DNA of 64,000 nucleotides from Methanosarcina sp. MTP4 (lineage in GTDB: Archaea; Halobacteriota; Methanosarcinia; Methanosarcinales; Methanosarcinaceae), in the NCBI RefSeq assembly GCF_000970045.1, contig NZ_CP009505.1:3930808-3994807 (forward strand). The letters are read 5' to 3'. The notes under the pieces were generated by a model. That model made no database searches. It saw only the letters and a list, made by a program, of their open reading frames with translations, and was not told the DNA's origin. The position numbers and the translations under genes were made by a program. Shown one piece after another: positions 1 through 64,000 of the stretch. Numbering within the stretch: position 1 is the stretch's first letter; each line of letters starts with the position of its first letter.

Positions 1-222
1 GCCTGGGTCACTCCTACAGGACAGGACTCGGTATACAGGCTGACCCACGGGGATATGCTCTCCTGTGTTACAGTAACAAGGGGCAGCGGCGACAGGGACA
101 TCTGGCTCAAAGCCGAGCCCAGACTTGAGACCGTGGGCAGGCAGAAAAAAGAGCTGTTTACGGCTTATGAAGAATTGAAAAACGTTATGGGCCAGAAAGG
201 AGTCTCCCTGGACTTCTATTAA
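1..222 (+). CDS. C-terminal fragment of an unidentified protein
   Basis: An open frame enters from the left edge and ends at TAA 220-222, giving 73 residues that finish in SLDFY. The fragment is soluble and charged, with no membrane segment, and its last 30 residues look helical and rich in Lys and Glu. I do not recognise the family. A good hairpin follows at 235-254, so this is probably the last gene of its transcript. The start and most of the protein lie outside the window. Confidence 0.6.
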   Translation, partial: AWVTPTGQDSVYRLTHGDMLSCVTVTRGSGDRDIWLKAEPRLETVGRQKKELFTAYEELKNVMGQKGVSLDFY

Positions 223-234
223 GGCACCTGAAAA

Positions 235-254
235 AAGAGCCGCAATCGGCTCTT
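235..254 (+). terminator. Hairpin after the partial gene
   Basis: AAGAGCCG and CGGCTCTT form a perfect 8-bp stem around the loop CAAT, 13 bases after the stop codon. Only a mixed AT tract follows, not a clean T-run, so it could be a terminator or an RNA-stabilising 3' hairpin. Confidence 0.5.
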
Positions 255-276
255 AACCTATTTTATTCACAACTTG

Positions 277-463
277 TATTTTCTCTTAACTTATTTTCTC
301 TTAACTTATTTTCTCTTAACTTATTTTCTCTTAACTTATTTTCTCTTAACTTATTTTCTCTTAACTTATTTTCTCTTAACTTATTTTCTTTTAACTTATT
401 TTCTCTTAACTTATTTTCTCTTAACTTATTTTCTCTTAACTTATTTTCTCTTAACTTATTTTA
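277..463. repeat. 15-bp minisatellite, about 12 copies
   Basis: The unit TATTTTCTCTTAACT is repeated about twelve times with one visible substitution (CTT for CTC in one copy). Because 15 is a multiple of 3, it creates an artificial YFLLT-repeat reading frame with no ribosome site, which I do not treat as a gene. It lies between two convergent genes, in the 3' region of both. Confidence 0.9.
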
Positions 464-517
464 TAATAGTATATATCTGTTAAAATCGGGATCCCTATCT
501 TATTCCGGAAAGGCAAT

Positions 518-1327
518 TCAGAGCTTCAGGATATTTTCCAGAGTCTTTTTTCCCTGAAGGACGTCTTCCATTGAAAAAACTTCAAAGTTGTAGACACCTT
601 TATACCCGGAAAGCAGGTTCAGCACGGAGAAGTCTACACAGCCGTTTCCGGGAGCCATGTGCTCATCCCCATCATACGTTTCCGTCCACTGGCCCCCATT
701 ATCATGTACGTGGAGGTGGACGATATGTTCTTTCAGGGTTTCCACAAAACTCAGGAGTTTTTCAGGGTCCCCCCCACAGGTAAGGTTTGCGTGCCCTATA
801 TCGAACGTCGCTTTCAGGGACCCGGAATTTACGGCCTCAACCGCACGTGCAAGTTCTTCGGCTTTGCAACAGAGGTTGTAAGGGTCAGTACCTTCCTTAT
901 TTTCCAGCCCCAGCATGACCCCCTGGTCCTCGGCAGTGGAAGCGAGCACCTTGAGGTTTTCAACCATTGAAGAAAAAGCCTTTTCCCGGTCCTGTCCGAT
1001 CCTCCCCGGATGCAGTACAACAACCCCGGCCCCGATCCGGTTTGCAAGGGCTATGGACCCATCCATGAGGGAAAACTCCCGTTTTCCCATGCAGGCAGTA
1101 TCTACCTGGAGGGACCCGGGATAGTTAGGGTCCGGCGCAAAATAAGGAGCATGAATGGTGCTTGCAAATTCGTATACTGATAGCTCGTCAAGTATCAGGT
1201 TCAACTTTTCATTTTCCAGCTTCCTGCCGGAATAAACCCCGAGCTTAGGGATATACAGTTCTATTGAATTCACATTTCCCTTTAGTTCAGCAGGGGTAGC
1301 TGCAAAGGATGAGGCTCCGAGAATCAC
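518..1327 (-). CDS. Sugar phosphate isomerase/epimerase-like TIM barrel protein
   Basis: This belongs to the xylose isomerase-like TIM-barrel / AP endonuclease 2 family. Visible family features are the metal-ligand style strand ends LGLENKEG, FDIGHANLT, HLHVHDNGG and a late Glu in YNFEVFS. These proteins usually isomerise or epimerise a sugar or related substrate at a divalent metal site; the substrate is unknown here. The open frame continues upstream to 1414, but those residues do not look like the family. GTG at 1327 begins directly before ILGASSF, where the barrel's first strand should start, giving 269 residues. No purine-rich ribosome site precedes it and an AT-rich TATA-like tract lies just upstream, so the mRNA may be nearly leaderless. 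It diverges from the mtr operon. Confidence 0.75.
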   Translation of the reverse strand: MILGASSFAATPAELKGNVNSIELYIPKLGVYSGRKLENEKLNLILDELSVYEFASTIHAPYFAPDPNYPGSLQVDTACMGKREFSLMDGSIALANRIGAGVVVLHPGRIGQDREKAFSSMVENLKVLASTAEDQGVMLGLENKEGTDPYNLCCKAEELARAVEAVNSGSLKATFDIGHANLTCGGDPEKLLSFVETLKEHIVHLHVHDNGGQWTETYDGDEHMAPGNGCVDFSVLNLLSGYKGVYNFEVFSMEDVLQGKKTLENILKL

Positions 1328-2180
1328 AGAAAAAGAAGGAAAATAAAATATAATAATATTTTTGCCCGGCCCTGACCCGGACATTTGAGAGTGAAGACTC
1401 CGGAGGGGTTCCAACTAAACATAAAAAGATTACAAAATGCCGCGCGATTCCACCCGGGCAACAGGGCAGTCCCATGGAAAAGTCACAGAAAAAACATAAA
1501 ATAACCACAAGAAAAACATACAAAAAGGTCTACTTGCAAAAATTTACCACTGGCAACGTATTTATATATAATAAAGTGTTACCCCGTAAACAGATTAAAA
1601 TAATTTATAGATATATTTAAAAAAAAGTATATATATTTACAGGGGAAATCTTGAGAAATATATATCAACAATGCAACATATATTGGATAGTATGGCATGT
1701 GGTAAATACATTTGATCTGGACGCACAGTAAGCATAAAAGTCTAAGAAAAAATATAAAGTTGAAAATAATTATAAGGAATGAATATATAAAAAATAAAAG
1801 CTCGGAAGAAACTGTTTTAAATAAAAATGAGAATTATATAACTTGGATTAAAAAAATGGATTGGCCCATATCAATATCGCAATCTTTATATGATATTGAA
1901 AGGAGTATAATATGTTTTTTTATATATATTTAGCATTTAGTGCACTTTTCCTGCTACATACATCATATAAAAATGATTGTATATTATATAATCCTATAAT
2001 AATATTTTAAATGCCTACATATTTCGAAAGGTTTATGAATGATTCTCTCTAATCCCAAAAATAACGCTAGTCATCATCATTTTTCTTTGCAATGATATGG
2101 CCAACGATTCCAAAAAAAAGTACAGCGTTTTTTTGAATCCAACTTATTAACATGTTAATAAAAGTAAAGGAGGAAAATGA
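1328..2180 (+). promoter_or_regulatory. Long AT-rich control region and leader of the mtr operon
   Basis: About 850 bases separate the divergent isomerase gene from mtrE. The tract is very AT-rich and has several TATA-like stretches, for example TTTATATATA near 1560 and ATATATATTT near 1629. The ribosome site AAAGGAGG (2167-2173) sits seven bases before the mtrE ATG. An open frame of 73 codons at 1712-1933 has AT-driven composition and no ribosome site, and I do not support it. Which TATA-like element is used cannot be told from the sequence. Confidence 0.5.
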
Positions 2181-3098
2181 ATGGAACCACTCATAGGCAT
2201 GGGAGTACTGGCACTTATGGGCGTAGCTGCAACCATTGCAGGTGCCTCAGAAGACCTCGAATCCGATGTAGGGTCCCAGAGTAACCCGAACTCGCAGGTC
2301 CAGTTAGCTCCCCAAATGATGTTTCCGCATCGAATTTATAACAAAGCTGTTTCTGGTGAACCACCATCAAACGCACTAATGTGTGCAATTGGTGCAACCG
2401 GCGCGGCAGTATTAATGGGTGAATTCAATCTGTCTCCGCTCTTTGCACTGGTTATCGGTGCCCTCATTGCAGCATGTGTCCACGGCACTTACGCCATGAC
2501 CTCTACAATGGGCAGGGCTGCCAGTCAGAGCCGTTTCAAGCAGCCGGTATACCTGGACATGATCCGGAGCCACACCCCTGTAATCATGGCATATGCGTTC
2601 ATAACGACGTTCTGTGTCCTGATCATTTCGTACATGATGAACGTTGTCCTCGGACACCCCTTCCCTCTGCCCCTGCTAGCCTTTATCTGGGGAATCACGA
2701 TAGGTGCAATAGGGTCGTCCACCGGTGACGTCCACTACGGCGCAGAGCGTGAATTCCAGCAGTTCGAATTCGGTTCAGGTCTGAACGCTTCGAACTCCGG
2801 TAACATTGTAAGGTTTGCAGAATCCGGGCTCAGAAACGGGTACGACAACTCATGGTTCTGTGCAAAATTCGGTGGACCTGTAACAGGTATCGCTTTTGGT
2901 ATGACCGTTTTCCTGGGCAGCTGGGTAACAACTGTTTTTGATCCCGCAGTAAGCATCGCACAGGGATGGCTCTCTGCTGTTGCAGGGATTATCATTGTCT
3001 TTATCTTAATTATCTGGAACAGGAAAATTGAAGTTGCTGCCCGCAACAACTACGGACCTTACAAGGAAGACAAGTCTGAAGAGGAGGCAGCAGCATGA
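2181..3098 (+). CDS. mtrE: Tetrahydromethanopterin S-methyltransferase subunit E
   Basis: MtrE is an integral membrane subunit of the methyl-H4SPT:coenzyme M methyltransferase, the complex that couples methyl transfer to sodium export. The 305-residue protein has about six hydrophobic segments, a loop rich in Gln and Asn near residues 25-45, and a charged tail ending in EEEAAA. It is first in the canonical order E-D-C-B-A-F-G-H. AAAGGAGG at 2167-2173 fixes the start. Its stop overlaps the mtrD start (ATGA at 3095-3098), which suggests translational coupling. Confidence 0.97.
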   Translation: MEPLIGMGVLALMGVAATIAGASEDLESDVGSQSNPNSQVQLAPQMMFPHRIYNKAVSGEPPSNALMCAIGATGAAVLMGEFNLSPLFALVIGALIAACVHGTYAMTSTMGRAASQSRFKQPVYLDMIRSHTPVIMAYAFITTFCVLIISYMMNVVLGHPFPLPLLAFIWGITIGAIGSSTGDVHYGAEREFQQFEFGSGLNASNSGNIVRFAESGLRNGYDNSWFCAKFGGPVTGIAFGMTVFLGSWVTTVFDPAVSIAQGWLSAVAGIIIVFILIIWNRKIEVAARNNYGPYKEDKSEEEAAA

Positions 3099-3817
3099 TT
3101 GACCTCGCAGCAAACTTCTTATGGATGTTCCTGGTCGTTATCGGCGGTGTGCTGATTTCCTGGAGTGTCCACTTTGTGCCTGTGGGCGGTGCGCCTGCAG
3201 CTATGGCCCAGGCAACCGGTATTGGAACCGGTACAGTGCAGTTGGCAGCCGGGGCAGGACTTACCGGGCTTATCAGTGCCGGGTACATGATGCAAGTAGT
3301 CGACAACCTTCCCCTGATTCTCGCCTCTGGCACAGTTGGTGCCATGATCATGATCTCAGTTACCATGATAGTGGGAACCTGGGTTTATGTATACGGTGTA
3401 GGCTGTGTGCCTTCTTCCGCAAAGGTCAAAGTAGACCCCATAACCCATGACCGCCAGGACCTTTATGTGTCCCAGGGAACTGAAGGACACGGACTCCCAA
3501 CAGTCTCTTTTGTTAGTGGAGTTATCGGTGGAGCTCTTGGTGGCTTTGGTGGATCCCTCGTCTACTACGCCCTTCTGAAGGTCGGCATGGGAGTCGCCGA
3601 AGTCGATGCAAACATGATCGGACTTGTGGCAATTTTCGCAGTAGGTATCTTCTTCGTGAATGCTGTGATCCCCTCATACAACATTGGAGGTACCATCGAA
3701 GGATTCCATGACCCGAAGTGGAAGAAGTGGCCGAAAGCGGTAATTTCATCCTTTGTCGCAACGATTTTCTGCGCACTAGTGGCAGTAATCGCAATTTCAC
3801 AGCTTGGAGGTCTCTAA
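3095..3817 (+). CDS. mtrD: Tetrahydromethanopterin S-methyltransferase subunit D
   Basis: MtrD is a multi-span membrane subunit of the same sodium-translocating complex; with MtrC and MtrE it forms the membrane part thought to carry sodium. The 240 residues contain about six Gly/Ala-rich hydrophobic segments. The start codon overlaps the mtrE stop by four bases. The last codons contain the GGAGG sequence that serves as the ribosome site for mtrC. Length and position match the family. Confidence 0.97.
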   Translation: MIDLAANFLWMFLVVIGGVLISWSVHFVPVGGAPAAMAQATGIGTGTVQLAAGAGLTGLISAGYMMQVVDNLPLILASGTVGAMIMISVTMIVGTWVYVYGVGCVPSSAKVKVDPITHDRQDLYVSQGTEGHGLPTVSFVSGVIGGALGGFGGSLVYYALLKVGMGVAEVDANMIGLVAIFAVGIFFVNAVIPSYNIGGTIEGFHDPKWKKWPKAVISSFVATIFCALVAVIAISQLGGL

Positions 3818-3818
3818 A

Positions 3819-4622
3819 ATGTCTGCAGGTGGAGACGGAGGAGAAGCTAAAGGCGGCTTACCTCCAAACACAATTATAGGAATCGGTGCCGCAGGCGGAC
3901 TCATAGGAATTTACCTGGCGCACTTCCTGCCCGCAACATTCTCCTTCTTTGGAGGCATCGCGGCAATCTGTGCCATCGTCTGGGGAGCTGACGCGGTCCG
4001 CCGTGTTGCAAGCTACGGGCTTGGTACAGGGGTTCCGTCCATCGGTATGATCTCCCTTGGCATGGGTATTGTCACTGCCCTCTTCGGACTTTCGATAGGC
4101 GGCATTGCAGGCCCAATCGTATCCTTTATCTCAGCAGCAGTCATCGGTGCTATAATCGGTGTGCTTGCTAACAAGGTAATAGGAATGGGAATCCCGATTA
4201 TGGAACGGGCAATGGTTGAAATTGCAGGTGCAGGAACCCTGGCAATCATCGGGCTTAGCACCGTCATTGCCGGAACCTTCGAATACGGAGCAGTACTTGA
4301 TACTGTAGTCTCAACCGGATTTATCGCAATGATCTTCATCATCGGCGGTATGGGAATCCTTCACCCCTTCAACGCAAACCTCGGACCCGACGAAAAGCAG
4401 GACCGTACCCTTATAGTTGGTGTTGAGAAGGGAGCCCTCGCAATGATCATTGCAGGTCTCGCATCCTCAATCAACGAAGGTCTTGGACCTGCCTTTGTCA
4501 CAATTCTTGTGGGGCTCATTATCTGGTACCTGGCATTCAACAAGTACTACGGATTCGTCAAGAGAGACGCATACGCAGTGATTGGAACCGGCCTTCTGCC
4601 CAGTGAGGAGGAACTACAATGA
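3819..4622 (+). CDS. mtrC: Tetrahydromethanopterin S-methyltransferase subunit C
   Basis: MtrC is a membrane subunit of the Mtr complex. I place the start at ATG 3819 ([13 protein letters not shown]), nine bases after GGAGG at 3806-3810, and not at the upstream in-frame codon 3804, which lies inside the mtrD coding end. The 267-residue protein has a short glycine-rich soluble lead and about seven hydrophobic segments. It overlaps mtrB by four bases (ATGA at 4619). Confidence 0.96.
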
Positions 4623-4945
4623 GCATGATTCGTATAGCCCCCGAAGTACACCTGGTTCTGGACCCCGACACCGCCCTTGTGGCAGAAGAAAGGTCAGACT
4701 CACTTATGTATTCCATGGAGCCGGTTTTAGAGAGGCTGGACAAACTGGAAGCAATTTCAGGGGACCTTGTGAACTCCCTATCACCCAGCATGCCGCTCCT
4801 GAACACCTGGCCCGGACGTGAGAACACCTCTTACCTGGCCGGAATCTACGGGAACTCCTTCTATGGACTTATCGTGGGCCTGGCTTTTAGCGGACTGCTG
4901 GCATTGATCATATATATATACAGCCTGATGGGAGGGGTGATCTAA
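4619..4945 (+). CDS. mtrB: Tetrahydromethanopterin S-methyltransferase subunit B
   Basis: MtrB is a small subunit with a cytoplasmic part and one membrane anchor. The 108-residue protein has a soluble first two-thirds and one hydrophobic span near residues 80-103 ([20 protein letters not shown]). It overlaps mtrC by four bases and is followed after one base by mtrA, so it is tightly coupled in the operon. Confidence 0.96.
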
Positions 4946-4946
4946 A

Positions 4947-5669
4947 ATGGTAGATAAAAGAGATCCAGCCCCGGGATGGCCAATCCTGAAAGGTGAATAC
5001 GAAGTCGGCGACGTGCAAGGCTGTGTTGCAGTAATCACCTGCGCATCACACCTTCCAGGCAAGCCGGTACTCGATGCCGGAGCAGCAATTACAGGATCCT
5101 GTAAAACCGAGAACCTTGGTATAGAAAAGGTCGTTGCCCACGTAATTTCAAACCCTAACATCAGATACCTGGTCGTAACAGGAGCAGAAGTTAAAGGGCA
5201 CATTACAGGACAGGCAGCGCTCAGCCTTCACGAAAACGGTGTGAAGGAAAACAGGATCGTAGGCGCAATCGGAGCCATTCCGTATGTCGAAAACCTGAAT
5301 CCTGAAGCAGTTGAACGTTTCCAGGCACAGGTCGAGACCGTCGAACTGCTGAACACCGAAGATATGGGTGTCATCACTGCCAAAGTAAAGGAACTCGTTT
5401 CAAAGGACCCAGGAGCCTTCGATGCCGAACCCCTGGTCGTTGAGATCAGCGAGGAAGGCGAAGGCGAAGAAGATGTTGGTGTCGTTAGACCGGTCTCGGG
5501 AGAAATCGCAACAATCCGCAGCCGGTTGAAGGGTATTGAAGCCCGGATGCTTGACATCGGAAACCTGAACAAGTTCCACTCAGGGATTCACGCAGGCAAG
5601 GTTGAAGGTGCCATGATCGGACTGACTGTGACCATATCCCTGCTTGGGTTATTACTTCTCGGGAGGTAA
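4947..5669 (+). CDS. mtrA: Tetrahydromethanopterin S-methyltransferase corrinoid subunit A
   Basis: MtrA carries the corrinoid that accepts the methyl group from MtrH's substrate and donates it to coenzyme M. The 240 residues comprise a corrinoid domain and a C-terminal membrane helix (about 219-239). His85 in [10 protein letters not shown] matches the axial cobalt-ligand histidine known from characterised MtrA (His84 there). A Glu/Gly-rich linker ([10 protein letters not shown]) separates the domain from the anchor region. The last codons carry GGGAGG, the ribosome site for mtrF. Confidence 0.97.
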
Positions 5670-5674
5670 TGAAA

Positions 5675-5893
5675 ATGGCAGAAGAAGGACAAGGCGTCCC
5701 AATGGTGCTTAACCCCCAGATGGGTGCAATCGATGCTACTGTTGAGAGCATCCGGTACAGAGCGCAGTTGATTGCGAGGAACCAGAAGCTGGACTCCGGG
5801 GTCATGTCTACCGGACTTATCGGCTTCGCACTTGGATTCCTCTTTTCACTGGTGATGGTAATCATACTCCCATTAATCATCTGGGGTCTTTAA
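5675..5893 (+). CDS. mtrF: Tetrahydromethanopterin S-methyltransferase subunit F
   Basis: MtrF is a small, single-span subunit. Two in-frame ATGs exist, at 5669 and 5675. GGGAGG at 5661-5666 lies only two bases from the first and eight from the second, so I choose 5675 ([11 protein letters not shown]), giving 72 residues. A soluble first half is followed by one hydrophobic helix near residues 47-71. It lies between mtrA and mtrG as in other Methanosarcina. Confidence 0.94.
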
Positions 5894-5906
5894 AGAGGTG
5901 AATAAT

Positions 5907-6125
5907 ATGGATGGAAAAGCACCAGCCGCATTTGTAGATCCAGATGAGTTTAGTGAAGTATTGAAGAGGCTTGACCTGATCGATGAAAAAGTCGAGTTCG
6001 TCAACAGTGAAGTTGCGCAGAGAATAGGAAAGAAAGTAGGAAGAGACATTGGAATCCTTTACGGTGCAGTGATCGGACTGCTTCTCTTCCTGATCTATGT
6101 CTCGGTATCATCAATGTTCTTATAA
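5907..6125 (+). CDS. mtrG: Tetrahydromethanopterin S-methyltransferase subunit G
   Basis: MtrG is a small single-span subunit. GTG at 5898 is in frame but lies inside the ribosome site AGAGGTG (5894-5900), so ATG 5907 (MDGKAPAAFVDPDEF) is the better start, giving 72 residues. A charged helix (about 12-45) is followed by a hydrophobic C-terminal helix (LYGAVIGLLLFLIYVSVSS). Confidence 0.94.
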   Translation: MDGKAPAAFVDPDEFSEVLKRLDLIDEKVEFVNSEVAQRIGKKVGRDIGILYGAVIGLLLFLIYVSVSSMFL

Positions 6126-6138
6126 GTGAGGGATCAAA

Positions 6139-7086
6139 ATGTTCAAGTTTGACAAGAAACAGGAAGTATTCGAAATTGGCGGAGTCAAGTTCGGCGGGCA
6201 GCCGGGTGAGTACCCGACCGTGTTAGTCAGTACCATGTTCTACGCAAGGCACAAGATTGTGACCGACGAGGACAAGGGACTATTCGACGTAGCAGCAGCA
6301 GAAACCCTGTGGAACACCCAGGTAGAACTGAGTGACGCTACAGGAAACCCCTACGTGAACCAGATTGTGGGAGAAACCCCTGAATCTATCAGGAAGTACA
6401 TCGATTGGTTCATCGGAATCGATGACAAGACCCCCTTCCTGATCGACTCTTCAGCAGGAGAAGTTCGTGCAGCCGCTGCCCAGTACTGTACCGAAATCGG
6501 TGTAGCTGACAGGGCAATCCACAACTCCATCAACGCCAGTATCGAACAGGACGAAATTGACGTTCTCACGGAGAGCGATGTGGAAGCTGCCATCGTGCTG
6601 GCCTTCAACGCAACCGACCCGACCGTCAAAGGTAAACTCGACATCCTTGAAGTCGGTGGTTCCGGACAGGACAAGGGTATGCTCCAGATAGCCAAGGAAT
6701 GTGGGATCACGTCCCCCCTGATCGACGTAGCAGCAATGCCTCTCGGTGCAGGCTCAGGCGCAACAATCCGCTCAGTCCCGACCATCAAGGGTAAGCTCGG
6801 CCTGCCTGTAGGCGGTGGATACCACAACATGGCATCCGCATGGGACTGGCTCAGGAAGTTCAAGAAGACTCAGCCTGACCCGAAGTCAATCTACATGCCC
6901 TCTGACATCGGGACCAACCTGGTAGCCCAGATCGCAGGTTCTGACTACCTCCTCTACGGTCCGATCGAGAATGTCGAAAAGGTCTTCCCGGCTGTCGCAA
7001 TGGTCGACATCATGCTCGGAGAAACCGCAAAAGAACTCGACGTCGAGATCGCTGTGGAGAACCACCCGGTCAACCAGCTAACATAA
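6139..7086 (+). CDS. mtrH: Tetrahydromethanopterin S-methyltransferase subunit H
   Basis: MtrH is the soluble subunit that moves the methyl group from methyl-tetrahydrosarcinapterin to the corrinoid on MtrA. The 315-residue TIM-barrel protein starts MFKFDKKQEVFEIGG and has no membrane segment, as expected. GAGGG lies seven bases before the ATG. It closes the operon and is followed by a terminator near 7129-7160. Confidence 0.97.
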   Translation: MFKFDKKQEVFEIGGVKFGGQPGEYPTVLVSTMFYARHKIVTDEDKGLFDVAAAETLWNTQVELSDATGNPYVNQIVGETPESIRKYIDWFIGIDDKTPFLIDSSAGEVRAAAAQYCTEIGVADRAIHNSINASIEQDEIDVLTESDVEAAIVLAFNATDPTVKGKLDILEVGGSGQDKGMLQIAKECGITSPLIDVAAMPLGAGSGATIRSVPTIKGKLGLPVGGGYHNMASAWDWLRKFKKTQPDPKSIYMPSDIGTNLVAQIAGSDYLLYGPIENVEKVFPAVAMVDIMLGETAKELDVEIAVENHPVNQLT

Positions 7087-7109
7087 ATTCAAAAAAATGA
7101 TCTTAAAAA

Positions 7110-7160
7110 CGGATGAAAACATCCGGAAAGCAAAGAGGACATGTTCCCTTTGCTTTTTCT
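7110..7160 (+). terminator. Terminator region of the mtr operon
   Basis: A small hairpin (CGGAT/ATCCG, 7110-7125) is followed by AGCAAAG...CTTTGCT (7129-7153) and then by T-rich sequence. The second stem plus T-run is the likely intrinsic stop for the mtr transcript. Confidence 0.6.
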
Positions 7161-7186
7161 TCTGTTTTTACCTCTTTTCTTGCTTT

Positions 7187-7406
7187 CGGCAGGTGGCTTG
7201 CATATTCTGAATAATTTTTCACGATGCCGTTTTTCGCCTTATTTCAGAAATTACATCCAATGTCTGTAGATTCCATACACATACTCTTAGTTATATATGG
7301 ACCGAGATTCCAAGATATGTAAACGTTATCAAATGATTTCAGTTAGAGATTATTAATTCAAAAACGGCATCATGAAATATGTCTAAATTATTATGTCGAC
7401 CTGCCG
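7187..7406. mobile_element. 220-bp element with long imperfect terminal inverted repeats (MITE-like)
   Basis: The left arm (7187-7234) begins CGGCAGGT and ends ATGCCGTTTTT. The right arm (7360-7406) is its imperfect inverse, beginning AAAAACGGCAT and ending ACCTGCCG. The outer 8 and inner 11 bases match exactly and the centre of each arm is diverged. There is no coding potential inside and no clear target duplication. It may be a non-autonomous transposable element or a large foldback. Confidence 0.5.
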
Positions 7407-7449
7407 AATATAAGTCTTTTTAAGTTTATTTTATAATTCTGTTACTATG

Positions 7450-7540
7450 TTGTGTAGAATTCTTACGATACATTTTGTGTGGAATTCTTACGATACATTT
7501 TGTGTGGAATTCTTACGATACATTTTGTGTGGAATTCTGG
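7450..7540. repeat. 25-bp tandem repeat, three copies plus a part
   Basis: The unit GAATTCTTACGATACATTTT plus GTGTG recurs with exact 25-bp spacing; GAATTC starts at 7457, 7482, 7507 and 7532. It lies in the gene-free spacer after mtrH. Confidence 0.85.
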
Positions 7541-7721
7541 CGTGAACATCTTTATGTTATCATTTGTGAATTTCCAGTTTCTGTATGTCAATATCCCTCT
7601 TTATTCACAAAGTTTGAGACGAACATATAGAAAGCATTAGAAATTGGTTGATAAGAGAAGGATAATAAAAGTATAAATGTTTTATAAAAATTAAAATTCA
7701 AAAAATTATGAAAATTCAAAA

Positions 7722-7756
7722 AAGAAGAAGAAGAAGAAGAAGAAGAAGAAGAAGAA
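7722..7756. repeat. AAG trinucleotide run
   Basis: About eleven AAG units in a row. It produces poly-Ser or poly-Leu frames on the minus strand (7588-8019 and 7716-7982) that I reject as genes. From 7407 to 8627 I see no convincing gene; weak frames at 7854-8153 and 8173-8397 have no ribosome site or recognisable domain. Confidence 0.85.
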
Positions 7757-8627
7757 CGATCAATTTTTGAAACCCGCTTTTCCCGGAGAGTATAGAGACG
7801 TATTTGAAAACAGCAGAGCAGGGACAATTTAAGGTAATGTGTAACCTGACCGAGTGCTGACCGGAAAATCGCCAGCATCCGGCCAGGAATTGTGCGAATC
7901 CACTCCCAAACCCGCTGTTTACGTAGAGGGCCAAGCTCCATTGTCCGAGGAACTTTACGAACAACAAAGAATTGAGGCACACTTAGAGAAGGGAAGAAAC
8001 CTATACCCCACTTCTGCAAAGGTATGCAAACGTATGTTCACACTCCTTACAACCCCATTCATTCAGACCCCACGTCCACTTCATTCAACTGGAATGCGAA
8101 CCCCAATTCACATCCCAATTTTGCATTTATTCACAAGAGATAGACTATCATAACACACATAAATAGTAAATTGTGAATTTGATATCAAATATTTTTTCAA
8201 GTGTCACTAATAATATCTTCGAAGATTTTGATAGTACAGAAGTCACAAGAATTAATATTCCAGCTTACTACAAAATGGAAGGAAGAGAAGGAGATTTGGC
8301 CTTTGCAGTAAAAACGCAGGCTACATTAGGACCAATTTTATCAATAATGCCTTTTGATAAAAGTTCTCAAAAAATAGCACTAAATAGAAAGATTTAATAT
8401 TCAATAATACTTCATCAATATTAGAGGGAAAAAGCAAAAGATTTTTAGTATTTTGTAAATATATTTTGGAACAATTGGTTCTTTAAATCCAGTGTCCGGA
8501 TCGAATTAATTAAAAGCTAACGCTGATTCGTTCAGGACATTAGTTGTGGACCGCAACATAAGGTATCAAAACACTACATATTGATTTATAGAGAACCAAA
8601 AGCTGCATTATTGTGTTGGGTGGTAAA

Positions 8628-9725
8628 ATGCTGATTCGAAAAAATATATCCCTTGATGACAAATATCTTAAAAAATTACAGCCACTTCTGGACGCCAATG
8701 ACGGGAACCTGAGTGCTGCAATAAGGGATACAATTGCGGTTGCCGATACTGCGCTTATATATCATAACAGCATTGACGAGGCAATCAAATTTTTGAAAGA
8801 AGCTCCGTCGAGAGAAGAGATAAACGACACAATCCAGAGTGGAGAAAATATTGTTATAAACAAGACAATGCTCGAATGGCTCTTTAGGTACACCAAAGGC
8901 AGGCTTACGGAAGAAGAACTGGTAAATGAACTGATAAATCCTTTTGAAGTTCAGAATATGAAAGAACTTGAAGGGTATCTCAACCGGGCTGCCCGGAGCT
9001 ACCAATGGCCCATCAGGACTTCAATCAAATGTGAAAACATCAATAACCCTGATTCCGCCCTTGTCATTTTTTCAAACTCCACGGTAAACAACCGGGAATT
9101 TTTTGCCCAGCTTGTGGCCCATTTCCTGGCAAAATGGGTGCAACTCGATGTAGAACACATTTTCCGGAGAGCTAATTCTACCCAGATCTCTTTCAAAAAG
9201 AACCTATCTGTTTCCCCGAGTGAAACCATGCCCGGGATCAGGAAGCACTTCGGGTACCTTGATATCGTGTGCAAAGAGCTCGACGACAATACCGAGTTCT
9301 GGACACAGCTCATGTACACCTACAACGTGGAAAGATATAACCTCGTGACCCTGCACAGGAACCAGTTTGAAACCTTTGCCGCAGGGGATGCTCCGAACCC
9401 CACTAAAATCCTGGAACGCCTGTGCAAACAGTCCTTAAACGAAATGACCCTACCCGACCTGCTTATTGCATTCAAAAGAATGTACCTGGCAACCCAGCTT
9501 GTCAAGAACATAGAACTCTACCTGGAACCCGGGAAGGAATCCGTGACGATCTTCCACGACTTTAAAAATGAAAAGGTAATCTCCAACCTTGTGGAATATT
9601 TCTCCAACATATTCAAAGAAAAAGGCATTCCTTTTGAACCTGCATCTTATGCCAGCATGATAGTGTTCAGGTTCAACGAAGAATCCGGACCTATCAATGG
9701 TTATGACTCCCAAAAATTATCTTAA
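8628..9725 (+). CDS. Conserved archaeal-type protein with an RHH-like N-terminus
   Basis: I do not recognise the full family. The first 45 residues (MLIRKNISLDDKYLKKLQ and the following helix with SAAIRDTI) resemble a ribbon-helix-helix DNA-binding or dimerisation unit of the CopG kind. The remaining 320 residues are soluble, mixed alpha/beta, with no membrane helix or catalytic motif that I can name. ATG 8628 follows GGGTGGT; an in-frame GTG at 8613 is a weaker choice. The gene stands alone, between the repeat-rich spacer and the convergent rtcB gene. A role as a regulator is inferred only from the N-terminus. Confidence 0.7.
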   Translation: MLIRKNISLDDKYLKKLQPLLDANDGNLSAAIRDTIAVADTALIYHNSIDEAIKFLKEAPSREEINDTIQSGENIVINKTMLEWLFRYTKGRLTEEELVNELINPFEVQNMKELEGYLNRAARSYQWPIRTSIKCENINNPDSALVIFSNSTVNNREFFAQLVAHFLAKWVQLDVEHIFRRANSTQISFKKNLSVSPSETMPGIRKHFGYLDIVCKELDDNTEFWTQLMYTYNVERYNLVTLHRNQFETFAAGDAPNPTKILERLCKQSLNEMTLPDLLIAFKRMYLATQLVKNIELYLEPGKESVTIFHDFKNEKVISNLVEYFSNIFKEKGIPFEPASYASMIVFRFNEESGPINGYDSQKLS

Positions 9726-9881
9726 ACCCAAAAAAATCCAGAAAATTATCTTAAACCCAAAAAACGATCCCAAAAAAGGGAAACTTCGCCCGAAGCAGGA
9801 AGTCCCCCCCCAAAAACCTATATTTAAAAAAACCACCTTTAAGACCAGATCAGTCCAAAGGATTACTGCATAGGAGAGGGA

Positions 9882-11429
9882 TTAGCCTTTTGCCACCCCG
9901 AGAGGCAGAACACGTGCAACCTTCCGGGCAATCCCGAGTTCATGCACTACATTTACCACCTCACTACTCGACTTGTAAACGTCGGGGGCTTCTTCTGCAA
10001 TAACGGACGGGTGTGTGGCCCTTACCGTAATCCCCATGGCTTCAAGTTTCTCCTTTATGCTCTCTCCCCTGAATTCCTTCTTGGCGTGCGCCCGGCTCAT
10101 GACCCTGCCAGCCCCGTGACAAGCGCTTCCAAAAGAGATATCCATAGCCTCTTTCGTACCGCAGAGAATGTAGGAAGCAGTCCCCATACTACCAGGGATC
10201 AAAACAGGCTGCCCGACATCCCTAAACGCTGCAGGGACCTCCGGATGACCAGGAGGAAAGGCCCGGGTAGCTCCTTTCCTGTGCACATACACTTCCTTTT
10301 TCCTGCCTTCGATAAGATGCTCCTCGAGTTTTGCCACGTTATGGGCAACATCGTAGAGAAGGTCCATCCCAAGCTCATCGGAGTCCCTGCCAAAAACCTG
10401 TTCAAAAGTTTCCCTTGTCCAGTGAGTGATAACCTGCCGGTTCGCCCAGGCATAATTTGCGGCACAGAGCATTGCCTTGAAGTAGGACTGAGCTTCCTTT
10501 GACTGCGCAGGGGCGCAGGCAAGCTGCTTATCAGGGATCTGTATGCCGTACTTCTTCACAGCCTGGGACAAGGTCTGAAGGTGGTCCGTGCAAATCTGGT
10601 GCCCGGCACCTCTGGACCCGCAGTGAACCATGACAGTGACCTGCCCTTCCTCAAGCCCGAAAGCCGAAGCCACCCCCTGATCATAAATCTCGTCCACATA
10701 CTGAACTTCCAGGAAATGGTTCCCACTTCCCAGAGTACCGAACTGGGGTTTCCCTCGCTTCCGGGCTTTATCGCTAACATATACGGGATCTGCCCCTTCA
10801 AGGAACCCGTTCCCTTCACAGTGCTCGGTGTCGGCTTCCACACCGTACCCTGATTCCACAGCCCACTTTGCCCCATGCAGGAAAGCATCATCCAGCTCTT
10901 TATCAGAAGCCCTGATCCGGCTTTTTGACCCGACTCCGGAGGGGACGTTTCTGAAAAGGCCGTCCGTAAGCTCCTTAATATGAGGGACCACCTCCTCCTT
11001 TTGCAGGTTCGTCTTTATCAAACGGACTCCGCAGTTAATGTCAAAGCCCACTCCACCGGGACTGATAATCCCCTCTTCACTATCAAAGGCCGCGACCCCG
11101 CCGATGGCAAAGCCGTATCCCAGGTGAGCATCCGGCATAGCCATAGAATATTTCTGAATTCCAGGAAGAGTTGACACATTTGCAATCTGGTCAATTGTGC
11201 CCGGATCGATGCTTGCAAGCAGTTTTTCGGACACAAAAAGGCGCCCCGGGACTTGCATTCCGGGAGTGTGCCCGACAGGGATTTCCCAGCTGTTTTCGGA
11301 AAGCTTCCGGACCATGCCCCTCACACTCGTAAGCATACTTTCCGGGCCTGCACTTTCTGTCCCTTCACTTTGCGAACCCGCGCTCTCCAATCCTCCATAT
11401 TCCGATCCTGTCTCCTCATTTGCTTTCAT
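9882..11429 (-). CDS. rtcB: tRNA-splicing RNA ligase RtcB
   Basis: RtcB joins tRNA exon halves (2',3'-cyclic phosphate to 5'-OH) using GTP and manganese. Core motifs are present: GFDINCGVR with metal-binding Asp and Cys (Cys about 133), GSGNHFLEVQ, HCGSRGAGHQ, and the His of ACHGAGR (about residue 438), which accepts GMP in the family. The protein has 515 residues, about 30 longer than usual, because of a Ser/Glu/Gly-rich N-terminal extension. That extension is probably real: GGAGAGGTGG lies a suitable distance before the first ATG, whereas the ATG at 11336 lacks a ribosome site. Archease, its activator, is encoded upstream at 11949-12389 on the same strand. Confidence 0.95.
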   Translation of the reverse strand: MKANEETGSEYGGLESAGSQSEGTESAGPESMLTSVRGMVRKLSENSWEIPVGHTPGMQVPGRLFVSEKLLASIDPGTIDQIANVSTLPGIQKYSMAMPDAHLGYGFAIGGVAAFDSEEGIISPGGVGFDINCGVRLIKTNLQKEEVVPHIKELTDGLFRNVPSGVGSKSRIRASDKELDDAFLHGAKWAVESGYGVEADTEHCEGNGFLEGADPVYVSDKARKRGKPQFGTLGSGNHFLEVQYVDEIYDQGVASAFGLEEGQVTVMVHCGSRGAGHQICTDHLQTLSQAVKKYGIQIPDKQLACAPAQSKEAQSYFKAMLCAANYAWANRQVITHWTRETFEQVFGRDSDELGMDLLYDVAHNVAKLEEHLIEGRKKEVYVHRKGATRAFPPGHPEVPAAFRDVGQPVLIPGSMGTASYILCGTKEAMDISFGSACHGAGRVMSRAHAKKEFRGESIKEKLEAMGITVRATHPSVIAEEAPDVYKSSSEVVNVVHELGIARKVARVLPLGVAKG

Positions 11430-11948
11430 ATTTATAATCCACCTCTCCTCTGGCTTTTATAATTATGCTTCCCCGGACTTGCGTCTCTGGAATTCTTCTA
11501 CCCACACCCGGACTGCCTGCAACCAGCTCCCAGGACAGATTTCTCAAAGGGGCCTAGGAGCTTAGGTTCCATAGTCCAATAATCCATGAGACAATGATTT
11601 TAACCTGAAATTCAAAATTCCATGAGACAATGATTTTGTAGTACAGTCATTCATAAGGGCATTTTCCGTACAATAATTCTCAGGTCAATGGTTTGTTCCT
11701 TAATACAATGATTCTAAGACGTAATGATAATGATTTACATAAGGAAAATATGAATATGGTGCTGTATGAAAGAAACCTGAACAAAAAAGTGAACAAAAAA
11801 GTGAACAAAAAAGTGAACAAAAAAGTGAACAAAAAAGTGGACAAAAAAGTGGGTAGAAAAGTGGACAATCCAGGATTATCAGGGGCTTCATTCATCCATG
11901 AACCGGAGAAGGTATTATCAAGCCTCTGGAACCTTAAAAAGCCGCCAG
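11430..11948. repeat. Gene-free spacer with a 12-bp tandem repeat
   Basis: About 520 bases between rtcB and archease. A 19-bp direct repeat (TCCATGAGACAATGATTTT) occurs twice near 11583 and 11620. At about 11779-11868 the unit GTGAACAAAAAA is repeated about seven times, the last copies drifting (GTGGAC, GTGGGT). The repeat gives Lys/Val/Asn frames on the plus strand and Phe-rich frames on the minus strand, none with a ribosome site. Confidence 0.8.
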
Positions 11949-12389
11949 TTAAAGGTCCACAACCACCTGAGCCACCCAACCCCCAGGCGTCTTTTCAAGT
12001 TCGAGCTGGTTGTAGGTAACCGCCTTGATCTCGGTTTCGAAGGGATGGATTTCAAGGTTCCATTTATCCCCCAATGCCCGGGCTTTCAGAGAGTATTCGC
12101 CTTCCTCTTCCCTGATCTCCTCTACCCTGAATTCTCCGAAGATGGTTTCCTCCACTTCAAAGAGAAAAAGAAGTTCGGAAAGCCAGTCAATAAGCAGGGT
12201 ATCCAGGCCCGGGGATTTGAGGGAAACTTCCAGCGAGGTCTCTACAAGAACCTTTTTAGTGTCAATCATCACGTTGAACATGGCAAGAGCGGCATTTTCA
12301 AAGACTTCTTCCAGGGTTTTTCCATACGCCCTGAATTTCGCATCTGCCGTATGTTCAAGGTATTCGTACTGCTCAGGTTGAGGCGGCAT
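11949..12389 (-). CDS. Archease, RtcB-activating protein
   Basis: Archease (DUF101) speeds RtcB guanylylation and turnover. The 146-residue protein has the family start EYLEHTADAKFRAYG, with the metal-binding His and Asp of HTADA, and ends in the conserved VVVDL with its aspartate. Length matches the family. The next gene on this strand is rtcB, 520 bases away; I see a functional pair, but the repeat-filled gap may mean separate transcripts. The start codon has only a weak ribosome site. Confidence 0.93.
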   Translation of the reverse strand: MPPQPEQYEYLEHTADAKFRAYGKTLEEVFENAALAMFNVMIDTKKVLVETSLEVSLKSPGLDTLLIDWLSELLFLFEVEETIFGEFRVEEIREEEGEYSLKARALGDKWNLEIHPFETEIKAVTYNQLELEKTPGGWVAQVVVDL

Positions 12390-12508
12390 AGTCCTGTATT
12401 GGGTTTTGTGTTACATTAAGTTTATCCGCCTCATGAGCCTGTTTTTACTCAGGGTGGAAATATCCATTCCCGGAAAAGTTTCCGGAAGAACTGAAAAGAG
12501 ACCTTAGT

Positions 12509-13117
12509 TTACAGCCTGTTCCAGATGTAATGTATCCTCTGAAAAGCCGTGATGTGACTGGTCAATGCAATCAGGGTAACGGCCCAGCCCAGGATAGAAA
12601 AGCCAGCGATGGTAGCCGGGTAGGCAAAATTTACAAAGGCAGAGAGTATGATAACCACCAGACGGTCAGCCCTGCCCATGATCCCTCCGTAGTACCTTCC
12701 AAGAGAAAGGGCCTGAGCCTGGGTCCCCAGGTAGCTTGTCAGCAGCACACCCACGATTGCCGCAACCCCGATCTGCCAGGGTACGTAACCTGCAAAAAAG
12801 ATGCTGCAGATAATAAAGACATCCGAATAGCGGTCGATAACATGATCCAGGAAATCTCCCCTGGCAGTGGCCTTATTTGACTTCCGAGCAACCGCCCCGT
12901 CCAGGGCGTCCAGGACAGAATTCAGCACAACGAAGATACCCGCCAGAAGGACGAGACCCCGGGCTGCCGGGGAGTAGTAAAAGCAGAGCCCCGCAATAAA
13001 GGCACAGATAAGGGAAGCTATGGAAACCACATCAGGAGAGATACCCTTCCGGATGAAAAGGTCTGCCAGCGGTTCAATAACTTTTGAGGCGAAGGGTCTC
13101 AGTGCATCGAACGTCAT
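12509..13117 (-). CDS. CDP-alcohol phosphatidyltransferase, probably archaetidylinositol phosphate synthase
   Basis: The 202-residue membrane enzyme carries the complete family signature DxxDGxxARx8GxxxDxxxD: Asp70, Asp73, Gly74, Ala77, Arg78, Gly87, Asp91 and Asp95. It has about six hydrophobic segments. Enzymes of this type move a CDP-activated lipid onto an alcohol. In methanogens, proteins of this length usually make archaetidylinositol phosphate; the acceptor specificity is inferred, not seen. Only a weak ribosome site precedes the ATG. Confidence 0.88.
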   Translation of the reverse strand: MTFDALRPFASKVIEPLADLFIRKGISPDVVSIASLICAFIAGLCFYYSPAARGLVLLAGIFVVLNSVLDALDGAVARKSNKATARGDFLDHVIDRYSDVFIICSIFFAGYVPWQIGVAAIVGVLLTSYLGTQAQALSLGRYYGGIMGRADRLVVIILSAFVNFAYPATIAGFSILGWAVTLIALTSHITAFQRIHYIWNRL

Positions 13118-13409
13118 GGTACTCAGAAATCTTTTTTATTTTTTAATATCCGTGATGGAAAGCTGCCACAGGAAAAAATACGCAACTTTCCTATTTCGTA
13201 TGCCGATCTGGATAGTTTTGACATGTGATGTTTCTGTCTTTACCTATCTTGTTATATTTATACTTACGTTTACATCCAGAAGAATGTACACTTTATATAA
13301 ACAACACAAGCAAACATTGTACAGAAAAGTATAGGCGAGGGAGGCACGAGATATCGACGACGTAGACGACGTAGACGAGTGTAAATAAGTACAGATAAGT
13401 GTACTTTTT

Positions 13410-14039
13410 TTATCCCCTGGACCTGCAATTCCCGGGCTTATCCACTGCAAGTTCATAGAGATACTTCACCTTACACGAATGCTCAAGCTGCGTGGTCACG
13501 ACGTAAGCCTCACTGAGGACTCTTCCCACAGCAAAAGTCCCATGACTGTAGACCACAAGACCCCTGTGCTTTGAAAGCGCTTCCGCCGTGTTTTCCGCAA
13601 GCTCCCTGCTTCCGATACCTCCCTTAACCACAGGGATTTCTCCCAGAAAGTACTGTCCCTCGCTGTCTACAGGCTCTATTGCCCCGCCTGCTCCCGCCAG
13701 CAGGGACTCCACCACCGCATAAGGGCAGTGGGCGTGAATAATTGCAAGGGCAGGAGTCCTCCGATAAATCTCCCGGTGCACCACCGTCTCCGAGGACGCT
13801 ATCAGGTCCAGGGAAGAGGTCTCCTCGATCCCAACCTCTACAACACTGTCTTCCGTAATCTCATCAAGGGCAGATCCACTCCTGGTAATAATCATCCGGT
13901 CTCCCGCCCTGACACTGATGTTCCCGAAATGGGACTCTACAAGCCCGTGTTCCACCAACTTGCGTCCGTATTTTGCGATTTCCTTCCACATCTTAGGCAA
14001 AGTATAGCGGAAGAGTGCCATAAGTTTTATGCGCCGCAC
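13410..14039 (-). CDS. Class II aldolase/adducin family protein (fuculose-1-phosphate aldolase-like)
   Basis: Class II aldolases use a zinc ion to cleave sugar phosphates such as L-fuculose-1-phosphate. The protein shows GNISVRAGDRMIITRSG near its start, the zinc-binding HAH of IIHAHCPYAV and the later His of VVYSHGTFAVG. The full frame has 209 residues from GTG 14039. Family members usually begin near MWKEIAKYG, so an internal ATG (about 13992) giving about 193 residues is possible. In methanogens this enzyme has been linked to lactaldehyde supply for coenzyme F420; that role is an inference. Confidence 0.85.
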   Translation of the reverse strand: MRRIKLMALFRYTLPKMWKEIAKYGRKLVEHGLVESHFGNISVRAGDRMIITRSGSALDEITEDSVVEVGIEETSSLDLIASSETVVHREIYRRTPALAIIHAHCPYAVVESLLAGAGGAIEPVDSEGQYFLGEIPVVKGGIGSRELAENTAEALSKHRGLVVYSHGTFAVGRVLSEAYVVTTQLEHSCKVKYLYELAVDKPGNCRSRG

Positions 14040-14061
14040 CCAACCCTATGAGATAGAAACC

Positions 14062-14140
14062 TTAAAAGAAACAGGGAAAAAATAAAAGAAAAAAGGCAGG
14101 AAAAGGAAAAGAAAAAAGGCAGGAAAAGGAAAAGAAGCTG
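14062..14140. repeat. Purine-rich tandem repeat
   Basis: A unit of about 26 bases containing GGCAGGAAAAGGAAAAG occurs twice back to back in an A/G-only tract upstream of the aldolase. No gene is supported here. Confidence 0.6.
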
Positions 14141-14269
14141 GGAAAACAAAAAAACAGAAAATAAGGAAAAGCTAAGAGTAGAAAATACTGGGGACAGAGC
14201 AGCGAAAATCTGCCATAAGATTTATCTGTGAGTATTGTATTTAGATAAGTCTGCAAGCGCTTTCATCGT

Positions 14270-14343
14270 GCCTCGTTGGCTCAGCCCGGTAGAGCGAGTG
14301 ACTTGTAATCACTAGGTCGCGAGTTCGAATCTCGCACGGGGCT
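14270..14343 (+). tRNA. tRNA-Thr (anticodon TGT)
   Basis: A full cloverleaf can be folded by eye. The acceptor stem is GCCTCGT with ACGGGGC, with one T-G pair. The anticodon stem AGTGA/TCACT encloses the loop CTTGTAA, anticodon TGT. The T arm GCGAG/CTCGC encloses TTCGAAT. The discriminator base is T, as in archaeal threonine tRNAs. CCA is not encoded and there is no intron. Confidence 0.96.
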
Positions 14344-14361
14344 TGTATTTGCTTTTTGTTT

Positions 14362-14385
14362 GAAGCCTTCCGGCTTCTTTCATTC
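14362..14385 (+). terminator. Terminator after tRNA-Thr
   Basis: GAAGCC-TTCC-GGCTTC forms a 6-bp stem with a 4-base loop, followed by a T-rich tract. It lies 19 bases after the tRNA. Confidence 0.65.
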
Positions 14386-14462
14386 TTATTTTATTCGTAT
14401 CAGACATGCTCATTTTAATTTCAGTTATTCTTCCTGTCAACCTCTATAGTTTTCAATTTTTT

Positions 14463-15446
14463 TCAATCTTTGTTTTTCTGCGGCTTTATTTCCGGGAGCT
14501 TTTTCCGTTCAGACCTAGATTCCCTATCAATCGCATCAAACAACGTAATCAGAGCCCTGCGAAGTCTTCGGGACTCAGTTTCCCAGACATTTTTTTCAAC
14601 CTGACGACTGCCTCCTGCCTTCACAGCTGCCATCCAGGAATATTTTCTGGCTACTTTTTTATTGCCCAGAGGGCAGCCAAACGCTTTACCGGTTTTCTGG
14701 GTGCTGTATTTTTCATTGAGAAGAAATTCATAAATTTCCAGGACACGCATGAACAGTTCTTCCCCATTATCCTCGTCCGAAGAGCCAAACACGGCGAGGT
14801 TCCAGAGACGGAACTGGACTTCCCGGCGTTCTACCCCCAGTTTTTCCGAGTTTGCGGTTTCCAGTACCTTCCTGAATTCAAGAAAAATGTCCGTTTCCCC
14901 AAAACCTGCCGGCAGGATTTTCCCGAGAGCAATCATGACGTGAATGCATTCGTGAAAGAGGATTCTGGCGATAAGGTACTCAAGCCGTTCCTGGATATTC
15001 CAGAACTTGCTGACCAGTTCTTCTTCCCAGAGTTCGTAAGGATTCACCAGGATAAGGGATTTGTACACAATCCTTTTTTCGGCTTTGAGCACTTTGCGCT
15101 TCGGATAAATGGTAACCCCCTGCATTTTTCCGAAAAACTCGACCCTAACTGCCAGGTCCCAGCAACACACCCATCCGGCGGATTTTACACATTTTACCCG
15201 GTAGTACTTTCCATCAAAACGGACATCCTGCAGCAACCGGTACATATCTTTACTGCGTTTTTTTATGAGAGATTTTACCCCTGACTCCCGGAAAATACTG
15301 AGGTCAAGGTAGGGAACTCCCGGGGGAAAAGAACAGGAAACAGAGGAACTTGCCGGAACGATGCCATAATAATCCTGAACATTCAAACCGGGATTGTCTC
15401 TTTGGGAATCACTTTTCTGCCCAACTTTCCAAGCATTCGGCTTCAT
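14463..15446 (-). CDS. Uncharacterised protein with an HExxH metal site
   Basis: I do not recognise the family by name. The 327-residue protein has HECIH at residues 165-169 (IARILFHECIHVMIALG), the zinc site pattern of metallopeptidases and SprT-like proteins. The first 60 residues are Ser/Pro-rich and look disordered. The last 70 residues are highly basic. The middle contains RVKCVKSAGWVCCWD, with three cysteines. There is no signal peptide. GGGGGT lies about ten bases before the ATG. The second half contains many Lys and Arg residues, so nucleic-acid contact is possible. Confidence 0.7.
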   Translation of the reverse strand: MKPNAWKVGQKSDSQRDNPGLNVQDYYGIVPASSSVSCSFPPGVPYLDLSIFRESGVKSLIKKRSKDMYRLLQDVRFDGKYYRVKCVKSAGWVCCWDLAVRVEFFGKMQGVTIYPKRKVLKAEKRIVYKSLILVNPYELWEEELVSKFWNIQERLEYLIARILFHECIHVMIALGKILPAGFGETDIFLEFRKVLETANSEKLGVERREVQFRLWNLAVFGSSDEDNGEELFMRVLEIYEFLLNEKYSTQKTGKAFGCPLGNKKVARKYSWMAAVKAGGSRQVEKNVWETESRRLRRALITLFDAIDRESRSERKKLPEIKPQKNKD

Positions 15447-15648
15447 CCAACATACCCCCTAGGAGATATATCGACCACAATATATAAAATTAGTTAACAT
15501 GCCAAAAAAAGAATTTAGAAGACCTCCCCAACATCATTTATTTACTTGAGATCAGTTCATTATCCAGTATTAGTCCTTCACCAAACCAGTTTAGAATCAA
15601 ATATCACTTAATAATCCAATATCGATTATTTGCCTTACGATAGTATCT

Positions 15649-16401
15649 TCACCCAATATCACTTTCCGGAATTTCGCCCATCAGTCCCCCGCAGACCGGA
15701 CAATTATTCCTTTTTGCAAGCTTGATCTCGGTTAAAGAACAGAAGAGACCGTCCCACATCAAAAGACGCCCTTCGAGGAGCTTGCCCTGGCCGGTTATAT
15801 ACTTAATAGCTTCATTCGCCTGAATCGAACCTATTATTCCGGGAGTTGTCCCGACCGCAGGGAAGATCTCCTTTCCGGAAACCCCGGGGAAAATGCAGTA
15901 AAGGCAGGGGGTTTTTCCAGGGATTATTGTCGTCGCCTGCCCCGTATACCCGGAAATTGCTCCATGGATGAGAGGGATCTTTCTTTTAACCGCAAGCCTG
16001 TTCAGAATATGCCTTGCCTCAAAGTTATCAAGGGCATCTATGATAAGGTCGCAACCAGGAACCGTTGAATCTGCGTTTTCTTCGGTTAGCTTTTCTCTTA
16101 TGACCTCTATTTCGACTCCAGGGTTCATAGCCAGGAGCTTTTCCTTTGCGGATTCTACCTTCTCCCTGCCGATGTCCTTCTCATGATGAAGGAACTGCCT
16201 GTTCAGGTTACTTGCTTCCACGCAGTCAAAGTCCGCAATTATTATTTTACCAATCCCTGAAATTGCCAGATATGTGGAAACCGGAGATCCGAGCCCGCCT
16301 ACCCCGGCAATGAACACCTTTGCATTTTTCAGCTTTTCCTGACCCTCTTCCCCGAAAAGGAGAATCTGCCGGCTGTATTTTTCACGTTCAAAATCATCCA
16401 T
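15649..16401 (-). CDS. ThiF/MoeB/HesA family adenylyltransferase
   Basis: E1-like enzymes of this family adenylate the C-terminal Gly-Gly of small ubiquitin-like sulfur carriers for molybdopterin, thiamine or tRNA thiolation. The 250-residue protein starts EREKYSRQILLFG, has the nucleotide loop GVGGLGS (about 33-39), then DFDCVEASNLNRQFLH and DALDNFEAR. CLYC and CPVC near residues 166 and 235 form the usual structural zinc site. AAAGGTGG precedes the ATG. No sulfur carrier gene is adjacent, so MoeB and ThiF roles cannot be separated. Confidence 0.9.
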   Translation of the reverse strand: MDDFEREKYSRQILLFGEEGQEKLKNAKVFIAGVGGLGSPVSTYLAISGIGKIIIADFDCVEASNLNRQFLHHEKDIGREKVESAKEKLLAMNPGVEIEVIREKLTEENADSTVPGCDLIIDALDNFEARHILNRLAVKRKIPLIHGAISGYTGQATTIIPGKTPCLYCIFPGVSGKEIFPAVGTTPGIIGSIQANEAIKYITGQGKLLEGRLLMWDGLFCSLTEIKLAKRNNCPVCGGLMGEIPESDIG

Positions 16402-17138
16402 GTAAAGCCACCTTTAAGATTGATTTTTACCTGCCTTTTACGAGATATGAAATTCATCCCGGTTCAGGACCTTTTTCACATAATCATTGATAGCTTTCCT
16501 CATAGATTCTTCGGCAGAAAAGGAAGTATGGAAGGGAGCATTGAGATTGGAACATTGAGAGGAAGCAATTGGAACATTGAGAGGAAGCAATTGAAAAGTG
16601 GTGAGGGAATATTGAAAGTGAAATATTGGGAGGTCAATAAAAATAAAGAGGAAGTTAAAAAATATTACATAGGGACTGCAAAAGAACCGGAACTGTCGAA
16701 GATATGAAAAATCTAAACATTTTTTTGGAAAAATTAATTAAGGTCAGGCTCATAAAAAAGGTAGAATCCAACTTCAAGCCCTTTCCAGGTTCATGCTTAA
16801 GCATTAAACCAGTTTCATACTCAAGCATCAAAACCAATTTCAGGCTCAAGCCGTACCGATAACATGAGTATCACATAAAAACCAATGCTAACTTCACATT
16901 CAAGCATCGGATTGGATTCAATATCAGATCAGTTTCAATATCAGATATCCAGGTTGGTTACTTTCGTGCTTACGTAACCTGTGGGTGTTTCAACGTCGGC
17001 TTAATTTCAATATCAACTTTGAGTTCAATATTAAATCCAATCTTAATATCAAAATCAGTTTTGACAGGGGACTTCAAAAATCCCCAACTTCAACACCTTT
17101 CCCTAAAGCCAAAAACGGGATATTCAAAACAAAGTATT
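16402..17138. repeat. Gene-free spacer with decayed tandem repeats
   Basis: About 740 bases without a supported gene. A 22-bp unit (TTGGAACATTGAGAGGAAGC plus AA) is repeated twice at about 16547-16590. At about 16775-16850 a degenerate 25-bp unit of the kind AAGCATCAAAACCAATTTCA recurs three times, with further echoes to 17060 (CAATATCAGATCAGTTTC). The upstream extension of the MoxR frame (17019-17138) runs through this repeat-type sequence and is not likely coding. Confidence 0.6.
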
Positions 17139-18653
17139 ATGAAGGTTTCTGATTTGAAAAACACAATCCTTGACATTAAACAGGAATTCTCAACGTATTT
17201 CAAGGAACGGGATGCCGAAATAAATGGATCCCTGCTGGCTCTGCTTTCGGGGGAGCACGTATTACTCCTGGGGCCGCCAGGGACTGCAAAGACCCTGCTT
17301 GCCAACAAAATTTGCGAGACGATTGTGGGAGGAAATTTCTTCCACTACCTTCTGACTCGTTTTTCCACTCCTGAAGAAGTTTTCGGTCCCCTTTCCCTGA
17401 AGGCGCTCGAAAGGGACGAGTTCAGCCGGAATGTCGATGGCTACCTCCCCACAGTCCACATTGCACTTCTGGATGAGATTTTCAAGGCAAACAGCTCCAT
17501 TTTGAACAGTCTGCTCACTATCCTTAATGAACGCAAGTACCACAACGGCAAGGTGGTCCTGGACGTACCACTCTTTTCAGTATTTGGAGCATCCAACGAA
17601 CTACCCGAAGAGGACGAAAGTCTCGAGGCTCTTTACGACCGTTTCCTCTTCAGGTACAGTGTTGACTACATCCAGCATGATGAAAACCTGGAAGACCTGA
17701 TTTTTGAAAACACGGAAGACTTCTCCCCCTCGACAAAACTGGCAGTAGGGGACATAAAGGAAATCCGGAAAAAATCCAGGCACCTGCCCGTTGATCCCGA
17801 GGTCAGGACGATAATCAAAGGGCTCAGGCGAGAACTGAAAAACTCTAACATCTTCATCTCGGACAGGCGCTGGAAGAATATCGTAAACGTTCTCAGGGTC
17901 GCCTCTGCCGCGAACGGACACCAGAGTGTCAGCAGGATGACTGTAGTCCTGCTCCAGCACATGCTCTGGGACCTGCCCGAACAAAAAGAAACGATAAGGA
18001 AACTGATCCTGGACAAGGTGGTCTCGGGAGGCACGGATACCGGGAAACTGAAGCAGGACGTGCTCGACCTGAAAAGCGCCATTTACGGCTGCCTGAAACA
18101 GGAACTTCCGGACCTCGTGTCCTGCACCAAGTGTTACGAAGAGGAGAAAAAAGCAGCCAGCACCGCAAGGCATTCCAGATTTACCGGGATGAAAAGCCAG
18201 AAGAGCCTCACATTTTCCAGTACCCTTGACTTCCTAAATCACTATCTCGAATTCCCGAACCATACATACGGGGTGGGGCTTGATTATAACAACCTTAACA
18301 GTTCCCTGAACTTCGACTCGGTAGTGGAGCTCCTGCGCAGGAAATATGCATTTGAGTTCAAACTCAGCCTGGACTACGGGGAAAAGAAACTGTATGAGAA
18401 AGAGTACGAGAACCTGGAAGAAAGGCTTGATTATTTCAGGCGGCAGGTACAGGCAGAGGAGCGGGCTCTGGAAGAAACCCTGGAAGAGAACATCTGGGTC
18501 TCAGCCCAGGACAGCAGGGAAATCCTGATGAAATACCGCTCCAAGAATACGGACATCTATGAAATCGCAAACCACCTGAAAGAAATCAGGGCAGTCCTGG
18601 AAAAGCCGAAGGTCTTTGACATCGAACTGGAAACTGTGGGAGAAGCAGCCTGA
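17139..18653 (+). CDS. MoxR/RavA-type AAA+ ATPase
   Basis: MoxR ATPases act as chaperones that work with VWA-domain partners. The 504-residue protein has Walker A GPPGTAKT at 45-52, Walker B IALLDE ending at Asp112-Glu113, and a sensor region GASNELPEED followed by an arginine-finger stretch LYDRFLFRY. The long C-terminal part with helical, charged sequence resembles RavA more than short MoxR proteins. I choose ATG 17139 (MKVSDLKNTILD) because residues upstream are repeat-derived; no strong ribosome site is visible. The VWA gene follows after three bases, so the two are coupled. Confidence 0.88.
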   Translation: MKVSDLKNTILDIKQEFSTYFKERDAEINGSLLALLSGEHVLLLGPPGTAKTLLANKICETIVGGNFFHYLLTRFSTPEEVFGPLSLKALERDEFSRNVDGYLPTVHIALLDEIFKANSSILNSLLTILNERKYHNGKVVLDVPLFSVFGASNELPEEDESLEALYDRFLFRYSVDYIQHDENLEDLIFENTEDFSPSTKLAVGDIKEIRKKSRHLPVDPEVRTIIKGLRRELKNSNIFISDRRWKNIVNVLRVASAANGHQSVSRMTVVLLQHMLWDLPEQKETIRKLILDKVVSGGTDTGKLKQDVLDLKSAIYGCLKQELPDLVSCTKCYEEEKKAASTARHSRFTGMKSQKSLTFSSTLDFLNHYLEFPNHTYGVGLDYNNLNSSLNFDSVVELLRRKYAFEFKLSLDYGEKKLYEKEYENLEERLDYFRRQVQAEERALEETLEENIWVSAQDSREILMKYRSKNTDIYEIANHLKEIRAVLEKPKVFDIELETVGEAA

Positions 18654-18656
18654 ACC

Positions 18657-20306
18657 TTGCCTGTCAGGAAAGTCCGGGAAGAAGTGAAAGCCATGCAGGA
18701 AACAGGAAACAGAGGGAGAATTTACTCAAAGCTTTCCAGCTCGGAATCCTTTTTCAAATCGGAATCCTCCTTCAAATTTGAACGGGACTTCAACCCCGCA
18801 AAAGTCCTGAACACCGAACTGAGAGGATTCCTTTCAACACCGAGACAGGTCCCCCGTCCCCTCAGGGAAGACATTGCAGAGGTCCTTGTTTACGAGATTT
18901 TTTCAGGGAAAGAGTACGAAATAAAGGACGAAAAACGCTTTATGGAAAAGTTCGGGGTGTTTTACCCCCTTCTTCTGAGCATGAGAAACTTCCAGGCATG
19001 GGAAGACCTCAAAGCCCTTGCAGGCAGTAATCATATGGCCGGACTTCTTGTCCTGAAAACCCTCCTTGAGGGGATTTTCACCCTTATAGGGGACTATGAG
19101 GAAATCGAGGAAGAAATTACAAAAAGTCTTCAAAAAAACCTGGAAAAAGCCCTGAAAGTCCTGAAAGCCCTGATCGAAGAAACCTGCTCCACCTGGGACG
19201 AACGGAACATTCGGCAAAACCCGAAATACAGGGAAAGCCCGGGGAGCGAAAATCTGGAATCCATGACCCGAAAGTTCATGGAAAATGAAAAAACGGGGCA
19301 GGCATTGGACATCGTTGTTGAAGAAAGGATAGCTGTCCCGCTTGAGGAGTTTATTTCAACCCTTGAAGACCACCTGGAAATTCTGGAGATGCTTTCCATG
19401 CTCTTTCCAGGCAGGATGTGGAGCGACTCCCTGCAAGCCCTCCACAGGGAATATTTCGGAAACCTCGAAAAATACGCCTCCCTCCTTAGAAAGAGTTCCG
19501 ACCTCAGGAAAATCCTGGAGCAGGTGGGAAGGATCGAGCTCGAATACGGATCAAAAAAACTTATCCTCTCTCCCCACAGCAAAAGTGAGGTTCATGCGGT
19601 CACCTTTTCAAACGAAATCCAGACCATGCTCCCTGTAGAAGCCGTAAAACTCAAAAACCCCCTCCTGAAGCGCAAGTTCTATGCTGATATGTTCGAGGGA
19701 AAACTCCTGACCTACCAGCTAAGGGGGAAAAACTGGAACTCCGACGCTGCAGGGAAAAAGAGGAGGGGACCTGTCGTTGCCCTGGTAGACACTTCAGCCT
19801 CTATGCGCGGAAGTCCCGAGATCCTAGCCAAAACCGTCGTCCTTGCAGTGACCAGGAGGATGCTCAAAGAAGGCAGGGACGTAAAGGTAATCCTCTTTGC
19901 TTCAAAGTGGCAGAGCTTCGAAATCGAAATGACAAACAAAAAGAGAATGGGAGCAGAGTTCCTGGACTTCCTCCGCCATACCTTCGGAGGCGGCACGGAC
20001 TTCAATACCGCACTCAGGTCCGGCCTGAAAGTCATGAAAGAGGAAAACACCTTCAGGGGAGCAGACCTCCTCTTCCTAACCGACGGCTACTCCGAACTTT
20101 CGGAACAGCCCCTGATCCGGGAATGGAACGAAATAAAAAAAGAACGAAATGCCCGCATCTTTTCCCTAATCATCGGAAACAACAACGAAGGCGGGCTTGA
20201 ACAGGTCTCGGACCACACATACATCATCCGGAATACTGAAAACTGGGGGGTGTGGGAAAGCCCGGCCAGGTTTGTAAAAGCAATCGGAGCACCGGTTTAC
20301 AGGTGA
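18657..20306 (+). CDS. VWA-domain protein, partner of the MoxR ATPase (ViaA/CoxE-like)
   Basis: The 549-residue protein has a long helical N-terminal region and a C-terminal von Willebrand A domain from about residue 370. The metal-ion site is complete: DTSAS at about 378-382, a Thr in GGGTDF, and Asp in FLTDGYSE. ViaA-like proteins pair with RavA. The gene starts three bases after the ATPase gene, either at TTG 18657 or at ATG 18693; the latter would remove 12 residues. No membrane segment is present. Confidence 0.88.
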   Translation: MPVRKVREEVKAMQETGNRGRIYSKLSSSESFFKSESSFKFERDFNPAKVLNTELRGFLSTPRQVPRPLREDIAEVLVYEIFSGKEYEIKDEKRFMEKFGVFYPLLLSMRNFQAWEDLKALAGSNHMAGLLVLKTLLEGIFTLIGDYEEIEEEITKSLQKNLEKALKVLKALIEETCSTWDERNIRQNPKYRESPGSENLESMTRKFMENEKTGQALDIVVEERIAVPLEEFISTLEDHLEILEMLSMLFPGRMWSDSLQALHREYFGNLEKYASLLRKSSDLRKILEQVGRIELEYGSKKLILSPHSKSEVHAVTFSNEIQTMLPVEAVKLKNPLLKRKFYADMFEGKLLTYQLRGKNWNSDAAGKKRRGPVVALVDTSASMRGSPEILAKTVVLAVTRRMLKEGRDVKVILFASKWQSFEIEMTNKKRMGAEFLDFLRHTFGGGTDFNTALRSGLKVMKEENTFRGADLLFLTDGYSELSEQPLIREWNEIKKERNARIFSLIIGNNNEGGLEQVSDHTYIIRNTENWGVWESPARFVKAIGAPVYR

Positions 20307-20382
20307 AAACGCTAGTATCAGTGCGATTTCCAAAAATGAAATTATGATAGATGAATGGGGAGTTACTGTCAATGAAGCCGGG

Positions 20383-21159
20383 TCAAGCCCTGCGCTTTAA
20401 TAACTTGCTTATGCCTTTTACAAGTTTCTCAACCTCTTCCCTGCTCAGGATAGAGTTACTCAGGCTCTGCAGCAGGAGCAGGAAGGCAGGATTTTTACCA
20501 AGAGCCGGCTTTTTGAGGACTATAACCTGCAGCAGGAACATCAGGATCATTTTGCGTTCCTCGGGGCTGGAATATCTCAACCTGCAGTAAATCTTCTCGG
20601 AAACTTCCTTTACGGAATCCTTATTCTCATATGCCAGTCTGGAAGCTTTTGAAGTTGCACTCTTCGAAACTTTTTTTATCCGGGAACCTTCCCTTGAGGC
20701 TATCCGGGACAAATTTTCAAAAACGTTTTTTGAGATTTCCCCCATCCTTTCCTTTTTGTCTCCGCGCGGCCCTGTCCCTGCACCCTTCGGGCACTCGCTT
20801 CCTGCACCTTTGCGTTCCATTATTCGGAGAAGTTCTTCAAAGACATCGGAGAGTTCTTCGTTTGAGCAGGCTTTCAGGTATTCAACCAGGTTTTCCACAG
20901 ACTCACCATCAGCAGACTTACTATCGGCAGATTCACCACCAGCAGATTCGCGCTTACCTTTTCCGGTTCCCAGGAGCAGCTCATCAGGAAGCTCTTTTTT
21001 CACCTCAACAAAATCGGCGTCAATGACCTGAATATTTCCTATAAAAGCATCGCTTGAGGAGGTATTTCTTTTTTTATATTTTCTTTTGACTCTGTACCCG
21101 GCATGCGAAAGCCTGTCAAGTATATCCCCTTTGTTTTTGAGCAAGAGATCCACACTCAT
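20383..21159 (-). CDS. Uncharacterised helical protein with a Ser/Ala/Asp repeat linker
   Basis: I do not recognise this 258-residue protein. The N-terminal 70 residues are basic then beta-like (MSVDLLLKNKGDILDRLSHA, then KRKYKKRN). A low-complexity linker follows with a five-residue imperfect repeat (SAGGE, SADSK, SADGE). The C-terminal 130 residues are helical and hydrophobic-amphipathic (RKMILMFLLQVIVL) and end KLLKRRA. It converges on the VWA gene, with only 76 bases between their stops. No ribosome site is evident. A helical C-terminus that docks on a membrane or partner is possible but not shown. Confidence 0.6.
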   Translation of the reverse strand: MSVDLLLKNKGDILDRLSHAGYRVKRKYKKRNTSSSDAFIGNIQVIDADFVEVKKELPDELLLGTGKGKRESAGGESADSKSADGESVENLVEYLKACSNEELSDVFEELLRIMERKGAGSECPKGAGTGPRGDKKERMGEISKNVFENLSRIASREGSRIKKVSKSATSKASRLAYENKDSVKEVSEKIYCRLRYSSPEERKMILMFLLQVIVLKKPALGKNPAFLLLLQSLSNSILSREEVEKLVKGISKLLKRRA

Positions 21160-21555
21160 TATATTGTTTTAAGCATATACAGAACGGTTTGATTTCAGCT
21201 ATTCTGGTCACGAGGCAATTCCAGTGATAATTCCATTATGTCTATCCTACTATCAAGTGTTATTTTAGAACTATGACTCGAAATTTAAAATTTCTTTCTA
21301 TCCATATTCAAATCAATGAGACAGAAAAAACCTTCAAAGCACTGAAACGACGATTTATTTTAAGCCACCTTTTTTTTCAGCGGACTGCTTTATCCTGCCT
21401 GCTTCACGCAGGTCCAAATTACACAATACGAAGAAACCCGGATAGTCCAGAACCAGTATCATTAATACTGATATTATAACCCAATATTATTATACTCGGC
21501 ATTATATAATTGTTATACTATCATTTTCCATAACATCATTAGCGGGGGTTTCTGA
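21160..21555 (+). promoter_or_regulatory. Control region of the citrate synthase-aconitase genes
   Basis: A 396-base AT-rich spacer between divergent genes. ATTATATAATTGTTATACTA near 21502-21521 is the best TATA-like candidate for the plus-strand genes, about 50 bases before the start. GGGGGT at 21544-21549 is the ribosome site. No gene is supported; a frame at 21273-21479 is a chance opening. Confidence 0.4.
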
Positions 21556-22677
21556 GTGGAGGAAGTGAAGAGTGGACTTGAAAACGTAGTCGTCCTTGAA
21601 ACGGGTGTCAGTTCCATAGACGGGCATGAAGGTGTTTTGAGGTATAGGGGATTCGATATCAACGATCTGGTTTACCTACCATATGATGCCGTATCCTATC
21701 TGCTCATCCGGGGCAAATTGCCGGATGATAATGAACTTGCCGTTTATTCTGCCACGCTGAATGAAAAAAGGGAACTAGGAGAATACGTCCAGAACGTCGT
21801 CCGGGCCTGCAACTTCAATATAGAAGCCATGGATGCCCTGCGTACAACCATTTCCTACATGTCCCACTGCGACCCGGACCTCAACGACAATTCCGAGGAA
21901 GCGAACCTGCGAAAAGCCACAAACCTGATAGCAAAATTCCCCACGATTGTTGCGGCTTTCAGCAGGATATTAAAGGGGGAAGACCCGGTTTCTCCAGACC
22001 CGACACTTTCCCATGGGGCAAATTTCCTCTACATGCTGCGCGGGAGCAAGCCGACAGAGATCGAGACTGAAGCCATGGAAAAGGATTTCATCCTCAGTGC
22101 GGAGCACGAACTCAACGCATCCAGTTTTGCTTCAAGAATCACGGCTTCCACCTGCTCTGACCTGTACTCGGCCATAATCACCGGGGTCTGCACCCTGAAA
22201 GGCCCCCTGCACGGAGGAGCAAGGATGGAGGTCATGAACATGCTTGACGAAATCCCGGCTCCTGAAGCTGCAGAAGCATACGTGCTGGAGAAGATTGCAA
22301 ATAAAGAGAAAATAATGGGCTTCGGGCACAGAGTCTACATGACCCAGGACCCGCGGACCATAATATTTAAAGTACTGGCAAAACAGCTTGCGGAATCAAA
22401 AGGCGAAACTCAGTGGTACAGGACCGCAGAAAACATAGAAAACACACTCTTCGCGGAGTTTATGGGAAAGAGAGGAAAACCGCTCTACCCGAACGTGGAT
22501 TTCTATTCAGGAGTTGTGTACAAATACCTTGAAATCCCTCCCCGGCTTGCAACCGCGGTCTTTGCTGCAGGCAGGATATCTGGCTGGATTGCCCACTGCA
22601 TGGAACAGTACTCCGACAACAGGGTTATTCGTCCGCGGGCAAAATATGTTAAACCTGCAAAAACCCTCAAAGCCTGA
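21556..22677 (+). CDS. gltA: Citrate synthase (first copy)
   Basis: This enzyme condenses acetyl-CoA with oxaloacetate, feeding the partial oxidative branch toward 2-oxoglutarate and glutamate in Methanosarcina. The 373 residues contain the catalytic triad positions His219 (GPLHGGAR), His258 (GFGHRVY) and Asp315 (NVDFYSG), plus AEHELNAS at His184. The start is GTG 21556 after GGGGGT. Aconitase follows after 97 bases, and a second citrate synthase lies beyond it. 2-Methylcitrate synthase is the main alternative reading. Confidence 0.92.
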   Translation: MEEVKSGLENVVVLETGVSSIDGHEGVLRYRGFDINDLVYLPYDAVSYLLIRGKLPDDNELAVYSATLNEKRELGEYVQNVVRACNFNIEAMDALRTTISYMSHCDPDLNDNSEEANLRKATNLIAKFPTIVAAFSRILKGEDPVSPDPTLSHGANFLYMLRGSKPTEIETEAMEKDFILSAEHELNASSFASRITASTCSDLYSAIITGVCTLKGPLHGGARMEVMNMLDEIPAPEAAEAYVLEKIANKEKIMGFGHRVYMTQDPRTIIFKVLAKQLAESKGETQWYRTAENIENTLFAEFMGKRGKPLYPNVDFYSGVVYKYLEIPPRLATAVFAAGRISGWIAHCMEQYSDNRVIRPRAKYVKPAKTLKA

Positions 22678-22774
22678 ACTCGCCAGGCTGCACTTAGCAA
22701 GAAAATAAACACAAAAGTTAACATTTTTTAAGTTCATTTTACTTCAAGTTTACACTTTTGCTGGAGGAAAAGAA

Positions 22775-25579
22775 ATGAGAGAAGGTCCAGATCCCTTTGG
22801 TGTACGAGACAGTATTGAAACTGCTTCCGGAGAAGCGACGATTTACCGCCTGAACAAACTGGAAGAACAGGATTTCGAAGAGATTTCCCTGCTCCCCTAT
22901 TCAATCAGGATTTTGCTGGAGTCCCTGCTACGGCATGCGGACACTGACAGGCACGTCATAACAATAGAAGACGTGGAAGCCCTGGCCCGCTGGGACCCAG
23001 AAAACATCCCTAGAAGAGATATCCCTTTCATCCCTTCCAGGGTTGTCTTGCAGGATTTTACAGGCGTCCCTGCCGTGGTGGACCTTGCAGCACTCCGCTC
23101 GGCCACGCAGCGCCTGGGAGGCAATCCGGGGGAGATAAACCCGGTTATCCCTGCAGACCTTGTCATTGACCACTCCGTGCAGGTGGATTACTACGGGACG
23201 GCATACTCCCTGAAAGAAAACGAAGAAAAGGAGTTTGAGCGCAACAGGGAACGGTATTCGGTCCTGCGCTGGGCCCAGGAAGCCTTTGATAACTTCAGGG
23301 TGGTTCCCCCGGGAAGAGGGATCATCCATCAGGTGAACCTCGAGTACCTGGCCCCCCTGGTGCACCTGAAAGAAAAGGAGGGGGAACTTTTCGCATTCCC
23401 GGACACCCTGGTTGGGACCGATTCCCACACCACCATGATCAACGGGATAGGGGTACTTGGATGGGGTGTGGGAGGCATAGAAGCCGAAGCCGTGATGCTC
23501 GGGCAGCCCTATTACATGCAAGTCCCGGAAGTGGTGGGTTTCAAGCTCTACGGAAAACTGGAACCGGGGGTCACGGCAACCGACCTTGTCCTGACCATTA
23601 CCAGGATGCTCAGGGAACACGGGGTTGTGGGCAAATTCGTGGAATTTTACGGGCCCGGCCTGAGCTCCCTCAGTCTTCCGGACAGAGCAACGCTTTCCAA
23701 CATGGCCCCCGAATACGGGGCAACCCTGGGGATCTTCCCCCCGGATGCCGAAACCCTGGACTACCTCCGGAGGACCGGCAGAAGCGAAGAACAGCTAGAC
23801 CTTGTGCAAAAATACCTTGAAGCCCAGGACCTTCTCTACTCGATCCACAAACCCGAACCCGTCTTCAGCAGCAACCTGGAACTGGACATGAGCACGGTCA
23901 AGCCCTGCATTGCAGGTCCGAAAAGACCGCAGGACAGGATCTTCCTCGGCGAGATGCCCGATAATTTCCACGAGACCATGCGGAAGGCTTTTGCCCGGAA
24001 GAAAGAAGCCGGGATTGAGCTTTCCCGGGACTCTGCGTACCAGCGCTGGAGCGGGGAAGGCGGGGACCGGCTGGAGGGAGAGAAAGTCAGGCACGACAGG
24101 GCAGATTATGAGAGGTATGCAAAGAAGGAACTCAAAGTCACTCACGGCTCCGTGGTTATTGCAGCTATTACTTCCTGCACTAACACCTCGAACCCCTCGG
24201 TCCTCATAGGAGCCGGACTGCTTGCAAAAAAAGCTGTGGAGAGGGGCCTGAACGTAAAACCCTATGTCAAAACAAGCCTCTCCCCCGGGTCCAGGGTAGT
24301 CACGGAATACCTGGGAGCAGCCGGGCTCCTGCCTTACCTGGAAGCCCTCGGTTTCCACCAGGTGGGCTACGGCTGCACGACCTGCATAGGAAACAGCGGC
24401 CCTCTGCCCGAATACATTGCAAAGGAAGTTGAAGAAAAGGACCTGACCGTAGCGGCAGTCCTCAGCGGGAACAGGAACTTTGAAGGCAGGATCAATCCCC
24501 TTATCAAAGCCAATTACCTGGCTTCCCCACCCCTTGTGCTTGCCTATGCAATAGCTGGAACTGTGAACATCGACCTGGAAACCGAACCCCTGGCGTATGA
24601 CCCAAACGGACAACCTGTTTACCTCAAGGACATCTGGCCCGGAGAAGAGGAGATAAGAGAGGTCATAAAGCATACGATTAAACCGTCAATGTTCGAAAAA
24701 GAGTATTCGGGAGTCATGGAGGGCACCGAACTCTGGAAAGAACTGGAAGTCCCCGAAGGCACCCTTTACGTCTGGAACGAGAAATCCACCTACATCCAGG
24801 AACCGCCTTATTTTGTGGACTTCCCCCTAACCCCACAGGTACCCGGGGACATCAGGGACGCAAGGGTCCTGGGCCTTTTCGGGGACAGCATCACCACGGA
24901 CCACATTTCCCCTGCAGGTGCAATTCCGGAAGAAGGGCCTGCGGGCAAGTACCTGCTTTCCTGGGGGGTCGACCCTGCGGATTTCAATTCCTACGGCTCC
25001 CGCAGGGGCAACCACGAGGTGATGATGCGCGGGACTTTCGGGAACATACGGCTCAGGAACAGGCTGGTGGACCGGGAAGGAGGCTGGACTGACTATCACC
25101 TCCACGAAGAGACTGTCCCGCCGGAACTGCCCGAGGAGATGGCGATATACGATGCTGCAATGCTGTATGCGGAGAACAGGATCCCCCTTATTGTAATCGC
25201 GGGCAGGGAATACGGGACAGGCAGTTCGCGGGACTGGGCCGCCAAAGGCACTTTCCTCCTGGGGGTAAAAGCCGTGCTTGCGGAGTCTTACGAGCGCATC
25301 CACCGGAGCAACCTGGTGGGCATGGGAGTTCTTCCCCTTCAGTTCAAAGAAGGCGAGAACGCTGACAGCTTCGGGCTCACGGGCAGGGAGACATACGATA
25401 TCCTGGGAATAGGAAACATGGAGCCCAGAGGGGAACTTACCGTAAGAGTCAGGGACGAGAGAGGAGGAGAAACCGACTTTAAGGTAATTGTGAGGCTGGA
25501 TTCGATCGTGGAGCTGGAATATTACAGGAACGGAGGGATTTTGCATAAGTTCCTGAGAGATATGGTGATCAAAAAGTAA
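22775..25579 (+). CDS. acnA: Aconitate hydratase (AcnA/IRP type)
   Basis: Aconitase isomerises citrate to isocitrate with a [4Fe-4S] cluster. The 934-residue protein has the three cluster cysteines Cys468 (SCTNTSNPS), Cys534 and Cys537 ([10 protein letters not shown]), the VGTDSHTTM motif in the first half, and a C-terminal swivel domain with [14 protein letters not shown] and [16 protein letters not shown]. Length fits the AcnA family. GGAGG lies eight bases before the ATG. It is probably co-transcribed with the first citrate synthase and ends at a strong hairpin (25586-25615). Codon use is GC-rich. Confidence 0.96.
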
Positions 25580-25585
25580 ACGCAG

Positions 25586-25615
25586 AAGTGGAAATCCTCG
25601 GATTATCCACTTTTA
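25586..25615 (+). terminator. Terminator after aconitase
   Basis: AAGTGGA-AATCC, a two-base loop, GGATT, one bulged A and TCCACTT form a stem of about 12 pairs, followed by TTAT. It begins seven bases after the aconitase stop and separates it from the second citrate synthase. Confidence 0.7.
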
Positions 25616-26066
25616 TCAATTTATAAATCAATATTTGTGAATTTAAGGGCATGTAGTGAAAATATGTAATCAACGTGCATCAATTTATAGTCCATTTGAG
25701 ATAAACATACACATTATTTGTATTAATATAGAGTAATTTTGCAGAATTAACACTTTTCATTAAAAACGTAGACCAAAAAACCGAAAGTCTCATGAAAGAT
25801 CTCAGGGTAAATCCCCTTTCATTTAGGAAGCAAAAACCCGGACAACCAAAAGAAAGAGGGCCAACACAAAGATTTTAGTTATATAGTTGAGTGCAGTATT
25901 CAACAAATTTAATATACTTATTCGTCAATAATAGAAGTGCATTATTATCCTAATTTTTGGGCCTTGATGAAAGAGGTCCTTTCCCCATACGCTTTTTGCG
26001 TATAAGCAGAGGATTCCCCAGTTGTAAAATTTTTTGGAATACTCTAGGCAAACTGTGAGGTATAAA
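25616..26066 (+). promoter_or_regulatory. AT-rich spacer upstream of the second citrate synthase
   Basis: About 450 bases without a gene. A hairpin ATACGC-TTTTT-GCGTAT lies at 25987-26003, about 65 bases before the chosen start. GTGAGGT near 26053 is the ribosome site. The separate spacer implies that the second copy has its own promoter. Confidence 0.45.
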
Positions 26067-27134
26067 ATGAGTAAGAGCATATGTTTCATAGACGGGTTGG
26101 AGGGCATTCTGAAATACAGGGAAATAGACATCAACAAGTTAGTTGGTCTACCCTACGATGCCGTTTCCTATCTGCTTATCCAGGGCGAACTCCCCAATGA
26201 AGAGGAGCTTGCCGATTTTTCAGCCCGCCTGAGGGGAGAGCGGGAAATAGAAGGGGGAGTAATTGACATAATCCGTATGTGCAACCTCAATATCGATTCG
26301 ATGGAAGCACTGCGGACAATAGTTTCTTATATGTCGCAATTTGATCCGGATCTGGAAGACGAGTCCCTGGAGGGGAATACGAAAAAAGCCATACGTTTAA
26401 TATCCGGGATCCCGACCATAGTTGCAGCATATCACAGGATATCAAACGGGAAAGACCCGATATCTCCGGACCCGGCCCTTTCCCACGGAGCAAATTTCCT
26501 TTACATGCTCAGGGGTAGTCAGCCTACGGAGCTGGAAGCTGAAGTTATGGAAAAGGACTTTATCCTCAGTGCAGAGCACGAGCTTAACGCTTCCACATTT
26601 TCTTCAAGAATCACGGCATCCACCTGCTCGGACCTTTACTCTGCAATTGTTTCCGGGCTCTGCACTCTCAAGGGCCCACTGCACGGAGGGGCCAGGCTGA
26701 AAGTCATGGACATGCTTGAGGAAGTTTCCAGCCCTGAAAACGCAGAGGAATTCGTCCTCAAGAAGATTGAAAATAAAGAAAAAATAATGGGCTTCGGGCA
26801 TAGGGTCTACAAAACTTATGACCCCAGGGGTATACTTTTCAAGGAACTTGCAAAGCAACTGGCAGAAACAAATGGGGACATGATATGGTACGAGACTGCA
26901 GAAGAGCTTGAAAAAACGGTCCTTCGCGAACTCGTAGAAAAGAAAGGAAAACCCATCTACCCGAACGTTGACTTCTATTCGGGAGTTATATACAAGTACC
27001 TGGAAATCCCCCCGCACCTTGCAACCTCGATTTTTGCCATCGGTAGGGTTTCAGGCTGGATCGCTCACTGCTTTGACCAGTATTCCAAGAAGAGAATTAT
27101 CAGGCCCCGTGCCTTCATGCTGGACGAGCTTTGA
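26067..27134 (+). CDS. Second citrate synthase family protein
   Basis: This 355-residue paralogue of the first copy lies directly beyond aconitase. Catalytic positions are kept: His206 (GPLHGGAR), His245 (GFGHRVY) and Asp302 (NVDFYSG), as is AEHELNAS. It lacks about 17 N-terminal residues of copy one and starts MSKSICFIDGLEGILKY. An in-frame ATG at 26034 exists, but GTGAGGT supports 26067. It has its own AT-rich promoter region and is less GC-rich than copy one. It could be a second citrate synthase, a 2-methylcitrate synthase, or an enzyme with a related acyl-CoA; sequence alone does not decide. Confidence 0.88.
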   Translation: MSKSICFIDGLEGILKYREIDINKLVGLPYDAVSYLLIQGELPNEEELADFSARLRGEREIEGGVIDIIRMCNLNIDSMEALRTIVSYMSQFDPDLEDESLEGNTKKAIRLISGIPTIVAAYHRISNGKDPISPDPALSHGANFLYMLRGSQPTELEAEVMEKDFILSAEHELNASTFSSRITASTCSDLYSAIVSGLCTLKGPLHGGARLKVMDMLEEVSSPENAEEFVLKKIENKEKIMGFGHRVYKTYDPRGILFKELAKQLAETNGDMIWYETAEELEKTVLRELVEKKGKPIYPNVDFYSGVIYKYLEIPPHLATSIFAIGRVSGWIAHCFDQYSKKRIIRPRAFMLDEL

Positions 27135-27506
27135 AGCAAATCACAAACAAAAATCACAGATAAATTCCGTGGCGCAGGGAGAAAAAAATCCCTGCTCATG
27201 CTTATTTACACCTTTTTTCTGATCTGACTGTGCCCTTGTTTCGGATCTTAATTTAAAAATGCCTTTTTCTGCTTTCCAGTAAACCTAACTTTTCCCGATC
27301 TACCTAGCCCCGGTTCCATACGTAGCTGAAAGGTATCTATCTACCCGGCTCCTTTTCAAGTTCCACAACCATCAGATCCAGCTCGTGTCCTATACGTAGC
27401 TGAAAGGTATCTATCTATCTGGCTCCCACATATTCTATATGCCCAAAAAATGTAAAAGCCGGATAATCTTTTTATCATCTAACAGCTTTTTGATAGCCAG
27501 ATACCC
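27135..27506. repeat. Spacer with a 35-bp direct repeat
   Basis: Two copies of a 35-base sequence beginning ATACGTAGCTGAAAGGTATC lie at 27318-27352 and 27392-27426 with 33 matches and a 74-base period. A hairpin CAGGGA/TCCCTG follows the citrate synthase gene near 27175-27194. No gene is seen. The second repeat ends about 80 bases before the next start codon. Confidence 0.7.
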
Positions 27507-28775
27507 ATGATTTTTAGAGATTTCATCGACCAGTTGAAAACGAGAGGAAAACTGGTAGAAATTCAACATCCCGTTTCTCCCGAATTTGAAGCTTCGAGAA
27601 TTGCAAAGCAAACAAAAGCCCCCATTCTTTTCCACGACATTTCAGGCTCGAAAGTCATTATGAACCTCCTGGGATCAAGAGAAGAACTGGCTTCCATGCT
27701 GGGGGTTCCTAAAGAAGAGATCATCCGGAAACTTTCGGAAGTGTCCCCCGAAGGAGAGGTAAAACTCGTATCCGACTCCCCTACCCTTGAAGTTGTGGAA
27801 GAGGAAGTGGACCTGACAAAACTTCCCATTCTCACCCATTTTGAAAAAGACGGTGCCCCTTACATCACAGCAGGAATAGTTGTTTCCGAATATGAAGGCA
27901 GCATAAACGCTTCTATCCACCGGCTCATGCTGGCAGGAAAAGACAAACTAGCAGCCCGTCTTGTCCCACCAAGGCATACCTATCTCCTGCATAAGAAAGC
28001 CATGGAAAAAGGTGAACCCCTGCCTGTTGCAATCGTGCTTGGCTGTGACCCTGCAATCATTTACGCTACATCCACAAGGGTGCCCGTTGGAAAGGAGTTT
28101 GAGTACGCCTCGGCTCTGAAAGGAGAGGCCGTAGAACTATTTGAATGCGAAAACGGGGTAAAGGCCCCTCACTCCGAAATCGTACTCGAAGGCTACATCG
28201 ACCCTGTGGAAAGGGTAGACGAAGGCCCCTTCGTGGACATCACCGGGACCTACGACCTTGTCCGGAAGGAGCCGGTAATCCGCATCACTCGAGTCATCCA
28301 CAGGAAAGACCCCGTCTACCACGGGATCCTCCCCGCAGGGCCGGAACACCTTCTTATGATGGGTGTGCCCTACGAACCCCGGATTTACAGGGCAGTAGGA
28401 GAAGTAACCACTGTCAAAAACGTGGTGCTTACCGAAGGAGGCTGCTGCTACCTCCATGCCGTGGTGCAAATCGAAAAGCAGACCGAAGGCGACGGGAAAA
28501 ATGCCATCATGGCTGCCTTTGCCGCCCACACCAGCCTCAAGCACGTCGTCGTGGTAGACGAGGACATCAACATCTTTGACCCGAACGATGTGGAATTCGC
28601 AATAGCCACGCGGGTCAAAGGGGACATTGACATACTGACCATCACCAACGTCCGCGGCAGTTCCCTGGACCCGCGGGGAGCCCCGGACGGGACGACAACC
28701 AAAGTAGGGATCGATGCCACGAAGGTCCTGATTGAAAAAGAGAATTTCGAAAGGGCAGTGATCCCCGGAGAATAA
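27507..28775 (+). CDS. UbiD-family decarboxylase, probable anhydromevalonate phosphate decarboxylase
   Basis: UbiD enzymes use prenylated FMN for reversible decarboxylation. The 422-residue protein carries the family core (SINASIHRLM, EGPFVDITGTYD, GILPAGPEH, and DVEFAIATRVKGD near the end). It is followed by both aconitase-X subunits. In Methanosarcina this trio makes isopentenyl phosphate from phosphomevalonate by way of trans-anhydromevalonate phosphate, which replaces the eukaryotic late mevalonate steps. The pathway assignment rests on this gene context and known archaeal biochemistry. No strong ribosome site is visible before the ATG. Confidence 0.88.
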   Translation: MIFRDFIDQLKTRGKLVEIQHPVSPEFEASRIAKQTKAPILFHDISGSKVIMNLLGSREELASMLGVPKEEIIRKLSEVSPEGEVKLVSDSPTLEVVEEEVDLTKLPILTHFEKDGAPYITAGIVVSEYEGSINASIHRLMLAGKDKLAARLVPPRHTYLLHKKAMEKGEPLPVAIVLGCDPAIIYATSTRVPVGKEFEYASALKGEAVELFECENGVKAPHSEIVLEGYIDPVERVDEGPFVDITGTYDLVRKEPVIRITRVIHRKDPVYHGILPAGPEHLLMMGVPYEPRIYRAVGEVTTVKNVVLTEGGCCYLHAVVQIEKQTEGDGKNAIMAAFAAHTSLKHVVVVDEDINIFDPNDVEFAIATRVKGDIDILTITNVRGSSLDPRGAPDGTTTKVGIDATKVLIEKENFERAVIPGE

Positions 28776-28834
28776 TCTTCAATCCAACCTTTAAAAAAAG
28801 ACTCAGATTACAGATAACAGATAAGTGAATTCCC

Positions 28835-30121
28835 ATGCACCTTACGAAAGAAGAAGAACGGATCCTTAACGGAGAAGCCGGGGAAACCCTCCGAAAAGCC
28901 CTGGAAATCCTGACAGCCCTGGGAGATATCTACGGCGCGGACAGACTGATTCCCATCAAGAGCGCCCAGATAGCCGGAGTTTCCTACAAGACAATAGGGG
29001 ATGCCGGGCTGGAATGGATATCGGACCTTGAAGGAAAAGTGAAAGTTCCCTCGATCCTGAACCCTGCCGGAATGGACCTTGAGAGGTGGGACAGACTCGA
29101 CATCTCCCCCGACTTTGCGGAAAAGCAAAAGGCAATCGTTAAGGCTTACGAAAAACTCGGGGTCAGCTGTGAGTGCACCTGCACCCCCTATACCCTCGAA
29201 GGCTTCTCGGTAAGCTACGGCGACCACCTGGCCTGGAGCGAATCTTCGGCTGTTTCATATGCAAACTCCGTGCTCGGGGCGCAGACTAACCGGGAAGGGG
29301 GACCCTCAGCCCTTTCGGCGGCCCTCCTCGGAAAGACCGCAAACTACGGGTTCCACCTGGATGAGAACAGGGTTCCGACAGTTTCGATTACAGTGGACTG
29401 TTCCCTGAATAGGTCCGATTACGGGGCACTGGGCTATGTGGCCGGAAAACTCGTAGGGAGCAGGGTTCCCCTCCTGCACCTGCAAAATACCCCGAAAACC
29501 GACGAACTAAAAGCCCTCGGAGCGGCAATGGCAGCGTCGGGGGCAGTTGCTCTTTACCACGTGGAAGGAGTTACCCCCGATGCCTGCAGGCAGGACTTCG
29601 AACCCCCGGAGGAAAAAATCATAATCGAAAAAAGTCAGCTTGACGAAGTTTACGAGAGCCGCTGCGGTGCCGGGAAAGAACCAGAACTTATCACAATCGG
29701 CTGCCCTCACTGCTCGGCGGCAGAACTCGAAGAAGCAGCTGGACTTTTGAAAGGAAAAACCGTTTCGAAAGAGATCTGGGTCTTTACTTCCAGGGAACTT
29801 GCAAACCGCTTCCCCGAATACATGGAAACCATTGAAAAGAGCGGGGCAAAAGTGGTCTGCGACACATGCATGGTGGTCTCCCCCGCAACCAACAGGTATT
29901 CCTGCGTCATGGTAAACTCAGGGAAAGCCTTTGCTTACGTGCCTGGGATGTGCGGGGCTGAAGCGGTTTACGGGAGTATGGAAGCCTGCATAGAAGAAGC
30001 TCTTGGAGGAAAGGAGAAAAAAGACAAAAAGGAAATGGAAGAGGAAAAATGGGAAATGGAAGAGGAAAAATGGGAAAATGAAAGGCCTAAAAAAGAGAAA
30101 AAGGAAGGTGGTTCCCATTAA
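28835..30121 (+). CDS. Phosphomevalonate dehydratase large subunit (aconitase X catalytic domain)
   Basis: The large subunit binds the iron-sulfur cluster and dehydrates 5-phosphomevalonate. The 428-residue protein shows AcnX features: a CECTCTPY stretch, WSESSAVSYANS, GAQTNREGGPSALSAAL and the late cysteines in CPHCSA and CDTCMVV. The last 35 residues (from about 393) are an unusual Lys/Glu/Trp tail made of repeated EEEKWEM units, encoded by 21-bp near-repeats. Most homologues I know stop near residue 395. The end overlaps the small-subunit gene. Confidence 0.88.
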   Translation: MHLTKEEERILNGEAGETLRKALEILTALGDIYGADRLIPIKSAQIAGVSYKTIGDAGLEWISDLEGKVKVPSILNPAGMDLERWDRLDISPDFAEKQKAIVKAYEKLGVSCECTCTPYTLEGFSVSYGDHLAWSESSAVSYANSVLGAQTNREGGPSALSAALLGKTANYGFHLDENRVPTVSITVDCSLNRSDYGALGYVAGKLVGSRVPLLHLQNTPKTDELKALGAAMAASGAVALYHVEGVTPDACRQDFEPPEEKIIIEKSQLDEVYESRCGAGKEPELITIGCPHCSAAELEEAAGLLKGKTVSKEIWVFTSRELANRFPEYMETIEKSGAKVVCDTCMVVSPATNRYSCVMVNSGKAFAYVPGMCGAEAVYGSMEACIEEALGGKEKKDKKEMEEEKWEMEEEKWENERPKKEKKEGGSH

Positions 30122-30518
30122 ACTGAAAGGCCGGACGATTGCCCGGGGCTCTGCGGAAGGAGAAGTGCTGCTTTCAAGGGACCCGATATCTTTCCTGGGC
30201 AGTGTGGACCCTCAGACAGGGATTATTGTTGAAGAAGGCCACGCCCTTGCAGGAAAATCCATCAGGGGAAAAGTCCTTGTCTTTCCCCACGGGAAAGGTT
30301 CAACCGTGGGTTCTTACGTTATGTACCAGCTAAAGAAAAACGGGGCTGCCCCTGTTGCGATCATCAACCTCGAAACCGAACCCATTGTAGCCGTGGGCGC
30401 AATAATTTCGGAAATCCCTCTTGTGGACATGCTGGAAAAGAACCCCTACGAAGTCTTAAAAGATGGGGACGTGGTCCGCGTGGACGGAAGCGGCGGGTAC
30501 GTGGAAACCCTTGAATAA
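30108..30518 (+). CDS. Phosphomevalonate dehydratase small subunit (aconitase X swivel domain)
   Basis: This 136-residue swivel domain partners the large subunit. The frame opens at 30003, but residues before 30108 are the Lys-rich shadow of the large subunit's tail; GTG 30108 (VPIKLKGRTIARG after it) fits the family start and follows AAGGAAG. Core motifs are GKVLVFPHGKGSTVGSYV and PIVAVGAIISEIPLVD. It overlaps the large-subunit gene by 14 bases, so the two are translationally linked. Confidence 0.88.
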   Translation: MVPIKLKGRTIARGSAEGEVLLSRDPISFLGSVDPQTGIIVEEGHALAGKSIRGKVLVFPHGKGSTVGSYVMYQLKKNGAAPVAIINLETEPIVAVGAIISEIPLVDMLEKNPYEVLKDGDVVRVDGSGGYVETLE

Positions 30519-30618
30519 AAATTTCAAACTGAAAATTAAAGTCAAATGAAGCATTATATTCAAGCTTGAAACCAGCAAACCGGAAAAAAGCTTCAAACTT
30601 ACATATAAGAGACTCACA

Positions 30619-31737
30619 ATGAACCAGGCAGATAAAAACCGCCGGAAGCACAAGCAAAATTTCGACGCCGAAGAAATAGTTTCACGCATATACCCTTTCA
30701 TTATCAGGGTCTTTGAAGTATACGAGATCCAGAATTCAGGAGAAGCCCTCTATTTCTACGGGACCCCGAAAACCGACGCTGAACACATTACACAGGAACT
30801 CTGGACCCCCCTCCAGCAGCGGAAGCTTGAGTTTTCCCTGAAATACGAACTTGGAGAACATGTCCTGGTTATCGCCCCTGAAAAGACTGCCCGGAAAAAA
30901 CCCTGGGTGAACCTTGCCCTCCTTGTTGCGACGATTTTTACCACCATGATTTCAGGAGCCGTAATGTTCGGGGTAGACCTTGGAAACGAACCCCTGGAAT
31001 TTATCCGAGGCCTTCCCTTCACCCTTGCCATAATGGCTGTGCTCGGCTCCCATGAGATGGCACACTATGCGGCAGCCAAGTACCATGGGATGAAAACCTC
31101 TCTTCCTTATTTCATCCCATTTCCCACTTTCATCGGCACGATGGGTGCGGTCATTAAGTACAGGGGTCCCATCCCCAGCCGGAAAGCCCTCTTTGATGTG
31201 GGGATAGCAGGACCCATAGTGGGGCTTCTGGTCTCCATCGCGGTTACTGTCATAGGACTCTCCATGGAGGTCCCCAGGGTAGACCCACTGCCAAACGTCC
31301 TTATGATTGACCTGGGCCTGCCCCCGCTTTTCATAATCATCCAGAAGCTTCTGGGCGTAAGCGGAGATAGCCTGCACCCTGTGGCCTTTGCAGGCTGGGT
31401 GGGGATGTTCGTAACCCTCATGAACCTGCTCCCTGCAGGGCAACTCGACGGCGGGCACGTGCTCAGGGCGATGCTCGGGAAAAAGGCAGCCTACGTCTCA
31501 ACAGCCATGCCCTTTGTTCTTCTAAGCACAGGGCTTTATGTAAGTTACTGGCTGAAGGAGGACGGGTTAATCTGGATCTTCTGGGCGCTATTCCTTTCGC
31601 TCTTTGCAGCCGCAGGACATCCATCTCCCCTCCACGACAAAGTGGAACTTGACAAAAAACGTATCCTGATAGGGGTCATAACCTTTATTATGGGGATGCT
31701 CTGCTTTACCCTGGTTCCGTTCAAATTTATGGGCTGA
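30619..31737 (+). CDS. Site-2 protease-type membrane metalloprotease (M50)
   Basis: Site-2 proteases cleave substrates inside the membrane. The 372-residue protein has a soluble N-terminal domain of about 90 residues, then about seven membrane segments. The zinc site is complete: HEMAHY with His145, Glu146 and His149, and the third ligand Asp277 in NLLPAGQLDGGH. The substrate is unknown. It lies 100 bases after the mevalonate genes with only a weak ribosome site, so it may or may not be co-transcribed. Confidence 0.93.
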   Translation: MNQADKNRRKHKQNFDAEEIVSRIYPFIIRVFEVYEIQNSGEALYFYGTPKTDAEHITQELWTPLQQRKLEFSLKYELGEHVLVIAPEKTARKKPWVNLALLVATIFTTMISGAVMFGVDLGNEPLEFIRGLPFTLAIMAVLGSHEMAHYAAAKYHGMKTSLPYFIPFPTFIGTMGAVIKYRGPIPSRKALFDVGIAGPIVGLLVSIAVTVIGLSMEVPRVDPLPNVLMIDLGLPPLFIIIQKLLGVSGDSLHPVAFAGWVGMFVTLMNLLPAGQLDGGHVLRAMLGKKAAYVSTAMPFVLLSTGLYVSYWLKEDGLIWIFWALFLSLFAAAGHPSPLHDKVELDKKRILIGVITFIMGMLCFTLVPFKFMG

Positions 31738-31835
31738 AGTTCTATGCACCATAATTAAGCTGCCTATACAATACTTTGTTTGGGAGTGTGTGAAGCGCGA
31801 ACAGCCCATAAGTGGCTGAAAAATTCATGATATTT

Positions 31836-31855
31836 CACTTTACGCAAGTAAAGTG
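31836..31855. promoter_or_regulatory. Perfect 8-bp hairpin or operator
   Basis: CACTTTAC-GCAA-GTAAAGTG is a perfect inverted repeat, 100 bases after the protease stop and 100 before the next small gene. It has no T-run, so an operator or mRNA hairpin is as likely as a terminator. Confidence 0.45.
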
Positions 31856-31955
31856 TTATGGTATACTGTTACGCAGGAAAAATTTATATTCCCCTGTGAA
31901 TTTGAAATATGGACAGGACGAGTAAATATTATATTTTGTAAAAGGATGAGGCAGG

Positions 31956-32180
31956 ATGAAAAAAAGTGCCGAACTTGTTGGAATCGCTTGCGTCATATCA
32001 TCGGTAGCAGTACTGATCTCAGCTGTAAATATGCTTATTTGCGCGATGAATGATATGCCGTTGGGTTATTCCATTGCTATCTTTTGTTGCATGATTGCAG
32101 TATTTTCCACAAATCTCGGAAATTATTTGGTACAAAAGAAAAAGGTGATGACGACACAAGATGAGCAATTTACCTATTGA
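31956..32180 (+). CDS. Small two-span membrane protein
   Basis: A 74-residue protein with two hydrophobic segments (about 7-30 and 37-55) and a Lys-rich tail ending TTQDEQFTY. AAAGGATGAG lies a few bases before the ATG, which supports translation. I recognise no family. It stands alone between the protease and radical SAM genes and is relatively AT-rich. Confidence 0.65.
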   Translation: MKKSAELVGIACVISSVAVLISAVNMLICAMNDMPLGYSIAIFCCMIAVFSTNLGNYLVQKKKVMTTQDEQFTY

Positions 32181-32406
32181 CCATATCCCTCATCTAATTT
32201 CAAGGGTAATCAGATAATTTCCATTAGCGTAGAAAAAGTCCCATAGCACTTTTTACCGTGCTATGAGTATTCGTTCTTCACAGGTTTGTTCAGGATATAA
32301 AACTCTCAACCGATTTGCTTGACAGCCTTGAATTTACTTGTTTTTCTAAAACTTCCCTATGATGCCCACCCTTTCCTTTGAAAGCCCTGTAAAAAAGGTG
32401 AAAGTA

Positions 32407-33522
32407 ATGGACGTGAATTTCCGCTATAGCAAGAAAAATTCATACAGCTTTGCAGTTCTCTCCCCCCTGCTGCCGGGAGCAGGTTTTACTGACATGCCCC
32501 GAAAAGGGATCATGATCTACAGTTTTACCACACGTCAGGCAGCAAATGTATTCAAAGAAGTAAAAAATGCAGGTACAAACTCCATCTTCATTGCAGGAGG
32601 CCCTCACCCCTCTGGGGCTCCCGAAGAAACCCTGGAATATTTTGACTATGTTGTGCTCGGGGAAGGAGAAGAGACCCTTCCCGAACTGGTAAAGGCCCTA
32701 CGGGAAAAAGGAGACCAGGAAAAGGTCCGGGGAATAGCATACAAAGACCCCGGAACCGGGAAAATCGTCAAAACCCCGGAAAGGCCCCACGTAAACCTGG
32801 ACAATTACCCCTGCTTTAACCCGAAGAAACTCCGAGCCCCGATCGAGATCAGCCGGGGCTGCCCCTGGGGCTGCAAATACTGCCAGACTCCGAGGCTTTT
32901 CGGGAGGGAAGTCAGGCACCGGAGCATTGACACTATAGTCCGGAATGCCAGGCACTACGATGACCTCAGATTCATAGCTTCCAATGCCTTTGCTTACGGG
33001 AGTGACGGGATCCACCCCAGGCTGGATAAGGTTGAGAAACTGCTTTCGACCCTGCACGAAATGCCCGGGAAAAAGATTTATTTCGGGACTTTTCCTTCCG
33101 AGGTGCGCCCAGAATTTGTGAACGACATGTCCGTGGAACTTGTCCGCGAATACTGCGCAAACCAGAGCCTGAGCCTGGGAGCCCAGTCGGGAAGCGAGCG
33201 TATCTTAAAAGAAATCCGAAGAGGGCATACCGTAGAAGACAGCATCAGTGCCGTAGAATGCTGCCTGGAACACGAAATAGTCCCTGCAGTAGACTTTATC
33301 TTCGGCTTTCCCACCGAAACCGAGGAAGACCAGGAAAAAAGCCTGGACCTTGTCCGCTGGATCTGCAAAAAAGGAGGCACTGTCCGGGCCCATTACCTTA
33401 CCCCTCTGCCCGGAACCCCGTACGCATCCGTTACCCCCACCGAAATCAGCGACAAAGTCCGGCGCGAGCTCGGGAAACTTGCCCTCCATGGAAAATTAAC
33501 CGGGTACTGGGAGAAACACTGA
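32407..33522 (+). CDS. B12-binding/radical SAM domain protein (MJ1487-like)
   Basis: The protein has a cobalamin-binding-like N-terminal domain (IFIAGGPHPSGAPEE) and a radical SAM core with the cluster motif CPWGCKYC, Cys152, Cys156 and Cys159, followed by SLGAQSGSERILKEIRRGH and DFIFGFPTETEEDQ. Such proteins perform radical methylations or related chemistry; the substrate is not known. I choose ATG 32407 because AAGGTG lies six bases before it; an in-frame ATG at 32359 has no ribosome site. Length from this start is 371 residues. Confidence 0.88.
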   Translation: MDVNFRYSKKNSYSFAVLSPLLPGAGFTDMPRKGIMIYSFTTRQAANVFKEVKNAGTNSIFIAGGPHPSGAPEETLEYFDYVVLGEGEETLPELVKALREKGDQEKVRGIAYKDPGTGKIVKTPERPHVNLDNYPCFNPKKLRAPIEISRGCPWGCKYCQTPRLFGREVRHRSIDTIVRNARHYDDLRFIASNAFAYGSDGIHPRLDKVEKLLSTLHEMPGKKIYFGTFPSEVRPEFVNDMSVELVREYCANQSLSLGAQSGSERILKEIRRGHTVEDSISAVECCLEHEIVPAVDFIFGFPTETEEDQEKSLDLVRWICKKGGTVRAHYLTPLPGTPYASVTPTEISDKVRRELGKLALHGKLTGYWEKH

Positions 33523-34341
33523 GAGAAAAACCATAATTATCGGAATTTAGATCAAAAAAATAAAAATATGTGGTAAACTGGACTGTAAAACACATCTTCC
33601 TCAAGGAAGAAGATGCAAAGATGGAAGAGGAGTTAAAGGAAGATTAGGGAAAGGGGATTTGAGGGGAAAGGAAGGGAAGTAAAGCAGGAGAAACAATATA
33701 GGGAAAGTTGAATAGATAAGATTGAGAAGAGATTAGAGTGAGTGCCGGCAGGTGCTCATTTAAAAGCCGGCTTTGCGGTCTAATCCCTATTCTTTTTAGG
33801 CTATGTGTTTGAGTAAATGCTTCTTTTTCAGGTCTTATTTCGTTCCAGGTTTATTTTCCGACTTTAACTTACCGTTTTTACCAGCTATTTCCTTTATGAC
33901 CAAAGTTCGTCTTTGATCCTGTAGTTTTTAATGGCGTTTTAATAGGCATCTGTTCGCTAATGATGTCTATTCGCTAATTAGGTCTGTCCTCTGATCTTGT
34001 ATTTTCAGGTATGTCCTTTCGACCATATGACCTGTTGAGCTTTCTGATTCATTTTTAATTTAGGAGGCGCTCATACCGGCATACTTGATCTGTATGGACA
34101 CCTAGTCCCAATAAGTAATAAAGTGTTCAATGTATTTATAATTTATTGTTATTTATATGAAAATAATACATACTAAATGATACAAAGAAGAGAATCCAAG
34201 ATTAAACATGACCCACAATCATCTGATTTCCTGCAGAAAGAAATAGAAAGTCAAAAAATATCCGAGAAAAATGAAAACGAGGAAGAGGTTATCGGAACCC
34301 TCATAAGGTTTTGAGCCCATACAAAAGTAGGGGGATACGAA
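33523..34341. other. Long spacer, mostly without recognisable features
   Basis: About 820 bases. A hairpin CATCTTC...GAAGATG lies at 33594-33616 soon after the radical SAM gene, and the palindrome AAAGCCGGCTTT near 33763-33774. An open frame of 45 codons at 34177-34314 (starting MIQRRESKIKHD, acidic tail) precedes the next small gene by 27 bases but has no ribosome site, so I list it only as possible. I see no structured RNA that I can name. Confidence 0.35.
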
Positions 34342-34512
34342 ATGGAATTAGCCATTAGAATAGCTCTTTTAGCCATCATGGTAATCACCCTCTTGCTCTG
34401 GATTGCAGGCGTCAATTATGCCAAATTTGCCTGGTTTGCCGCAGCAGGGATGTTCATACTTTACACATTTTATTCTTTGATAAAAAAGTTAAGCCTCATA
34501 CGCTCCAAGTGA
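34342..34512 (+). CDS. Small membrane protein of 56 residues
   Basis: ATG 34342 opens a 56-codon frame (MELAIRIALLAIMVITLLLW and on) that ends at TGA 34510-34512. It has two hydrophobic stretches (about 3-22 and 26-45) and ends with the basic IKKLSLIRSK. The sequence GTAGGGGGA lies about seven bases upstream, a good ribosome site. I know no family. It converges on the phosphoglucosamine mutase gene. Confidence 0.6.
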   Translation: MELAIRIALLAIMVITLLLWIAGVNYAKFAWFAAAGMFILYTFYSLIKKLSLIRSK

Positions 34513-34627
34513 ACTACCCATCCCTGTTTCCTTCAAAGTCGAGGAGGGGGCCTTTCCACCTGCTGAGATAAAGGATTGAGAGGTGGAAGAAAGAAAAGAA
34601 GGGAGAGAAAGAGAAGAGGAGAAAAAT

Positions 34628-35974
34628 TCAGCTTTCTTCAGCCTTTTGCACAAGCTCCAGACCCAGGTTCATCAGTTCTTCAGCCCTTGCTTCGGTCTTT
34701 GCTTCCGCAAAGATTCGGAAAATAGGTTCGGTGCCCGAAGGCCGGATCAGGACCCAACCGTCTTCATAATAGAGCTTGACTCCGTCGATGGTATCCATTT
34801 TGACCCCGCTGCCTGCAACTTCGGTTTTCACCTTTTCCAGGGTAGCTTGAAGGTCCCCAACTGGTACTTTCGTCTTTGCATTGAAGTATTCCGGCACGGT
34901 CTTCGTAAGTTCGGACAGCTTCTTCCCCCCTACCATAATTTCAAGGAGTTTTGCACAGGCCATGGCCCCGTCCCGGCAGTACTGGTGCTCAGGGAAAATT
35001 AGCCCACCATTGCCCTCTCCCCCGAAAACCGCATTTACTTCCATCATCTTGCGGGCAACGTTGATGGATCCTACTGCAGTCCAGTGTAGTTCGACCCCTG
35101 CTTCCGCCGCAACATCGGCCATGCGCTGGGAAGAGCTAACAGGGGTAACAATAGGCCCCTTTTTCTGTTCGAGTACGTACTTCGCCATCATTGAAAGCAA
35201 GACTTCCTCGTTGACAAAATCCCCGTTTTCATCCATGAAGACTATACGGTCAGCGTCCCCGTCATGAGCTGCCCCAAAATCTGCCCCGGTCTTCTTCACA
35301 AGTGCGGAAAGCTCTGTCAGGGCGTCAGGGGTGGGCTCGGGGTTCCTCCAAGGAAAAGTCCCGTCAACCTGGGCGCCCAGGGTCAGCACTTCACAGCCAA
35401 GTTCTTTGAGCAGGAAGGGGAGAGTAAGGGCACCTGCCCCGCAGCCCGTGTCCACTACAACCCTGAACCTGCGCTTCCGGATAGCTTCGGCGTCCACGGA
35501 GCGGATGACGTTCCGGAGGTAATATTCATTCACCCCCGGATCAGTTTTGAAGTTCCCCGTCTTTTCCCAGGAAACGGTGGAATATTCCCCTGAAAAGTAG
35601 ATTTTCTCAATATCCCTTTCCCCATCCCGTGGGAATTCCGAACCGTCTCCGGCAATCAGTTTGATCCCGTTATCCTCCCGCGGGTTATGGGAAGCCGTAA
35701 TCACGATCCCGGCATCGGCAAAATCACGGACATAGTACTGGATGGAAGGGGTAGGAGCCATTCCCACGTCAATGACGCTAAGACCCGTAGAAAGAGCCCC
35801 GGCGATTGCGGCGGACTTGAGCATCTGGCCCGAAATCCGGGTATCACTCCCTATAGCAACCGTACCCTTCGAGCCCATATAAGTCCCCAGGCTCCGCGCC
35901 ACATTGACTGCCATTTCAGGGGTTATGTATTCATTGGCGGTACCACGTACACCGTTTGTTCCGAATAATGCCAT
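34628..35974 (-). CDS. glmM: Phosphoglucosamine mutase / phosphomannomutase
   Basis: This alpha-D-phosphohexomutase interconverts hexose 6- and 1-phosphates, most likely glucosamine phosphates for UDP-GlcNAc. The 448 residues include the phosphoserine motif TASHNP with Ser95, the magnesium loop DGDADR near 240, a sugar loop GGEGNGG and the C-terminal phosphate loop RPSGTEP. The start FGTNGVRG is characteristic of archaeal GlmM. GGAGATGGAG precedes the ATG. Phosphomannomutase activity cannot be excluded. Confidence 0.92.
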   Translation of the reverse strand: MALFGTNGVRGTANEYITPEMAVNVARSLGTYMGSKGTVAIGSDTRISGQMLKSAAIAGALSTGLSVIDVGMAPTPSIQYYVRDFADAGIVITASHNPREDNGIKLIAGDGSEFPRDGERDIEKIYFSGEYSTVSWEKTGNFKTDPGVNEYYLRNVIRSVDAEAIRKRRFRVVVDTGCGAGALTLPFLLKELGCEVLTLGAQVDGTFPWRNPEPTPDALTELSALVKKTGADFGAAHDGDADRIVFMDENGDFVNEEVLLSMMAKYVLEQKKGPIVTPVSSSQRMADVAAEAGVELHWTAVGSINVARKMMEVNAVFGGEGNGGLIFPEHQYCRDGAMACAKLLEIMVGGKKLSELTKTVPEYFNAKTKVPVGDLQATLEKVKTEVAGSGVKMDTIDGVKLYYEDGWVLIRPSGTEPIFRIFAEAKTEARAEELMNLGLELVQKAEES

Positions 35975-36130
35975 GTAAGGTCTCCATCTCCAGGTGATCT
36001 GCCGGCAAACCCTTTTTGTGTCGGCTAATTATTTTGTTGGTATTTCTGTCTATAATCGAGAATACATTTCTTAAGGGTGGCAAATACATATATCTTATTA
36101 GTCAAAATCCGTGAACTAATGGTGTAACCA

Positions 36131-37003
36131 ATGGTCATTGAGAAGATCGAAAAGATAAAGAAGGCAATCAAAGCCAGAGAAAGCGCAATTATTGCCTTTT
36201 CCGGGGGTGTGGACAGTACAGTTCTTGCAGCCCTTGCACATGAAGTGCTGGGGAACAGGGCTCTTGCCGTGACCCTTGACTCTCCGCTCTTTCCAAAGAG
36301 GCAGCTCGAAACTGCCGTCGAAACAGCCTGTGAAATAGGGATTCCTCACAGGGTACTTCCCTTTTCCCACCTGAACACTCCTTATTTTACCGCAAATTCA
36401 ATCAACAGGTGCTATTTCTGTAAAAAATACCTGCTGGAAACCCTGGTAGAACTTGGGGAAGAAAGCGGATACAAAGTCGTGCTTGAGGGGACAAATGCTT
36501 CGGAAATCAAGGGAGAAAACCGCCCTGGCTACAGGGCAATCCGGGAAGCAGGAGATAAAGTATTTACACCTTTCGTGGAATTCAATATTACAAAAGATGA
36601 AATAAGGGAAATCGCCTCAATCTATTCCCTTTCGGCAGCCCACAGACCTTCCATGGCCTGCCTTGCAACCCGCTTTCCTTACGGCCAGCCTATAACGGCA
36701 GAAGCTCTCCTGAAAATTGAGGAAGCCGAAGAATATCTCTTCTCCCTGGGCTTCACTCAGTTTCGGGTTCGCATGCACTCCAATATGGCACGGATTGAAG
36801 TCCCGCCGGAAGATTTCCCTGAAATCCTGCACCATAGTGTGCAGATTTCTGAAAACCTGAAGGATACCGGTTTCGACTACGTGACCCTCGACCTTGAAGG
36901 CTTCCGAAGCGGGAGCATGGATGAACCTTTTCTCCGAAAAAAAGCTAAAGAAGGAGAGGGAGAAGGACGAGGGGAGGTAAAGAAAGAGGAAAAAGAAGGA
37001 TAA
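36131..37003 (+). CDS. larE: ATP-dependent sacrificial sulfur transferase LarE-like
   Basis: LarE-family PP-loop enzymes adenylate a substrate and insert sulfur; in bacteria this builds the nickel-pincer cofactor of lactate racemase. The 290-residue protein has the PP-loop SGGVDST near 25-31, RCYFCKKYL, EGTNASE, and Cys177 in SMACLATRF, at the place of the sacrificial cysteine. The last 20 residues are a Lys/Glu/Gly tail. No larB or larC is nearby, so the real target may be a different cofactor. A TATA-like tract (ATACATATATCTTATTAG) lies 25-45 bases upstream. Confidence 0.9.
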   Translation: MVIEKIEKIKKAIKARESAIIAFSGGVDSTVLAALAHEVLGNRALAVTLDSPLFPKRQLETAVETACEIGIPHRVLPFSHLNTPYFTANSINRCYFCKKYLLETLVELGEESGYKVVLEGTNASEIKGENRPGYRAIREAGDKVFTPFVEFNITKDEIREIASIYSLSAAHRPSMACLATRFPYGQPITAEALLKIEEAEEYLFSLGFTQFRVRMHSNMARIEVPPEDFPEILHHSVQISENLKDTGFDYVTLDLEGFRSGSMDEPFLRKKAKEGEGEGRGEVKKEEKEG

Positions 37004-37195
37004 GAAAGGTTCACAGTAAATGGATATTGTTTCTATGATCCAAATCAAGAAAAATGCAGTTTCTCAAAGAATAAACAAGATGGGTAAGTTTTTCCTCTTT
37101 TACAATGGAGAGTTTCATTATTCATTAAAACTTTTTTTGGATAATATAAAAATGTTAAAATAACAGAGTTATTGTATATATATAAGGGATATATG

Positions 37196-38011
37196 AGATG
37201 CCAAGCAGATAATGAAAAAATGACTCTAATTGATTCTTTACTCCTTTCTAAAAAAAGACGTGAAATTGTCGAATCTTTATTTTATGAGGATAAAACTTCA
37301 GAGGACCTTAAACGACTACTTAAAGTTGAATGGGTTTTACTGAAAGAGCCGATAAAAAAACTAATGGAAGAAGAACTTATAATTTGTCATGACAAAAAAT
37401 ATAGCTTATCAAAAGTAGGTAGGGTTATCTGTGAAAATACACTTCCTTTGGTTGAACTTGCAGAAACATTTGGCAAGAATCCTGAGTATTGGATCAGTCG
37501 TGATTTAAGTCCAATTCCTGAATATTTAGCTGGAAACATTGGTAAAATGAAAGGTTGTAGCGTGGTTGTTCCTCACCCAGACCATATGTTTGAACCTTTA
37601 AAAGAAGTTATCAATGAGTCGGAGAAAGAGATTGCCTTCTCAGAAGAAATAAAACTTTGTTTAGTTTTATTTTATCCCGAATCAATTGATATTTTAACAG
37701 AGTATTCAAAACGTGGGATTCACATAACCCTTATTTTAACAAAGTATATTTATGATAAAATGCTCAACGAATTTCAAGATAAGTTAAAGCTGTTATTGGG
37801 ATCAAAAAATTTGAATCTTTTCGTATTTAATGAAAACAAAGTGATTCCCCAGATTGTAATTACAGATTTTAAAGCTTTAGTAATTTTTTTCAATCAAAAA
37901 GGTAAATATGATTATCAGGAACTTTTAGGTTCTGATATATATGCTTTAGAGTGGGCAACGGAACTATTCTCTTATTATGAAAAATGTTCCGAACATATAA
38001 GCACTATTTAA
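37196..38011 (+). CDS. DUF1724-type winged-helix regulator (first copy)
   Basis: The N-terminal 80 residues form a winged helix (SKKRREIVESLFYEDKTSED, then KKLMEEELIICHDKKYSLSK). The rest matches the methanogen DUF1724 effector domain (YWISRDLSPIPEYL, VVVPHPDHMFEPLKEVINES). Proteins of this type (Msr regulators) control methyltransferase genes in Methanosarcina. AAGGG lies five bases before ATG 37196; an upstream TTG at 37172 and an internal ATG at 37220 are alternatives. The gene is clearly AT-rich and points toward the methyltransferase block. Binding targets are inferred from position. Confidence 0.82.
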   Translation, partial: RCQADNEKMTLIDSLLLSKKRREIVESLFYEDKTSEDLKRLLKVEWVLLKEPIKKLMEEELIICHDKKYSLSKVGRVICENTLPLVELAETFGKNPEYWISRDLSPIPEYLAGNIGKMKGCSVVVPHPDHMFEPLKEVINESEKEIAFSEEIKLCLVLFYPESIDILTEYSKRGIHITLILTKYIYDKMLNEFQDKLKLLLGSKNLNLFVFNENKVIPQIVITDFKALVIFFNQKGKYDYQELLGSDIYALEWATELFSYYEKCSEHISTI

Positions 38012-38348
38012 GTTAGTTTTTGGCAATCTTGTTTTACCTAATTCATAGTAATTTTTTCAATAAGCTCATCCCAAAACTTGATGTAATATAATAATTGCTC
38101 CCATAATCACAATTTTTTGTATCCAATTTTTTTGTTCCTGCAGTGCCCTGACCACCTGGAGAATTGAAGCGAAAGAGCAACGCCGGTACAAAAAGGTTTT
38201 CAGAATTTTTGATGCAGTTCCCATTCCCCGGTAAATGGCAAACCGGTTTAGGGAAGGCATTTTTCCTGAATCTTCCAGGTTCCGGGTGTCCCATGTGAAG
38301 CCTGGAGGTTATATGCTTTGGGCCCCGGTGTTTTTTAGATCGTTTTTC
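38012..38348. other. Spacer with a diverged copy of the RNA-like repeat
   Basis: About 340 bases after the regulator. At 38222-38255 the sequence TTCCCCGGTAAATGGCAAAC plus CGGTTT resembles the start of the two tandem units that follow, keeping the CCGGT/ACCGG pairing. The rest of the unit is not recognisable. No gene is supported; small frames on the minus strand run through the repeats. Confidence 0.5.
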
Positions 38349-38585
38349 GGGCCGGTGTTTCCCCGGTAAAATGGCGAAACCGGGTTGAACCAACCTTCTG
38401 GAGGTATTTTTGTGGATTTTGTGGATATAAACTGTCCTCTCCACGGGAAGACACATTAAAATGGCAAATGTGTACTTCCCGGGGCAAGGCGTTGCAGGTA
38501 TGACTCACTTCTTGGGGGAGATATGATAACAATGTCTATCGAGAGAGGGGTTAAGGCATTGTCATCAGCGTGATGTATTTTTTTT
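38349..38585 (+). ncRNA. Predicted structured RNA unit, copy 1
   Basis: This is the first of two tandem units of about 240 bases. Paired elements visible on the plus strand are CCCGGT/ACCGGG, ACCTT/GAGGT (one wobble pair), CTCA/TGGG, ACAATGTC/GGCATTGT and, last, CATCA-GCG-TGATG followed by a run of T, an intrinsic terminator shape. Several differences from copy 2 change a Watson-Crick pair to a G-U pair and keep the stem. No frame is shared by both copies along their length. It lies between a DUF1724 regulator and the convergent permease. Nothing proves it is transcribed. Confidence 0.45.
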
Positions 38586-38593
38586 CGAATTTA

Positions 38594-38829
38594 GGGCTGG
38601 CATTTCCCCGGTAAAATGGTGAAACCGGGTTGATCCAACCTTCTGAAGGTATTTTTGTGGATTTTGTGGATATAAATTGTCCTCTCCCCGGGAGGACACA
38701 TTAAAAAGGCAAACGTGTACTTCCGGGGGAAGGCGTTGCAGGTATGACCCACTTCATGGGGGATATATGATAACAATGCCCATCGAGCGAGGGATTAAGG
38801 CATTGTCATCAGCGTGATGTATTTTTTTT
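38594..38829 (+). ncRNA. Predicted structured RNA unit, copy 2
   Basis: This second tandem unit is offset by 244-245 bases from copy 1 and highly similar. It has stems CCCGGT/ACCGGG, ACCTT/AAGGT, GTCCTC/GAGGAC, CCCA/TGGG, ACAATGCC/GGCATTGT and a terminal CATCA-GCG-TGATG before eight T residues. The GTCCTC stem is perfect here but has one mismatch in copy 1. A one-base length difference in the middle breaks any shared reading frame. A repeated mobile sequence is the main alternative to an RNA gene. Confidence 0.45.
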
Positions 38830-38902
38830 GAATTCGTTTCTTAATTCGTTATTGCTTTTATTCTCGCATTTATTTGTTCATGCTTTTGGGATAATTTCAT
38901 TT

Positions 38903-38937
38903 AAAAAAAGGCCCCTAATACAATACAAATAGGGGCC
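38903..38937 (-). terminator. Terminator of the permease transcript
   Basis: On the minus strand TAGGGGCC closes a stem with GGCCCCTA around a 12-base loop (38910-38937), followed by seven T residues (A-run 38903-38909 on plus). It begins about 29 bases after the permease stop, a strong intrinsic terminator. Confidence 0.8.
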
Positions 38938-38965
38938 CAGTCTATTTTTGATTCTTACCTCTTGT

Positions 38966-40462
38966 TCAAGAATCAATGGGTATATTTGAATCAACGGCTA
39001 TATTTTCCTCTGAGCTACCAGACTGGCCCTGTGAATAGAACCAAATTGGTACATAAACTGCCAGCACTCCAAAACCAACAAGAGTCGATGCCCATCCGAT
39101 TTCAATACTGTTCAAATAGATGATACCTATAATGAAGAACGGTATATTTATCAAACCGAATATCAATGCAACATGCTTCCAGCCAGTTGGTGCTTTGAAT
39201 GGTCTTTCAAGTCTTGCAAGCTCTGGGTCGTTCTTTGCTTTCACATAAGCAAAGAGGCTGATACCCTGTGCAGCAATATATCCAATTGCTGATGCAGCAA
39301 GAATCGCTACAGGTGTTCCAAGAGATACAAATCCAAGATTTATCACAGCAATGAACGCCATGGCAACATATGGAGCTCCGTTACCATTTACTTTGCTAAA
39401 TACACGAGGAAAGTTCCCTTCGATCGCCATTGAATGCAGTGATCTTGAAGAACCAAGGTAAATAGTCTGTATCAACAAAATCATTGCTGTAATGAGCATG
39501 AATATTGCAACTACTGCTCCTGTAGCTCCAAATGTCATCTGAGCAACGGGCAACAGTGGAGTAAATGATTCTGCAATCGTCTGACTTACACCAATGGTTC
39601 CAGTTACTGATGCCTGGATTAGTACAAATGACAGAAGACAGACTCCACCGCAGGCGAAAAGTGCTTTTGGTACATCGCTACCGGGGTTCTTGTACTCAGG
39701 ACCATAGATCGCAGCTGTTTCCCATGCACATGCACTCCATTCAGCCATCGCAAACAAGCCGAATAAGATCAATATGTGATGAAGGTCCCATGCCCAATCC
39801 GTTGGAAACCATTCAGAAGTGATATTTGTTATGTTGAAATCACCTGTTGCAAATGGTGAAAGTGTTATAATAATAAGAGGCCCAAGAGACAAAACTGCAA
39901 GTATATACCCGAGTGTTGCTCCGCTGGAAAGTCCCCTAAGATTAATAACCATAAGCAGAGAGAATATTGTTATACAAGTAATATATGCAACTTGCATTTC
40001 ACTAAAAGTATTTGAAATTGAGGGAAACAAACTATAAAGATAACTAGAAGCCACCAGGGCGAATATGGACATTGCTGGAGCCCATCCAAACCAATAACTC
40101 CAAGCACTAAACCCACCAATAAATTTACCCTTGTCATACCTTCCTTTATGGTTTCGTGTTTTGAAAATGTTTTGTGCAAAACCCGGCAATCCGGATGCAT
40201 TTGGAAAAGCTGTAGCCAGTTCTCCAAATGCAGTGTTTTGCGCAAAGCCCTGAAGTACTGACAGACCCCATACGAGTATCGCAGCGGACCACAAATAACT
40301 TGATAAATAACCTATTGAGGGCAATATCGCAAGAGGAACACCCAAAGCAATTGCAAGACCCTGTTTCCAATCAATTGATCTCTCAAGGTTGCTGGCCTCA
40401 CAAATCACTTTAGAACATTGTTCGGCATGCTGCCAATCAACGCCTTCTTTTTTTTCAACCAT
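38966..40462 (-). CDS. APC-superfamily permease of the methyltransferase block
   Basis: A 498-residue membrane protein with about twelve hydrophobic segments, in the amino acid-polyamine-organocation style: early GYLSSYLWSAAILVWG, and SRSLHSMAIEGNFPRVFSKVN in the second half. Permeases of this sort sit beside methylamine and other methyltransferase genes in Methanosarcina and are thought to import the methylated substrate. The first 25 residues (MVEKKEGVDWQHAEQ and on) are soluble, and a copy of them occurs at 43581-43646. AAGGATGTGAT precedes the ATG. The gene is AT-rich and lies 381 bases beyond the second methyltransferase on the same strand. Confidence 0.85.
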   Translation of the reverse strand: MVEKKEGVDWQHAEQCSKVICEASNLERSIDWKQGLAIALGVPLAILPSIGYLSSYLWSAAILVWGLSVLQGFAQNTAFGELATAFPNASGLPGFAQNIFKTRNHKGRYDKGKFIGGFSAWSYWFGWAPAMSIFALVASSYLYSLFPSISNTFSEMQVAYITCITIFSLLMVINLRGLSSGATLGYILAVLSLGPLIIITLSPFATGDFNITNITSEWFPTDWAWDLHHILILFGLFAMAEWSACAWETAAIYGPEYKNPGSDVPKALFACGGVCLLSFVLIQASVTGTIGVSQTIAESFTPLLPVAQMTFGATGAVVAIFMLITAMILLIQTIYLGSSRSLHSMAIEGNFPRVFSKVNGNGAPYVAMAFIAVINLGFVSLGTPVAILAASAIGYIAAQGISLFAYVKAKNDPELARLERPFKAPTGWKHVALIFGLINIPFFIIGIIYLNSIEIGWASTLVGFGVLAVYVPIWFYSQGQSGSSEENIAVDSNIPIDS

Positions 40463-40843
40463 ACTTGATCACATCCTTTTTTAACAATACTCCATTTTTG
40501 GGTCGTGAGGACGAGTTTCTGAAGACCAGAAGACCAGAAGCCCACGAATATCTCGTTATTTTTTTTAAATGTTAGGTATGTACTCGTTTTTTTAGAGTAT
40601 ATTTTTACACTCAATGATTGTAAACCGGTTCGGGGGGTTTCGGAGGAACAAGTGGCTACTGCCTTAACCCAGGTCTTGAACCTGTCAGTTGAGGGGAAGT
40701 CCCACAACCAGGAATACTACCTTTGCTCCTCCGTCGAATAGGGTTTGCCACACACAATTGGGTTTTCCCCGGAGTTTTTGCCCCTTTTCTGCCGCTATGC
40801 ACTTAACGGACTCATACTCCGGAAATTTTCCTTTTTATCGTTT
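40463..40843. other. Spacer between permease and methyltransferase genes
   Basis: A 381-base gap. A 100-codon minus frame (40405-40707) overlaps the permease start in another phase and has no ribosome site; part of it (WDFPSTDRFKTWVK) could be a relic of an insertion element, which I cannot confirm. It probably also holds the permease promoter. Confidence 0.35.
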
Positions 40844-41854
40844 TTACTGATTTGCGCTTTCCCTGGCTGCTTCTACCATTGCTTTTATGTTTTCCAGGCT
40901 TGCTCGGGTCGGGATCCCGCAGCCGGGAGCCAGGACGTTTGCCCCTTTCCGGATGCATTCCAGGGACTCTTCTTTCACAGTTTCGGGGGTGCCCAGGAAG
41001 AGGGTGTCCGCAGGGTTTATGTTCCCGATGATTGCTGTTTTGCCTCCCAGGACTTCCCTGGCTTCACCCACGTCCACCAGGTGATCCAGGCTGATCCCGC
41101 TTACTCCGGTTTCCGCCATCATCTCCAGGATGGGTTTCGAGTCTCCACAGATGTGGAGGATGCTCGGGACACCCAGGCTTTCCACAAGCTCCTTGCAGTA
41201 GGGAAAAGCCATTTCCCTGTAGTGCGCTGTTCCCAGGAGTTCGCTCCCCGCGGAAGGGTCGATGATGACCACGGCATCTGCTCCGTTTTCAACAAGGGCT
41301 TTACCGTAGGTTTTCAGGACCTCCGTGGAATACTTCAGAAGGGACTTGACGAAATCCGGATTGTCGAAGAAGTCCATGAGGAGGGTTTCGACACCCCTGA
41401 CCTGTCCGGCGAGGGTGAAAGGACCGACGATTCCTGCAATTACGGGCACGGTCTCATCCGTTTCCGCAAGGATCCTGACGGCTTCCACAACAGTTGCCAT
41501 CCTGCCGTCCGCAAGCGGTTCCGGGCATACGGCATCCTCAAAGGCTTCTATTTTCCGGAAAGCCGCCCTCCGGATGGAGGGCTGGGAGTCAAGCCTCCCT
41601 TCGCTGACCTGGGAACCCACGGTTTCGGCTTCCACACAGAGGTCGAAAGGCACTCTTGCACTTTCGATCCCGGCAAGCCTGTTTGCCGCAAGGGCCAGAG
41701 TTGCCATCTTTTCCGGGTCGCGGTGGGCTTCGGGCCAGGCAGCCCCGGACTCTTCCATCATTTCAACGGTTGCGGTCTGCAGGGGGCAGGCTGCCGAGAC
41801 CCTGTCGACTTCTTCCAGTTTCAATGATGCAAGAAAGCGTTCTTTATCGTTCAT
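40844..41854 (-). CDS. Methylcobalamin:coenzyme M methyltransferase, MtaA/MtbA family
   Basis: These zinc enzymes of the uroporphyrinogen-decarboxylase fold transfer the methyl group from a corrinoid protein to coenzyme M. The 336 residues contain the zinc ligands His234 and Cys236 (LHICGDSKP) and Cys312 (APGCGIP), spaced as in characterised MtaA (His237, Cys239, Cys316). VGPFTLAGQVRGVE and DPSAGSELLG are also family features. The gene starts 16 bases after the corrinoid protein gene and is GC-rich. The CoM role is inferred from similarity and gene order. Confidence 0.9.
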   Translation of the reverse strand: MNDKERFLASLKLEEVDRVSAACPLQTATVEMMEESGAAWPEAHRDPEKMATLALAANRLAGIESARVPFDLCVEAETVGSQVSEGRLDSQPSIRRAAFRKIEAFEDAVCPEPLADGRMATVVEAVRILAETDETVPVIAGIVGPFTLAGQVRGVETLLMDFFDNPDFVKSLLKYSTEVLKTYGKALVENGADAVVIIDPSAGSELLGTAHYREMAFPYCKELVESLGVPSILHICGDSKPILEMMAETGVSGISLDHLVDVGEAREVLGGKTAIIGNINPADTLFLGTPETVKEESLECIRKGANVLAPGCGIPTRASLENIKAMVEAARESANQ

Positions 41855-41870
41855 TGCTAGCCTTCCTACC

Positions 41871-42512
41871 TTACTCGGAAAGCAGTCTCTGAGCTACCCT
41901 TATGGCCTCGGAAGCATTGTCAGCATACCCATCTGCTCCGATGTTGTCACAGAACTCCTGGGAGACAGGGGCTCCTCCGACCATAATCTTGATACCGGGG
42001 AATTCTTCTTTGAAAAGCTTGACGTCTTCTTTCATTTCCATCATGCTTGTTGTCATGAGGGCTGAAAGGGCTACAAGGTCGACGTGTTCCTCTTTGATTT
42101 TATCCTGGAAATCTTCGGGAAGGACGTCTTTTCCCAGATCGAAAACAGTCAAACCCGCGGTTTCAAGTAAGAGTTTTACGAGGTTTTTGCCGATGTCATG
42201 GATGTCTCCAAGGACAACTCCGATGGCTACTCTCCCCGATTCCTTGATTTCATCGGCTTTAATGTGCGGCTTGAAGATTTCCACGGCCCCTTGCATCGCC
42301 CTTGCGGCGAGCAGGATTTCCGGGACAAACATTTCTCTCTTTTCGTATTTGTCGCTGACAATGCTCATCCCATTAGCACAGCCATTGATGACTGCATCAT
42401 AAGCATCGACGTTGTTCTCCAGAGCTTTGTTTGCAAGCTCCACACATTTACTAGCATCACCTTTAACTACGGCTTCTGCCAGGCTGTTCAGGATTTCATC
42501 TCTTGCGGCCAT
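41871..42512 (-). CDS. Methyltransferase cognate corrinoid protein
   Basis: The protein carries a corrinoid between two methyltransferases. Its 213 residues show the helical cap domain (residues 1-88) and the B12-binding domain with DIHDIG, where His105 is the lower cobalt ligand (Asp103, His105, Gly108), then SALMTTSMMEM and GGAPVSQEF. It belongs to the MtbC/MttC/MtmC kind. It lies between two zinc methyltransferase genes, 42 bases after one and 16 before the other, so the three form an operon. It is GC-rich like the CoM methyltransferase and unlike the first methyltransferase. Confidence 0.93.
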   Translation of the reverse strand: MAARDEILNSLAEAVVKGDASKCVELANKALENNVDAYDAVINGCANGMSIVSDKYEKREMFVPEILLAARAMQGAVEIFKPHIKADEIKESGRVAIGVVLGDIHDIGKNLVKLLLETAGLTVFDLGKDVLPEDFQDKIKEEHVDLVALSALMTTSMMEMKEDVKLFKEEFPGIKIMVGGAPVSQEFCDNIGADGYADNASEAIRVAQRLLSE

Positions 42513-42554
42513 TCTTGTTTCACCCTTTTTTTTAGTTGATTTTGTTCACGAATT

Positions 42555-43577
42555 TTAGACATTAGTATTATCTTTCCATATCTCGACGTTCTCCATCGGT
42601 GTTCCAGGTGCAATGTCACAACCTCCTGCAAGAATGTGTCCCACACCACCTGTTGACTCGATACAGGTTCTTATTTGAGCACGTACATCATCAGGAGTTC
42701 CATTGAAAAGTGTGTTTGCCACATCGAGATTACCTAAAAGTGTAACTTTTTCACCCATCACTTTTCGGGCTGCAGCTAGGCCAACTGGTAAATCGACGGA
42801 TAAAACATCATGAGGGATTTCAACTATACTCCCGACTCGATCTGACACATCCCCGCAAATGTGTATCATCACATCTCTTCCAGCCGCTTTGAGAGTACCC
42901 GAAAGGTCTGTCATATACGGCTGGGAATAAGTTTCAAACGTTGCTTTTGATATGAGATTACCTGACGCGGTAGGGTCACACATAAACACCCCATCAACAT
43001 CGAGTGAGTCCATCAGGTACTTATTATATACTTTTAAAGTCTCAGTCGAAAAAGAGAGGAGTTCTTTGACAAAGTCAGGATCTGTGTACAGATCAAGCAT
43101 CATTACCTCAACGCCACGCAGCTCCCCGGCCAAAGTAAATGGAGCCATTAGGTCGTAGTAAGTGTACCGCTCCTCTCCGATAACATCAATCAATTTGGCT
43201 GCAGTCTCAATACCACTTTTTAGCCTCTTATCCTGACTAGGATCCGGGATCTCAAGAGCCTCAAGTGAAGAGGCATCGGAAACGACGTGTGTCCTGGTGC
43301 TTGGTCCACCCACATCAGTTATGTTTACCTCACATCCAAGTGCCGGTAAGGGAGTTTGCCAGTCCCATAACACCTCTAAAGCATCAAAATCGCACTTTTC
43401 CAACACTTTAAGCTGAGCCTCTGCAGCGAGAGCAGGATTGTCGAAAGACTTCTGAACGGACACGTTAGAGTATTCGAGGGCCCAGTACCCTTGGAATGGT
43501 CCACAGATAGGAACACTCTCCACTGGCTCAAAATTTAGTGCAGCAAGCATTTTCTCTTTATGGTTAGAGTAGCTCAT
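42555..43577 (-). CDS. Uroporphyrinogen decarboxylase-fold methyltransferase, likely substrate:corrinoid
   Basis: A second zinc methyltransferase, 340 residues, with His239 and Cys241 (IHICGDVSD) and Cys320 (AGGCDIAPG). It is clearly diverged from the MtaA/MtbA-like gene of the same operon. Other members of the fold demethylate substrates such as aromatic methyl ethers or chloromethane and load a corrinoid. Being first in an operon that already has a CoM methyltransferase, it most likely demethylates the substrate; the substrate is unknown. AAGGAGTG precedes the ATG, inside a short permease-like fragment. Composition is AT-rich. Confidence 0.85.
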   Translation of the reverse strand: MSYSNHKEKMLAALNFEPVESVPICGPFQGYWALEYSNVSVQKSFDNPALAAEAQLKVLEKCDFDALEVLWDWQTPLPALGCEVNITDVGGPSTRTHVVSDASSLEALEIPDPSQDKRLKSGIETAAKLIDVIGEERYTYYDLMAPFTLAGELRGVEVMMLDLYTDPDFVKELLSFSTETLKVYNKYLMDSLDVDGVFMCDPTASGNLISKATFETYSQPYMTDLSGTLKAAGRDVMIHICGDVSDRVGSIVEIPHDVLSVDLPVGLAAARKVMGEKVTLLGNLDVANTLFNGTPDDVRAQIRTCIESTGGVGHILAGGCDIAPGTPMENVEIWKDNTNV

Positions 43578-43580
43578 TTT

Positions 43581-43646
43581 TTACACTCCTTCGTCATCTA
43601 TGCGTTGTTCAGCATGATGACAATCAACACCTTCTTCTTTTGTCAT
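43581..43646 (-). pseudogene. 21-codon copy of the permease N-terminus
   Basis: ATG 43646 opens MTKEEGVDCHHAEQRIDDEG, one further residue and a TAA at 43581-43583. It aligns with the permease start MVEKKEGVDWQHAEQC, with strong DNA similarity across about 33 bases (EGVD..HAEQ). The frame ends four bases before the methyltransferase ATG and contains that gene's ribosome site. It is either the remains of a second permease gene or a leader peptide. Confidence 0.6.
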
Positions 43647-43924
43647 GTCTCTAAACCCTGGGTTTTGGCTCTTCACCATTCTCCGTGGGTAAGACGATTT
43701 TTAATCCAAGGCCATGTTGGTTTTTGATATGAATACACGCACAAAACAACGAGAAGCCTTTGTTAGTAAAAACCCGAATAGATACCATACTTAAAAAATT
43801 CGATATCAATCGGTGTTAACCCTACTACAGTTAAGAATATGTATCAACTAATATATAGGAAAAATTATACTTCTATTTCAATCGCTGTATTCCTTTGACA
43901 TGAATAGAATAGCAATATCATGTG

Positions 43925-43982
43925 TCACATGTTTTTGTCAGGGGTCACATGCTTTGTCAGGGATCACATGCTTTTGTTAATA
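43925..43982. promoter_or_regulatory. Three direct repeats of about 20 bp (candidate operator)
   Basis: TCACATG plus TTTTTGTCAGGGG (43925), TCACATG plus CTTTGTCAGGGA (43945) and TCACATG plus CTTTTGTTAATA (43964) recur with 20- and 19-base spacing, close to two helical turns. They lie between the divergent methyltransferase operon and the second DUF1724 regulator, so a regulator binding array is plausible. Confidence 0.5.
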
Positions 43983-44116
43983 GTGAAAAAATCCTAATTC
44001 AGTCATAGCTTACATATTTTATATCCAAAAATCAAGCTAAAATTTCAATTTTTTTCGCAGAGTTGTTTCAATTATACGTTAGGTATTTAATAAATGCCCA
44101 TCCCAACAAATGTATA

Positions 44117-44902
44117 ATGAAAAATGATCTACTCAATACCATATGGTTGTCAGAAAAAAGACGAAAACTTATTCACCTTTTAAAAGATGGTCCAAAAGAT
44201 ATTGATGAGATTAAATCCACATTTAATGTATCTTCACGTTTAATTGTACCTCAGATAAAGCAATTGGAAAAACAAAAAATCATAATCGAAAATGATGGAG
44301 TATTTCAATTATCAAATATTGGGGAATTATTAATTGACAAAATGCTGAAGATTGTCGATATTAACATACTACTGGAAAAGGATAAGGATTATTGGGAGAA
44401 ACGTACGTTATATTCATTGCCTCCACAAATGTATGAAAAAATTGGTGATTTGAAAAATAATTATTTGTACGAATACAATATTAATAATGTCTTAGAAATA
44501 CCACCACCATTTTATCCTCATCTGGTAAAAACCAACCACTATTTTATGTTGTTACCCTACTTTCACCCCAACGTCATAAGAGAAACACTGAACATAACGA
44601 AAAATGGAACCAAAACCATATTGCTTGCCACACCGAAAGTCGTTAAAAGAATAAAAAAGGAATTTCGAGAAGATTTAACAAAACTTATCAACTCTCCAAA
44701 TCTAGAAATAAGAATTCTTGATGAAAAAACAAAACCTCCAGCACTCTTTATCACTGATGACCTGATATTAATCGGATTTGCCACCGAAGAAGGTGTGTGG
44801 GATGATCGGGAACTAATTAGTCAGGACGAAAAGGCCTTAAATTGGACACAAGAACTATTCATATATTATAAGCATATGTCTACGCCTTTAAGTGGGATTT
44901 GA
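44117..44902 (+). CDS. DUF1724-type winged-helix regulator (second copy)
   Basis: A paralogue of the regulator at 37196: winged helix (WLSEKRRKLIHLLKDGPKD, KQLEKQKIIIENDGVFQLSN) followed by the effector domain (KDYWEKRTLYSLPPQMYEK, ALFITDDLILIGFATEEG). It is transcribed away from the methyltransferase operon and is very AT-rich. The frame opens at TTG 44063, but ATG 44117 (MKNDLLNTIWLSEKRR) aligns with the other copy's start, giving 261 residues. No ribosome site is visible, so the message may be leaderless. It probably controls the divergent operon. Confidence 0.82.
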   Translation: MKNDLLNTIWLSEKRRKLIHLLKDGPKDIDEIKSTFNVSSRLIVPQIKQLEKQKIIIENDGVFQLSNIGELLIDKMLKIVDINILLEKDKDYWEKRTLYSLPPQMYEKIGDLKNNYLYEYNINNVLEIPPPFYPHLVKTNHYFMLLPYFHPNVIRETLNITKNGTKTILLATPKVVKRIKKEFREDLTKLINSPNLEIRILDEKTKPPALFITDDLILIGFATEEGVWDDRELISQDEKALNWTQELFIYYKHMSTPLSGI

Positions 44903-44920
44903 AAGTCCAATTGATAGGAG

Positions 44921-45367
44921 ATGACATCAATATATATACGAAAAGCCGAGATATCCGACCTCCCGACAATTCAGAGGCTTCTATCAACTTATTTTCTGGA
45001 TATGGAAGAACTTAAAGCAGAAGATTTCGTGCTTGCGGAGGGGGAAGGGAAAGTTCTGGGCTGTGCTGCCCTTATCCGAAGCGGTTTTTCCGAAAAAGGG
45101 TTTCTTGAAATCCATTCCATTGCGATCCACCCTAACTTCCGGGGGAAGGGAATAGGCAGCAGGCTTGTGAACCACCTTATTTCAACATCAGTGGGAAAGG
45201 ATACCGAACTCTACGTAAGGACTACTGCTCCGGCCTTTTTTGAAAAAATCGGTTTTGTGAGAATTCCGGATTCCGAAAAACTCCGGCTATGGGAAGACTG
45301 CGAAAGCTGCGAACATTTCGAGAGCTGCACCCAGCACGCCCTGAAATACCGAAAAAACCGGGAGTAA
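44921..45367 (+). CDS. GNAT-family N-acetyltransferase
   Basis: A 148-residue GCN5-related acetyltransferase. It has the acetyl-CoA loop HPNFRGKGIGSRLV and the later segment FFEKIGFVRIPDSEKLRLWEDC. A cysteine-rich tail (CESCEHFESC) is reminiscent of archaeal N-acetylglutamate synthase-like proteins, but the acceptor is not known. AGGAG is directly against the ATG, closer than usual, so a slightly later start is possible. It starts 18 bases after the regulator gene but is much richer in GC. Confidence 0.85.
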   Translation: MTSIYIRKAEISDLPTIQRLLSTYFLDMEELKAEDFVLAEGEGKVLGCAALIRSGFSEKGFLEIHSIAIHPNFRGKGIGSRLVNHLISTSVGKDTELYVRTTAPAFFEKIGFVRIPDSEKLRLWEDCESCEHFESCTQHALKYRKNRE

Positions 45368-45478
45368 GGGGCTGCAGGTAAACCCGAGCAATAATAATTC
45401 GTAAATAAATAATTGAGAAATGAATAATTGAGAAATGGCGGCGGCTTTTAACGAAACATTATTTTACGAAAAAGCCCA

Positions 45479-46027
45479 ATGAGGCATCTTATGCTCACCC
45501 TCGGAATCGTAAATACTTATGACAAGATCAAGGTCCTTGACGCTCACTACCGTGCAATCGCAAGAGCCGCACCCATCTGCCATGCTTTTGGCTTTCACCT
45601 GGCCCTTTTTGACTTTCCTTTCAAAATGACAGCCGAAGAGCTGGTAGCTTTCGTTATGGACAAGACCACAATCGGGGAGTCAGGAAGTTACCTTAAGACC
45701 CTTTACGAGACCAACCACCTCTCGGTCTTCGACCTGCCAAAGAAAGGGTTCCAGGCCCAGTTCGGGGAAATCGTTATAACCACTTCGAAACCCGACCCGA
45801 AAAAACAGATCATGCCTGTGCAGATTGCCGAAGAAGCGCTCCGGAACAGGTCATTTCTTTTCCTTGTGGGGCTCGGGAGAAAAGGGCTTCCAAAAGAGCT
45901 TTTCGGGAGAGGGAAGTACCACCTGGACATAACCTGTAAGGGGCTCTCCCTTGAAACCTGCACGGCAATCGGAGCGATTCCGGCTAACCTCTCCGGGCTT
46001 ATGGCAAACCTGGAGACGAAAAAATAA
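45479..46027 (+). CDS. DUF531 family archaeal protein
   Basis: The start GIVNTYDKIKVLDAHYRAIA and the following HAFGFHLALFDFP are typical of DUF531, a methanogen-wide family related in fold to SPOUT RNA methyltransferases. The segment FLVGLGRKGLPKELFGRGKY and the glycine-rich end fit a SAM-binding knot. The RNA target is not known. The 182-residue frame has alternative starts at ATG 45479 and 45488; the second fits the family start. Confidence 0.85.
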   Translation: MRHLMLTLGIVNTYDKIKVLDAHYRAIARAAPICHAFGFHLALFDFPFKMTAEELVAFVMDKTTIGESGSYLKTLYETNHLSVFDLPKKGFQAQFGEIVITTSKPDPKKQIMPVQIAEEALRNRSFLFLVGLGRKGLPKELFGRGKYHLDITCKGLSLETCTAIGAIPANLSGLMANLETKK

Positions 46028-46246
46028 GTTCCAGAAACCTTTCTGGGCTGGTCATTCAAAATTTTTCCGGAATTATTATATATTATTATGACCAAGTAAT
46101 ACTGCACTGTGGGAAACAGAAATGAAGTTTGCCATGTTCGTGTGGGGTTTTCGTTTCAGGAATGAGTAAAATATTCTTTTCAGAAACAAATGGAATTTTG
46201 ACCCTTCGAGCCTGGCGTGTAACATTGAAGAGACAGGAGGGATTTA

Positions 46247-46408
46247 ATGAGTGAATTAAATCCGGAATATAGAAAACGCAAAGAATATAGAAAAGAAAAT
46301 TGTATGAACAGCAGTTACCATACTGTTGTAAAAGGCTGTACTGACAGCCTGGACACAGATGAATTAGACCTTTACCGCTTTATGATAGGCGGGATGCAGG
46401 GAAAATAA
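46247..46408 (+). CDS. Small hydrophilic protein of 53 residues
   Basis: ATG 46247 follows a strong AGGAGGG (46235-46241) with ideal spacing. The frame gives 53 residues starting MSELNPEYRKRKEYRKENC and ending MIGGMQGK, with two cysteines and a basic first third. It stops 43 bases before the cysteine desulfurase gene, on the same strand. I know no family. The ribosome site is stronger than that of most genes nearby. Confidence 0.6.
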   Translation: MSELNPEYRKRKEYRKENCMNSSYHTVVKGCTDSLDTDELDLYRFMIGGMQGK

Positions 46409-46451
46409 ACCTGCACAAACTTTTTTTATTTAATCTTACCTAGAAAAAAGC

Positions 46452-47633
46452 ATGTACGATGTATATGCGGTTCGCAAAGATTTCCCTGTTTTAAAAGAAG
46501 TCGTGTACCTCGATAGCACGGCGACCACGCAGACCCCGGTACCTGCGGTTGAAGCCATGAACGAATTCTTCTATAGATACGCAGGCAACCACGGGAGGGG
46601 AGCCCACCGCCTGGCCCGCGAGACCACAAACCACTATGAAGACGCGAGGGAAACGGTAGCCCGCTTCCTGAACAGCGAACCCTCAAAGACCGTTTTTACA
46701 AAAAACACCACTGAAGGGATCAACCTCGTGGCAAACAGTTACCCCTGGGAAGCAGGAGACCACATCATCACAACCCTGATAGAGCACCATTCCAACCTTC
46801 TGCCCTGGCTGCGCCTGCAAAAGTTCGGGGTAAACATAACGGTCGTGCACCCTGACAGGGAAGGCAGGATCGATCCGGCTGTCATAGAAGCTGCCATCAC
46901 CGACAGGACGAAGCTTATTGCGGTAACCCAGGTCTCAAACGTCTTTGGCTCCGTCCAGGACGTGGAAAGGATTACGAAAATTGCCCACCGGCATGGCATA
47001 AAGATCCTGATTGACGGCGCCCAGTCCGCAGGACACATGCCAGTTGATCTCTCCGCGCTTGGCTGCGACTTTTTTGCGACCGCAGGCCATAAGGGCCTCC
47101 TCGGTCCCCAGGGCACGGGGGTCCTGTATATAAAGGAGCCGGATGAGCTCGAAAGTGCCTCCGTTGGAGGTGGGGCTGTCTCGGAAGTAAGCGGGCTCTC
47201 TTTTGTCCTGGAACCTTCCCCGGCCTGTTTTGAAGCCGGAACCCCAAACATCCCCGGCGTAATCGGGCTTGGAAGGGCAGTTGAATATGTAAAGGAAATC
47301 GGAGTTCCCGAAATAGAAAAGCAGGAAATTACGCTTGCGCGGGAGACGGCAAAGAGGCTTTCCGAACTTGAACATGTGGAGGTTTACGGCCCCGAAAATA
47401 GGGCTGGGGTCGTGCCCTTCAACGTCCGTGGGCTGCACGCCCATGACGTTGCCCTGATCCTGGACCAGAGCAGGAAAATCTGCGTCCGAAGCGGCCATCA
47501 CTGCGCAATCCCCAGCGTCCGCTTTCTGGAAGTGGATAGTACGGTAAGGGCATCCTTTGCACTGTACAATACCGAAGAAGAAGTAGACATCCTGGTAAAC
47601 GCGGTCAACGAACTCAAAGCCCTAGTTGGCTGA
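46452..47633 (+). CDS. sufS: Cysteine desulfurase, SufS/CsdA type
   Basis: This PLP enzyme takes sulfur from cysteine for iron-sulfur or other cofactors. The 393 residues have the cofactor lysine Lys214 in ATAGHKGLLG, an upstream HHS motif in IEHHSNLLP, the PLP-phosphate Asp in LIDGAQSAGH and the active-site Cys351 in RSGHHCAIPS, marking a group II enzyme. No SufBC or IscU gene lies nearby. A small protein gene precedes it. Confidence 0.92.
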   Translation: MYDVYAVRKDFPVLKEVVYLDSTATTQTPVPAVEAMNEFFYRYAGNHGRGAHRLARETTNHYEDARETVARFLNSEPSKTVFTKNTTEGINLVANSYPWEAGDHIITTLIEHHSNLLPWLRLQKFGVNITVVHPDREGRIDPAVIEAAITDRTKLIAVTQVSNVFGSVQDVERITKIAHRHGIKILIDGAQSAGHMPVDLSALGCDFFATAGHKGLLGPQGTGVLYIKEPDELESASVGGGAVSEVSGLSFVLEPSPACFEAGTPNIPGVIGLGRAVEYVKEIGVPEIEKQEITLARETAKRLSELEHVEVYGPENRAGVVPFNVRGLHAHDVALILDQSRKICVRSGHHCAIPSVRFLEVDSTVRASFALYNTEEEVDILVNAVNELKALVG

Positions 47634-47757
47634 GTCCCTTTCAACCGTGGACTGAATCCCTGCTACTCCGGGATACAGGCTATAGTTAATATAGGAAATT
47701 TGTATAGAAGTTCCATACACATTGGAGCAAAAAGTCAACTACCCCGGGGCTAAAAGT

Positions 47758-47788
47758 TCAGGGGTCCCCTGATAAGGCAATATAAAAG
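47758..47788 (+). promoter_or_regulatory. Palindrome and TATA-like element upstream of the KaiC-like gene
   Basis: TCAGGGG-T-CCCCTGA (47758-47772) is a perfect inverted repeat ten bases upstream of TATAAAAG (47781-47788), itself 35 bases before the ATG. This spacing suits an archaeal promoter with an adjacent operator. Confidence 0.5.
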
Positions 47789-47822
47789 ATTTTATAAAAA
47801 ATCAAGCTTCGGAGCACGAAAC

Positions 47823-48527
47823 ATGGAGCGAATAACAAGCGGAATCAGAGGGTTAGACCCTCTTCTGGGAGGCGGGTACCCTGAAGGAAAAGGAATCCTT
47901 ATCACAGGACCCACAGGTTCCGGAAAAACAATCATCGGGATACATTTTTTGTACAGTAACTGCAGCGCCGGAAAGAAAGGACTTTTGATCCTGACCAGAG
48001 GACTTCTGGAAGACCTGGTCCTGCAGTCAAAAGACCTGGGAATGGACCTTGAACCCTTTATAGATTCAGGGACACTTGTGGTAGAAAATGTTTTTGAGAA
48101 CCGCATCCGGGAAACAATTTCTTCTTCGCGTCTGGGAAAAGGGCTTGAAATCAGGGAAAAAGACAGGATATCACAAATAAAAACCCTCTCAAAAGATGTT
48201 GAAGTTGTTGTTCAGGACAGCCTTGGGGCATTCACAAGTACGCAGGGCTGTGTTGGAGGAGACCCTTTCAAAAAGTTCGACCCTATCTACAGAATCCTAG
48301 CAGAACACGGGTGCACATCCCTTTTCCTCATAGACGACCGTGCCCATCAGCAGCTTAAGGGTTTTGCAGACTACCTGGTATTCGGGAAAATCGAACTGAA
48401 ACTCAGGGAAGATGGCATAAGTGGAAAATTTTCACGCTACCTTTCGGTAACAAAGATGCGCGCCACAGAGCTCTCCCTTGAAAACGTCCAGTTTGAGCTG
48501 ACCTCGTCCGGGATCAGGGTAAAATAA
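47823..48527 (+). CDS. KaiC-like RecA-superfamily ATPase
   Basis: The 234-residue protein has one RecA/KaiC core: Walker A GPTGSGKT at 29-36, a hydrophobic strand VEVVVQDSLGAF at the Walker B position, and SGKFSRYLSVTKMRATE near the end. ArlH, the regulatory ATPase of archaella, is of this type, and a secretion ATPase gene follows 300 bases downstream. The link to the pilus machine is inferred from position only; many KaiC-like proteins are regulators. It may lack a catalytic glutamate near Walker B. Confidence 0.75.
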   Translation: MERITSGIRGLDPLLGGGYPEGKGILITGPTGSGKTIIGIHFLYSNCSAGKKGLLILTRGLLEDLVLQSKDLGMDLEPFIDSGTLVVENVFENRIRETISSSRLGKGLEIREKDRISQIKTLSKDVEVVVQDSLGAFTSTQGCVGGDPFKKFDPIYRILAEHGCTSLFLIDDRAHQQLKGFADYLVFGKIELKLREDGISGKFSRYLSVTKMRATELSLENVQFELTSSGIRVK

Positions 48528-48831
48528 AGCCCGGAACCCGGATGTTTCAAACTTTTTTGATTTATTTTAGGTTCCGCAGCCGGTTATGAAGCAGTTTTGG
48601 TATTAAATATTTATGAAGATATATGTCCAGATATTATCTATTTCAATATTAATTCAGAAAAAGAATAAACATTAAATTGGTAACAGAAATATTTAATCGA
48701 CAACATGCGCAATAGGTGGCGAGAAGGATAAAAATATATAGATATTAACAAAGAAAAAAAGGATAAAAATGAGATAAAATCGGACAGAGTGATAGAAAGT
48801 TTTTATAAGATGTTAATCTCTATATAATTTG

Positions 48832-50985
48832 ATGGAGATGCCTCGAGATTCGCAAGAAATAGCTCAAGATTTGGAGGAAACAACTCCAGAGCTAGGGGAA
48901 ACAACTCAGGAGCTGGAAGAAACAACTCTGGAGCTAGGGGAGACAACTCCGGAGCCAGGGGAAACTGCTCAGGAGTTAGAGGAAACAACTCAGGAGTTAG
49001 GGGAGACTGCTCAGGAGTTAGAGGAAACAACTCAGGAGTTAGAGGAAACAACTCAGGAGTTAGAGGAAACAACTCAGGAGTTAGAGGAAACTGCTCAGGA
49101 GTCAGAAGAAATAACATTGGAATTAGGGGGAACTACTCAGGGATTAGAGGAAACAACGCTGGAGTTAGGGGAGACTACCCAGGGATTAGAGGAAACAACG
49201 CTGGAGTTAGGGGAGACTATCCAGGGATTGGAGGAAACAACACCGGATTTAGGGGGAACTACCCAGGAACTGGAAGAGAACATTCCAGATTTGGGGGGAG
49301 CAACCGAAGCCGCAAATAAGGGAAGCGGTAAAAAAATATCAGGAAAATATGGCTTTATTTCCGAGTTGATTGAAAATAATGAATTTATTGCGGAAATAAT
49401 GGAAAAGGCAAAAAGCCTTTTTGAAAAACCTCTGCGTACCCTTCCGGATTACAAACCTGAAATAGATGGCCCACTCATTTCGTTTGAAGTGCCCGAGGGA
49501 TTAAAGGAAGTAGAAAGGTACTGGATTCAGGAGCCTTATGCGTTTATATCAATTCTTGAAGATAAGAGAACCAGGTATTACAAGCTGGTTGAACCTGCCC
49601 TGACAAAGTTCGAAAAAGAACTGCTAGAACGGATCTATGAAGACTTCCAAGACATCCTGGTCCTGAACCCCACCACTTCCAGATTCGAAAAAGAAACGCT
49701 CCTGATTGACAGAACTCTTTACCTGCTTGAACGCTACAGGGCCGAACTTTCAACATCAACCCTTTACAGGATTATGTATTACCTTCGAAGGAACCTGCTT
49801 GGTTACGAAAAAATCAATCCTCTTCTTTATGACCCTTATATTGAAGACATCTCATGTGACGGGGTGGGGGTTCCCGTTTACATTTACCACAACAGGTATT
49901 TTAACATCGAAAGCAACATTTCCTTTGAAGAAGAAGAGCTTGATTCTCTGGTAATCAAGATGTGCCAGCTGAATAACAAGCACATCTCCGTGAGCCAGCC
50001 TATCGTGGACGCGACAATCCTTGACGGGTCAAGGCTCCAGGCAATGCTCGGCAGGGAGATCACACCCCGAGGGAGTACCTTTACCATCCGTAAGTTCAGG
50101 AAAGACCCTATCACTCCTATCGACCTGCTCAATTTCAAGACATGTGACCTGGAAATGCTAATCTATCTCTGGCTTGTTATTGAAAACGGCTATAACATTC
50201 TTTTTGCAGGCGGAACTGCTTCAGGGAAGACTTCAATGCTTAACGCGACCTCCCTTTTCATGCCTTCCACCGCAAAGATCGTTTCCATCGAAGACACCAG
50301 GGAACTTTTACTCTACCACAACAACTGGATTTCCGGAATCTCAAGAGAAAGCTTCACCTCCGACAGTACCGGCGAAGTTTCCATGTACGACCTTTTGAGG
50401 GCTTCCCTCAGGCAGCGCCCGGATTATATCATAGTGGGTGAAGTGAGAGGCAATGAAGCCCTTACTTTATTCCAGGCGATGTCTACGGGACACGCGACCA
50501 GTTCGACCATGCACGCAGGAGACGTCCAGACCGTCATAAACAGGCTTACCCACGAACCAATCAACGTGCCCCACCTTATGCTGCAGTCCCTGGACGTGCT
50601 CTGTATCCAGGAGCAGGTATACATAGAAGAGGAAAGAGTGAGGAGGAGCCGGAGCCTCGTGGAAGTCCTTAACGTGGACCCGGAAACCGAAGACCTGAGC
50701 ATAAACGAACTTTTCAACTGGGAACCTTCAGGGGATTGCTTTGCCAAGGTAGGGGACTCTTACCTCCTTCAGGACATCATGCATGTGCGGGGCTGGGATA
50801 CCAGCCGACTGCGGCAGGAAATCGAAAACAGGATGAAAATCCTGACCTACATGTACGAGAAGGACATGAGGGATTACATCCAGGTGTCCCTGGTGGTGCA
50901 GGCATATCAGAGCTATCCGAAGATGGTCATGGAATACATAGAAAATGACAACCTGAAGGATATGATCGAAACTATGGTGAGTTGA
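48832..50985 (+). CDS. Type II/IV secretion ATPase (GspE/TadA/ArlI-like) with N-terminal heptad repeats
   Basis: This hexameric ATPase powers assembly of type IV pili or archaella. The catalytic half has Walker A AGGTASGKTSM (about 461-470), an Asp box SIEDTRELLLYH, and RPDYIIVGEVRGNEAL with HATSSTMHAGD. Unusually, residues 14-160 consist of about 21 seven-residue repeats such as ELEETTQ and ELGETTQ, very acidic and with Leu at a fixed place. The core from about residue 165 has normal length. Start is ATG 48832 (or 48838); no ribosome site is visible and a TATA-like tract lies just upstream. The membrane platform gene follows. Confidence 0.9.
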   Translation: MEMPRDSQEIAQDLEETTPELGETTQELEETTLELGETTPEPGETAQELEETTQELGETAQELEETTQELEETTQELEETTQELEETAQESEEITLELGGTTQGLEETTLELGETTQGLEETTLELGETIQGLEETTPDLGGTTQELEENIPDLGGATEAANKGSGKKISGKYGFISELIENNEFIAEIMEKAKSLFEKPLRTLPDYKPEIDGPLISFEVPEGLKEVERYWIQEPYAFISILEDKRTRYYKLVEPALTKFEKELLERIYEDFQDILVLNPTTSRFEKETLLIDRTLYLLERYRAELSTSTLYRIMYYLRRNLLGYEKINPLLYDPYIEDISCDGVGVPVYIYHNRYFNIESNISFEEEELDSLVIKMCQLNNKHISVSQPIVDATILDGSRLQAMLGREITPRGSTFTIRKFRKDPITPIDLLNFKTCDLEMLIYLWLVIENGYNILFAGGTASGKTSMLNATSLFMPSTAKIVSIEDTRELLLYHNNWISGISRESFTSDSTGEVSMYDLLRASLRQRPDYIIVGEVRGNEALTLFQAMSTGHATSSTMHAGDVQTVINRLTHEPINVPHLMLQSLDVLCIQEQVYIEEERVRRSRSLVEVLNVDPETEDLSINELFNWEPSGDCFAKVGDSYLLQDIMHVRGWDTSRLRQEIENRMKILTYMYEKDMRDYIQVSLVVQAYQSYPKMVMEYIENDNLKDMIETMVS
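48868..49308. repeat. 21-bp coding minisatellite, about 21 units
   Basis: The repeat CAGGAGTTAGAGGAAACAAC plus T and its variants encode the seven-residue units of the secretion ATPase N-terminus. Copies differ by point changes but never by a frame shift. Minus-strand frames through the same bases are shadows. Confidence 0.85.
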
Positions 50986-50997
50986 AGGGGGGAGCAT

Positions 50998-52983
50998 ATG
51001 ACTTTTACACCTGTGGACGAGCTAGCGTACCGGGCTTTCGGGGATTATCTTTATAAAAATAAAGAGAGCTTCAAAGTGCTCAGGGTAAAGATACGCCAAT
51101 CGCACATTTCCACGCCCGTGGACCAGTACCTGGCTTCGACTTTATTTTATTCACTGCTCTCAGGTTTCATCGGAGGGTTTTTCGGGCTATGGCTGGGTCT
51201 TAAGACATTTGCAGACCCCGGGGCACGCCTCAGTCTCTTTGCGGACTCCGTGCGAGTTGGCTTTGCGGGTGACCACCTGTACCTCCTAGCATTTTTAAGC
51301 GCCATCGTTTTCTTTTTGCTAGGGTTCCTGTTCATCTTCGGCCTTGCATACATCTACCCCTATCTTCAGGCGGATATCCGCAATGCCTGTATCGAAAAAT
51401 CCATGCTCCCGGCAGTAACCTATATTTATGCCCTGACAAAAGGGGGCATGTCTCTCTTTGACGTATTCAGGTCTTTGAGCTCCTATACCCATATATTCGG
51501 GGCAAGTGCCGAGGAAATATCCTATATCGTGAGGGACATGGACTACCTGGGCAAAGATTTCATAACCGCCCTTAAAGATGCCAAGGAACGGACCCCTTCA
51601 GAACGCTTCAAGGATTTTGTAGAAGGGTTGATCCTTGTTTCAAGCAGCGGGAGCGTGACGGAATACATCAAAAACAAGGCCGAACAATACCAGGATATGG
51701 CTGAACTGGCAAACCGGAACCTGTTAAAGAGGCTTGACGTCCTGGCTGAAGTTTATGTGACAGTGCTGGTAGCAGGCCCCCTTTTCATAATGACAACCCT
51801 TGTCGTGCTTCAATTCTTCCGGCCGGCTTCAGCTCAGATCCTCTACATGCTCATTTACGTGATAATCCCCCTGTCGAGCATGCTTTTCCTTGTGCTCCTG
51901 GACACCATAGGAGAACTTGGGCTGAACCCTGAAAAAGCCAAGGTTTCCGGCTTTTCCCTGAACCTTTCCGACATTCCCGAGATCGACTCCGGCCTGAGTG
52001 AAGAGGAAGAGGTAGAGCGAAAGAAAAAGTTCCGCCTATACAGACAGCTCTTCAATATAAGGGAAATCATATTCAACCCTTACAGGTCTATCCGGGACGA
52101 GCCAAGATACACTTTCCTTTTCGGAATCCCTCTGGGGTTATTCTATCTTGCCCGCCTCCCGAGTACAATTCCGAATATGGATTTAGGCTTCCACTGGAAC
52201 CCCAACTTTGCCCACATCAGCAGCAACAGCATTGAACTGTTCACCGGGCTTGATGATTACATCGTCATTTTCCTTTCCGTCGCCCTGATTCCCTTCATTA
52301 TTTTTTACGAAATCAGGGCCTGGAGGATACGGAAGATTGACGAGAGGATGCCCGATTTCCTGAGGAGCCTTTCCAGCATGAACGACTCGGGGATCCTGCT
52401 TTCCAATTCCCTGAAAATCATGGCAAACTCCAAAATGGGGATCCTGAGCAAAGAGCTTAAAAAACTGAAGGAAGACATCTCCTGGGGAACTTCCACTTCA
52501 AGAGCCCTGATGAAACTTGAAAATAGTATCAGGACCGCCGTATCAACGCGGATTCTCCATACCCTGATAAAGGCGAATGAGTCCACAAGCGACCTGAAAA
52601 ACGTACTTTACATCACTTCGGAACAGGTCAAGAGCGAGGAAAGACTGAAGAAAGAACGCTCATCGGAAATGGTGATCTACATTTTCACCATCTACGTGGC
52701 TTTCTTTGTCTTCCTATTCATCGTCTACATCCTGAGCGTGTACTTCTTCCCCGAAAGCGCCTCGTTTAAAAATTCGGCCAACGGAGGCGGGTACGGAGGG
52801 GTTGGAAACAGCTTCTTCAATATCGAAGAGTACACGATGCTCATGTTCCACTCGGCCCTGGTCCAGGGATTCACTTCGGGACTTGTTGCAGGGAAGATGG
52901 GGCACGGCTCGGCATACATGGGCCTGAAGTACAGCGTCAGCATGATGATAGCCACGTATCTGCTGTTCACATTCTTTGTCTGA
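50998..52983 (+). CDS. Type II secretion F-domain membrane protein (TadC/ArlJ-like platform)
   Basis: The 661-residue platform protein of the pilus machine holds two F domains, each a helical bundle flanked by membrane segments. Hydrophobic spans are seen near residues 40-62, 95-118, 250-300 (two), 365-385 and 420-440, with several more at the C-terminus. Soluble helical parts such as GGMSLFDVFRSLSSYTH and DSGILLSNSLKIMANS are characteristic. It starts 12 bases after the ATPase gene, preceded by GGGGGGAG. It overlaps the next frame. Confidence 0.9.
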   Translation: MTFTPVDELAYRAFGDYLYKNKESFKVLRVKIRQSHISTPVDQYLASTLFYSLLSGFIGGFFGLWLGLKTFADPGARLSLFADSVRVGFAGDHLYLLAFLSAIVFFLLGFLFIFGLAYIYPYLQADIRNACIEKSMLPAVTYIYALTKGGMSLFDVFRSLSSYTHIFGASAEEISYIVRDMDYLGKDFITALKDAKERTPSERFKDFVEGLILVSSSGSVTEYIKNKAEQYQDMAELANRNLLKRLDVLAEVYVTVLVAGPLFIMTTLVVLQFFRPASAQILYMLIYVIIPLSSMLFLVLLDTIGELGLNPEKAKVSGFSLNLSDIPEIDSGLSEEEEVERKKKFRLYRQLFNIREIIFNPYRSIRDEPRYTFLFGIPLGLFYLARLPSTIPNMDLGFHWNPNFAHISSNSIELFTGLDDYIVIFLSVALIPFIIFYEIRAWRIRKIDERMPDFLRSLSSMNDSGILLSNSLKIMANSKMGILSKELKKLKEDISWGTSTSRALMKLENSIRTAVSTRILHTLIKANESTSDLKNVLYITSEQVKSEERLKKERSSEMVIYIFTIYVAFFVFLFIVYILSVYFFPESASFKNSANGGGYGGVGNSFFNIEEYTMLMFHSALVQGFTSGLVAGKMGHGSAYMGLKYSVSMMIATYLLFTFFV

Positions 52984-53005
52984 GGCAGTGAAAAGGGGAG
53001 ATCAG

Positions 53006-53956
53006 GTGCCTGAAGGAAAAAGTATCATGAAAAATGACCGGGCAGTATCGGAAACAATGGGGGTGGCGCTCCTCATAGGCATTGTAGTCATCATGCTCAG
53101 CGTCGAGGGAGCGTTCGTATTTTCCCGGGGAGGCCCGGACGACTTCCCCCATGCCAGCCTGCAGGAGTGGATGGACACCTCGACTGAGACCATCTACATC
53201 AAGCACTGCTCCGGGGAAGCGATAAGGACCGACGAACTGGAAATAGTGGCCAATATCAATGGGAAAAGGTATGTCCATACATCCTCCGAAATATGCGAGG
53301 ACCTTGGAAACAAAAGCCACTGGGAACTTGGAGAAGTTCTGGTTATCAATGCGAGCAGCGAATGGGGCCTCAATCTCAAGGACTACGATCAAATAGACTT
53401 CTATATCATTGACACCCCCACGAAAGAGTTAATCCAGAGAGTGAAGTTTACGACAGATTATCGAAAGACTCCATATGAAATAGGATGGATTACCCCAATG
53501 GGAGGGGTAACCGATACTTCAGGGGGATCAGCGACTCTCGCAGATGTCCAGAGGGAAAATGACTCAGATTGGACTGTATATGAGCCCCCTTATGAATATG
53601 TAAACTCGAGCATATATGAAGAATTTGATTTTGGGGTCAATCCCTGCATGTACGGGTATAGGCCTGGAGACAGCCTCTCAAATGTAACTCTCAAGATAGT
53701 CTATAGGACAAACGACAACTCCCTCCTGAAAATAATATTTAAATTTTATGATCTGGATGACCCTGATATCTGGATATCTCACGAACAAACTCTTCCAGAG
53801 AAAAATCACTTTTATACCGCACACATAAACCTCACAGAATACGTAAACACCACCGAAGACCTCGCAAATTTCAAGATCAGGCTTGAATCTGCAACACATG
53901 CAAATTCCGAAAACAAAGAAATAAATATCGATTATTTGGGGTTGTGGGTAGAGTGA
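53006..53956 (+). CDS. Pilin-like protein A1 with shared C-terminal domain
   Basis: The N-terminus (KNDRAVSETMGVALLIGIVV) is a class III-like pilin signal and hydrophobic stem. Then follow WMDTSTETIYIKHCSGEA and an Ig-like domain, a Gly/Ser linker (TDTSGGSATL) and a C-terminal domain running from LKIVYRTNDNS to INIDYLGLWVE. I choose GTG 53006 because GGGGAGA lies just before it; ATG 53027 is an alternative. It is 316 residues, with several NxS/T sites, as in surface proteins. It follows the platform gene, so it is likely a pilus subunit. Confidence 0.75.
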   Translation: MPEGKSIMKNDRAVSETMGVALLIGIVVIMLSVEGAFVFSRGGPDDFPHASLQEWMDTSTETIYIKHCSGEAIRTDELEIVANINGKRYVHTSSEICEDLGNKSHWELGEVLVINASSEWGLNLKDYDQIDFYIIDTPTKELIQRVKFTTDYRKTPYEIGWITPMGGVTDTSGGSATLADVQRENDSDWTVYEPPYEYVNSSIYEEFDFGVNPCMYGYRPGDSLSNVTLKIVYRTNDNSLLKIIFKFYDLDDPDIWISHEQTLPEKNHFYTAHINLTEYVNTTEDLANFKIRLESATHANSENKEINIDYLGLWVE

Positions 53957-54056
53957 AACTTATAAAGAATTATGAAAAAGGAAGGTTTTGATCTCCCTTT
54001 TCGGGAAAAGGAAAAAGAGATACTGGGGATTAAAAATATTTAAGAGAGGAATCGGT

Positions 54057-54995
54057 TTGTTTGATGTAAAAAAACTCCTAAAAAACCGCTGTGCCGTTTC
54101 GGAAGTTATGGGAGAAGTCCTCCTGACGAGTATAGCAGTCCTTCTTGTCAGTTTTATTGCCATATTCATATCCACATATGACGGAGCTACTGACATCCCC
54201 CACACCCAGGTAAAAGAATGGATGGATACAGATAGCAATATGATCTACCTGAAACACAGCGGGGGAGAGTTTCTCGAAACCGAAGCCATTGAGATCGTAG
54301 CAAACATCAACGGAGAAAGGTATGTTTACCCGTCATCCGAGATTTATACAAATCTGGGGAACAGTAGCAGCTGGCAACTGGGGGATACTATAGCTATTGA
54401 TACGTACAACGAATGGGGAGTAAACATTACGAATGATAACGAAATCAGGGTATTCCTGATTGATACTTCCACCAGGCAGACAATCCAATACTTAACAGTT
54501 TCTTTGGAAGAAACTGGAAGTTCCGATTGGGTTCCTCCTCAGGGCGAGGTAGAAGATACCTCTACTGGAGGTATTGCAACGCCCTATCATGTGTATGAAG
54601 AAAGCGACAACCTTTACACTACCTATTATCCCCCTCAGAATTTAAACAACTACAGACATGAAGAATTTAATTTTACCGCACCCTCAACCATCTGGGGAAT
54701 CGATCGAGGAGGCAACGTTACGGATGTGGATTTAAAAATCGTATACAGGACAAAGGACAACTCGTTTAAAAATATAAAACTTAGAATATGGGATGCATAT
54801 CCCCTCAGCGGAACCTGGCATGAAGAAACTCTCGAGGAACAAACCTCATTTGCCCCTAAGACCATCGATCTCTCGACCTACATAAACAATACTTATGACT
54901 TAGAGAATTTAACGGTCCAGCTGGTAGCCGAATCAACCCCGGAAAGTGCCGGAAAAACCCTGAACGTTGATTATATCGCATTAAAGGTAAGTTAA
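54057..54995 (+). CDS. Pilin-like protein A2 with shared C-terminal domain
   Basis: A paralogue of A1: NRCAVSEVMGEVLLTSIAVL stem, KEWMDTDSNMIYLKHSGGEF, then IVANINGERYVYPSSEIY. The C-terminal domain runs from LKIVYRTKDNS to LNVDYIALKVS. The frame is open from 53988, but TTG 54057 follows GAGAGGA at a fitting distance and places the stem close to the start, giving 312 residues. Asn-X-Ser/Thr sites are frequent. It is probably co-transcribed with A1. Confidence 0.72.
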   Translation: MFDVKKLLKNRCAVSEVMGEVLLTSIAVLLVSFIAIFISTYDGATDIPHTQVKEWMDTDSNMIYLKHSGGEFLETEAIEIVANINGERYVYPSSEIYTNLGNSSSWQLGDTIAIDTYNEWGVNITNDNEIRVFLIDTSTRQTIQYLTVSLEETGSSDWVPPQGEVEDTSTGGIATPYHVYEESDNLYTTYYPPQNLNNYRHEEFNFTAPSTIWGIDRGGNVTDVDLKIVYRTKDNSFKNIKLRIWDAYPLSGTWHEETLEEQTSFAPKTIDLSTYINNTYDLENLTVQLVAESTPESAGKTLNVDYIALKVS

Positions 54996-55025
54996 AACAG
55001 TAAAATGAAGCCGGAAGGAAGAAAC

Positions 55026-55943
55026 ATGAAAAATAGGGGCTTTAAACCAATCTCCGCCATTTACAGGTCCGAATCCGGGGTGTCCACTGCCGTTGCCGCA
55101 GCCCTGCTTATCGGCGTCCTGGTTGCCTTTATGACGACAGTCCAGATAAACTACATGCCTGTCTGGAAAGAAGACGCTGAGTACGCCCACATGTCCGATG
55201 TCTGGCAGGACATGTCCAGGTTCAAGTCAAACGTAGACATCCTGACTGCAGGACTCGTAATCAACAACGATGCCAGGATCGTCATGAGTAGTCCTATCCA
55301 GGTAGGAGGAAGCGAGGTCCCCTTCATAAGAAGCACTACAACAGGAGGAACCCTTGCTGTCAATAACGACATCTCCGGCCTCACGGTACTCATAAACAAA
55401 AACCAATCCGAACCATACAGTACCGGTACTCGACTTTTTTACACAGGCACAGTTTCATACCGCCCTGCAAACCTCCATTACGTGGAAGAGACGTACTGTT
55501 ATGAAAACGGGGCTCTTATCGTCGCCCAGGAAGACAGATCCACGATGAAACTTACCCCGGGAATTGTGCTCGAAAAAGAAAATGGTTTCGTCAACATCAC
55601 AGTAAGGGCAGTAACCCTGGAAGGAGAACGCGGAGTCCTGTCCAGCAATACCGTTGAAGACATCAGGCTGACTTCCGAAGACTTCTACAATATGCACAAC
55701 GAAGCCGACGATACAAACTCAACCAACAGGATCACCTCGGTAAACCTCACAATATATACGGAAAACAAAGAGGCCTGGGAGGAGTTCTTTGAAAATTCAG
55801 CCAGTGAGATCGCCCTTCAAAGCGCGGACTACACACTCAGCAACAGTACCTACACGGTGACTTTTTCCCTCCACCCGGTGGGCAAGCTTCTGGCAGTCGA
55901 CATCGATGAAGCCGTGATAAAAATAGAAACCGGGCTTCAATAA
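55026..55943 (+). CDS. Pilin-like protein B1
   Basis: This 305-residue protein has an N-terminal stem (SESGVSTAVAAALLIGVLVA) followed by VQINYMPVWKEDAEYAHMSD and a long beta-rich domain. It differs from the A type but matches the genes at 59150 and 60104 across the stem (Y-x-P-x-W-K-x-D-A-E) and over the whole length for 59150. ATG 55026 follows AAGGAAG; ATG 55005 is in frame upstream. It ends the first pilin group. Confidence 0.72.
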   Translation: MKNRGFKPISAIYRSESGVSTAVAAALLIGVLVAFMTTVQINYMPVWKEDAEYAHMSDVWQDMSRFKSNVDILTAGLVINNDARIVMSSPIQVGGSEVPFIRSTTTGGTLAVNNDISGLTVLINKNQSEPYSTGTRLFYTGTVSYRPANLHYVEETYCYENGALIVAQEDRSTMKLTPGIVLEKENGFVNITVRAVTLEGERGVLSSNTVEDIRLTSEDFYNMHNEADDTNSTNRITSVNLTIYTENKEAWEEFFENSASEIALQSADYTLSNSTYTVTFSLHPVGKLLAVDIDEAVIKIETGLQ

Positions 55944-56496
55944 AACGAAAACATTAATAAAAATATTAATTAGAAGAAGTGAATAAATTTAATGAGAATT
56001 ATTTCTTTGATCTAATTAAAATCGACTCAAGCACGGTTTGATGGTGAAAATATTTTATTTATTAAGCCATTAAACCATGAAAAATATTTTATTCATCTTA
56101 CTTTTCTATATTTTGTATAATATAGCAGAAGCTTTTGGGTACCACTCCTCCAACTTACCGGGGAAGGTTATTCAGGAGACAACGCTGATTTTGGAATGCC
56201 TGCAAATTACCCAAACCATAGGGTCAGGTTGCCCCTCATCAATTGGTCGCGGTTATACTGAAATACCTTGGAGGCAGGGTTCATACCGAATTCTCACGTG
56301 CCTCCGACGCGCCCGGCCCTTGCATGCCGCCATAAGTGAAAAAAGCACCAAAGTCCCCAAAAACCCTAAAAAAATACCAGCCACTTAATGAACACACAGG
56401 CGTATGAACCGGAAAAGAGGAGAAACTCAAAATAAAGAAAACAAATCAACAAAAAAGAAAGATAAAAAGCACCTGTAAAGGTGCTTGATATTGTGC
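55944..56496. other. Spacer between convergent pilin genes
   Basis: A 550-base stretch. A 103-codon frame at 56077-56388 lacks a ribosome site and reads as composition noise after its hydrophobic first 20 residues. I see no RNA or element that I can name, but 56160-56340 is GC-richer than its surroundings and could be a relic of transferred DNA. Confidence 0.35.
56461..56486 (-). terminator. Terminator of the minus-strand pilin gene
   Basis: AAGCACCT-GTAA-AGGTGCTT (56467-56486) is a perfect 8-bp stem that on the minus strand is followed by TTTTATC. It begins eleven bases after the pilin stop codon. Confidence 0.75.
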
Positions 56497-56961
56497 TTAG
56501 AACCTCAGTTCCTTGTCAGCGACAAGCTGCTTGGTCTTTTCGTCCACAATCTTGACGGTAGCAAACTGTCCGCTATCCATCTCAAGTGTATCCGGAGTTC
56601 CAGAAGAATTATCAATAAGTTCTATAGTTAGCGTGTCTCCAACGTCGAAATACGCCTCAGCAGCTTCAACCTGAGTTTCTACATCAATTGCGTAAGAGTC
56701 TGTATCCGTTGCAAACATGACCCTTGTCACAGCAGAGTCATTCATGATAATGGTGTCTCCACCAAGGTGCTCAAGCTTTACAGCACTCTCGTTAATCATG
56801 ATTATATCAATGTTCGCCTGCGGTGCGGATTCTGAAGGTCCCTGGCCGAAAACGGATGAACCGATTGCGGCGGCGAGGATGACGGTGATTGCCACCATCA
56901 AAACGACACCGATAACCGGGGACACTGCGTCGTCTTTCTTGAAAATGTTCTTTAAGTCCAT
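56497..56961 (-). CDS. Archaeal type IV pilin (DUF1628-like)
   Basis: A 154-residue pilin with the classical start KKDDAVSPVIGVVLMVAITV, a hydrophobic stem and then a beta domain containing VKLEHLGGDTI, the common archaeal pilin motif. AGGAGGG lies six bases before the ATG. It is on the opposite strand to the rest of the cluster and has its own terminator, so it is probably a separately controlled major pilin. Size matches the family. Confidence 0.9.
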   Translation of the reverse strand: MDLKNIFKKDDAVSPVIGVVLMVAITVILAAAIGSSVFGQGPSESAPQANIDIIMINESAVKLEHLGGDTIIMNDSAVTRVMFATDTDSYAIDVETQVEAAEAYFDVGDTLTIELIDNSSGTPDTLEMDSGQFATVKIVDEKTKQLVADKELRF

Positions 56962-57381
56962 ATATATCCCTCCTGCCGTTAATGCATTTCAGACAGTAAG
57001 GAGTCGTCGCAAGCTAACCGAAGTAAATCTTCGATTGAAAGTGTTGATTTTTATGATCTTGACCCTCAATCGAAGTTACAACGAATGATAAATTAAATCG
57101 GCTATTTTGCAACAGGCCCCAAGCCGGAATTCGCATTAACAAGCGAATTTAAATACTGCACAATTATATTTTTAAGTAACTGCACTTTATGTTGTTTGTC
57201 ATTTATATATATACTTTTGCTGCAAACTCCCAAACGTTATTTAGCATTCAACATAGATATATTTTTTGTAAGACATATTGAAATAAATAAATCTCCCGAA
57301 ATTTCTTTTACGGTCAGATTAATATTTGATTAACAACATTATAAGAAGTGGAAGGACAAATTTATAGAAGGTGACTGTTCA
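56962..57381. promoter_or_regulatory. Divergent pilin control region
   Basis: A 420-base AT-rich spacer with TATA-like sequences (GTATTTAAATT near 57145-57155 on the minus strand, TTTATATATATACT near 57201 on plus). The last 90 bases resemble the region before the pilin at 58134. GAAGGTGA (57367-57374) is the ribosome site for the plus-strand gene. No gene is seen. Confidence 0.4.
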
Positions 57382-57864
57382 GTGGAGGGGAAAAAAAACC
57401 GCAGGAAACTGACTGAGGACTGTCGGGCAGTTTCGGAATTGATAGGGCAGGTCTTGATGGTTGCAATAGTTGTACTTGCCTTTTCTTCAATATCGCTTGC
57501 CGTATTCTCAGACGGGGGAGCCATAAACCCCCCGCATACGCCGCGTACCGATCTGCAGGAGAACGTAGATTACGGGGGCGATATAATTGAGATATTCCAC
57601 AGTGGGGGAGAAGCAATCGATATCAAGTACATCAAGATAACAATCAACGACGCTGACGGGCGGCAAGCAGAATTTAATATGTCTGACCCTAATGTCAAAG
57701 TTTCTGACCCCCAGGGCAACAATCTTTTCTCTGATGACGTCTTCACGCTAGGTGATTACATAGAAATCAACACCAGCAGCAGCAATGTGAACATCTCAAA
57801 TAATGCCAGCCTCTACTTCGTGTACACAAAGTCCAGCCAGGTAGTCCATAAGGCAATACTCTAA
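57382..57864 (+). CDS. Pilin-like protein A3 (short)
   Basis: A 160-residue pilin: EDCRAVSELIGQVLMVAIVV stem, NPPHTPRTDLQENVDYGGDI, and IFHSGGEAIDIKYIKITI. It stops where the long paralogue at 58134 continues into its extra C-terminal domain. Start is GTG 57382 after GAAGGTGA. It and the next gene arose by duplication, because even the upstream regions and GTG starts correspond. Confidence 0.82.
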   Translation: MEGKKNRRKLTEDCRAVSELIGQVLMVAIVVLAFSSISLAVFSDGGAINPPHTPRTDLQENVDYGGDIIEIFHSGGEAIDIKYIKITINDADGRQAEFNMSDPNVKVSDPQGNNLFSDDVFTLGDYIEINTSSSNVNISNNASLYFVYTKSSQVVHKAIL

Positions 57865-58133
57865 GGAGAGGAAGAGGATTATTAAAAATTCCATACTATT
57901 TTTAATAGATTATTTAATAGCAAAGATAATAACCTATAAATAATAATATAAGTGTGTATCTTAATTCATTGCTACAGACGCTCCATTAAATAATAATTAT
58001 GAGGGAATAAATTTTAAGGAAAATGCATTAAAAATTCCTTGTTATTAAAAGAGACCATTTAACAGTCAAATTAATATTCTATAAAAAACAATGTAAAAAG
58101 TCGGGGAATAATTTTTCAGAGGGTGATTGTTTA
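57865..58133. other. AT-rich spacer duplicated from upstream of A3
   Basis: The last 80 bases (about 58050-58133) match in pattern the 80 bases before 57382, including AGATTAATATT/CAAATTAATATT and GGTGACTGTTCAGTGGAGG/GGTGATTGTTTAGTGGAGG. It is a duplicated promoter-leader with no gene. Confidence 0.5.
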
Positions 58134-59108
58134 GTGGAGGGGAACAAAAAGCACAGGAAGCTGACTCAGGACTGCCTGGCAGTTTCGGAGATAATAGGGG
58201 CAGTGCTCATGATAGCGATAGTGGTACTCGCCTTTTCTGCAATATCGCTTGCCGTATTTTCAGAGGGAGGAGAAATGAACCCTCCTAATACGCCGCACAC
58301 TAACCTGCAGGAAAACATCGACAGATCAGAAGGCACCGTGCAGATATTCCACAGTGGGGGAGAGGAAATCGACCTTAAATACATCAAGATAATGCTCGAT
58401 GTTGACGGGCAGCAAGTAGAATTCGATATGTCTGACCCTGGTTTCGAAGTCTATGATCCCAATGGTACAAACTCCTCTGACGATGTCTTTGCGCTCAGGG
58501 ATTGCATTGTAATCGACACCAGCAGCAAAGTTAATCTTGCAGATGCAGATGCCATCGATCTCTATTTCGTCCACACTGCGTCCAGCCAGGTGATTCAGAA
58601 GACAGTACTCTGGAGAGATTTCGGAGACCTGCCCGATTGGATAACCCCTTATCCGTATGGAAGTGTATATGATAGTTACGAGGACGATTGGTGGGATCCG
58701 GAAGTGGTTCACCAAATCGGCGATGGACACTTTACAGACAATGATTTTCCAAAAAATGTAACTATATATGAAAGTTTTACTTTTGGCAGTTTGGAAGAGC
58801 TGGGCATTTCGGACGACATATCATTTTCCAGAGTTATCCTGAAAATCGTTTATAGAATACACGACCAGAGTGCGAAACTGGAACTGGAAATCAATAATGC
58901 TCCGGAATTCGTGGAGGAGCTTCCCAAAAAGGAAAACGACTCCATCACCAGTGAGTTTGTAGAAAAAGAATTCGACATAACTCAGTATATCAAAAATGCC
59001 ACGGACCTGGAAAATATCGAAGTAAAGATATCAACCACACCGAATGCGGATGATCAAGCTGAGAAAGAGGGCTGGATTGATTTTATAGGGATCCACCTGG
59101 AGTATTGA
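58134..59108 (+). CDS. Pilin-like protein A4 with shared C-terminal domain
   Basis: The first 160 residues closely match A3 (QDCLAVSEIIGAVLMIAIVV, IFHSGGEEIDLKYIKIML). A linker (DLPDWITPYPYGSVYDSY) leads to the C-terminal domain, from ILKIVYRIHDQS to GWIDFIGIHLEY, also found in A1, A2 and B3. Start is GTG 58134 with the A3-like ribosome site; 324 residues. It looks like A3 plus a head domain. Confidence 0.8.
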   Translation: MEGNKKHRKLTQDCLAVSEIIGAVLMIAIVVLAFSAISLAVFSEGGEMNPPNTPHTNLQENIDRSEGTVQIFHSGGEEIDLKYIKIMLDVDGQQVEFDMSDPGFEVYDPNGTNSSDDVFALRDCIVIDTSSKVNLADADAIDLYFVHTASSQVIQKTVLWRDFGDLPDWITPYPYGSVYDSYEDDWWDPEVVHQIGDGHFTDNDFPKNVTIYESFTFGSLEELGISDDISFSRVILKIVYRIHDQSAKLELEINNAPEFVEELPKKENDSITSEFVEKEFDITQYIKNATDLENIEVKISTTPNADDQAEKEGWIDFIGIHLEY

Positions 59109-59149
59109 TTCATGAAGAAGGGCATCCGAATCAGGGAGTTTGAAGACAT

Positions 59150-60094
59150 ATGAAAGAAAATAATCCAAAAAGTTCACAGGTAAGCAAGCCCTTTTTCCTC
59201 CGATCGGAATCTGCATCATCAACCGTTGTGGGGGCGGTTTTGCTGCTTGCGATCATTGTTATGGTACTTTCGGTGGTAAGGCTTGGTTACGTCCCGGAAT
59301 GGAAGAACGATGCGGAATATTCCCACATGAATGATGTCTGGGGGGACATGACAGAACTCAAATCAAAAATAGACTTAATGACCATAGTCATGGCATCAGA
59401 CCCTGATTCCTCGAATACTATTACTATGAACGTACCTTTCCATATGGGGGGAGGAGATGTCCCGCTTATCGGGACCATAAAGTCCAGCGGGACTCTTTCG
59501 GTCGCAAACAATCTAGAACGTACAATGAAGATAACTACAGTCTCGAACGAAACGAATCCTAACAGCACAGTAATCCACTATGGCACTGTAAGTTACGCTT
59601 CACAAAACAGGTACTATGTGGACCAGAACTTTATTTATGAAGGAGGAGCGCTGATCCTTTCCCAGGGGGAACAGTCTTCTATGATGCTCTACCCTTCGAT
59701 TCGCTTCTCCAAAGTACATGCAAATGACTACGATGTTTCCATACACGCCGCGGAGATTACTAAGAGTGTATATACCCCCGCCGACGTTATATCCTCGAAC
59801 ACGGGATGCTCTCTCCGCCTCACTGGCGAGAAGTTTGTACCCCTTTATGACAGCGATGATCACGACAACGTAAGCGCCTTCACTTTAACGATTAATACTG
59901 ACTATCCTGATGCCTGGTACCTGTACCTCAAGGAAACAATGGAAGATGCAAGGATAAAAGATGACGATGCTACACTTACCAAAAACGGAAACAACGTGAG
60001 TTTAACCTTCCCCTCAGTGTCGAGTGGAAAGAGCCTGAACAGGCTCTATGTGAGCAAGACAAGAGTAAGGGCAGAAACGGGAATAGGAATCTAA
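59150..60094 (+). CDS. Pilin-like protein B2
   Basis: A paralogue of B1 over its whole length: SESASSTVVGAVLLLAIIVM stem, LGYVPEWKNDAEYSHMNDV, MGGGDVPLIGTIKSSGTLSV. 314 residues. There are many Asn-X-Ser/Thr sites. It starts 41 bases after A4 and is followed by B3 after nine bases, so the three are co-transcribed. Confidence 0.75.
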   Translation: MKENNPKSSQVSKPFFLRSESASSTVVGAVLLLAIIVMVLSVVRLGYVPEWKNDAEYSHMNDVWGDMTELKSKIDLMTIVMASDPDSSNTITMNVPFHMGGGDVPLIGTIKSSGTLSVANNLERTMKITTVSNETNPNSTVIHYGTVSYASQNRYYVDQNFIYEGGALILSQGEQSSMMLYPSIRFSKVHANDYDVSIHAAEITKSVYTPADVISSNTGCSLRLTGEKFVPLYDSDDHDNVSAFTLTINTDYPDAWYLYLKETMEDARIKDDDATLTKNGNNVSLTFPSVSSGKSLNRLYVSKTRVRAETGIGI

Positions 60095-60103
60095 GCTGAG
60101 ATC

Positions 60104-61576
60104 ATGAACCAGAAAGCAAAAAGAAAAGAAGTGGCTCAGAAAAGCCTATTCAAATCCGAATCCGCAGCCTTTACCGCAATTGCAGCTGTGCTGCTTTTGG
60201 GGCTTGCATTCACTATAATCTCCGTAGTCAAACTAAACTACGTCCCGGAATGGAAAATTGACGCGGAAAGAGAATATAGTTATGATGCATGGAGCGATAT
60301 GGAGGAAGTAAAGACCAGGGGAGATATATTCACCCGGTTCATGGATTCGGATATCAATTATCCATATGGGCTTTCAGCAACGGTTCCTTTCGGCATGGGA
60401 GGAGGAGAGATCCCTGTATTCGAACCCTCAAAATCTAACGGTAAGCTCACAGTAAACACCGAAGAATGTAGAATGGATATAACTTTTGGCAATCATGCCC
60501 CTTACACAGTCGAGTGTGGGGGCATAACCTATTATTCAGAAAACAGGCAATACCCCAACCAGGTTTTCAGGTACGAGAACGGAGCCCTCATCCTTGCCCA
60601 GGGCGAGAATTCCCAGATGAAGCGCATGCCCCTGTTCAATATAAAAGAAGATATGAGTAATTACACAGTTACCATCAATGCCATCAACCTTAGTGGAGAA
60701 CCTGCATCCATATCCGCTAACACCTTCACTGCACTGCGTCTTACCGGAAATAGATCCTGCGCTTACCTCAACAGTGACGTGTACACTACTGAAGCGAACG
60801 AGTCCATAGACTCTTTCAATCTGACCATTTACACCCAGTATACTGATGCCTGGACTACTTACCTAAACAATACGGATTCTTGGACCACTTACCTAAACAG
60901 TACGACAAAAAAAGAACTTGAATATGGCATTGATTACACTATCGACTCCACAGATGACTACGTGCGCCTCTCATTCCTCCCTGCAAGCAATCCCTACAAC
61001 ATCTACTTCAACAAAACCGAACTCTGTGCGGAACTTGCAGGAGGAGTCCTGACTGGAGGAACTACACCAGGAGGATATATTGGTGAATGGTACTTCTTTG
61101 AAAAAGCTTCAGGCAATTATAAAGGAAATCCCATAACTATAGATACACTACTTCTTCAGGACTATGACTCTACCGTTGTATTGTCTTCAGGAAACTCCCC
61201 AGGTGAAGAACTGAACCCATATAACCCCACCAATGACTTCATTCATAATCTGCAATATAAAAATCAAGACCTAGATTTGAACTTCGGGTTCCACAACAAT
61301 ACCTCCTTTGAATCTGCTCCGACTTCAGCAACCGTAAGAATGATCTATCGATATGAAAAGAGTGACAGTGAGCTGCCAACGTTGGAGATGGGATTCACTG
61401 GAGGGAATTCAAAAACAATAATACCAAGAGAAAACTGGAGTTTATACGAGGAAACTTTTTCCATACCTCCATCATCCAACTCTCTTTCAGACTTAAATTT
61501 TATACTTACAGTCAAGACTGCAAGTAAGAATCAAGGAACTCTCCATATCGATTACCTCGCAATACGCCTGAACTGA
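60104..61576 (+). CDS. Pilin-like protein B3, long, with shared C-terminal domain
   Basis: The first 310 residues match B1 and B2 (SESAAFTAIAAVLLLGLAFT, LNYVPEWKIDAEREYSYDAW, MGGGEIPVFEPSKSNG). A near-repeat TYLNNTDSWTTYLNST lies near residue 255. After a linker, the last 90 residues (VRMIYRYEKSDS to LHIDYLAIRLN) match the C-terminal domain of the A-type proteins. At 490 residues it is the largest of the set. Confidence 0.75.
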   Translation: MNQKAKRKEVAQKSLFKSESAAFTAIAAVLLLGLAFTIISVVKLNYVPEWKIDAEREYSYDAWSDMEEVKTRGDIFTRFMDSDINYPYGLSATVPFGMGGGEIPVFEPSKSNGKLTVNTEECRMDITFGNHAPYTVECGGITYYSENRQYPNQVFRYENGALILAQGENSQMKRMPLFNIKEDMSNYTVTINAINLSGEPASISANTFTALRLTGNRSCAYLNSDVYTTEANESIDSFNLTIYTQYTDAWTTYLNNTDSWTTYLNSTTKKELEYGIDYTIDSTDDYVRLSFLPASNPYNIYFNKTELCAELAGGVLTGGTTPGGYIGEWYFFEKASGNYKGNPITIDTLLLQDYDSTVVLSSGNSPGEELNPYNPTNDFIHNLQYKNQDLDLNFGFHNNTSFESAPTSATVRMIYRYEKSDSELPTLEMGFTGGNSKTIIPRENWSLYEETFSIPPSSNSLSDLNFILTVKTASKNQGTLHIDYLAIRLN

Positions 61577-61594
61577 CGGAAAAGAAAAAGGCAT

Positions 61595-62359
61595 ATGGAC
61601 GCATTTTTACGCCCATATACAGAGGATACAGGAAAAAAGATCCATATGCCTGAAAAATACACCACTCCTTACCCTGCAAAGAGAATCTATCCTGACGGCA
61701 GGGCAGAAAATACAGAGGTATTGCTCGCAAGGGAATGCCCTGTGAAACTTTTTTTAAACGGGAAGCATTTTACAACTCTTCTCACCTCACCCGCCCATTT
61801 CAAGGAGCTTGCGGCAGGACACATGATCTCCGAAGGGATCCTTACTTTCGAGGATACAGCCGAAATCACGGTTGAGGGAAACAGGGTAGAAATAAAGACT
61901 TTCAACCCCGAAATAAGGCAGCCGGAAAGTAAGAAAGACCCGGTTGTTAGTTCGCAAGCGGTTTTCGGAACAAAAGCAATCTTTGCAGGGATGGAATACC
62001 TTACGTCCGAAACCTACAAAGTCACCAGGGGGACGCACCTTGCAGCCCTCGTAGACCGGAACGGAAAACTAATTTTTCAGGTCGTGGATGTTGGGAGGCA
62101 CAACGCCGTTGACAAAGCGATAGGGCATGCCCTCCTGAACAAGCTTCCACTCACGGAGATGTACCTTCTTTCCACGGGCAGGCAGCCTGCGTATATGTTA
62201 ATGAAAGCTATAAGGGCAGGCATCCCCCTTGTAGTTACAAAAGCGATGCCCTTTGATTCGGGAGTTGAGGCTGCAAAAAAAGCAAATATGGGGCTTGTAG
62301 GCCAACTCAGAAAAGAATCCATGCTGGTTTTTGCCGGAGAATGGCGGGTAAAGGTTTAA
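61595..62359 (+). CDS. fdhD: FdhD-family protein lacking the cysteine pair
   Basis: FdhD passes sulfur from a desulfurase to the molybdenum or tungsten cofactor of formate dehydrogenase. The second half matches the family well: RGTHLAALVDRNGKLIFQ, DVGRHNAVDKAIGHAL and STGRQPAYMLMKAIRAGIP. Where FdhD proteins carry the CxxC loop that moves sulfur, this protein has VVSSQAVFG and no cysteine; its only cysteine is in ARECPVKLF. The 254 residues start at ATG 61595 or 61646. No formate dehydrogenase gene is near, so it may act on another molybdo-enzyme or be altered. Confidence 0.85.
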   Translation: MDAFLRPYTEDTGKKIHMPEKYTTPYPAKRIYPDGRAENTEVLLARECPVKLFLNGKHFTTLLTSPAHFKELAAGHMISEGILTFEDTAEITVEGNRVEIKTFNPEIRQPESKKDPVVSSQAVFGTKAIFAGMEYLTSETYKVTRGTHLAALVDRNGKLIFQVVDVGRHNAVDKAIGHALLNKLPLTEMYLLSTGRQPAYMLMKAIRAGIPLVVTKAMPFDSGVEAAKKANMGLVGQLRKESMLVFAGEWRVKV

Positions 62360-62452
62360 GCTGGATTGTTAATCTAACAAAAACAGAATCAAATGGAAAA
62401 AAGTCCTCTTGAGGGAGCGAAGCGACCGAAAAGGACAGCGCACTGCAGAGCC

Positions 62453-62500
62453 GCAACTCTGCTGGCGCAACTCTGCTGGCGCAACTCTGCTGGCGCAACT
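62453..62500. repeat. 14-bp tandem repeat, three copies
   Basis: CTCTGCTGGCGCAA is repeated three times, next to GAGCGAAGCGACCGAAAAGG. It lies between fdhD and the end of hisB in a convergent spacer and is GC-rich, unlike most repeats here. Confidence 0.75.
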
Positions 62501-62504
62501 AGGC

Positions 62505-63080
62505 TCAGAGCACGCCTTTCGTGCTCTTTATGCTCTCACCTTCGATTTTTACGGCCCTTTTAAGGGCATAGGCAAAGGCTTTGAAGAGAGCTTCGATTTT
62601 GTGGTGGTCGTTTTCTCCGTAGACGCTGGCATGTACGGTGATTTTTGCATTGGAAGCCAGGGTCTCGAAGAAATGCTTTACCAGCTGGGTGCCTAACCGT
62701 CCAACCTTAGGGCTTTCAAATTCGGCTTTCAGGACAAGGTAGCTGCGCCCCCCTACGTCCAGGGCGACTTCTGCAAGGGCTTCGTCCATTGGGATCCTGG
62801 CTTCCCCGAAGCGGGCAATCCCGGCCATGTCCCCCAGGGCATCGGAAAGAGCCTTACCGAGGACTATAGCCGTATCCTCTACCAGGTGGTGCTCGTCCAC
62901 ATGGAGGTCGCCTTCGGCGTGCAGTTTAAGGTCGATGCCCGAGTGTCTTGCAAAGGAAGTCAGCATGTGGTCAAAAAACCCGATACCCGTACTAACCTCA
63001 GCAAGCCCCGACCCATCCAGGTCGAGCTCAAGCTGGATATCGGTTTCCTTTGTTTTGCGGGAAATTCTGGCAGTCCTCAT
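62505..63080 (-). CDS. hisB: Imidazoleglycerol-phosphate dehydratase
   Basis: The sixth step of histidine synthesis. The 191-residue protein shows both metal-binding duplicates: [15 protein letters not shown] with [14 protein letters not shown], and [16 protein letters not shown] near the end. Length is standard. It lies 143 bases after hisA on the same strand, in a probable his operon. Confidence 0.96.
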
Positions 63081-63118
63081 ATAGCACTCATTCTCTTTTA
63101 AATTTCTTAAATACTTTG

Positions 63119-63216
63119 CCCCGGGCGCCCGGGGAAGTTGCGGTATCAGAGTTGCGGCATTTCATTGGAGATCAAGAAATCAAGAAATCAAGAAATCAAG
63201 AAATCAAGAAATCAAG
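63119..63216. repeat. GC palindrome and 8-bp repeat between hisA and hisB
   Basis: CCCCGGGCGCCCGGGG at 63119-63134 is a perfect 16-bp palindrome. The unit ATCAAGAA is repeated about six times at 63171-63216. Both lie in the 143-base hisA-hisB gap and may form an RNA hairpin between the genes. Confidence 0.75.
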
Positions 63217-63223
63217 CAACTGA

Positions 63224-63958
63224 TCAGTCCTTTGCCGCCTCGATTGCTTCTTCAAGGGTAAACCTGCCGGTGTAAAGGGCACTTCCGACAACAACCCCTG
63301 CGGCCCCGGTCTGCTTCAGGACCTTCAGGTCGGCAAGGGAACTGACCCCACCGGAAGCGATCACGGGGATGCTGACGGAATCTACAAGTTCCTTTGTGGG
63401 AAGGGGATTTACGCCCTGCATCAGGCCTTCGGAATCGATGTTCGTGAAAAGCAGGCTGCCTGCTCCCAGGTCTTCGAACTTCCTGCCCATGTCCACGGGA
63501 GTATGTTCGGATTCCTCGGTCCAGCCTTTGATCGAGATTTTTCCGTTCTTTGCGTCCAGGGCAACGTTTATGTGTTCAACCCCGAAAGCATCGGAAAGCT
63601 GTTTCACAAGTCCGGGGTCCCGGATAGCTGCGGTTCCGAGGATAACCCTGTAAACCCCGAGTTTGAGAAGGGCTGCCGCGTCGTCAAAACTCCGGATCCC
63701 TCCACCGACCTGGATGCGGACCCCATTTTCCCGACAGGCATCTACGATCTTTTCTATAATAGAGGCATTCTTGCGCTCCCCTTCAATCGCCCCGTCCAGG
63801 TCCACAAGGTGCAGGGTCTTTGCCCCCTGCCCGACCCATTCCAGGGCAACTGCCAGGGGGTCGTCCAGGGATACGATCTCGCTTCCCGGGACTCCCTGCA
63901 CCAGCTGCACACATTTTCCGCCTTTCATGTCCACGGCGGGGATTACTTCAAAAGTCAC
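63224..63958 (-). CDS. hisA: Phosphoribosylformimino-5-aminoimidazole carboxamide ribotide isomerase
   Basis: HisA isomerises ProFAR to PRFAR. The 244-residue TIM barrel begins VIPAVDMKGGKCVQL with the catalytic Asp, has DLDGA and NVALDAKNGKISIKGW with the second Asp, and ends with IPVIASGGVSS and GVVVGSALYTGRF. The frame is open to the window edge, but GTG 63958 follows GAGGTGG and fits the family start. It is the first visible gene of the his pair. Confidence 0.95.
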   Translation of the reverse strand: MTFEVIPAVDMKGGKCVQLVQGVPGSEIVSLDDPLAVALEWVGQGAKTLHLVDLDGAIEGERKNASIIEKIVDACRENGVRIQVGGGIRSFDDAAALLKLGVYRVILGTAAIRDPGLVKQLSDAFGVEHINVALDAKNGKISIKGWTEESEHTPVDMGRKFEDLGAGSLLFTNIDSEGLMQGVNPLPTKELVDSVSIPVIASGGVSSLADLKVLKQTGAAGVVVGSALYTGRFTLEEAIEAAKD

Positions 63959-64000
63959 GGCATTCCACCTCTTCAAGATAAATTTCAAGATAAATTGCAA

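Follow-up and report, generated by a model that had tools for sequence, protein, structure and literature searches.

A putative corrinoid methyl-transfer block with two distinct UroD-fold methyltransferases in Methanosarcina sp. MTP4

Introduction

The known methyl substrates of methanogens form a short list. Several described systems share parts with the locus examined here, a block of six genes in a 64,000-nucleotide stretch of the Methanosarcina sp. MTP4 genome (hereafter the window; NZ_CP009505.1, positions 3,930,808-3,994,807 of the forward strand, with all coordinates below given as window positions). Its central genes encode two UroD-fold methyltransferases, which we call MT1 and MT2, and a corrinoid protein, CP. 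The methylmercaptopropionate system of M. acetivorans, MtpCAP-MsrH, also has a corrinoid protein, a UroD methyltransferase, a transporter and a regulator, and an MtpCAP-like set is held by a second cluster of the MTP4 genome (cluster B); however, MtpCAP combines a single UroD enzyme with an MFS transporter, whereas the block combines two such enzymes with a permease of the APC family. MtsA/MtsB and the fused MtsD/F/H proteins likewise bring together a UroD and a corrinoid domain for S-methyl chemistry, although in the block these are separate genes. The dimethylamine operon mtbCBP has a permease of the same type as the block, which lacks the pyrrolysine-containing MtbB of that operon and has in MT1 an enzyme of a different fold family.

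Two further groups are comparable. Type 1 mlp gene clusters (Kountz and Balskus), defined by the joint presence of Mlp2, Mlp3, a corrinoid protein and a RACE activase, resemble the block in having more than one UroD methyltransferase with a His-Cys-Cys zinc site beside a corrinoid protein, but the block has no activase and its methyl acceptor is presumed to be coenzyme M (CoM). CdmB, MtvB and OdmB, the MTIs for haloalkanes and aryl ethers, are UroD-superfamily substrate:corrinoid methyltransferases that work with a separate second methyltransferase. His-Cys-Cys zinc sites are a mark of S/Se methyltransferases, whereas O-demethylases have one or both Cys replaced (PMC10418091).

Results

All six genes of the block are intact. 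On the minus strand, MT1 (42555-43577; 340 aa, PF01208 203 bits) encodes a putative substrate:corrinoid methyltransferase with UroD fold and zinc site, CP (41871-42512; 213 aa, PF02607 and PF02310, DIHDIG motif) a corrinoid (B12-binding) methyl-carrier protein, MT2 (40844-41854; 336 aa, PF01208 279 bits) a MtaA-like UroD zinc methyltransferase that is putatively a methylcorrinoid:coenzyme M methyltransferase, and the last gene (38966-40462; 498 aa, PF13520) an MtbP-type APC permease, MtbP being the dimethylamine permease. These gene calls, domains and zinc positions agree with a first-pass annotation of the window. MT1, CP and MT2 look like a single operon, as they are separated by only 42 bp and 16 bp, while the 381-bp gap between MT2 and the permease gene suggests that the latter may be separate. 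On the plus strand, FilR1/DUF1724-type regulators flank the block on both sides, as had been noted, with R1 at 37172-38011 and R2, divergent from MT1, at 44063-44902 (PF08350, 79.6 and 81.6 bits, cut-off 27). DUF1724 is the former name of PF08350 (FilR1_middle). Their earlier assignment to the kind that controls methyltransferases also stands, the type being that found next to mts/mtp genes. No MttB, MtmB, MtbB or MtaB fold occurs within the block, in line with the earlier reading; elsewhere the genome has three MtaB loci, two MttB loci, an mtbCBP locus (L083) and an MtmB-like locus (L010), in addition to the MtpCAP-like set and four fused MtsD/F/H-like proteins. Similarly, none of the four RACo/RamA activase genes of the genome lies within the block, and an Rfam search of the block gave no match.

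A position check confirmed His239, Cys241 and Cys320 as the zinc ligands of MT1, and all three are invariant in a 25-row alignment (A2). MT1 thus carries the His-Cys-Cys site of a UroD-type S/Se methyltransferase as set out in PMC10418091. It scored below every MtaA/MtbA model cut-off, including those of the SCMT (MtaA/MtbA) subfamily (TIGR01463, 183.3 against 235.4; PRK06252, 162.2 against 244), and was placed outside the coenzyme-M methyltransferase clade in a tree that included MtaA, MtbA, MtpA, the fused Mts domains and UroD proteins of bacterial mlp-like clusters. The AlphaFold model of MT1 (pLDDT 94.5) had MtaA as its top Foldseek match (4ay7, TM 0.88-0.89), with distant MetE matches ranked after MtaA and UroD; the prediction confirms the fold that MT1 is expected to adopt and adds no information on its substrate.

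Several identities for MT1 could be set aside. It is not MtpA, with which it shares about 20% identity (A2) and which falls in a separate clade, and the block transporter is APC rather than MFS. Nor is it a fused MtsD/F/H protein, as its UroD domain and the corrinoid domain are on separate chains and it lies outside the fused-Mts clade (MtsA being unlabelled in the comparison set). The block is not a type 1 mlp cluster, having no activase and an MT1 outside the clade of the UroD proteins of bacterial mlp-like clusters (L190, L104 and L101). An aryl-ether or haloalkane MTI is also disfavored, in that the match of MT1 to MtaA (5e-29) is much stronger than that to CdmB (2.1e-5), the sole reference for this group, and MT1 retains a full zinc site, whereas CdmB was found without zinc.

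The zinc ligands of MT2 (His234, Cys236, Cys312) were confirmed in the same manner. MT2 scored above the SCMT subfamily cut-offs (PRK06252, 378.8 against 244; TIGR01463, 327.2 against 235.4) and below the equivalog cut-offs (MtaA, 353.9 against 400; MtbA, 299.9 against 600). In the tree it falls inside the SCMT superclade with MtaA, MtbA and MtpA (SH-aLRT 97-99), forming its own subclade apart from MtaA proper and MtbA proper. It shares the UroD fold and His-Cys-Cys zinc site of MtaA and MtbA, and its initial description as of "MtaA/MtbA type" holds at the level of the superclade and not for MtaA or MtbA proper. MtpA has been named a methylmercaptopropionate:cob(I)alamin methyltransferase, at least in a title cited in PMC11619418, and since it belongs to the same superclade as MtaA, this position alone is no proof that MT2 uses CoM. 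The two methyltransferases do not both fall within the MtaA/MtbA clade: MT1 fails the cut-offs and lies outside, while MT2 passes those of the subfamily and lies inside, in keeping with the proposal that the block has two functionally different UroD enzymes.

MT2 is 99.4% identical to its copy in cluster B, and the CP gene has 92.8% DNA identity to the cluster B corrinoid gene. The spacer after MT2 (40587-40843, minus strand) lies within a 96.3% DNA-identical stretch shared with the cluster B MT2-to-mtpP spacer, and we read it as a recombination scar. Cluster B also contains two MFS genes 82-85% identical to M. acetivorans MtpP (methylmercaptopropionate) and is probably the partner cluster of MT2 and CP. 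A hairpin just 3' of MT2 (40766-40825, minus strand) is conserved in cluster B and in Methanosarcina sp. UBA293 (z-scores of -3.4 at the block, -5.8 and -2.3, respectively) and is possibly a terminator or mRNA-end element, from which transcription would be expected to end at least in part ahead of the permease gene.

The block is not a chance assembly, because MT1-CP-MT2 recurs contiguously in UBA293 (85.9% DNA identity) and the MT1 side with CP recurs in Methanosarcinaceae archaeon UBA9310 (94% DNA identity), the arrangement R2-MT1-CP-MT2 being conserved in a second genus. Both UBA9310 and UBA293 have an R2 ortholog next to the block (98% and 81%, respectively, the latter with two in-frame TAG), and an R1 ortholog (62%) adjoins the UBA293 block, inverted relative to it. 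In UBA9310 the R2 ortholog begins at a position matching 44117, and the TTG start of R2 at 44063 is accordingly probably too far upstream. Between R2 and MT1 are two 19-bp direct repeats, AAAGCATGTGAYCCCTGAC, and a degenerate third (43917-43974, minus strand; full copies at 43956-43974 and 43937-43955). Such repeats have a chance expectation of 0.03 in the window and are present in no other locus; they are putative regulator sites in the divergent R2-MT1 promoter region. PADLOC gave R2 only weak CasR/CARF-type matches, which we attribute to a helix-turn-helix or a sensor-type similarity in common.

The window permease has an APC fold and is orthologous to permeases downstream of mtbB, being 65-68% identical to those directly after pyrrolysine-containing mtbB-like genes in other genera; by sequence it is a putative dimethylamine-type (MtbP-type) transporter. 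The segment that carries it (38204-40684) is missing from the UBA293 block, and the permease may stand outside the MT1 operon. At 43581-43646 (minus strand), 3 nt upstream of MT1, is what remains of an MtbP-type permease gene, a piece of its 5' end (MTKEEGVDCHHAEQ...) that scores 58 against MtbP N-termini as compared to 36 for the best of 2000 shuffles against the window permease. The remnant is found just upstream of MT1 in all three MT1-bearing Methanosarcinaceae genomes, UBA9310 and UBA293 included. To call the block "self-contained", as was first done, says too much: the activase is absent, cluster B holds near-identical versions of MT2 and CP, and the permease is absent from UBA293 and maybe off the operon.

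Within Methanosarcinaceae very few genomes have MT1 (3 of 112), M. acetivorans being among those that lack a close one, and a search of the phylum Halobacteriota returned no additional close MT1; tblastn against plasmid records gave matches at 21-28% only. Together with mostly Thermoplasmata proteins MT1 forms one clade (24 rows, 100/99), which it shares with Methanomassiliicoccales; of 400 Thermoplasmata genomes, 19 have a member. At ten of these loci the gene immediately upstream of the MT1 homolog encodes an APC permease, while in nine of the 19 a directly adjacent APC is missing, some of them ended by contig ends; a corrinoid gene is not adjacent to most of the Thermoplasmata pairs. MT1 and APC co-diverge in the Thermoplasmata loci (r = 0.93), and among the loci examined an upstream APC gene accompanies 9 of 22 MT1-clade genes as against none of 172 other UroD genes (Fisher 6e-10, uncorrected for phylogeny). 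The open-licence papers searched contained no description of this clade, and none dealt with the use of S-methylmethionine by methanogens or with a UroD methyltransferase linked to an APC permease. MT1 belongs to an apparently undescribed family that adjoins amino-acid/amine permeases in two archaeal phyla.

Discussion

We consider it reasonably probable that the block encodes a corrinoid methyl-transfer system in which labor is divided between MT1 and MT2. It would be a three-component system of methylotrophic methanogenesis: MT1 would transfer the methyl group of a small imported substrate to Co(I) of CP, MT2 would pass it from methyl-Co(III) to CoM, yielding methyl-CoM, a RamA-type activase encoded elsewhere would repair CP, and R2, divergent from MT1 with the repeat sites between, would probably turn the block on. 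A division in which MT1 demethylates the substrate and MT2 feeds CoM has the best support among the readings because MT1 lies outside and MT2 inside the coenzyme-M methyltransferase clade; we infer the direction of transfer, CoM as the acceptor of MT2 and the class of the substrate. The block probably feeds CoM with a methyl group from a food molecule that methanogens were not known to use. From the His-Cys-Cys zinc site a methyl-sulfur or methyl-selenium substrate is predicted, and from the permease linkage an amine-bearing one; we tentatively favor a methylthio or sulfonium compound that also bears an amino group, such as S-methylmethionine, methionine or S-methylcysteine.

As the window permease is of the dimethylamine type, an N-methyl substrate would fit it as well. 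MT1 might then be a pyrrolysine-free UroD-fold amine demethylase acting on an N-methylated amine or amino acid supplied by the MtbP-type permease, and the relationship of that permease to those following the dimethylamine methyltransferase gene, the MtbP-type remnant before MT1 and the Thermoplasmata APC linkage all suit this. We nevertheless think it improbable. We know of no UroD-fold enzyme that demethylates amines, and MT2 and CP derive from a cluster with methylthio-type transporters. The permease is weakened as a sign of dimethylamine in particular by its absence from UBA293 and by the zinc site, which favors soft S/Se ligands (PMC10418091).

It is somewhat less probable still that MT1 simply broadens the methylmercaptopropionate and dimethylsulfide systems of the organism and brings nothing new. 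The near-copies in cluster B and the MtpCAP-like and fused MtsD/F/H-like proteins are what such a duplicate would predict, but MT1 is far from both MtpA and the fused Mts domains and has its own divergent regulator and repeat sites. A salvage or detoxification role in recycling methyl-selenide or methyl-sulfide, in the manner of type 1 mlp gene clusters, rather than in energy metabolism ranks slightly lower: the parts are similar, with several UroD methyltransferases to one corrinoid protein (PMC10418091), and the zinc ligands are of identical type, yet genes for an activase, for selenium or for methionine salvage are all missing from the block, MT1 falls apart from the bacterial mlp-like UroD proteins in the tree, the host has many catabolic methyltransferase systems and the block regulators are of methanogenesis type. 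That MT1 runs in reverse, using methyl-CP to methylate a thiol, for instance homocysteine in methionine synthesis, is very improbable: corrinoid-fed core methionine synthases exist (PMC7857596) and MT1 has those distant MetE matches, but its sequence is much nearer the methyl-CoM-forming enzymes and it is accompanied by MT2, a permease and catabolic-type regulators.

New here are the MT1 clade with its permease linkage, the permease remnant before MT1, and an MT2-spacer-CP unit near-copied from a cluster with MtpP-like transporters. The block also illustrates how such systems are assembled: a new first enzyme is joined to a corrinoid/second-enzyme cassette that spreads by copying from cluster to cluster, and one transporter takes the place of another. 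A broader and more speculative proposal, which we hold less firmly than the substrate class above, is that amino acids with a methylthio or sulfonium group (S-methylmethionine, methionine, S-methylcysteine or a selenium analog) feed methanogenesis by an undescribed route. The MT1 clade would supply its demethylase, paired with a dedicated amino-acid-type permease in Methanomassiliicoccales and a few Methanosarcinaceae, and the UroD proteins of 366 aa in clusters B and C, which are related, would act likewise on sulfonium acids, e.g., dimethylsulfoniopropionate. The order Methanomassiliicoccales is commonly met with in wetlands and in the guts of animals. Its conserved permease-methyltransferase pair and the complete Methanosarcinaceae module point to a substrate class missing from the list of methyl compounds that methanogens use, and the zinc site and permease linkage narrow the substrate enough for a short screen.

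Two distinct methyltransferases in one block

Gene calls and domain matches in the window bore out the genes listed in the first-pass annotation: on the minus strand, a UroD methyltransferase, MT1 (42555-43577), a corrinoid protein, CP (41871-42512), a second UroD methyltransferase, MT2 (40844-41854), and an APC permease (38966-40462), flanked by two plus-strand PF08350 (FilR1/DUF1724) regulators, R1 (37172-38011) and R2 (44063-44902). MT1 and CP are separated by 42 bp and CP and MT2 by 16 bp, with the permease 381 bp further on.

MT1 and MT2 are two different METHYLTRANSFERASES. Both keep the zinc-site residues, a His-x-Cys and a later Cys (H239/C241/C320 in MT1, H234/C236/C312 in MT2), and the structure closest to the AlphaFold model of MT1 (pLDDT 94.5) is M. 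mazei MtaA (4ay7, TM 0.88-0.89). Against curated models of methylcobalamin:CoM methyltransferases, MT2 scores above the subfamily cut-offs and below the MtaA and MtbA equivalog cut-offs; MT1 falls below every one of these. The proposal that the two are distinct was upheld by trees of 100-104 UroD proteins, which placed MT2 within the superclade of MtaA, MtbA, and MtpA (SH-aLRT 97-99), in a separate subclade shared with copies from the host genus, UBA293, and Methanofrustulum, and MT1 outside that superclade. The trees were quick, with some unstable long branches, and the MT1/MT2 split was recovered in both. The MtbA, MtpA, and fused Mts labels came from a genome that we take to be M. acetivorans C2A. 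They were assigned by position, context, and locus numbers (PMC7374477), and the MtaA label is PDB 4ay7.

The MT1 clade and its permease

MT1 occurs in three of 112 Methanosarcinaceae genomes, namely the window genome, UBA9310 (97% identity), and UBA293 (85%). Scanning GTDB genomes and searching 400 Thermoplasmata genomes (19 with a member) gave further homologs about 35-48% identical to MT1, forming with it a single clade of 24 rows (support 100/99) that has a conserved N-terminal P(F/Y)QG(Y/F)WA-like motif and in which nearly all members retain the zinc site. One Thermoplasmata member (L237, 6141-7172) is without the zinc ligands (RVYGD, GAGGD), which possibly reflects an altered substrate or lost function.

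The MT1 homolog is immediately preceded by a same-strand APC permease gene in 10 Thermoplasmata loci (spacing -4 to +77 bp); an eleventh locus has one 1,068 bp upstream. Over all loci examined, an APC gene lies within 150 bp upstream of 9/22 MT1-clade genes vs. 0/172 other UroD genes (Fisher p = 6e-10, uncorrected for shared ancestry), and MT1 identities covary with APC identities (r = 0.93). The Thermoplasmata permeases represent another APC branch than the window permease (roughly 22-38% local identity). A 227-231-residue protein encoded on the opposite strand repeatedly adjoins the APC-MT1 pair (L229-L235); both members tested have an HTH_10 (PF04967) domain, and it is likely a local regulator.

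In each of the three Methanosarcinaceae genomes with MT1, the 66 bp directly upstream of the gene encodes a piece that resembles the start of an MtbP-type (dimethylamine) permease, MTKEEGVDCHHAEQ aligning to MEKKEGIDWHHAEQ with a score of 58 (maximum of 2000 shuffles scored on the window permease, 36). As this piece begins with a CTG start codon in UBA9310, it is a decayed remnant, and therefore MT1 in Methanosarcinaceae was either formerly preceded by a permease or inserted behind the start of one. With 65-68% identity to permeases that come after pyrrolysine-containing mtbB genes in other genera, the full-length window permease is closer to these than to the copies within its own genus (about 58-61%). 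Elsewhere in the host genome (about 2099-2101 kb; L082, 2881-5167) a FilR1-type regulator adjoins an MtbP-type permease and a corrinoid gene, and no methyltransferase gene is seen next to or between these genes.

Exchange with a methylthio-type cluster

MT2 and 257 bp of downstream spacer (41862-40587) match cluster B, elsewhere in the host genome (L015, 1325-8601; about 675-683 kb), at 96.3% DNA identity, and the corrinoid gene matches one in cluster B at 92.8%. There the spacer runs into an MFS gene. An MtpCAP-like set forms the second half of cluster B and brings an MtpP copy of its own; the two MFS genes of the cluster share 90% identity and are 82-85% identical to M. acetivorans MtpP, the transporter of the methylmercaptopropionate (MMPA) set. 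So in its second half the window block exchanges DNA with a methylthio-type cluster, the transporter slot differing. The UBA293 block is without the 2.48-kb permease segment and has R1 inverted. A hairpin 3' of MT2 is kept in all three contexts and may mark a transcript end or processing.

Gene order in cluster B is corrinoid, 366-residue UroD, corrinoid, 366-residue UroD, MT2 copy, MtpP-like MFS, followed immediately by the MtpCAP-like set. It is tempting to read the cluster as a DMSP-to-MMPA demethylation module, because MtpCAP would use the product. Cluster C (L013, 2521-2541 kb), conserved in UBA9310 and BM5_bin.6 (assemblies of the host genus), has three further 366-residue UroD genes, two MT2-like genes, corrinoid genes, and an adjacent IS1634-family transposase.

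Regulation

R2 points away from MT1 and is kept beside it in UBA9310 and UBA293. Their intergenic region carries two 19-bp direct repeats and a degenerate third, absent from every other locus examined. Related regulators adjoin the mts and mtp sets of the host, and in M. acetivorans msrH, part of the mtpCAP locus, is needed with mtpCAP for growth on MMPA (PMC7374477). R2 would be the switch of the block. The only in-frame stops in the otherwise intact R2 ortholog of UBA293 (L051, 6637-7452) are two TAG codons, and it may be a pseudogene or be read through with pyrrolysine.

Substrate and proposed route

Among UroD methyltransferases, a His-Cys-Cys zinc site goes with sulfur or selenium substrates, O-demethylases have one or both cysteines replaced (PMC10418091), and no zinc was found in CdmB (PMC13222342). 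Linkage to APC genes, seen in two phyla, points to a substrate that bears an amine. Zinc site and linkage together favor a methylthio or sulfonium amino compound for MT1, a class we propose tentatively; an N-methyl compound seems unlikely. Both judgments are guarded because each clue alone admits other substrates.

All parts of the block belong to known superfamilies and its three-component logic is also known; neither the MT1 clade nor its permease linkage or substrate appears to have been described in the open-licence papers searched. UroD pairs also occur in Nitrospirota and an unclassified archaeon (L105, 9965-17272; L110; L120; L092), mostly with a corrinoid protein, a RACE activase, and an apparent MtrH-type methyltransferase, possibly for pterin-linked methyl uptake outside methanogens.

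In the proposed route, the APC permease would import the substrate, and the zinc of MT1 would bind its heteroatom and the methyl group pass to Co(I)-CP, as fold, motif, and clade suggest. Clade and curated models suggest that MT2 would move it from CP to CoM, as first proposed, an acceptor that is not certain because MtpA belongs to the same superclade. "Self-contained" was too strong a description, as the block has no RACo/RamA activase gene and all four in the genome lie outside it; a RamA encoded elsewhere would reactivate CP. Methyl-CoM would then enter methanogenesis, methane production being expected from the host's membership of the Methanosarcinaceae. With 24 UroD-family genes, 22 B12-binding-2 genes, three MtaB loci, and two MttB loci in a single 4.21-Mb contig, the host is therefore a well-equipped methylotroph.

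Follow-up and report, generated by a model that had tools for sequence, protein, structure and literature searches.

The window analysed here, a stretch of 64,000 nucleotides from the genome of Methanosarcina sp. MTP4, contains a tandem repeat that is very probably a member of a family of structured noncoding RNAs in the Methanosarcinaceae, which would be encoded on the minus strand and located in untranslated regions of corrinoid-dependent methyl-transfer loci. An ordinary repeat, a mobile element or a small RNA of the plus strand are unlikely. The complete explanation, in which the RNA family at methyl-transfer loci also acts by an antisense mechanism, falls somewhat short of an even chance.

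Structure and Conservation of the Repeat

Pairwise comparison confirmed the two tandem units at a spacing of 244–245 nucleotides that had been predicted. The 5′ parts (38329–38484 and 38574–38729) share 88% identity over 156 nt at a spacing of 245, and the 3′ parts (38479–38585 and 38723–38829) share 93% identity over 107 nt at a spacing of 244, which also accounts for the predicted difference of one base in length. There is good support for regarding the repeat as a structured noncoding RNA that is present here in duplicate and encoded opposite to the strand on which it was first read. From 5′ to 3′ the RNA consists of a stem S1, a conserved linker UUAGACCUGCAA, the hairpins S2 and S3 and a distal hairpin S4. 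S2, S3 and S4 share a common loop with the minus-strand sequence UUUGCCAUUU, which corresponds to AAAUGGCAAA on plus; this loop core is nearly fixed in all hairpins, whereas the stems of S2 to S4 vary widely. An invariant block, TTGCAGGT...GTCATCAGCGTGAT, is present across the copies of the own genome and of the same genus, and the motif ACCUCC, the complement of GGAGGU, lies between S3 and S4 or close by in about half of the copies. The near-invariant minus-strand linker UUAGACCUGCAA (e.g., L022 5476–5592) includes the octamer AGACCUGC.

The covariation check proposed in the original prediction gave a strong signal. In an alignment of 63 copies (A6), 87.1% of the cells were paired compared to 76.2 ± 0.5% after shuffling, double changes occurred in 20 of 27 pairs, and such cells numbered 183 versus 61 in shuffled alignments. 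Versions slid by one to three columns were only 31–49% paired. For four of five covariation measures the observed value was reached by none of 500 shuffles, and for the fifth by two of 500. A6 had been fitted to a covariance model, whereas an arm-permutation test with 2000 permutations used no such alignment: here the arms of S2, S3 and S4 paired better with their own partner than in any permutation, and the S1 arms scored 22.7, narrowly above the permutation maximum of 22.5. Compensatory helix changes exceeded both the shuffled and the slid controls.

Strand of the Element

In nearly all copies the genes on both sides of the element are oriented opposite to the strand that carries the T-run, and therefore the strand was tested directly; the window is the exception, as the FilR1 gene converges on the element. 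The test used a pairing score with equal weight for G.U and A.C and considered internal non-Watson-Crick pairs only, because an earlier symmetric count had been diluted by noise from the helix ends (p = 0.02 for S1, loops even). For S1 it comprised 45 distinct helices from relatives, and p-values are nominal, as the copies are related. On the minus strand the internal S1 pairs amount to 43 G.U versus 5 A.C, and the UUUGCCAUUU hairpins (n = 93) gave 56 G.U versus 27 A.C. Furthermore, S1 forms an unbroken 13-bp helix on this strand (UGAUGACAAUGCC/GGCAUUGUUAUCA) with a single G.U pair (columns 15–97), which becomes A-U or G-C in relatives (GU 36, AU 11, GC 4), and the S1 arm score is higher on the minus than on the plus strand (22.7 versus 19.1). 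The excess of G.U over A.C together with the continuous S1 argues that the element is read on the minus strand, and we regard this assignment as well supported by the sequence comparison. The T-runs at 38575–38585 and 38820–38828, which had been taken for built-in terminators, are accordingly an A-rich lead-in immediately 5′ of the RNA.

We give hardly any credence to the earlier model of two plus-strand small RNAs, each with an intrinsic terminator at its end. The T-runs do lie on the plus strand and the fold of both units beats shuffled sequences there as well (z −3.3 and −2.8, compared to −4.7 and −3.8 on the minus strand), but the G.U and A.C counts and the S1 arm score favor the minus strand, an A.C mismatch breaks the 13-bp S1 on the plus strand, and the T-run is missing from several copies (L024, L025). 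Stems preserved by G-U pairing had been predicted for the plus strand; the change ACAATGTC/GGCATTGT is indeed a G.U change there, but it is an exception to the family-wide pattern. The proposed GTCCTC/GAGGAC stem corresponds to no helix of the RNA family, in which S1 to S4 are the conserved helices. A plus-strand switch of three segments A/B/C (GGCGUUG / CAAUGCC / GGCAUUG), which had looked attractive in the fold, was abandoned on the result of the strand test.

Organization of the Window

The element was thought to cover 38349–38829; on the minus strand it spans about 38190 to 38820 and contains S1-S2-S3 twice and S4 once. Unit A, the 5′ copy (38671–38820, minus strand), and unit B, the 3′ copy (38426–38576, minus strand), both consist of AUCACGC, S1, linker and S2 and match the covariance model R2 with 116.5 bits (E 4.6e-29) and 125.5 bits (E 1.6e-31); the fold z-scores of −4.7 and −3.8 belong to A and B, respectively. 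S1 is located at 38768–38811 in unit A, where its arms read UGAUGACAAUGCC / GGCAUUGUUAUCA with one G.U, and at 38524–38567 in unit B, in both cases based on sequence, the G.U to A.C ratio of the family and covariation. The S2 hairpin of unit A (38681–38734) was identified by folding and as helix 2 of the alignment, in which 14 of 14 pairs show double changes, and that of unit B (38435–38489), supported by folding and covariation, has an intact loop UUUGCCAUUUU. S3 follows at 38606–38629 in unit A and at 38361–38384 with the loop UUUCGCCAUUUU in unit B, both recognized from the sequence and backed by the arm test. In unit A the loops are mutated, to UUUGCCUUUUU in S2 and to UUUCACCAUUUU in S3. 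In the window S1-S2-S3 has been duplicated in tandem, and the loop consensus has been lost from the 5′ copy. A further tandem amplification is seen at L098 6251–6549 (G000:C1:683748–684048), where the UUUGCCAUUU hairpin occurs three times at 78-nt spacing, and 11-nt tandem repeats TTTTTTTGCCA in four to five copies are present at L113 2773–2836 (G001:C9).

The region 38222–38255, previously interpreted as the degraded start of a third unit, is the conserved S4 hairpin with its UUUGCCAUUU loop intact (38227–38246, minus strand, loop UUUGCCAUUUA), as indicated by sequence, fold and arm test; the same hairpin was also found in the loci L022, L026, L030 and L031. Between S3 and S4, a AUAACCUCCAGGC motif complementary to the Shine-Dalgarno sequence GGAGGU is located at 38300–38312, and a U-run past S4 (38190–38194) is a candidate 3′ end, both on the minus strand.

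The regulator that had been expected next to the repeat is a FilR1/Msr-type gene (37172–38011, plus strand; PF08350, E 2.7e-22), convergent with the RNA. The upstream gene on the RNA strand is an amino-acid/amine permease (38966–40462, minus strand; PF13520), and a URO-D methyltransferase, a corrinoid protein and a second URO-D methyltransferase are encoded at 40844–43577 on the minus strand (PF01208, PF02607/PF02310, PF01208). Behind the permease there is a terminator-like hairpin GGCCCCUA..UAGGGGCC followed by U7 (38902–38938, minus strand), and between this hairpin and the RNA we identified a remnant of 21 bases, GAAATTATCCCAAAAGCATGA (38878–38898, minus strand), which compares to Cpn60 C-termini (NVLRIDEIIPKA) and contains the last Cpn60 codons EIIPKA-stop, with the remaining gene absent. 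Because of this remnant we infer that the window copy came from a Cpn60-linked locus, and as the terminator-like hairpin separates the permease from the RNA, the window copy may be silent. What stands of the predicted duplicated small RNAs beside a methyltransferase regulator is a duplicated structured RNA at this position; its strand and extent, the terminators and the idea of a small RNA with its own terminator had to be revised.

Distribution and Gene Context

When the own genome, a single contig of 4,211,468 bases, was searched at the DNA level, the element was found at seven places, and more copies were found in relatives of the same genus. The covariance search suggested beforehand was positive: a model of the core (R1) matched in 20 of the 186 genomes of the order and a minus-strand model of S1 and S2 (R2) in 21, with 58–64 matches in total, and the matched genomes all belong to three genera within a single family. 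When 84,980 species genomes were scanned for the exact pattern, 13 stretches were returned, all of them assigned to Methanosarcina, Methanosarcinaceae or Euryarchaeota bins, and none of the viral contigs scanned for the S1 pattern carried it. In Rfam 15 there was no match at the gathering score and no sensible one up to E 10. Together, these searches point with good support to an RNA family of the Methanosarcinaceae that is absent from Rfam and located at corrinoid methyl-transfer loci.

The own genome has ten sites (12 matches), each of which is no more than 4.5 kb away from a gene for a PF02607 corrinoid protein. There are 22 such genes, 4.1% of the genome is that near to one, and the chance of the observed linkage is about 5e-9 if the sites are counted as six independent clusters. 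The neighboring genes encode Cpn60_TCP1, fused corrinoid/URO-D proteins (MtsD/MtsF), MtaC/MtaB and RACo-type RamA, as well as a CobW-type GTPase, an MFS transporter and FilR1/Msr regulators, where the names CobW, MFS, MtaB/C and RamA derive in part from reading of the sequences without a family search. In one matched relative genome, which we take to be that of M. acetivorans C2A, copies occupy the junctions mtsF-hsp60-[RNA]-cobW-mtaCB and mtsD-hydantoinase-hsp60-[RNA]-cobW; another locus with the element encodes MFS/FilR1, and a third mts locus matches weakly. The names mtsF, mtsD and mtaCB were assigned from the order of the genes and their domains, in agreement with the MA4384–MA4394 region described in PMC11619418. 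The same gene junction holds the element in different genera in many copies. Linkage to corrinoid methyl-transfer loci, which would serve methyl-sulfide, methanol and related substrates, is thus well supported at the level of the genome sequences.

Against this background, it is highly unlikely that the element is a non-autonomous mobile repeat of the MITE type which came to lie near methyl-transfer genes by accident. One genome has 12 copies, and the window copy was carried along with a Cpn60 tail, as might be expected of a mobile repeat. However, the ten sites of the own genome are all at methyl-transfer loci instead of being dispersed regardless of their neighbors, many copies share an identical gene junction across genera, the stems show compensatory changes and the viral contigs are free of copies. 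The scattered copies which the original prediction had named as the mark of a mobile repeat were therefore not what was found.

Transcript Context

TATA-like motifs just upstream of S1 were found in 2 of 53 cases, which is below the five expected and speaks against the predicted small RNA with its own terminator. T-runs downstream of the element were present at 30 of 58 loci compared to 15 in shuffled sequences and are above chance. Since a promoter signal before S1 is missing and T-runs are in excess, the element is probably an untranslated part of the upstream transcript, which fits better than a free small RNA gene; its transcription would place it in a 3′ untranslated region or between two cistrons.

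Such a position is also in line with a purely cis-acting element that sets mRNA stability, processing or read-through between the upstream gene (Cpn60, MtsF or MFS) and the next one (CobW, FilR1 or URO-D) and has no target in trans; the identical loops would be structural or bound by an RNase or a stabilizing protein. Both flanking genes run in the direction of the RNA in nearly all copies, S1 begins 2–55 nt past the Cpn60 stop codon at many loci, and the missing promoter and the T-runs fit as well. In addition, metabolism genes of M. acetivorans are reported to be controlled post-transcriptionally (PMC5112694). However, this explanation does not account for one 10-nt loop common to three hairpins with different stems, the window copy sits behind a terminator-like hairpin opposite a convergent gene, and the gap to the upstream gene ranges from 2 to about 1200 nt. 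We consider a cis-acting element possible and about as likely as the antisense masking discussed below.

Possible Antisense Function

Because masking of the ribosome binding site by a small RNA is established in M. mazei, we tentatively favor a mechanism in which translation starts are masked by antisense pairing. The RNA would act through its loops UUUGCCAUUU, which could pair with AAAUGGCAAA where translation of methylotrophy genes begins, and the nearby ACCUCC, where present, could pair with the GGAGGU of the start regions. Proposed targets are mtsF, mtmC, mtbC and mttC, whose translation would be lowered by the pairing, so that expression of one methyltransferase set would be tied to that of the others. 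Still more speculative is the assumption that one RNA with three “reverse start codon” loops (UUUGCCAUUU) and often an anti-Shine-Dalgarno segment acts as repressor of an entire methylotrophy regulon with matching AAAUGGCAAA starts.

The loop is complementary to the starts of two mtsF genes (AAUGGCAAA) and to those of two mtmC genes, mtbC and mttC (AAAUGGCAAA). A Shine-Dalgarno sequence plus AUGGCAAA occurs at 27 sites in the own genome compared to three in the control, including mtsF twice, two MtmC-like, an MtbC-like and an MttC-like corrinoid gene and a CobA-type protein; the sites identified also include housekeeping genes, namely ribosomal genes and those for ATP synthase and the synthesis of amino acids, and AUGGCAAA is a common start context. 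An HdrD-like gene likewise starts with AAAAUGGCAAA. In favor of pairing, the mtmC start reads AUGGGAAAUC in the sister genus g6, in which the element is absent, although this contrast represents a single evolutionary event; some mtmC copies of g13 have AUGGCGAAC, which argues against pairing. Synonymous conservation in codons 2–4 of mtsF was considered as support for pairing and discarded, since the controls mtaC and cpn60 behaved much alike. Mimicry of the Cpn60 start codon by AAAUGGCAAA on the plus strand was rejected too, as the sequence there consists of internal Cpn60 codons close to codon 19.

The motif TTTGCCATTT is enriched in the own genome (66 versus 28), but a wider use was dismissed, as many sites are merely antisense to AUGGCAAA starts or lie within open reading frames. 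Intergenic TTTGCCATTT pairs outside the covariance family are located in a presumed pyl/mtm cluster of the presumed M. acetivorans genome (L116 15174–15212 and 12910). An extra sense AAAUGGCAAA is found about 230–320 nt upstream of mtmC, apparently in the leader, at L111 2453 (minus strand) and L116 2494. Near methylamine corrinoid genes, 28-nt tandem repeats TTTTTCAATTGCAATTTTTAGTTTGCCA, also outside the covariance family, are present at L110 2500–2640 (G000:C1:3790011–3790132).

Repetition of one loop is also what might be expected of a protein-binding or sponge RNA, in which the UUUGCCAUUU loops dock an RNA-binding protein that is titrated or recruited at methyl-transfer loci. In bacteria, the sponge RNAs CsrB and RsmZ titrate CsrA by GGA hairpin loops that mimic the Shine-Dalgarno sequence, and like these RNAs the element has several hairpins with one short identical loop, which recurs on variable stems and is amplified in tandem units (in the window and as 78-nt units at G000 683855–684020). 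In contrast to CsrB and RsmZ the loop is the complement of the start region, to our knowledge no CsrA is known here and there is no candidate protein. As the sense-oriented motif marks start codons, for which pairing is the simpler model, a sponge function seems rather improbable to us.

Even less probable is a corrinoid- or thiol-sensing riboswitch with the linker UUAGACCUGCAA as ligand pocket and S1 and S2 as flanking helices. Cobalamin riboswitches contain the octamer AGACCUGC of the linker in their B12 box, all sites are located at corrinoid genes, and the linker is conserved at a level expected of a binding site. However, the Rfam cobalamin models, including the covariance model RF00174, gave no match to the element even at E 10, which led us to reject a cobalamin riboswitch based on the B12-box resemblance; moreover, the remaining pieces of the cobalamin riboswitch core were not recognized, and the copies in the window and in L025 run into no gene directly.

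Relation to Known Systems and Significance

The precedent closest to antisense masking is sRNA162 of M. mazei, a 191-nt RNA that is encoded between MM2441 and MM2442, has a promoter of its own, masks a ribosome binding site and affects methylamine genes (PMC3510493); its homolog in M. acetivorans is linked to MA1531 (PMC3960522). Both are noncoding RNAs of Methanosarcina with a known or, for the element, proposed part in the control of methylamine and methanol methyltransferases by ribosome binding site masking, but sRNA162 binds via a single-stranded linker, whereas the element described here has repeated loops. It is also set apart by position, as the copies are found at Cpn60/Mts/FilR1/CobW/URO-D junctions and not at the sRNA162 locus (MM2441/MA1531-MM2442). 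Loop 2 of M. mazei sRNA154 masks the glnA2 ribosome binding site, as cited in PMC11456600, so that a loop pairs with a translation-initiation region as proposed for the element; this RNA differs in that it belongs to nitrogen regulation with no link to corrinoid loci. The loci themselves are identical to those of the msr/mts regulation by MsrC and MsrF, for which the portions of PMC3960522 and PMC11619418 at hand describe protein regulators and report no RNA element. The genes from mtsF to mtaCB2 (MA4384–MA4394) respond as a single block to HdrED depletion in M. acetivorans (PMC11619418).

In archaea, only a small number of structured RNAs are known whose gene context is clear, and the choice of Methanosarcina among its many methyltransferase systems is understood chiefly through protein regulators. 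A covarying RNA without Rfam match at mtsD, mtsF, mtaCB and related loci is a testable candidate, which can be addressed in the genetically tractable M. acetivorans. Regulon-wide repression, if true, would couple the use of methylated sulfur compounds, methanol and methylamines, and the RNA may represent a missing post-transcriptional layer of methylotrophic methane formation.

Follow-up and report, generated by a model that had tools for sequence, protein, structure and literature searches.

Among the described systems, the methylamine permeases of the APC family (AA_permease_2, PF13520), which are encoded beside mtbC-mtbB, come close to the small open frame studied here. Codons 1-14 of this mini-frame align with their (K/E)EG(I/V)DWxHAEQ motif, although the mini-frame has no membrane domain and comprises 21 codons compared with about 500 in the permeases. 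A second likeness is that to truncated gene remnants at operon rearrangement points: the mini-frame is a short 5' end with a full paralogue nearby, one relative lacks the start codon, and coding constraint is undetectable. It differs from such remnants in that it is open in all three species compared and overlaps the ribosome site of the following gene, U1. Finally, as a small frame located 5' of a methylotrophy gene it resembles the uORFs and small proteins of Methanosarcina mazei. According to PMC11456600, 10% of the unannotated small ORFs of this organism are located in 5'UTRs, and the small protein sORF_05 is encoded in a dimethylamine operon together with a permease. As described there, sORF_05 is a hydrophobic membrane-associated helix, whereas the mini-peptide presented here is polar. 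In the literature searched, including the accessible parts of PMC8547467 and PMC11456600, neither this locus nor profiling data for it were found.

Organization of the locus

The window, which is the whole stretch of 64,000 nucleotides that was analysed, originates from the 4.21-Mb archaeal chromosome of Methanosarcina sp. MTP4. On its minus strand the mini-frame, reading from ATG to TAA and encoding MTKEEGVDCHHAEQRIDDEGV, is followed by the genes U1, C, U2 and P in this order (Table 1). U1 is a divergent URO-D methyltransferase with at most 33% identity to the paralogues of its own genome, and it may be a substrate-specific methyltransferase for an unidentified methyl donor. Regulator genes are found on both sides of the operon (44120-44902 and 37172-38011), one of them divergent and one convergent. 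The regulator at 44120-44902 matches FilR1_middle (PF08350), and relatives of both flanking regulators are found near the permease in other genera.

Table 1. Coordinates of the features discussed in the text (positions refer to the window).
Feature	Position	Strand	Remark
Mini-frame	43581..43646	-	21 codons; codons 1-14 permease 5'-end fossil, codons 15-21 without detectable permease origin
U1, URO-D family (MtaA/CmuA-like) methyltransferase, 340 aa	42555..43577	-	
C, corrinoid (B12-binding) protein	41871..42512	-	
U2, MtaA-like methylcobamide:CoM methyltransferase	40844..41854	-	
P, APC-family permease, full-length paralogue of the fossil	38966..40462	-	
Segment with permease P, missing in UBA293	38204..40684	-	sharp junction, CTGA at both ends
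Inverted repeat within the mini-frame, predicted RNA hairpin just 5' of the U1 ribosome-binding site	43591..43623	-	arms 43623-43612 and 43603-43591
AGGAGTG in the mini-frame end, likely Shine-Dalgarno of U1	43584..43590	-	by duplex energy
92-bp MITE-like dispersed repeat in the leader, ends GGCTTCTCGTT / GTGAAGAGCC	43667..43758	-	

Among 111 family genomes, an orthologue of U1 (E <= 1e-100) was found in two, one of them the own genome, and the genome collection yielded two loci. The distinct U1 loci number three including the window, and the two relatives are Methanosarcinaceae archaeon UBA9310 and Methanosarcina sp. UBA293.

Homology to the permease N-terminus

The permease P starts with MVEKKEGVDWQHAEQ, which aligns with the mini-frame in protein as well as in DNA, just as the initial annotation had claimed. 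In a local DNA alignment of both upstream regions 35 of the 41 columns are identical, with one gap, and the score is 50, whereas 2000 dinucleotide-shuffled leaders average 21.9 and reach 36 at most. A degenerate DNA pattern of the EGVD-C/W-x-H-A core matches exactly two sites in the own genome, namely the mini-frame and P, while the control gave none.

In addition, a profile was built from 13 full-length permeases, for which P and three near-duplicates were excluded from the 17 carriers of the motif. Against this profile, which spans the N-terminal region only and whose E-values are not meaningful as database values, the mini-peptide reaches 13.9 bits over residues 2-14, and none of 2000 shuffles scored as high. 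The UBA293 form reaches 9.2 bits (2/2000 shuffles equal or better) and the UBA9310 form 6.4 bits (9/2000). Because a profile made without P also matches the mini-peptide, the match does not depend on P alone.

The notion of a 21-codon copy of the permease N-terminus has to be restricted, however. The resemblance is confined to the first 14 codons, and a shuffle test found no match of the last 7 codons to P beyond chance. These last codons might have arisen by an internal deletion that fused HAEQ with the IDWKQG motif, but such an origin is unsupported, as the fraction of shuffles with at least the observed value was 0.09 for UBA293, 0.87 for the window and 0.22 for UBA9310. With its 21 codons the mini-frame contains no transporter domain and is not an APC-family member by domain content, whereas P has PF13520. 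Furthermore, an in-frame ATG at 43679, which stems from the inserted repeat, opens a frame of 32 codons in the window, and the true extent of any mini-frame is therefore uncertain.

The permease family behind the fossil

Of 29 family permeases, 17 (P included) share an N-terminal motif centred on EG(I/V)DWxHAEQC or closely related to it; the other twelve have N-termini without it. P shares 64-67% identity with permeases from other genera, and several of these adjoin mtbC-mtbB genes. In five of eight permease neighbourhoods from other genera the permease is immediately preceded by a gene matching TIGR02368 (dimethylamine methyltransferase) far above the cut-off; a single neighbouring corrinoid protein was tested and matches MtbC. 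The MtbB matches end at profile position 355, which agrees with the in-frame amber codon that is read as pyrrolysine. Glycine betaine had also been considered as the context of the related permeases and was dropped, since NCBIfam identifies the neighbours as the dimethylamine genes mtbC and mtbB. In none of the eight neighbourhoods of other genera is the permease followed directly by a URO-D methyltransferase.

Because the motif-bearing N-terminus belongs to permeases encoded beside dimethylamine methyltransferase genes in other genera, the mini-frame represents a permease 5' end and not an independent leader. It derives from a methylamine-type permease gene, whose substrate, judging from the neighbouring genes, is probably dimethylamine. 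Over 36 motif bases the mini-frame of the window shows 5 differences to P and 7-21 to 16 other permeases, but 36 bases are too few for a tree and one other permease is almost as near as P (7 versus 5 differences). For the leader upstream of the fossil (300 bases before the mini ATG of UBA293), comparison with the 5' flanks of 18 permeases gave no score above the maximum of the respective 200 shuffles. On this basis the capture of a permease promoter or leader was rejected.

The locus in related genomes

The homology to the permease N-terminus was found at all three distinct loci, in each case directly before U1 and with one loss of the start codon. In UBA293 the ATG is kept and the mini-frame encodes MTKKEGVDCYHAGQYIDSKGVQ, whereas in UBA9310 CTG replaces ATG and the sequence reads LPKEEDLDCHHAEKHIDGKGV; the frame is open in all three species. 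The initial annotation had named the absence of both the peptide and a permease-start homology from related strains as evidence against it, and both relatives turned out to have the fossil before U1. A full permease at the same position in related genomes, which it had proposed to look for, was on the other hand found directly before U1 at none of the three loci, all of which carry the fossil.

In the comparison of the window with UBA9310, 8 nonsynonymous substitutions and 1 synonymous one were counted in the mini-frame, as against 9 and 21 in U1; with UBA293 the counts are 8 and 2, as against 61.5 and 68.5. Differences at nonsynonymous sites are enriched in the mini-frame over U1 (Fisher p 1.8e-6 for UBA9310 and 0.06 for UBA293), the constraint being judged from three sequences and small substitution numbers. 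As far as these sequences tell, the U1 methyltransferase is constrained, while the mini-frame is without detectable coding constraint.

The two loci that can be followed to the other end of the operon differ there. UBA293 possesses U1-C-U2 with the same flanking regulators but without P, the segment listed in Table 1 being absent as a whole. This can be due to a deletion in UBA293 or to an insertion in the window. With this segment present in one species and missing from the other, the permease counts as a variable component of the operon. In UBA9310 no U2 above 64% identity was found and the U2-P region lies between contig ends; since contigs end on both sides of this region, the absence of P from UBA9310 is not taken as a loss, and such a reading was dropped. 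The fossil, in turn, is common to the window and UBA293 and therefore predates their split.

The divergent regulator beside the fossil in UBA293 (L064:4815-5270) has an open frame of 151 codons compared with 260 in the window, and its DNA similarity to the window runs along the whole gene. This regulator may be broken.

Origin of the mini-frame and alternative explanations

We consider it likely that the mini-frame is the remnant of a truncated permease copy and is now the leader of U1. In this view, a dimethylamine-type permease gene was once present in a second, truncated copy at the front of the U1-C-U2 operon, or was brought there by recombination, and a deletion before the split from UBA293 took everything past codon 14. 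The leftover would now form the 5' leader of U1, with the Shine-Dalgarno of U1 in its end, and would not be maintained as a peptide. That a full permease formerly preceded U1, and in which order the events took place, we infer. The earlier suggestion of a gene replacement footprint, in which a second permease was lost, is accordingly upheld in part only: full permeases of other genera carry the motif as their N-terminus, the fossil is present at all three loci and its codons drift, but with the full permease missing from every locus the replacement itself stays a matter of reconstruction. An open frame in all three species is allowed by drift, but is not predicted by it. Nevertheless, the mini-frame is probably not a working peptide.

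An extension of this remnant origin, in which the fossil RNA took over the translation control of U1 after the deletion of the permease body, by means of a hairpin and a frame ending at the next start, is conceivable but unlikely.

We also regard it as unlikely that the mini-frame is translated for the sake of translational coupling, i.e. that the peptide is irrelevant and that ribosomes ending before the U1 ATG reinitiate there. The distance from the mini-frame stop to this ATG is 3 bases in the window, and not four as stated initially, and 2 bases in UBA293, which would suit reinitiation. So would the frame being open throughout, and the upstream in-frame ATG from the repeat could stand in for the one lost in UBA9310. 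However, apart from this loss, the ribosome site at the mini ATG of the window is weak (-3.8 kcal/mol, near the random mean of -3.2), and in UBA293 a GGAG is located only about 2 bases before the mini ATG. Moreover, U1 has a good Shine-Dalgarno of its own in all three species (-7.6 to -8.7). In the window its duplex energy is -7.6 kcal/mol, compared with a mean of -3.2 for random sites, whose 5% tail of -8.3 is not exceeded.

A retention of the fossil as an RNA element, that is as a hairpin 5' of the U1 ribosome site which controls translation or mRNA stability, appears quite unlikely to us. The mini-frame of the window folds as a stem of 12 pairs with -14.0 kcal/mol (z -2.0), and 7 of 200 shuffles were as good. 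In the three species 12, 11 and 11 of the 12 pairs are kept, including one double change from C-G to U-A, and a neutral simulation reaches such pairing in 1.1-2.1% of the trials, a value which is optimistic because the stem was picked after folding. Against this element stands that 172 of 500 letter shuffles reach the observed score, so that this control is uninformative, that another fold is slightly better than the stem in UBA293, and that no Rfam family was matched in window positions 40300-44300.

Very improbable is a functional leader peptide common to the transcripts of permease and methyltransferase, perhaps a metal-sensing one. A shared leader peptide had been proposed at first, together with possible metal binding by its His, Cys and Asp. 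Cys9 and His11 do persist in the three species, but UBA293 has Tyr in place of one of the two neighbouring His residues and the peptide looks unconstrained overall, and nothing points to metal binding. A regulatory leader peptide is expected to conserve its start and its peptide; here the start codon is present in two out of three species, having been lost in one of the two relatives, and most changes are nonsynonymous. The 3 bases before U1 also leave no space in which an attenuator could lie ahead of the first gene. In the permease, moreover, the motif forms the conserved N-terminus of a protein of 498 residues. A chance resemblance of the mini-frame to the permease start, to which the shortness of only 14 codons might lend itself, is refuted by the shuffle tests of DNA and profile and by the fossil being present in three genomes, and we consider its probability practically negligible.

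As a truncated permease remnant, the fossil is a small trace of the reshuffling of methylotrophy operons in methanogens: one end of the operon retains a permease fragment as a fossil, the other has either gained or lost a full permease, and the leader has received a mobile repeat. Had the fossil become a working leader, it would illustrate how a dead gene can supply a 5' regulatory region. Mainly, however, the mini-frame cautions against small-protein annotation.

The 92-bp repeat in the leader

The repeat is present in the leader of the window and of UBA9310 and absent from that of UBA293. In its better copies it has 10-bp inverted ends, GGCTCTTCGT/ACGAAGAGCC. Copies are numerous in related genomes; with all matches counted, the leader query finds 12 places in one genome (G001) and 7 in another (G033). 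Among 26 loci scanned (L037-L062), ten copies have both ends recognised, and two of these (L047, L054) are flanked by direct duplications of 8 bp, which we take to be reminiscent of ISL3-type elements.
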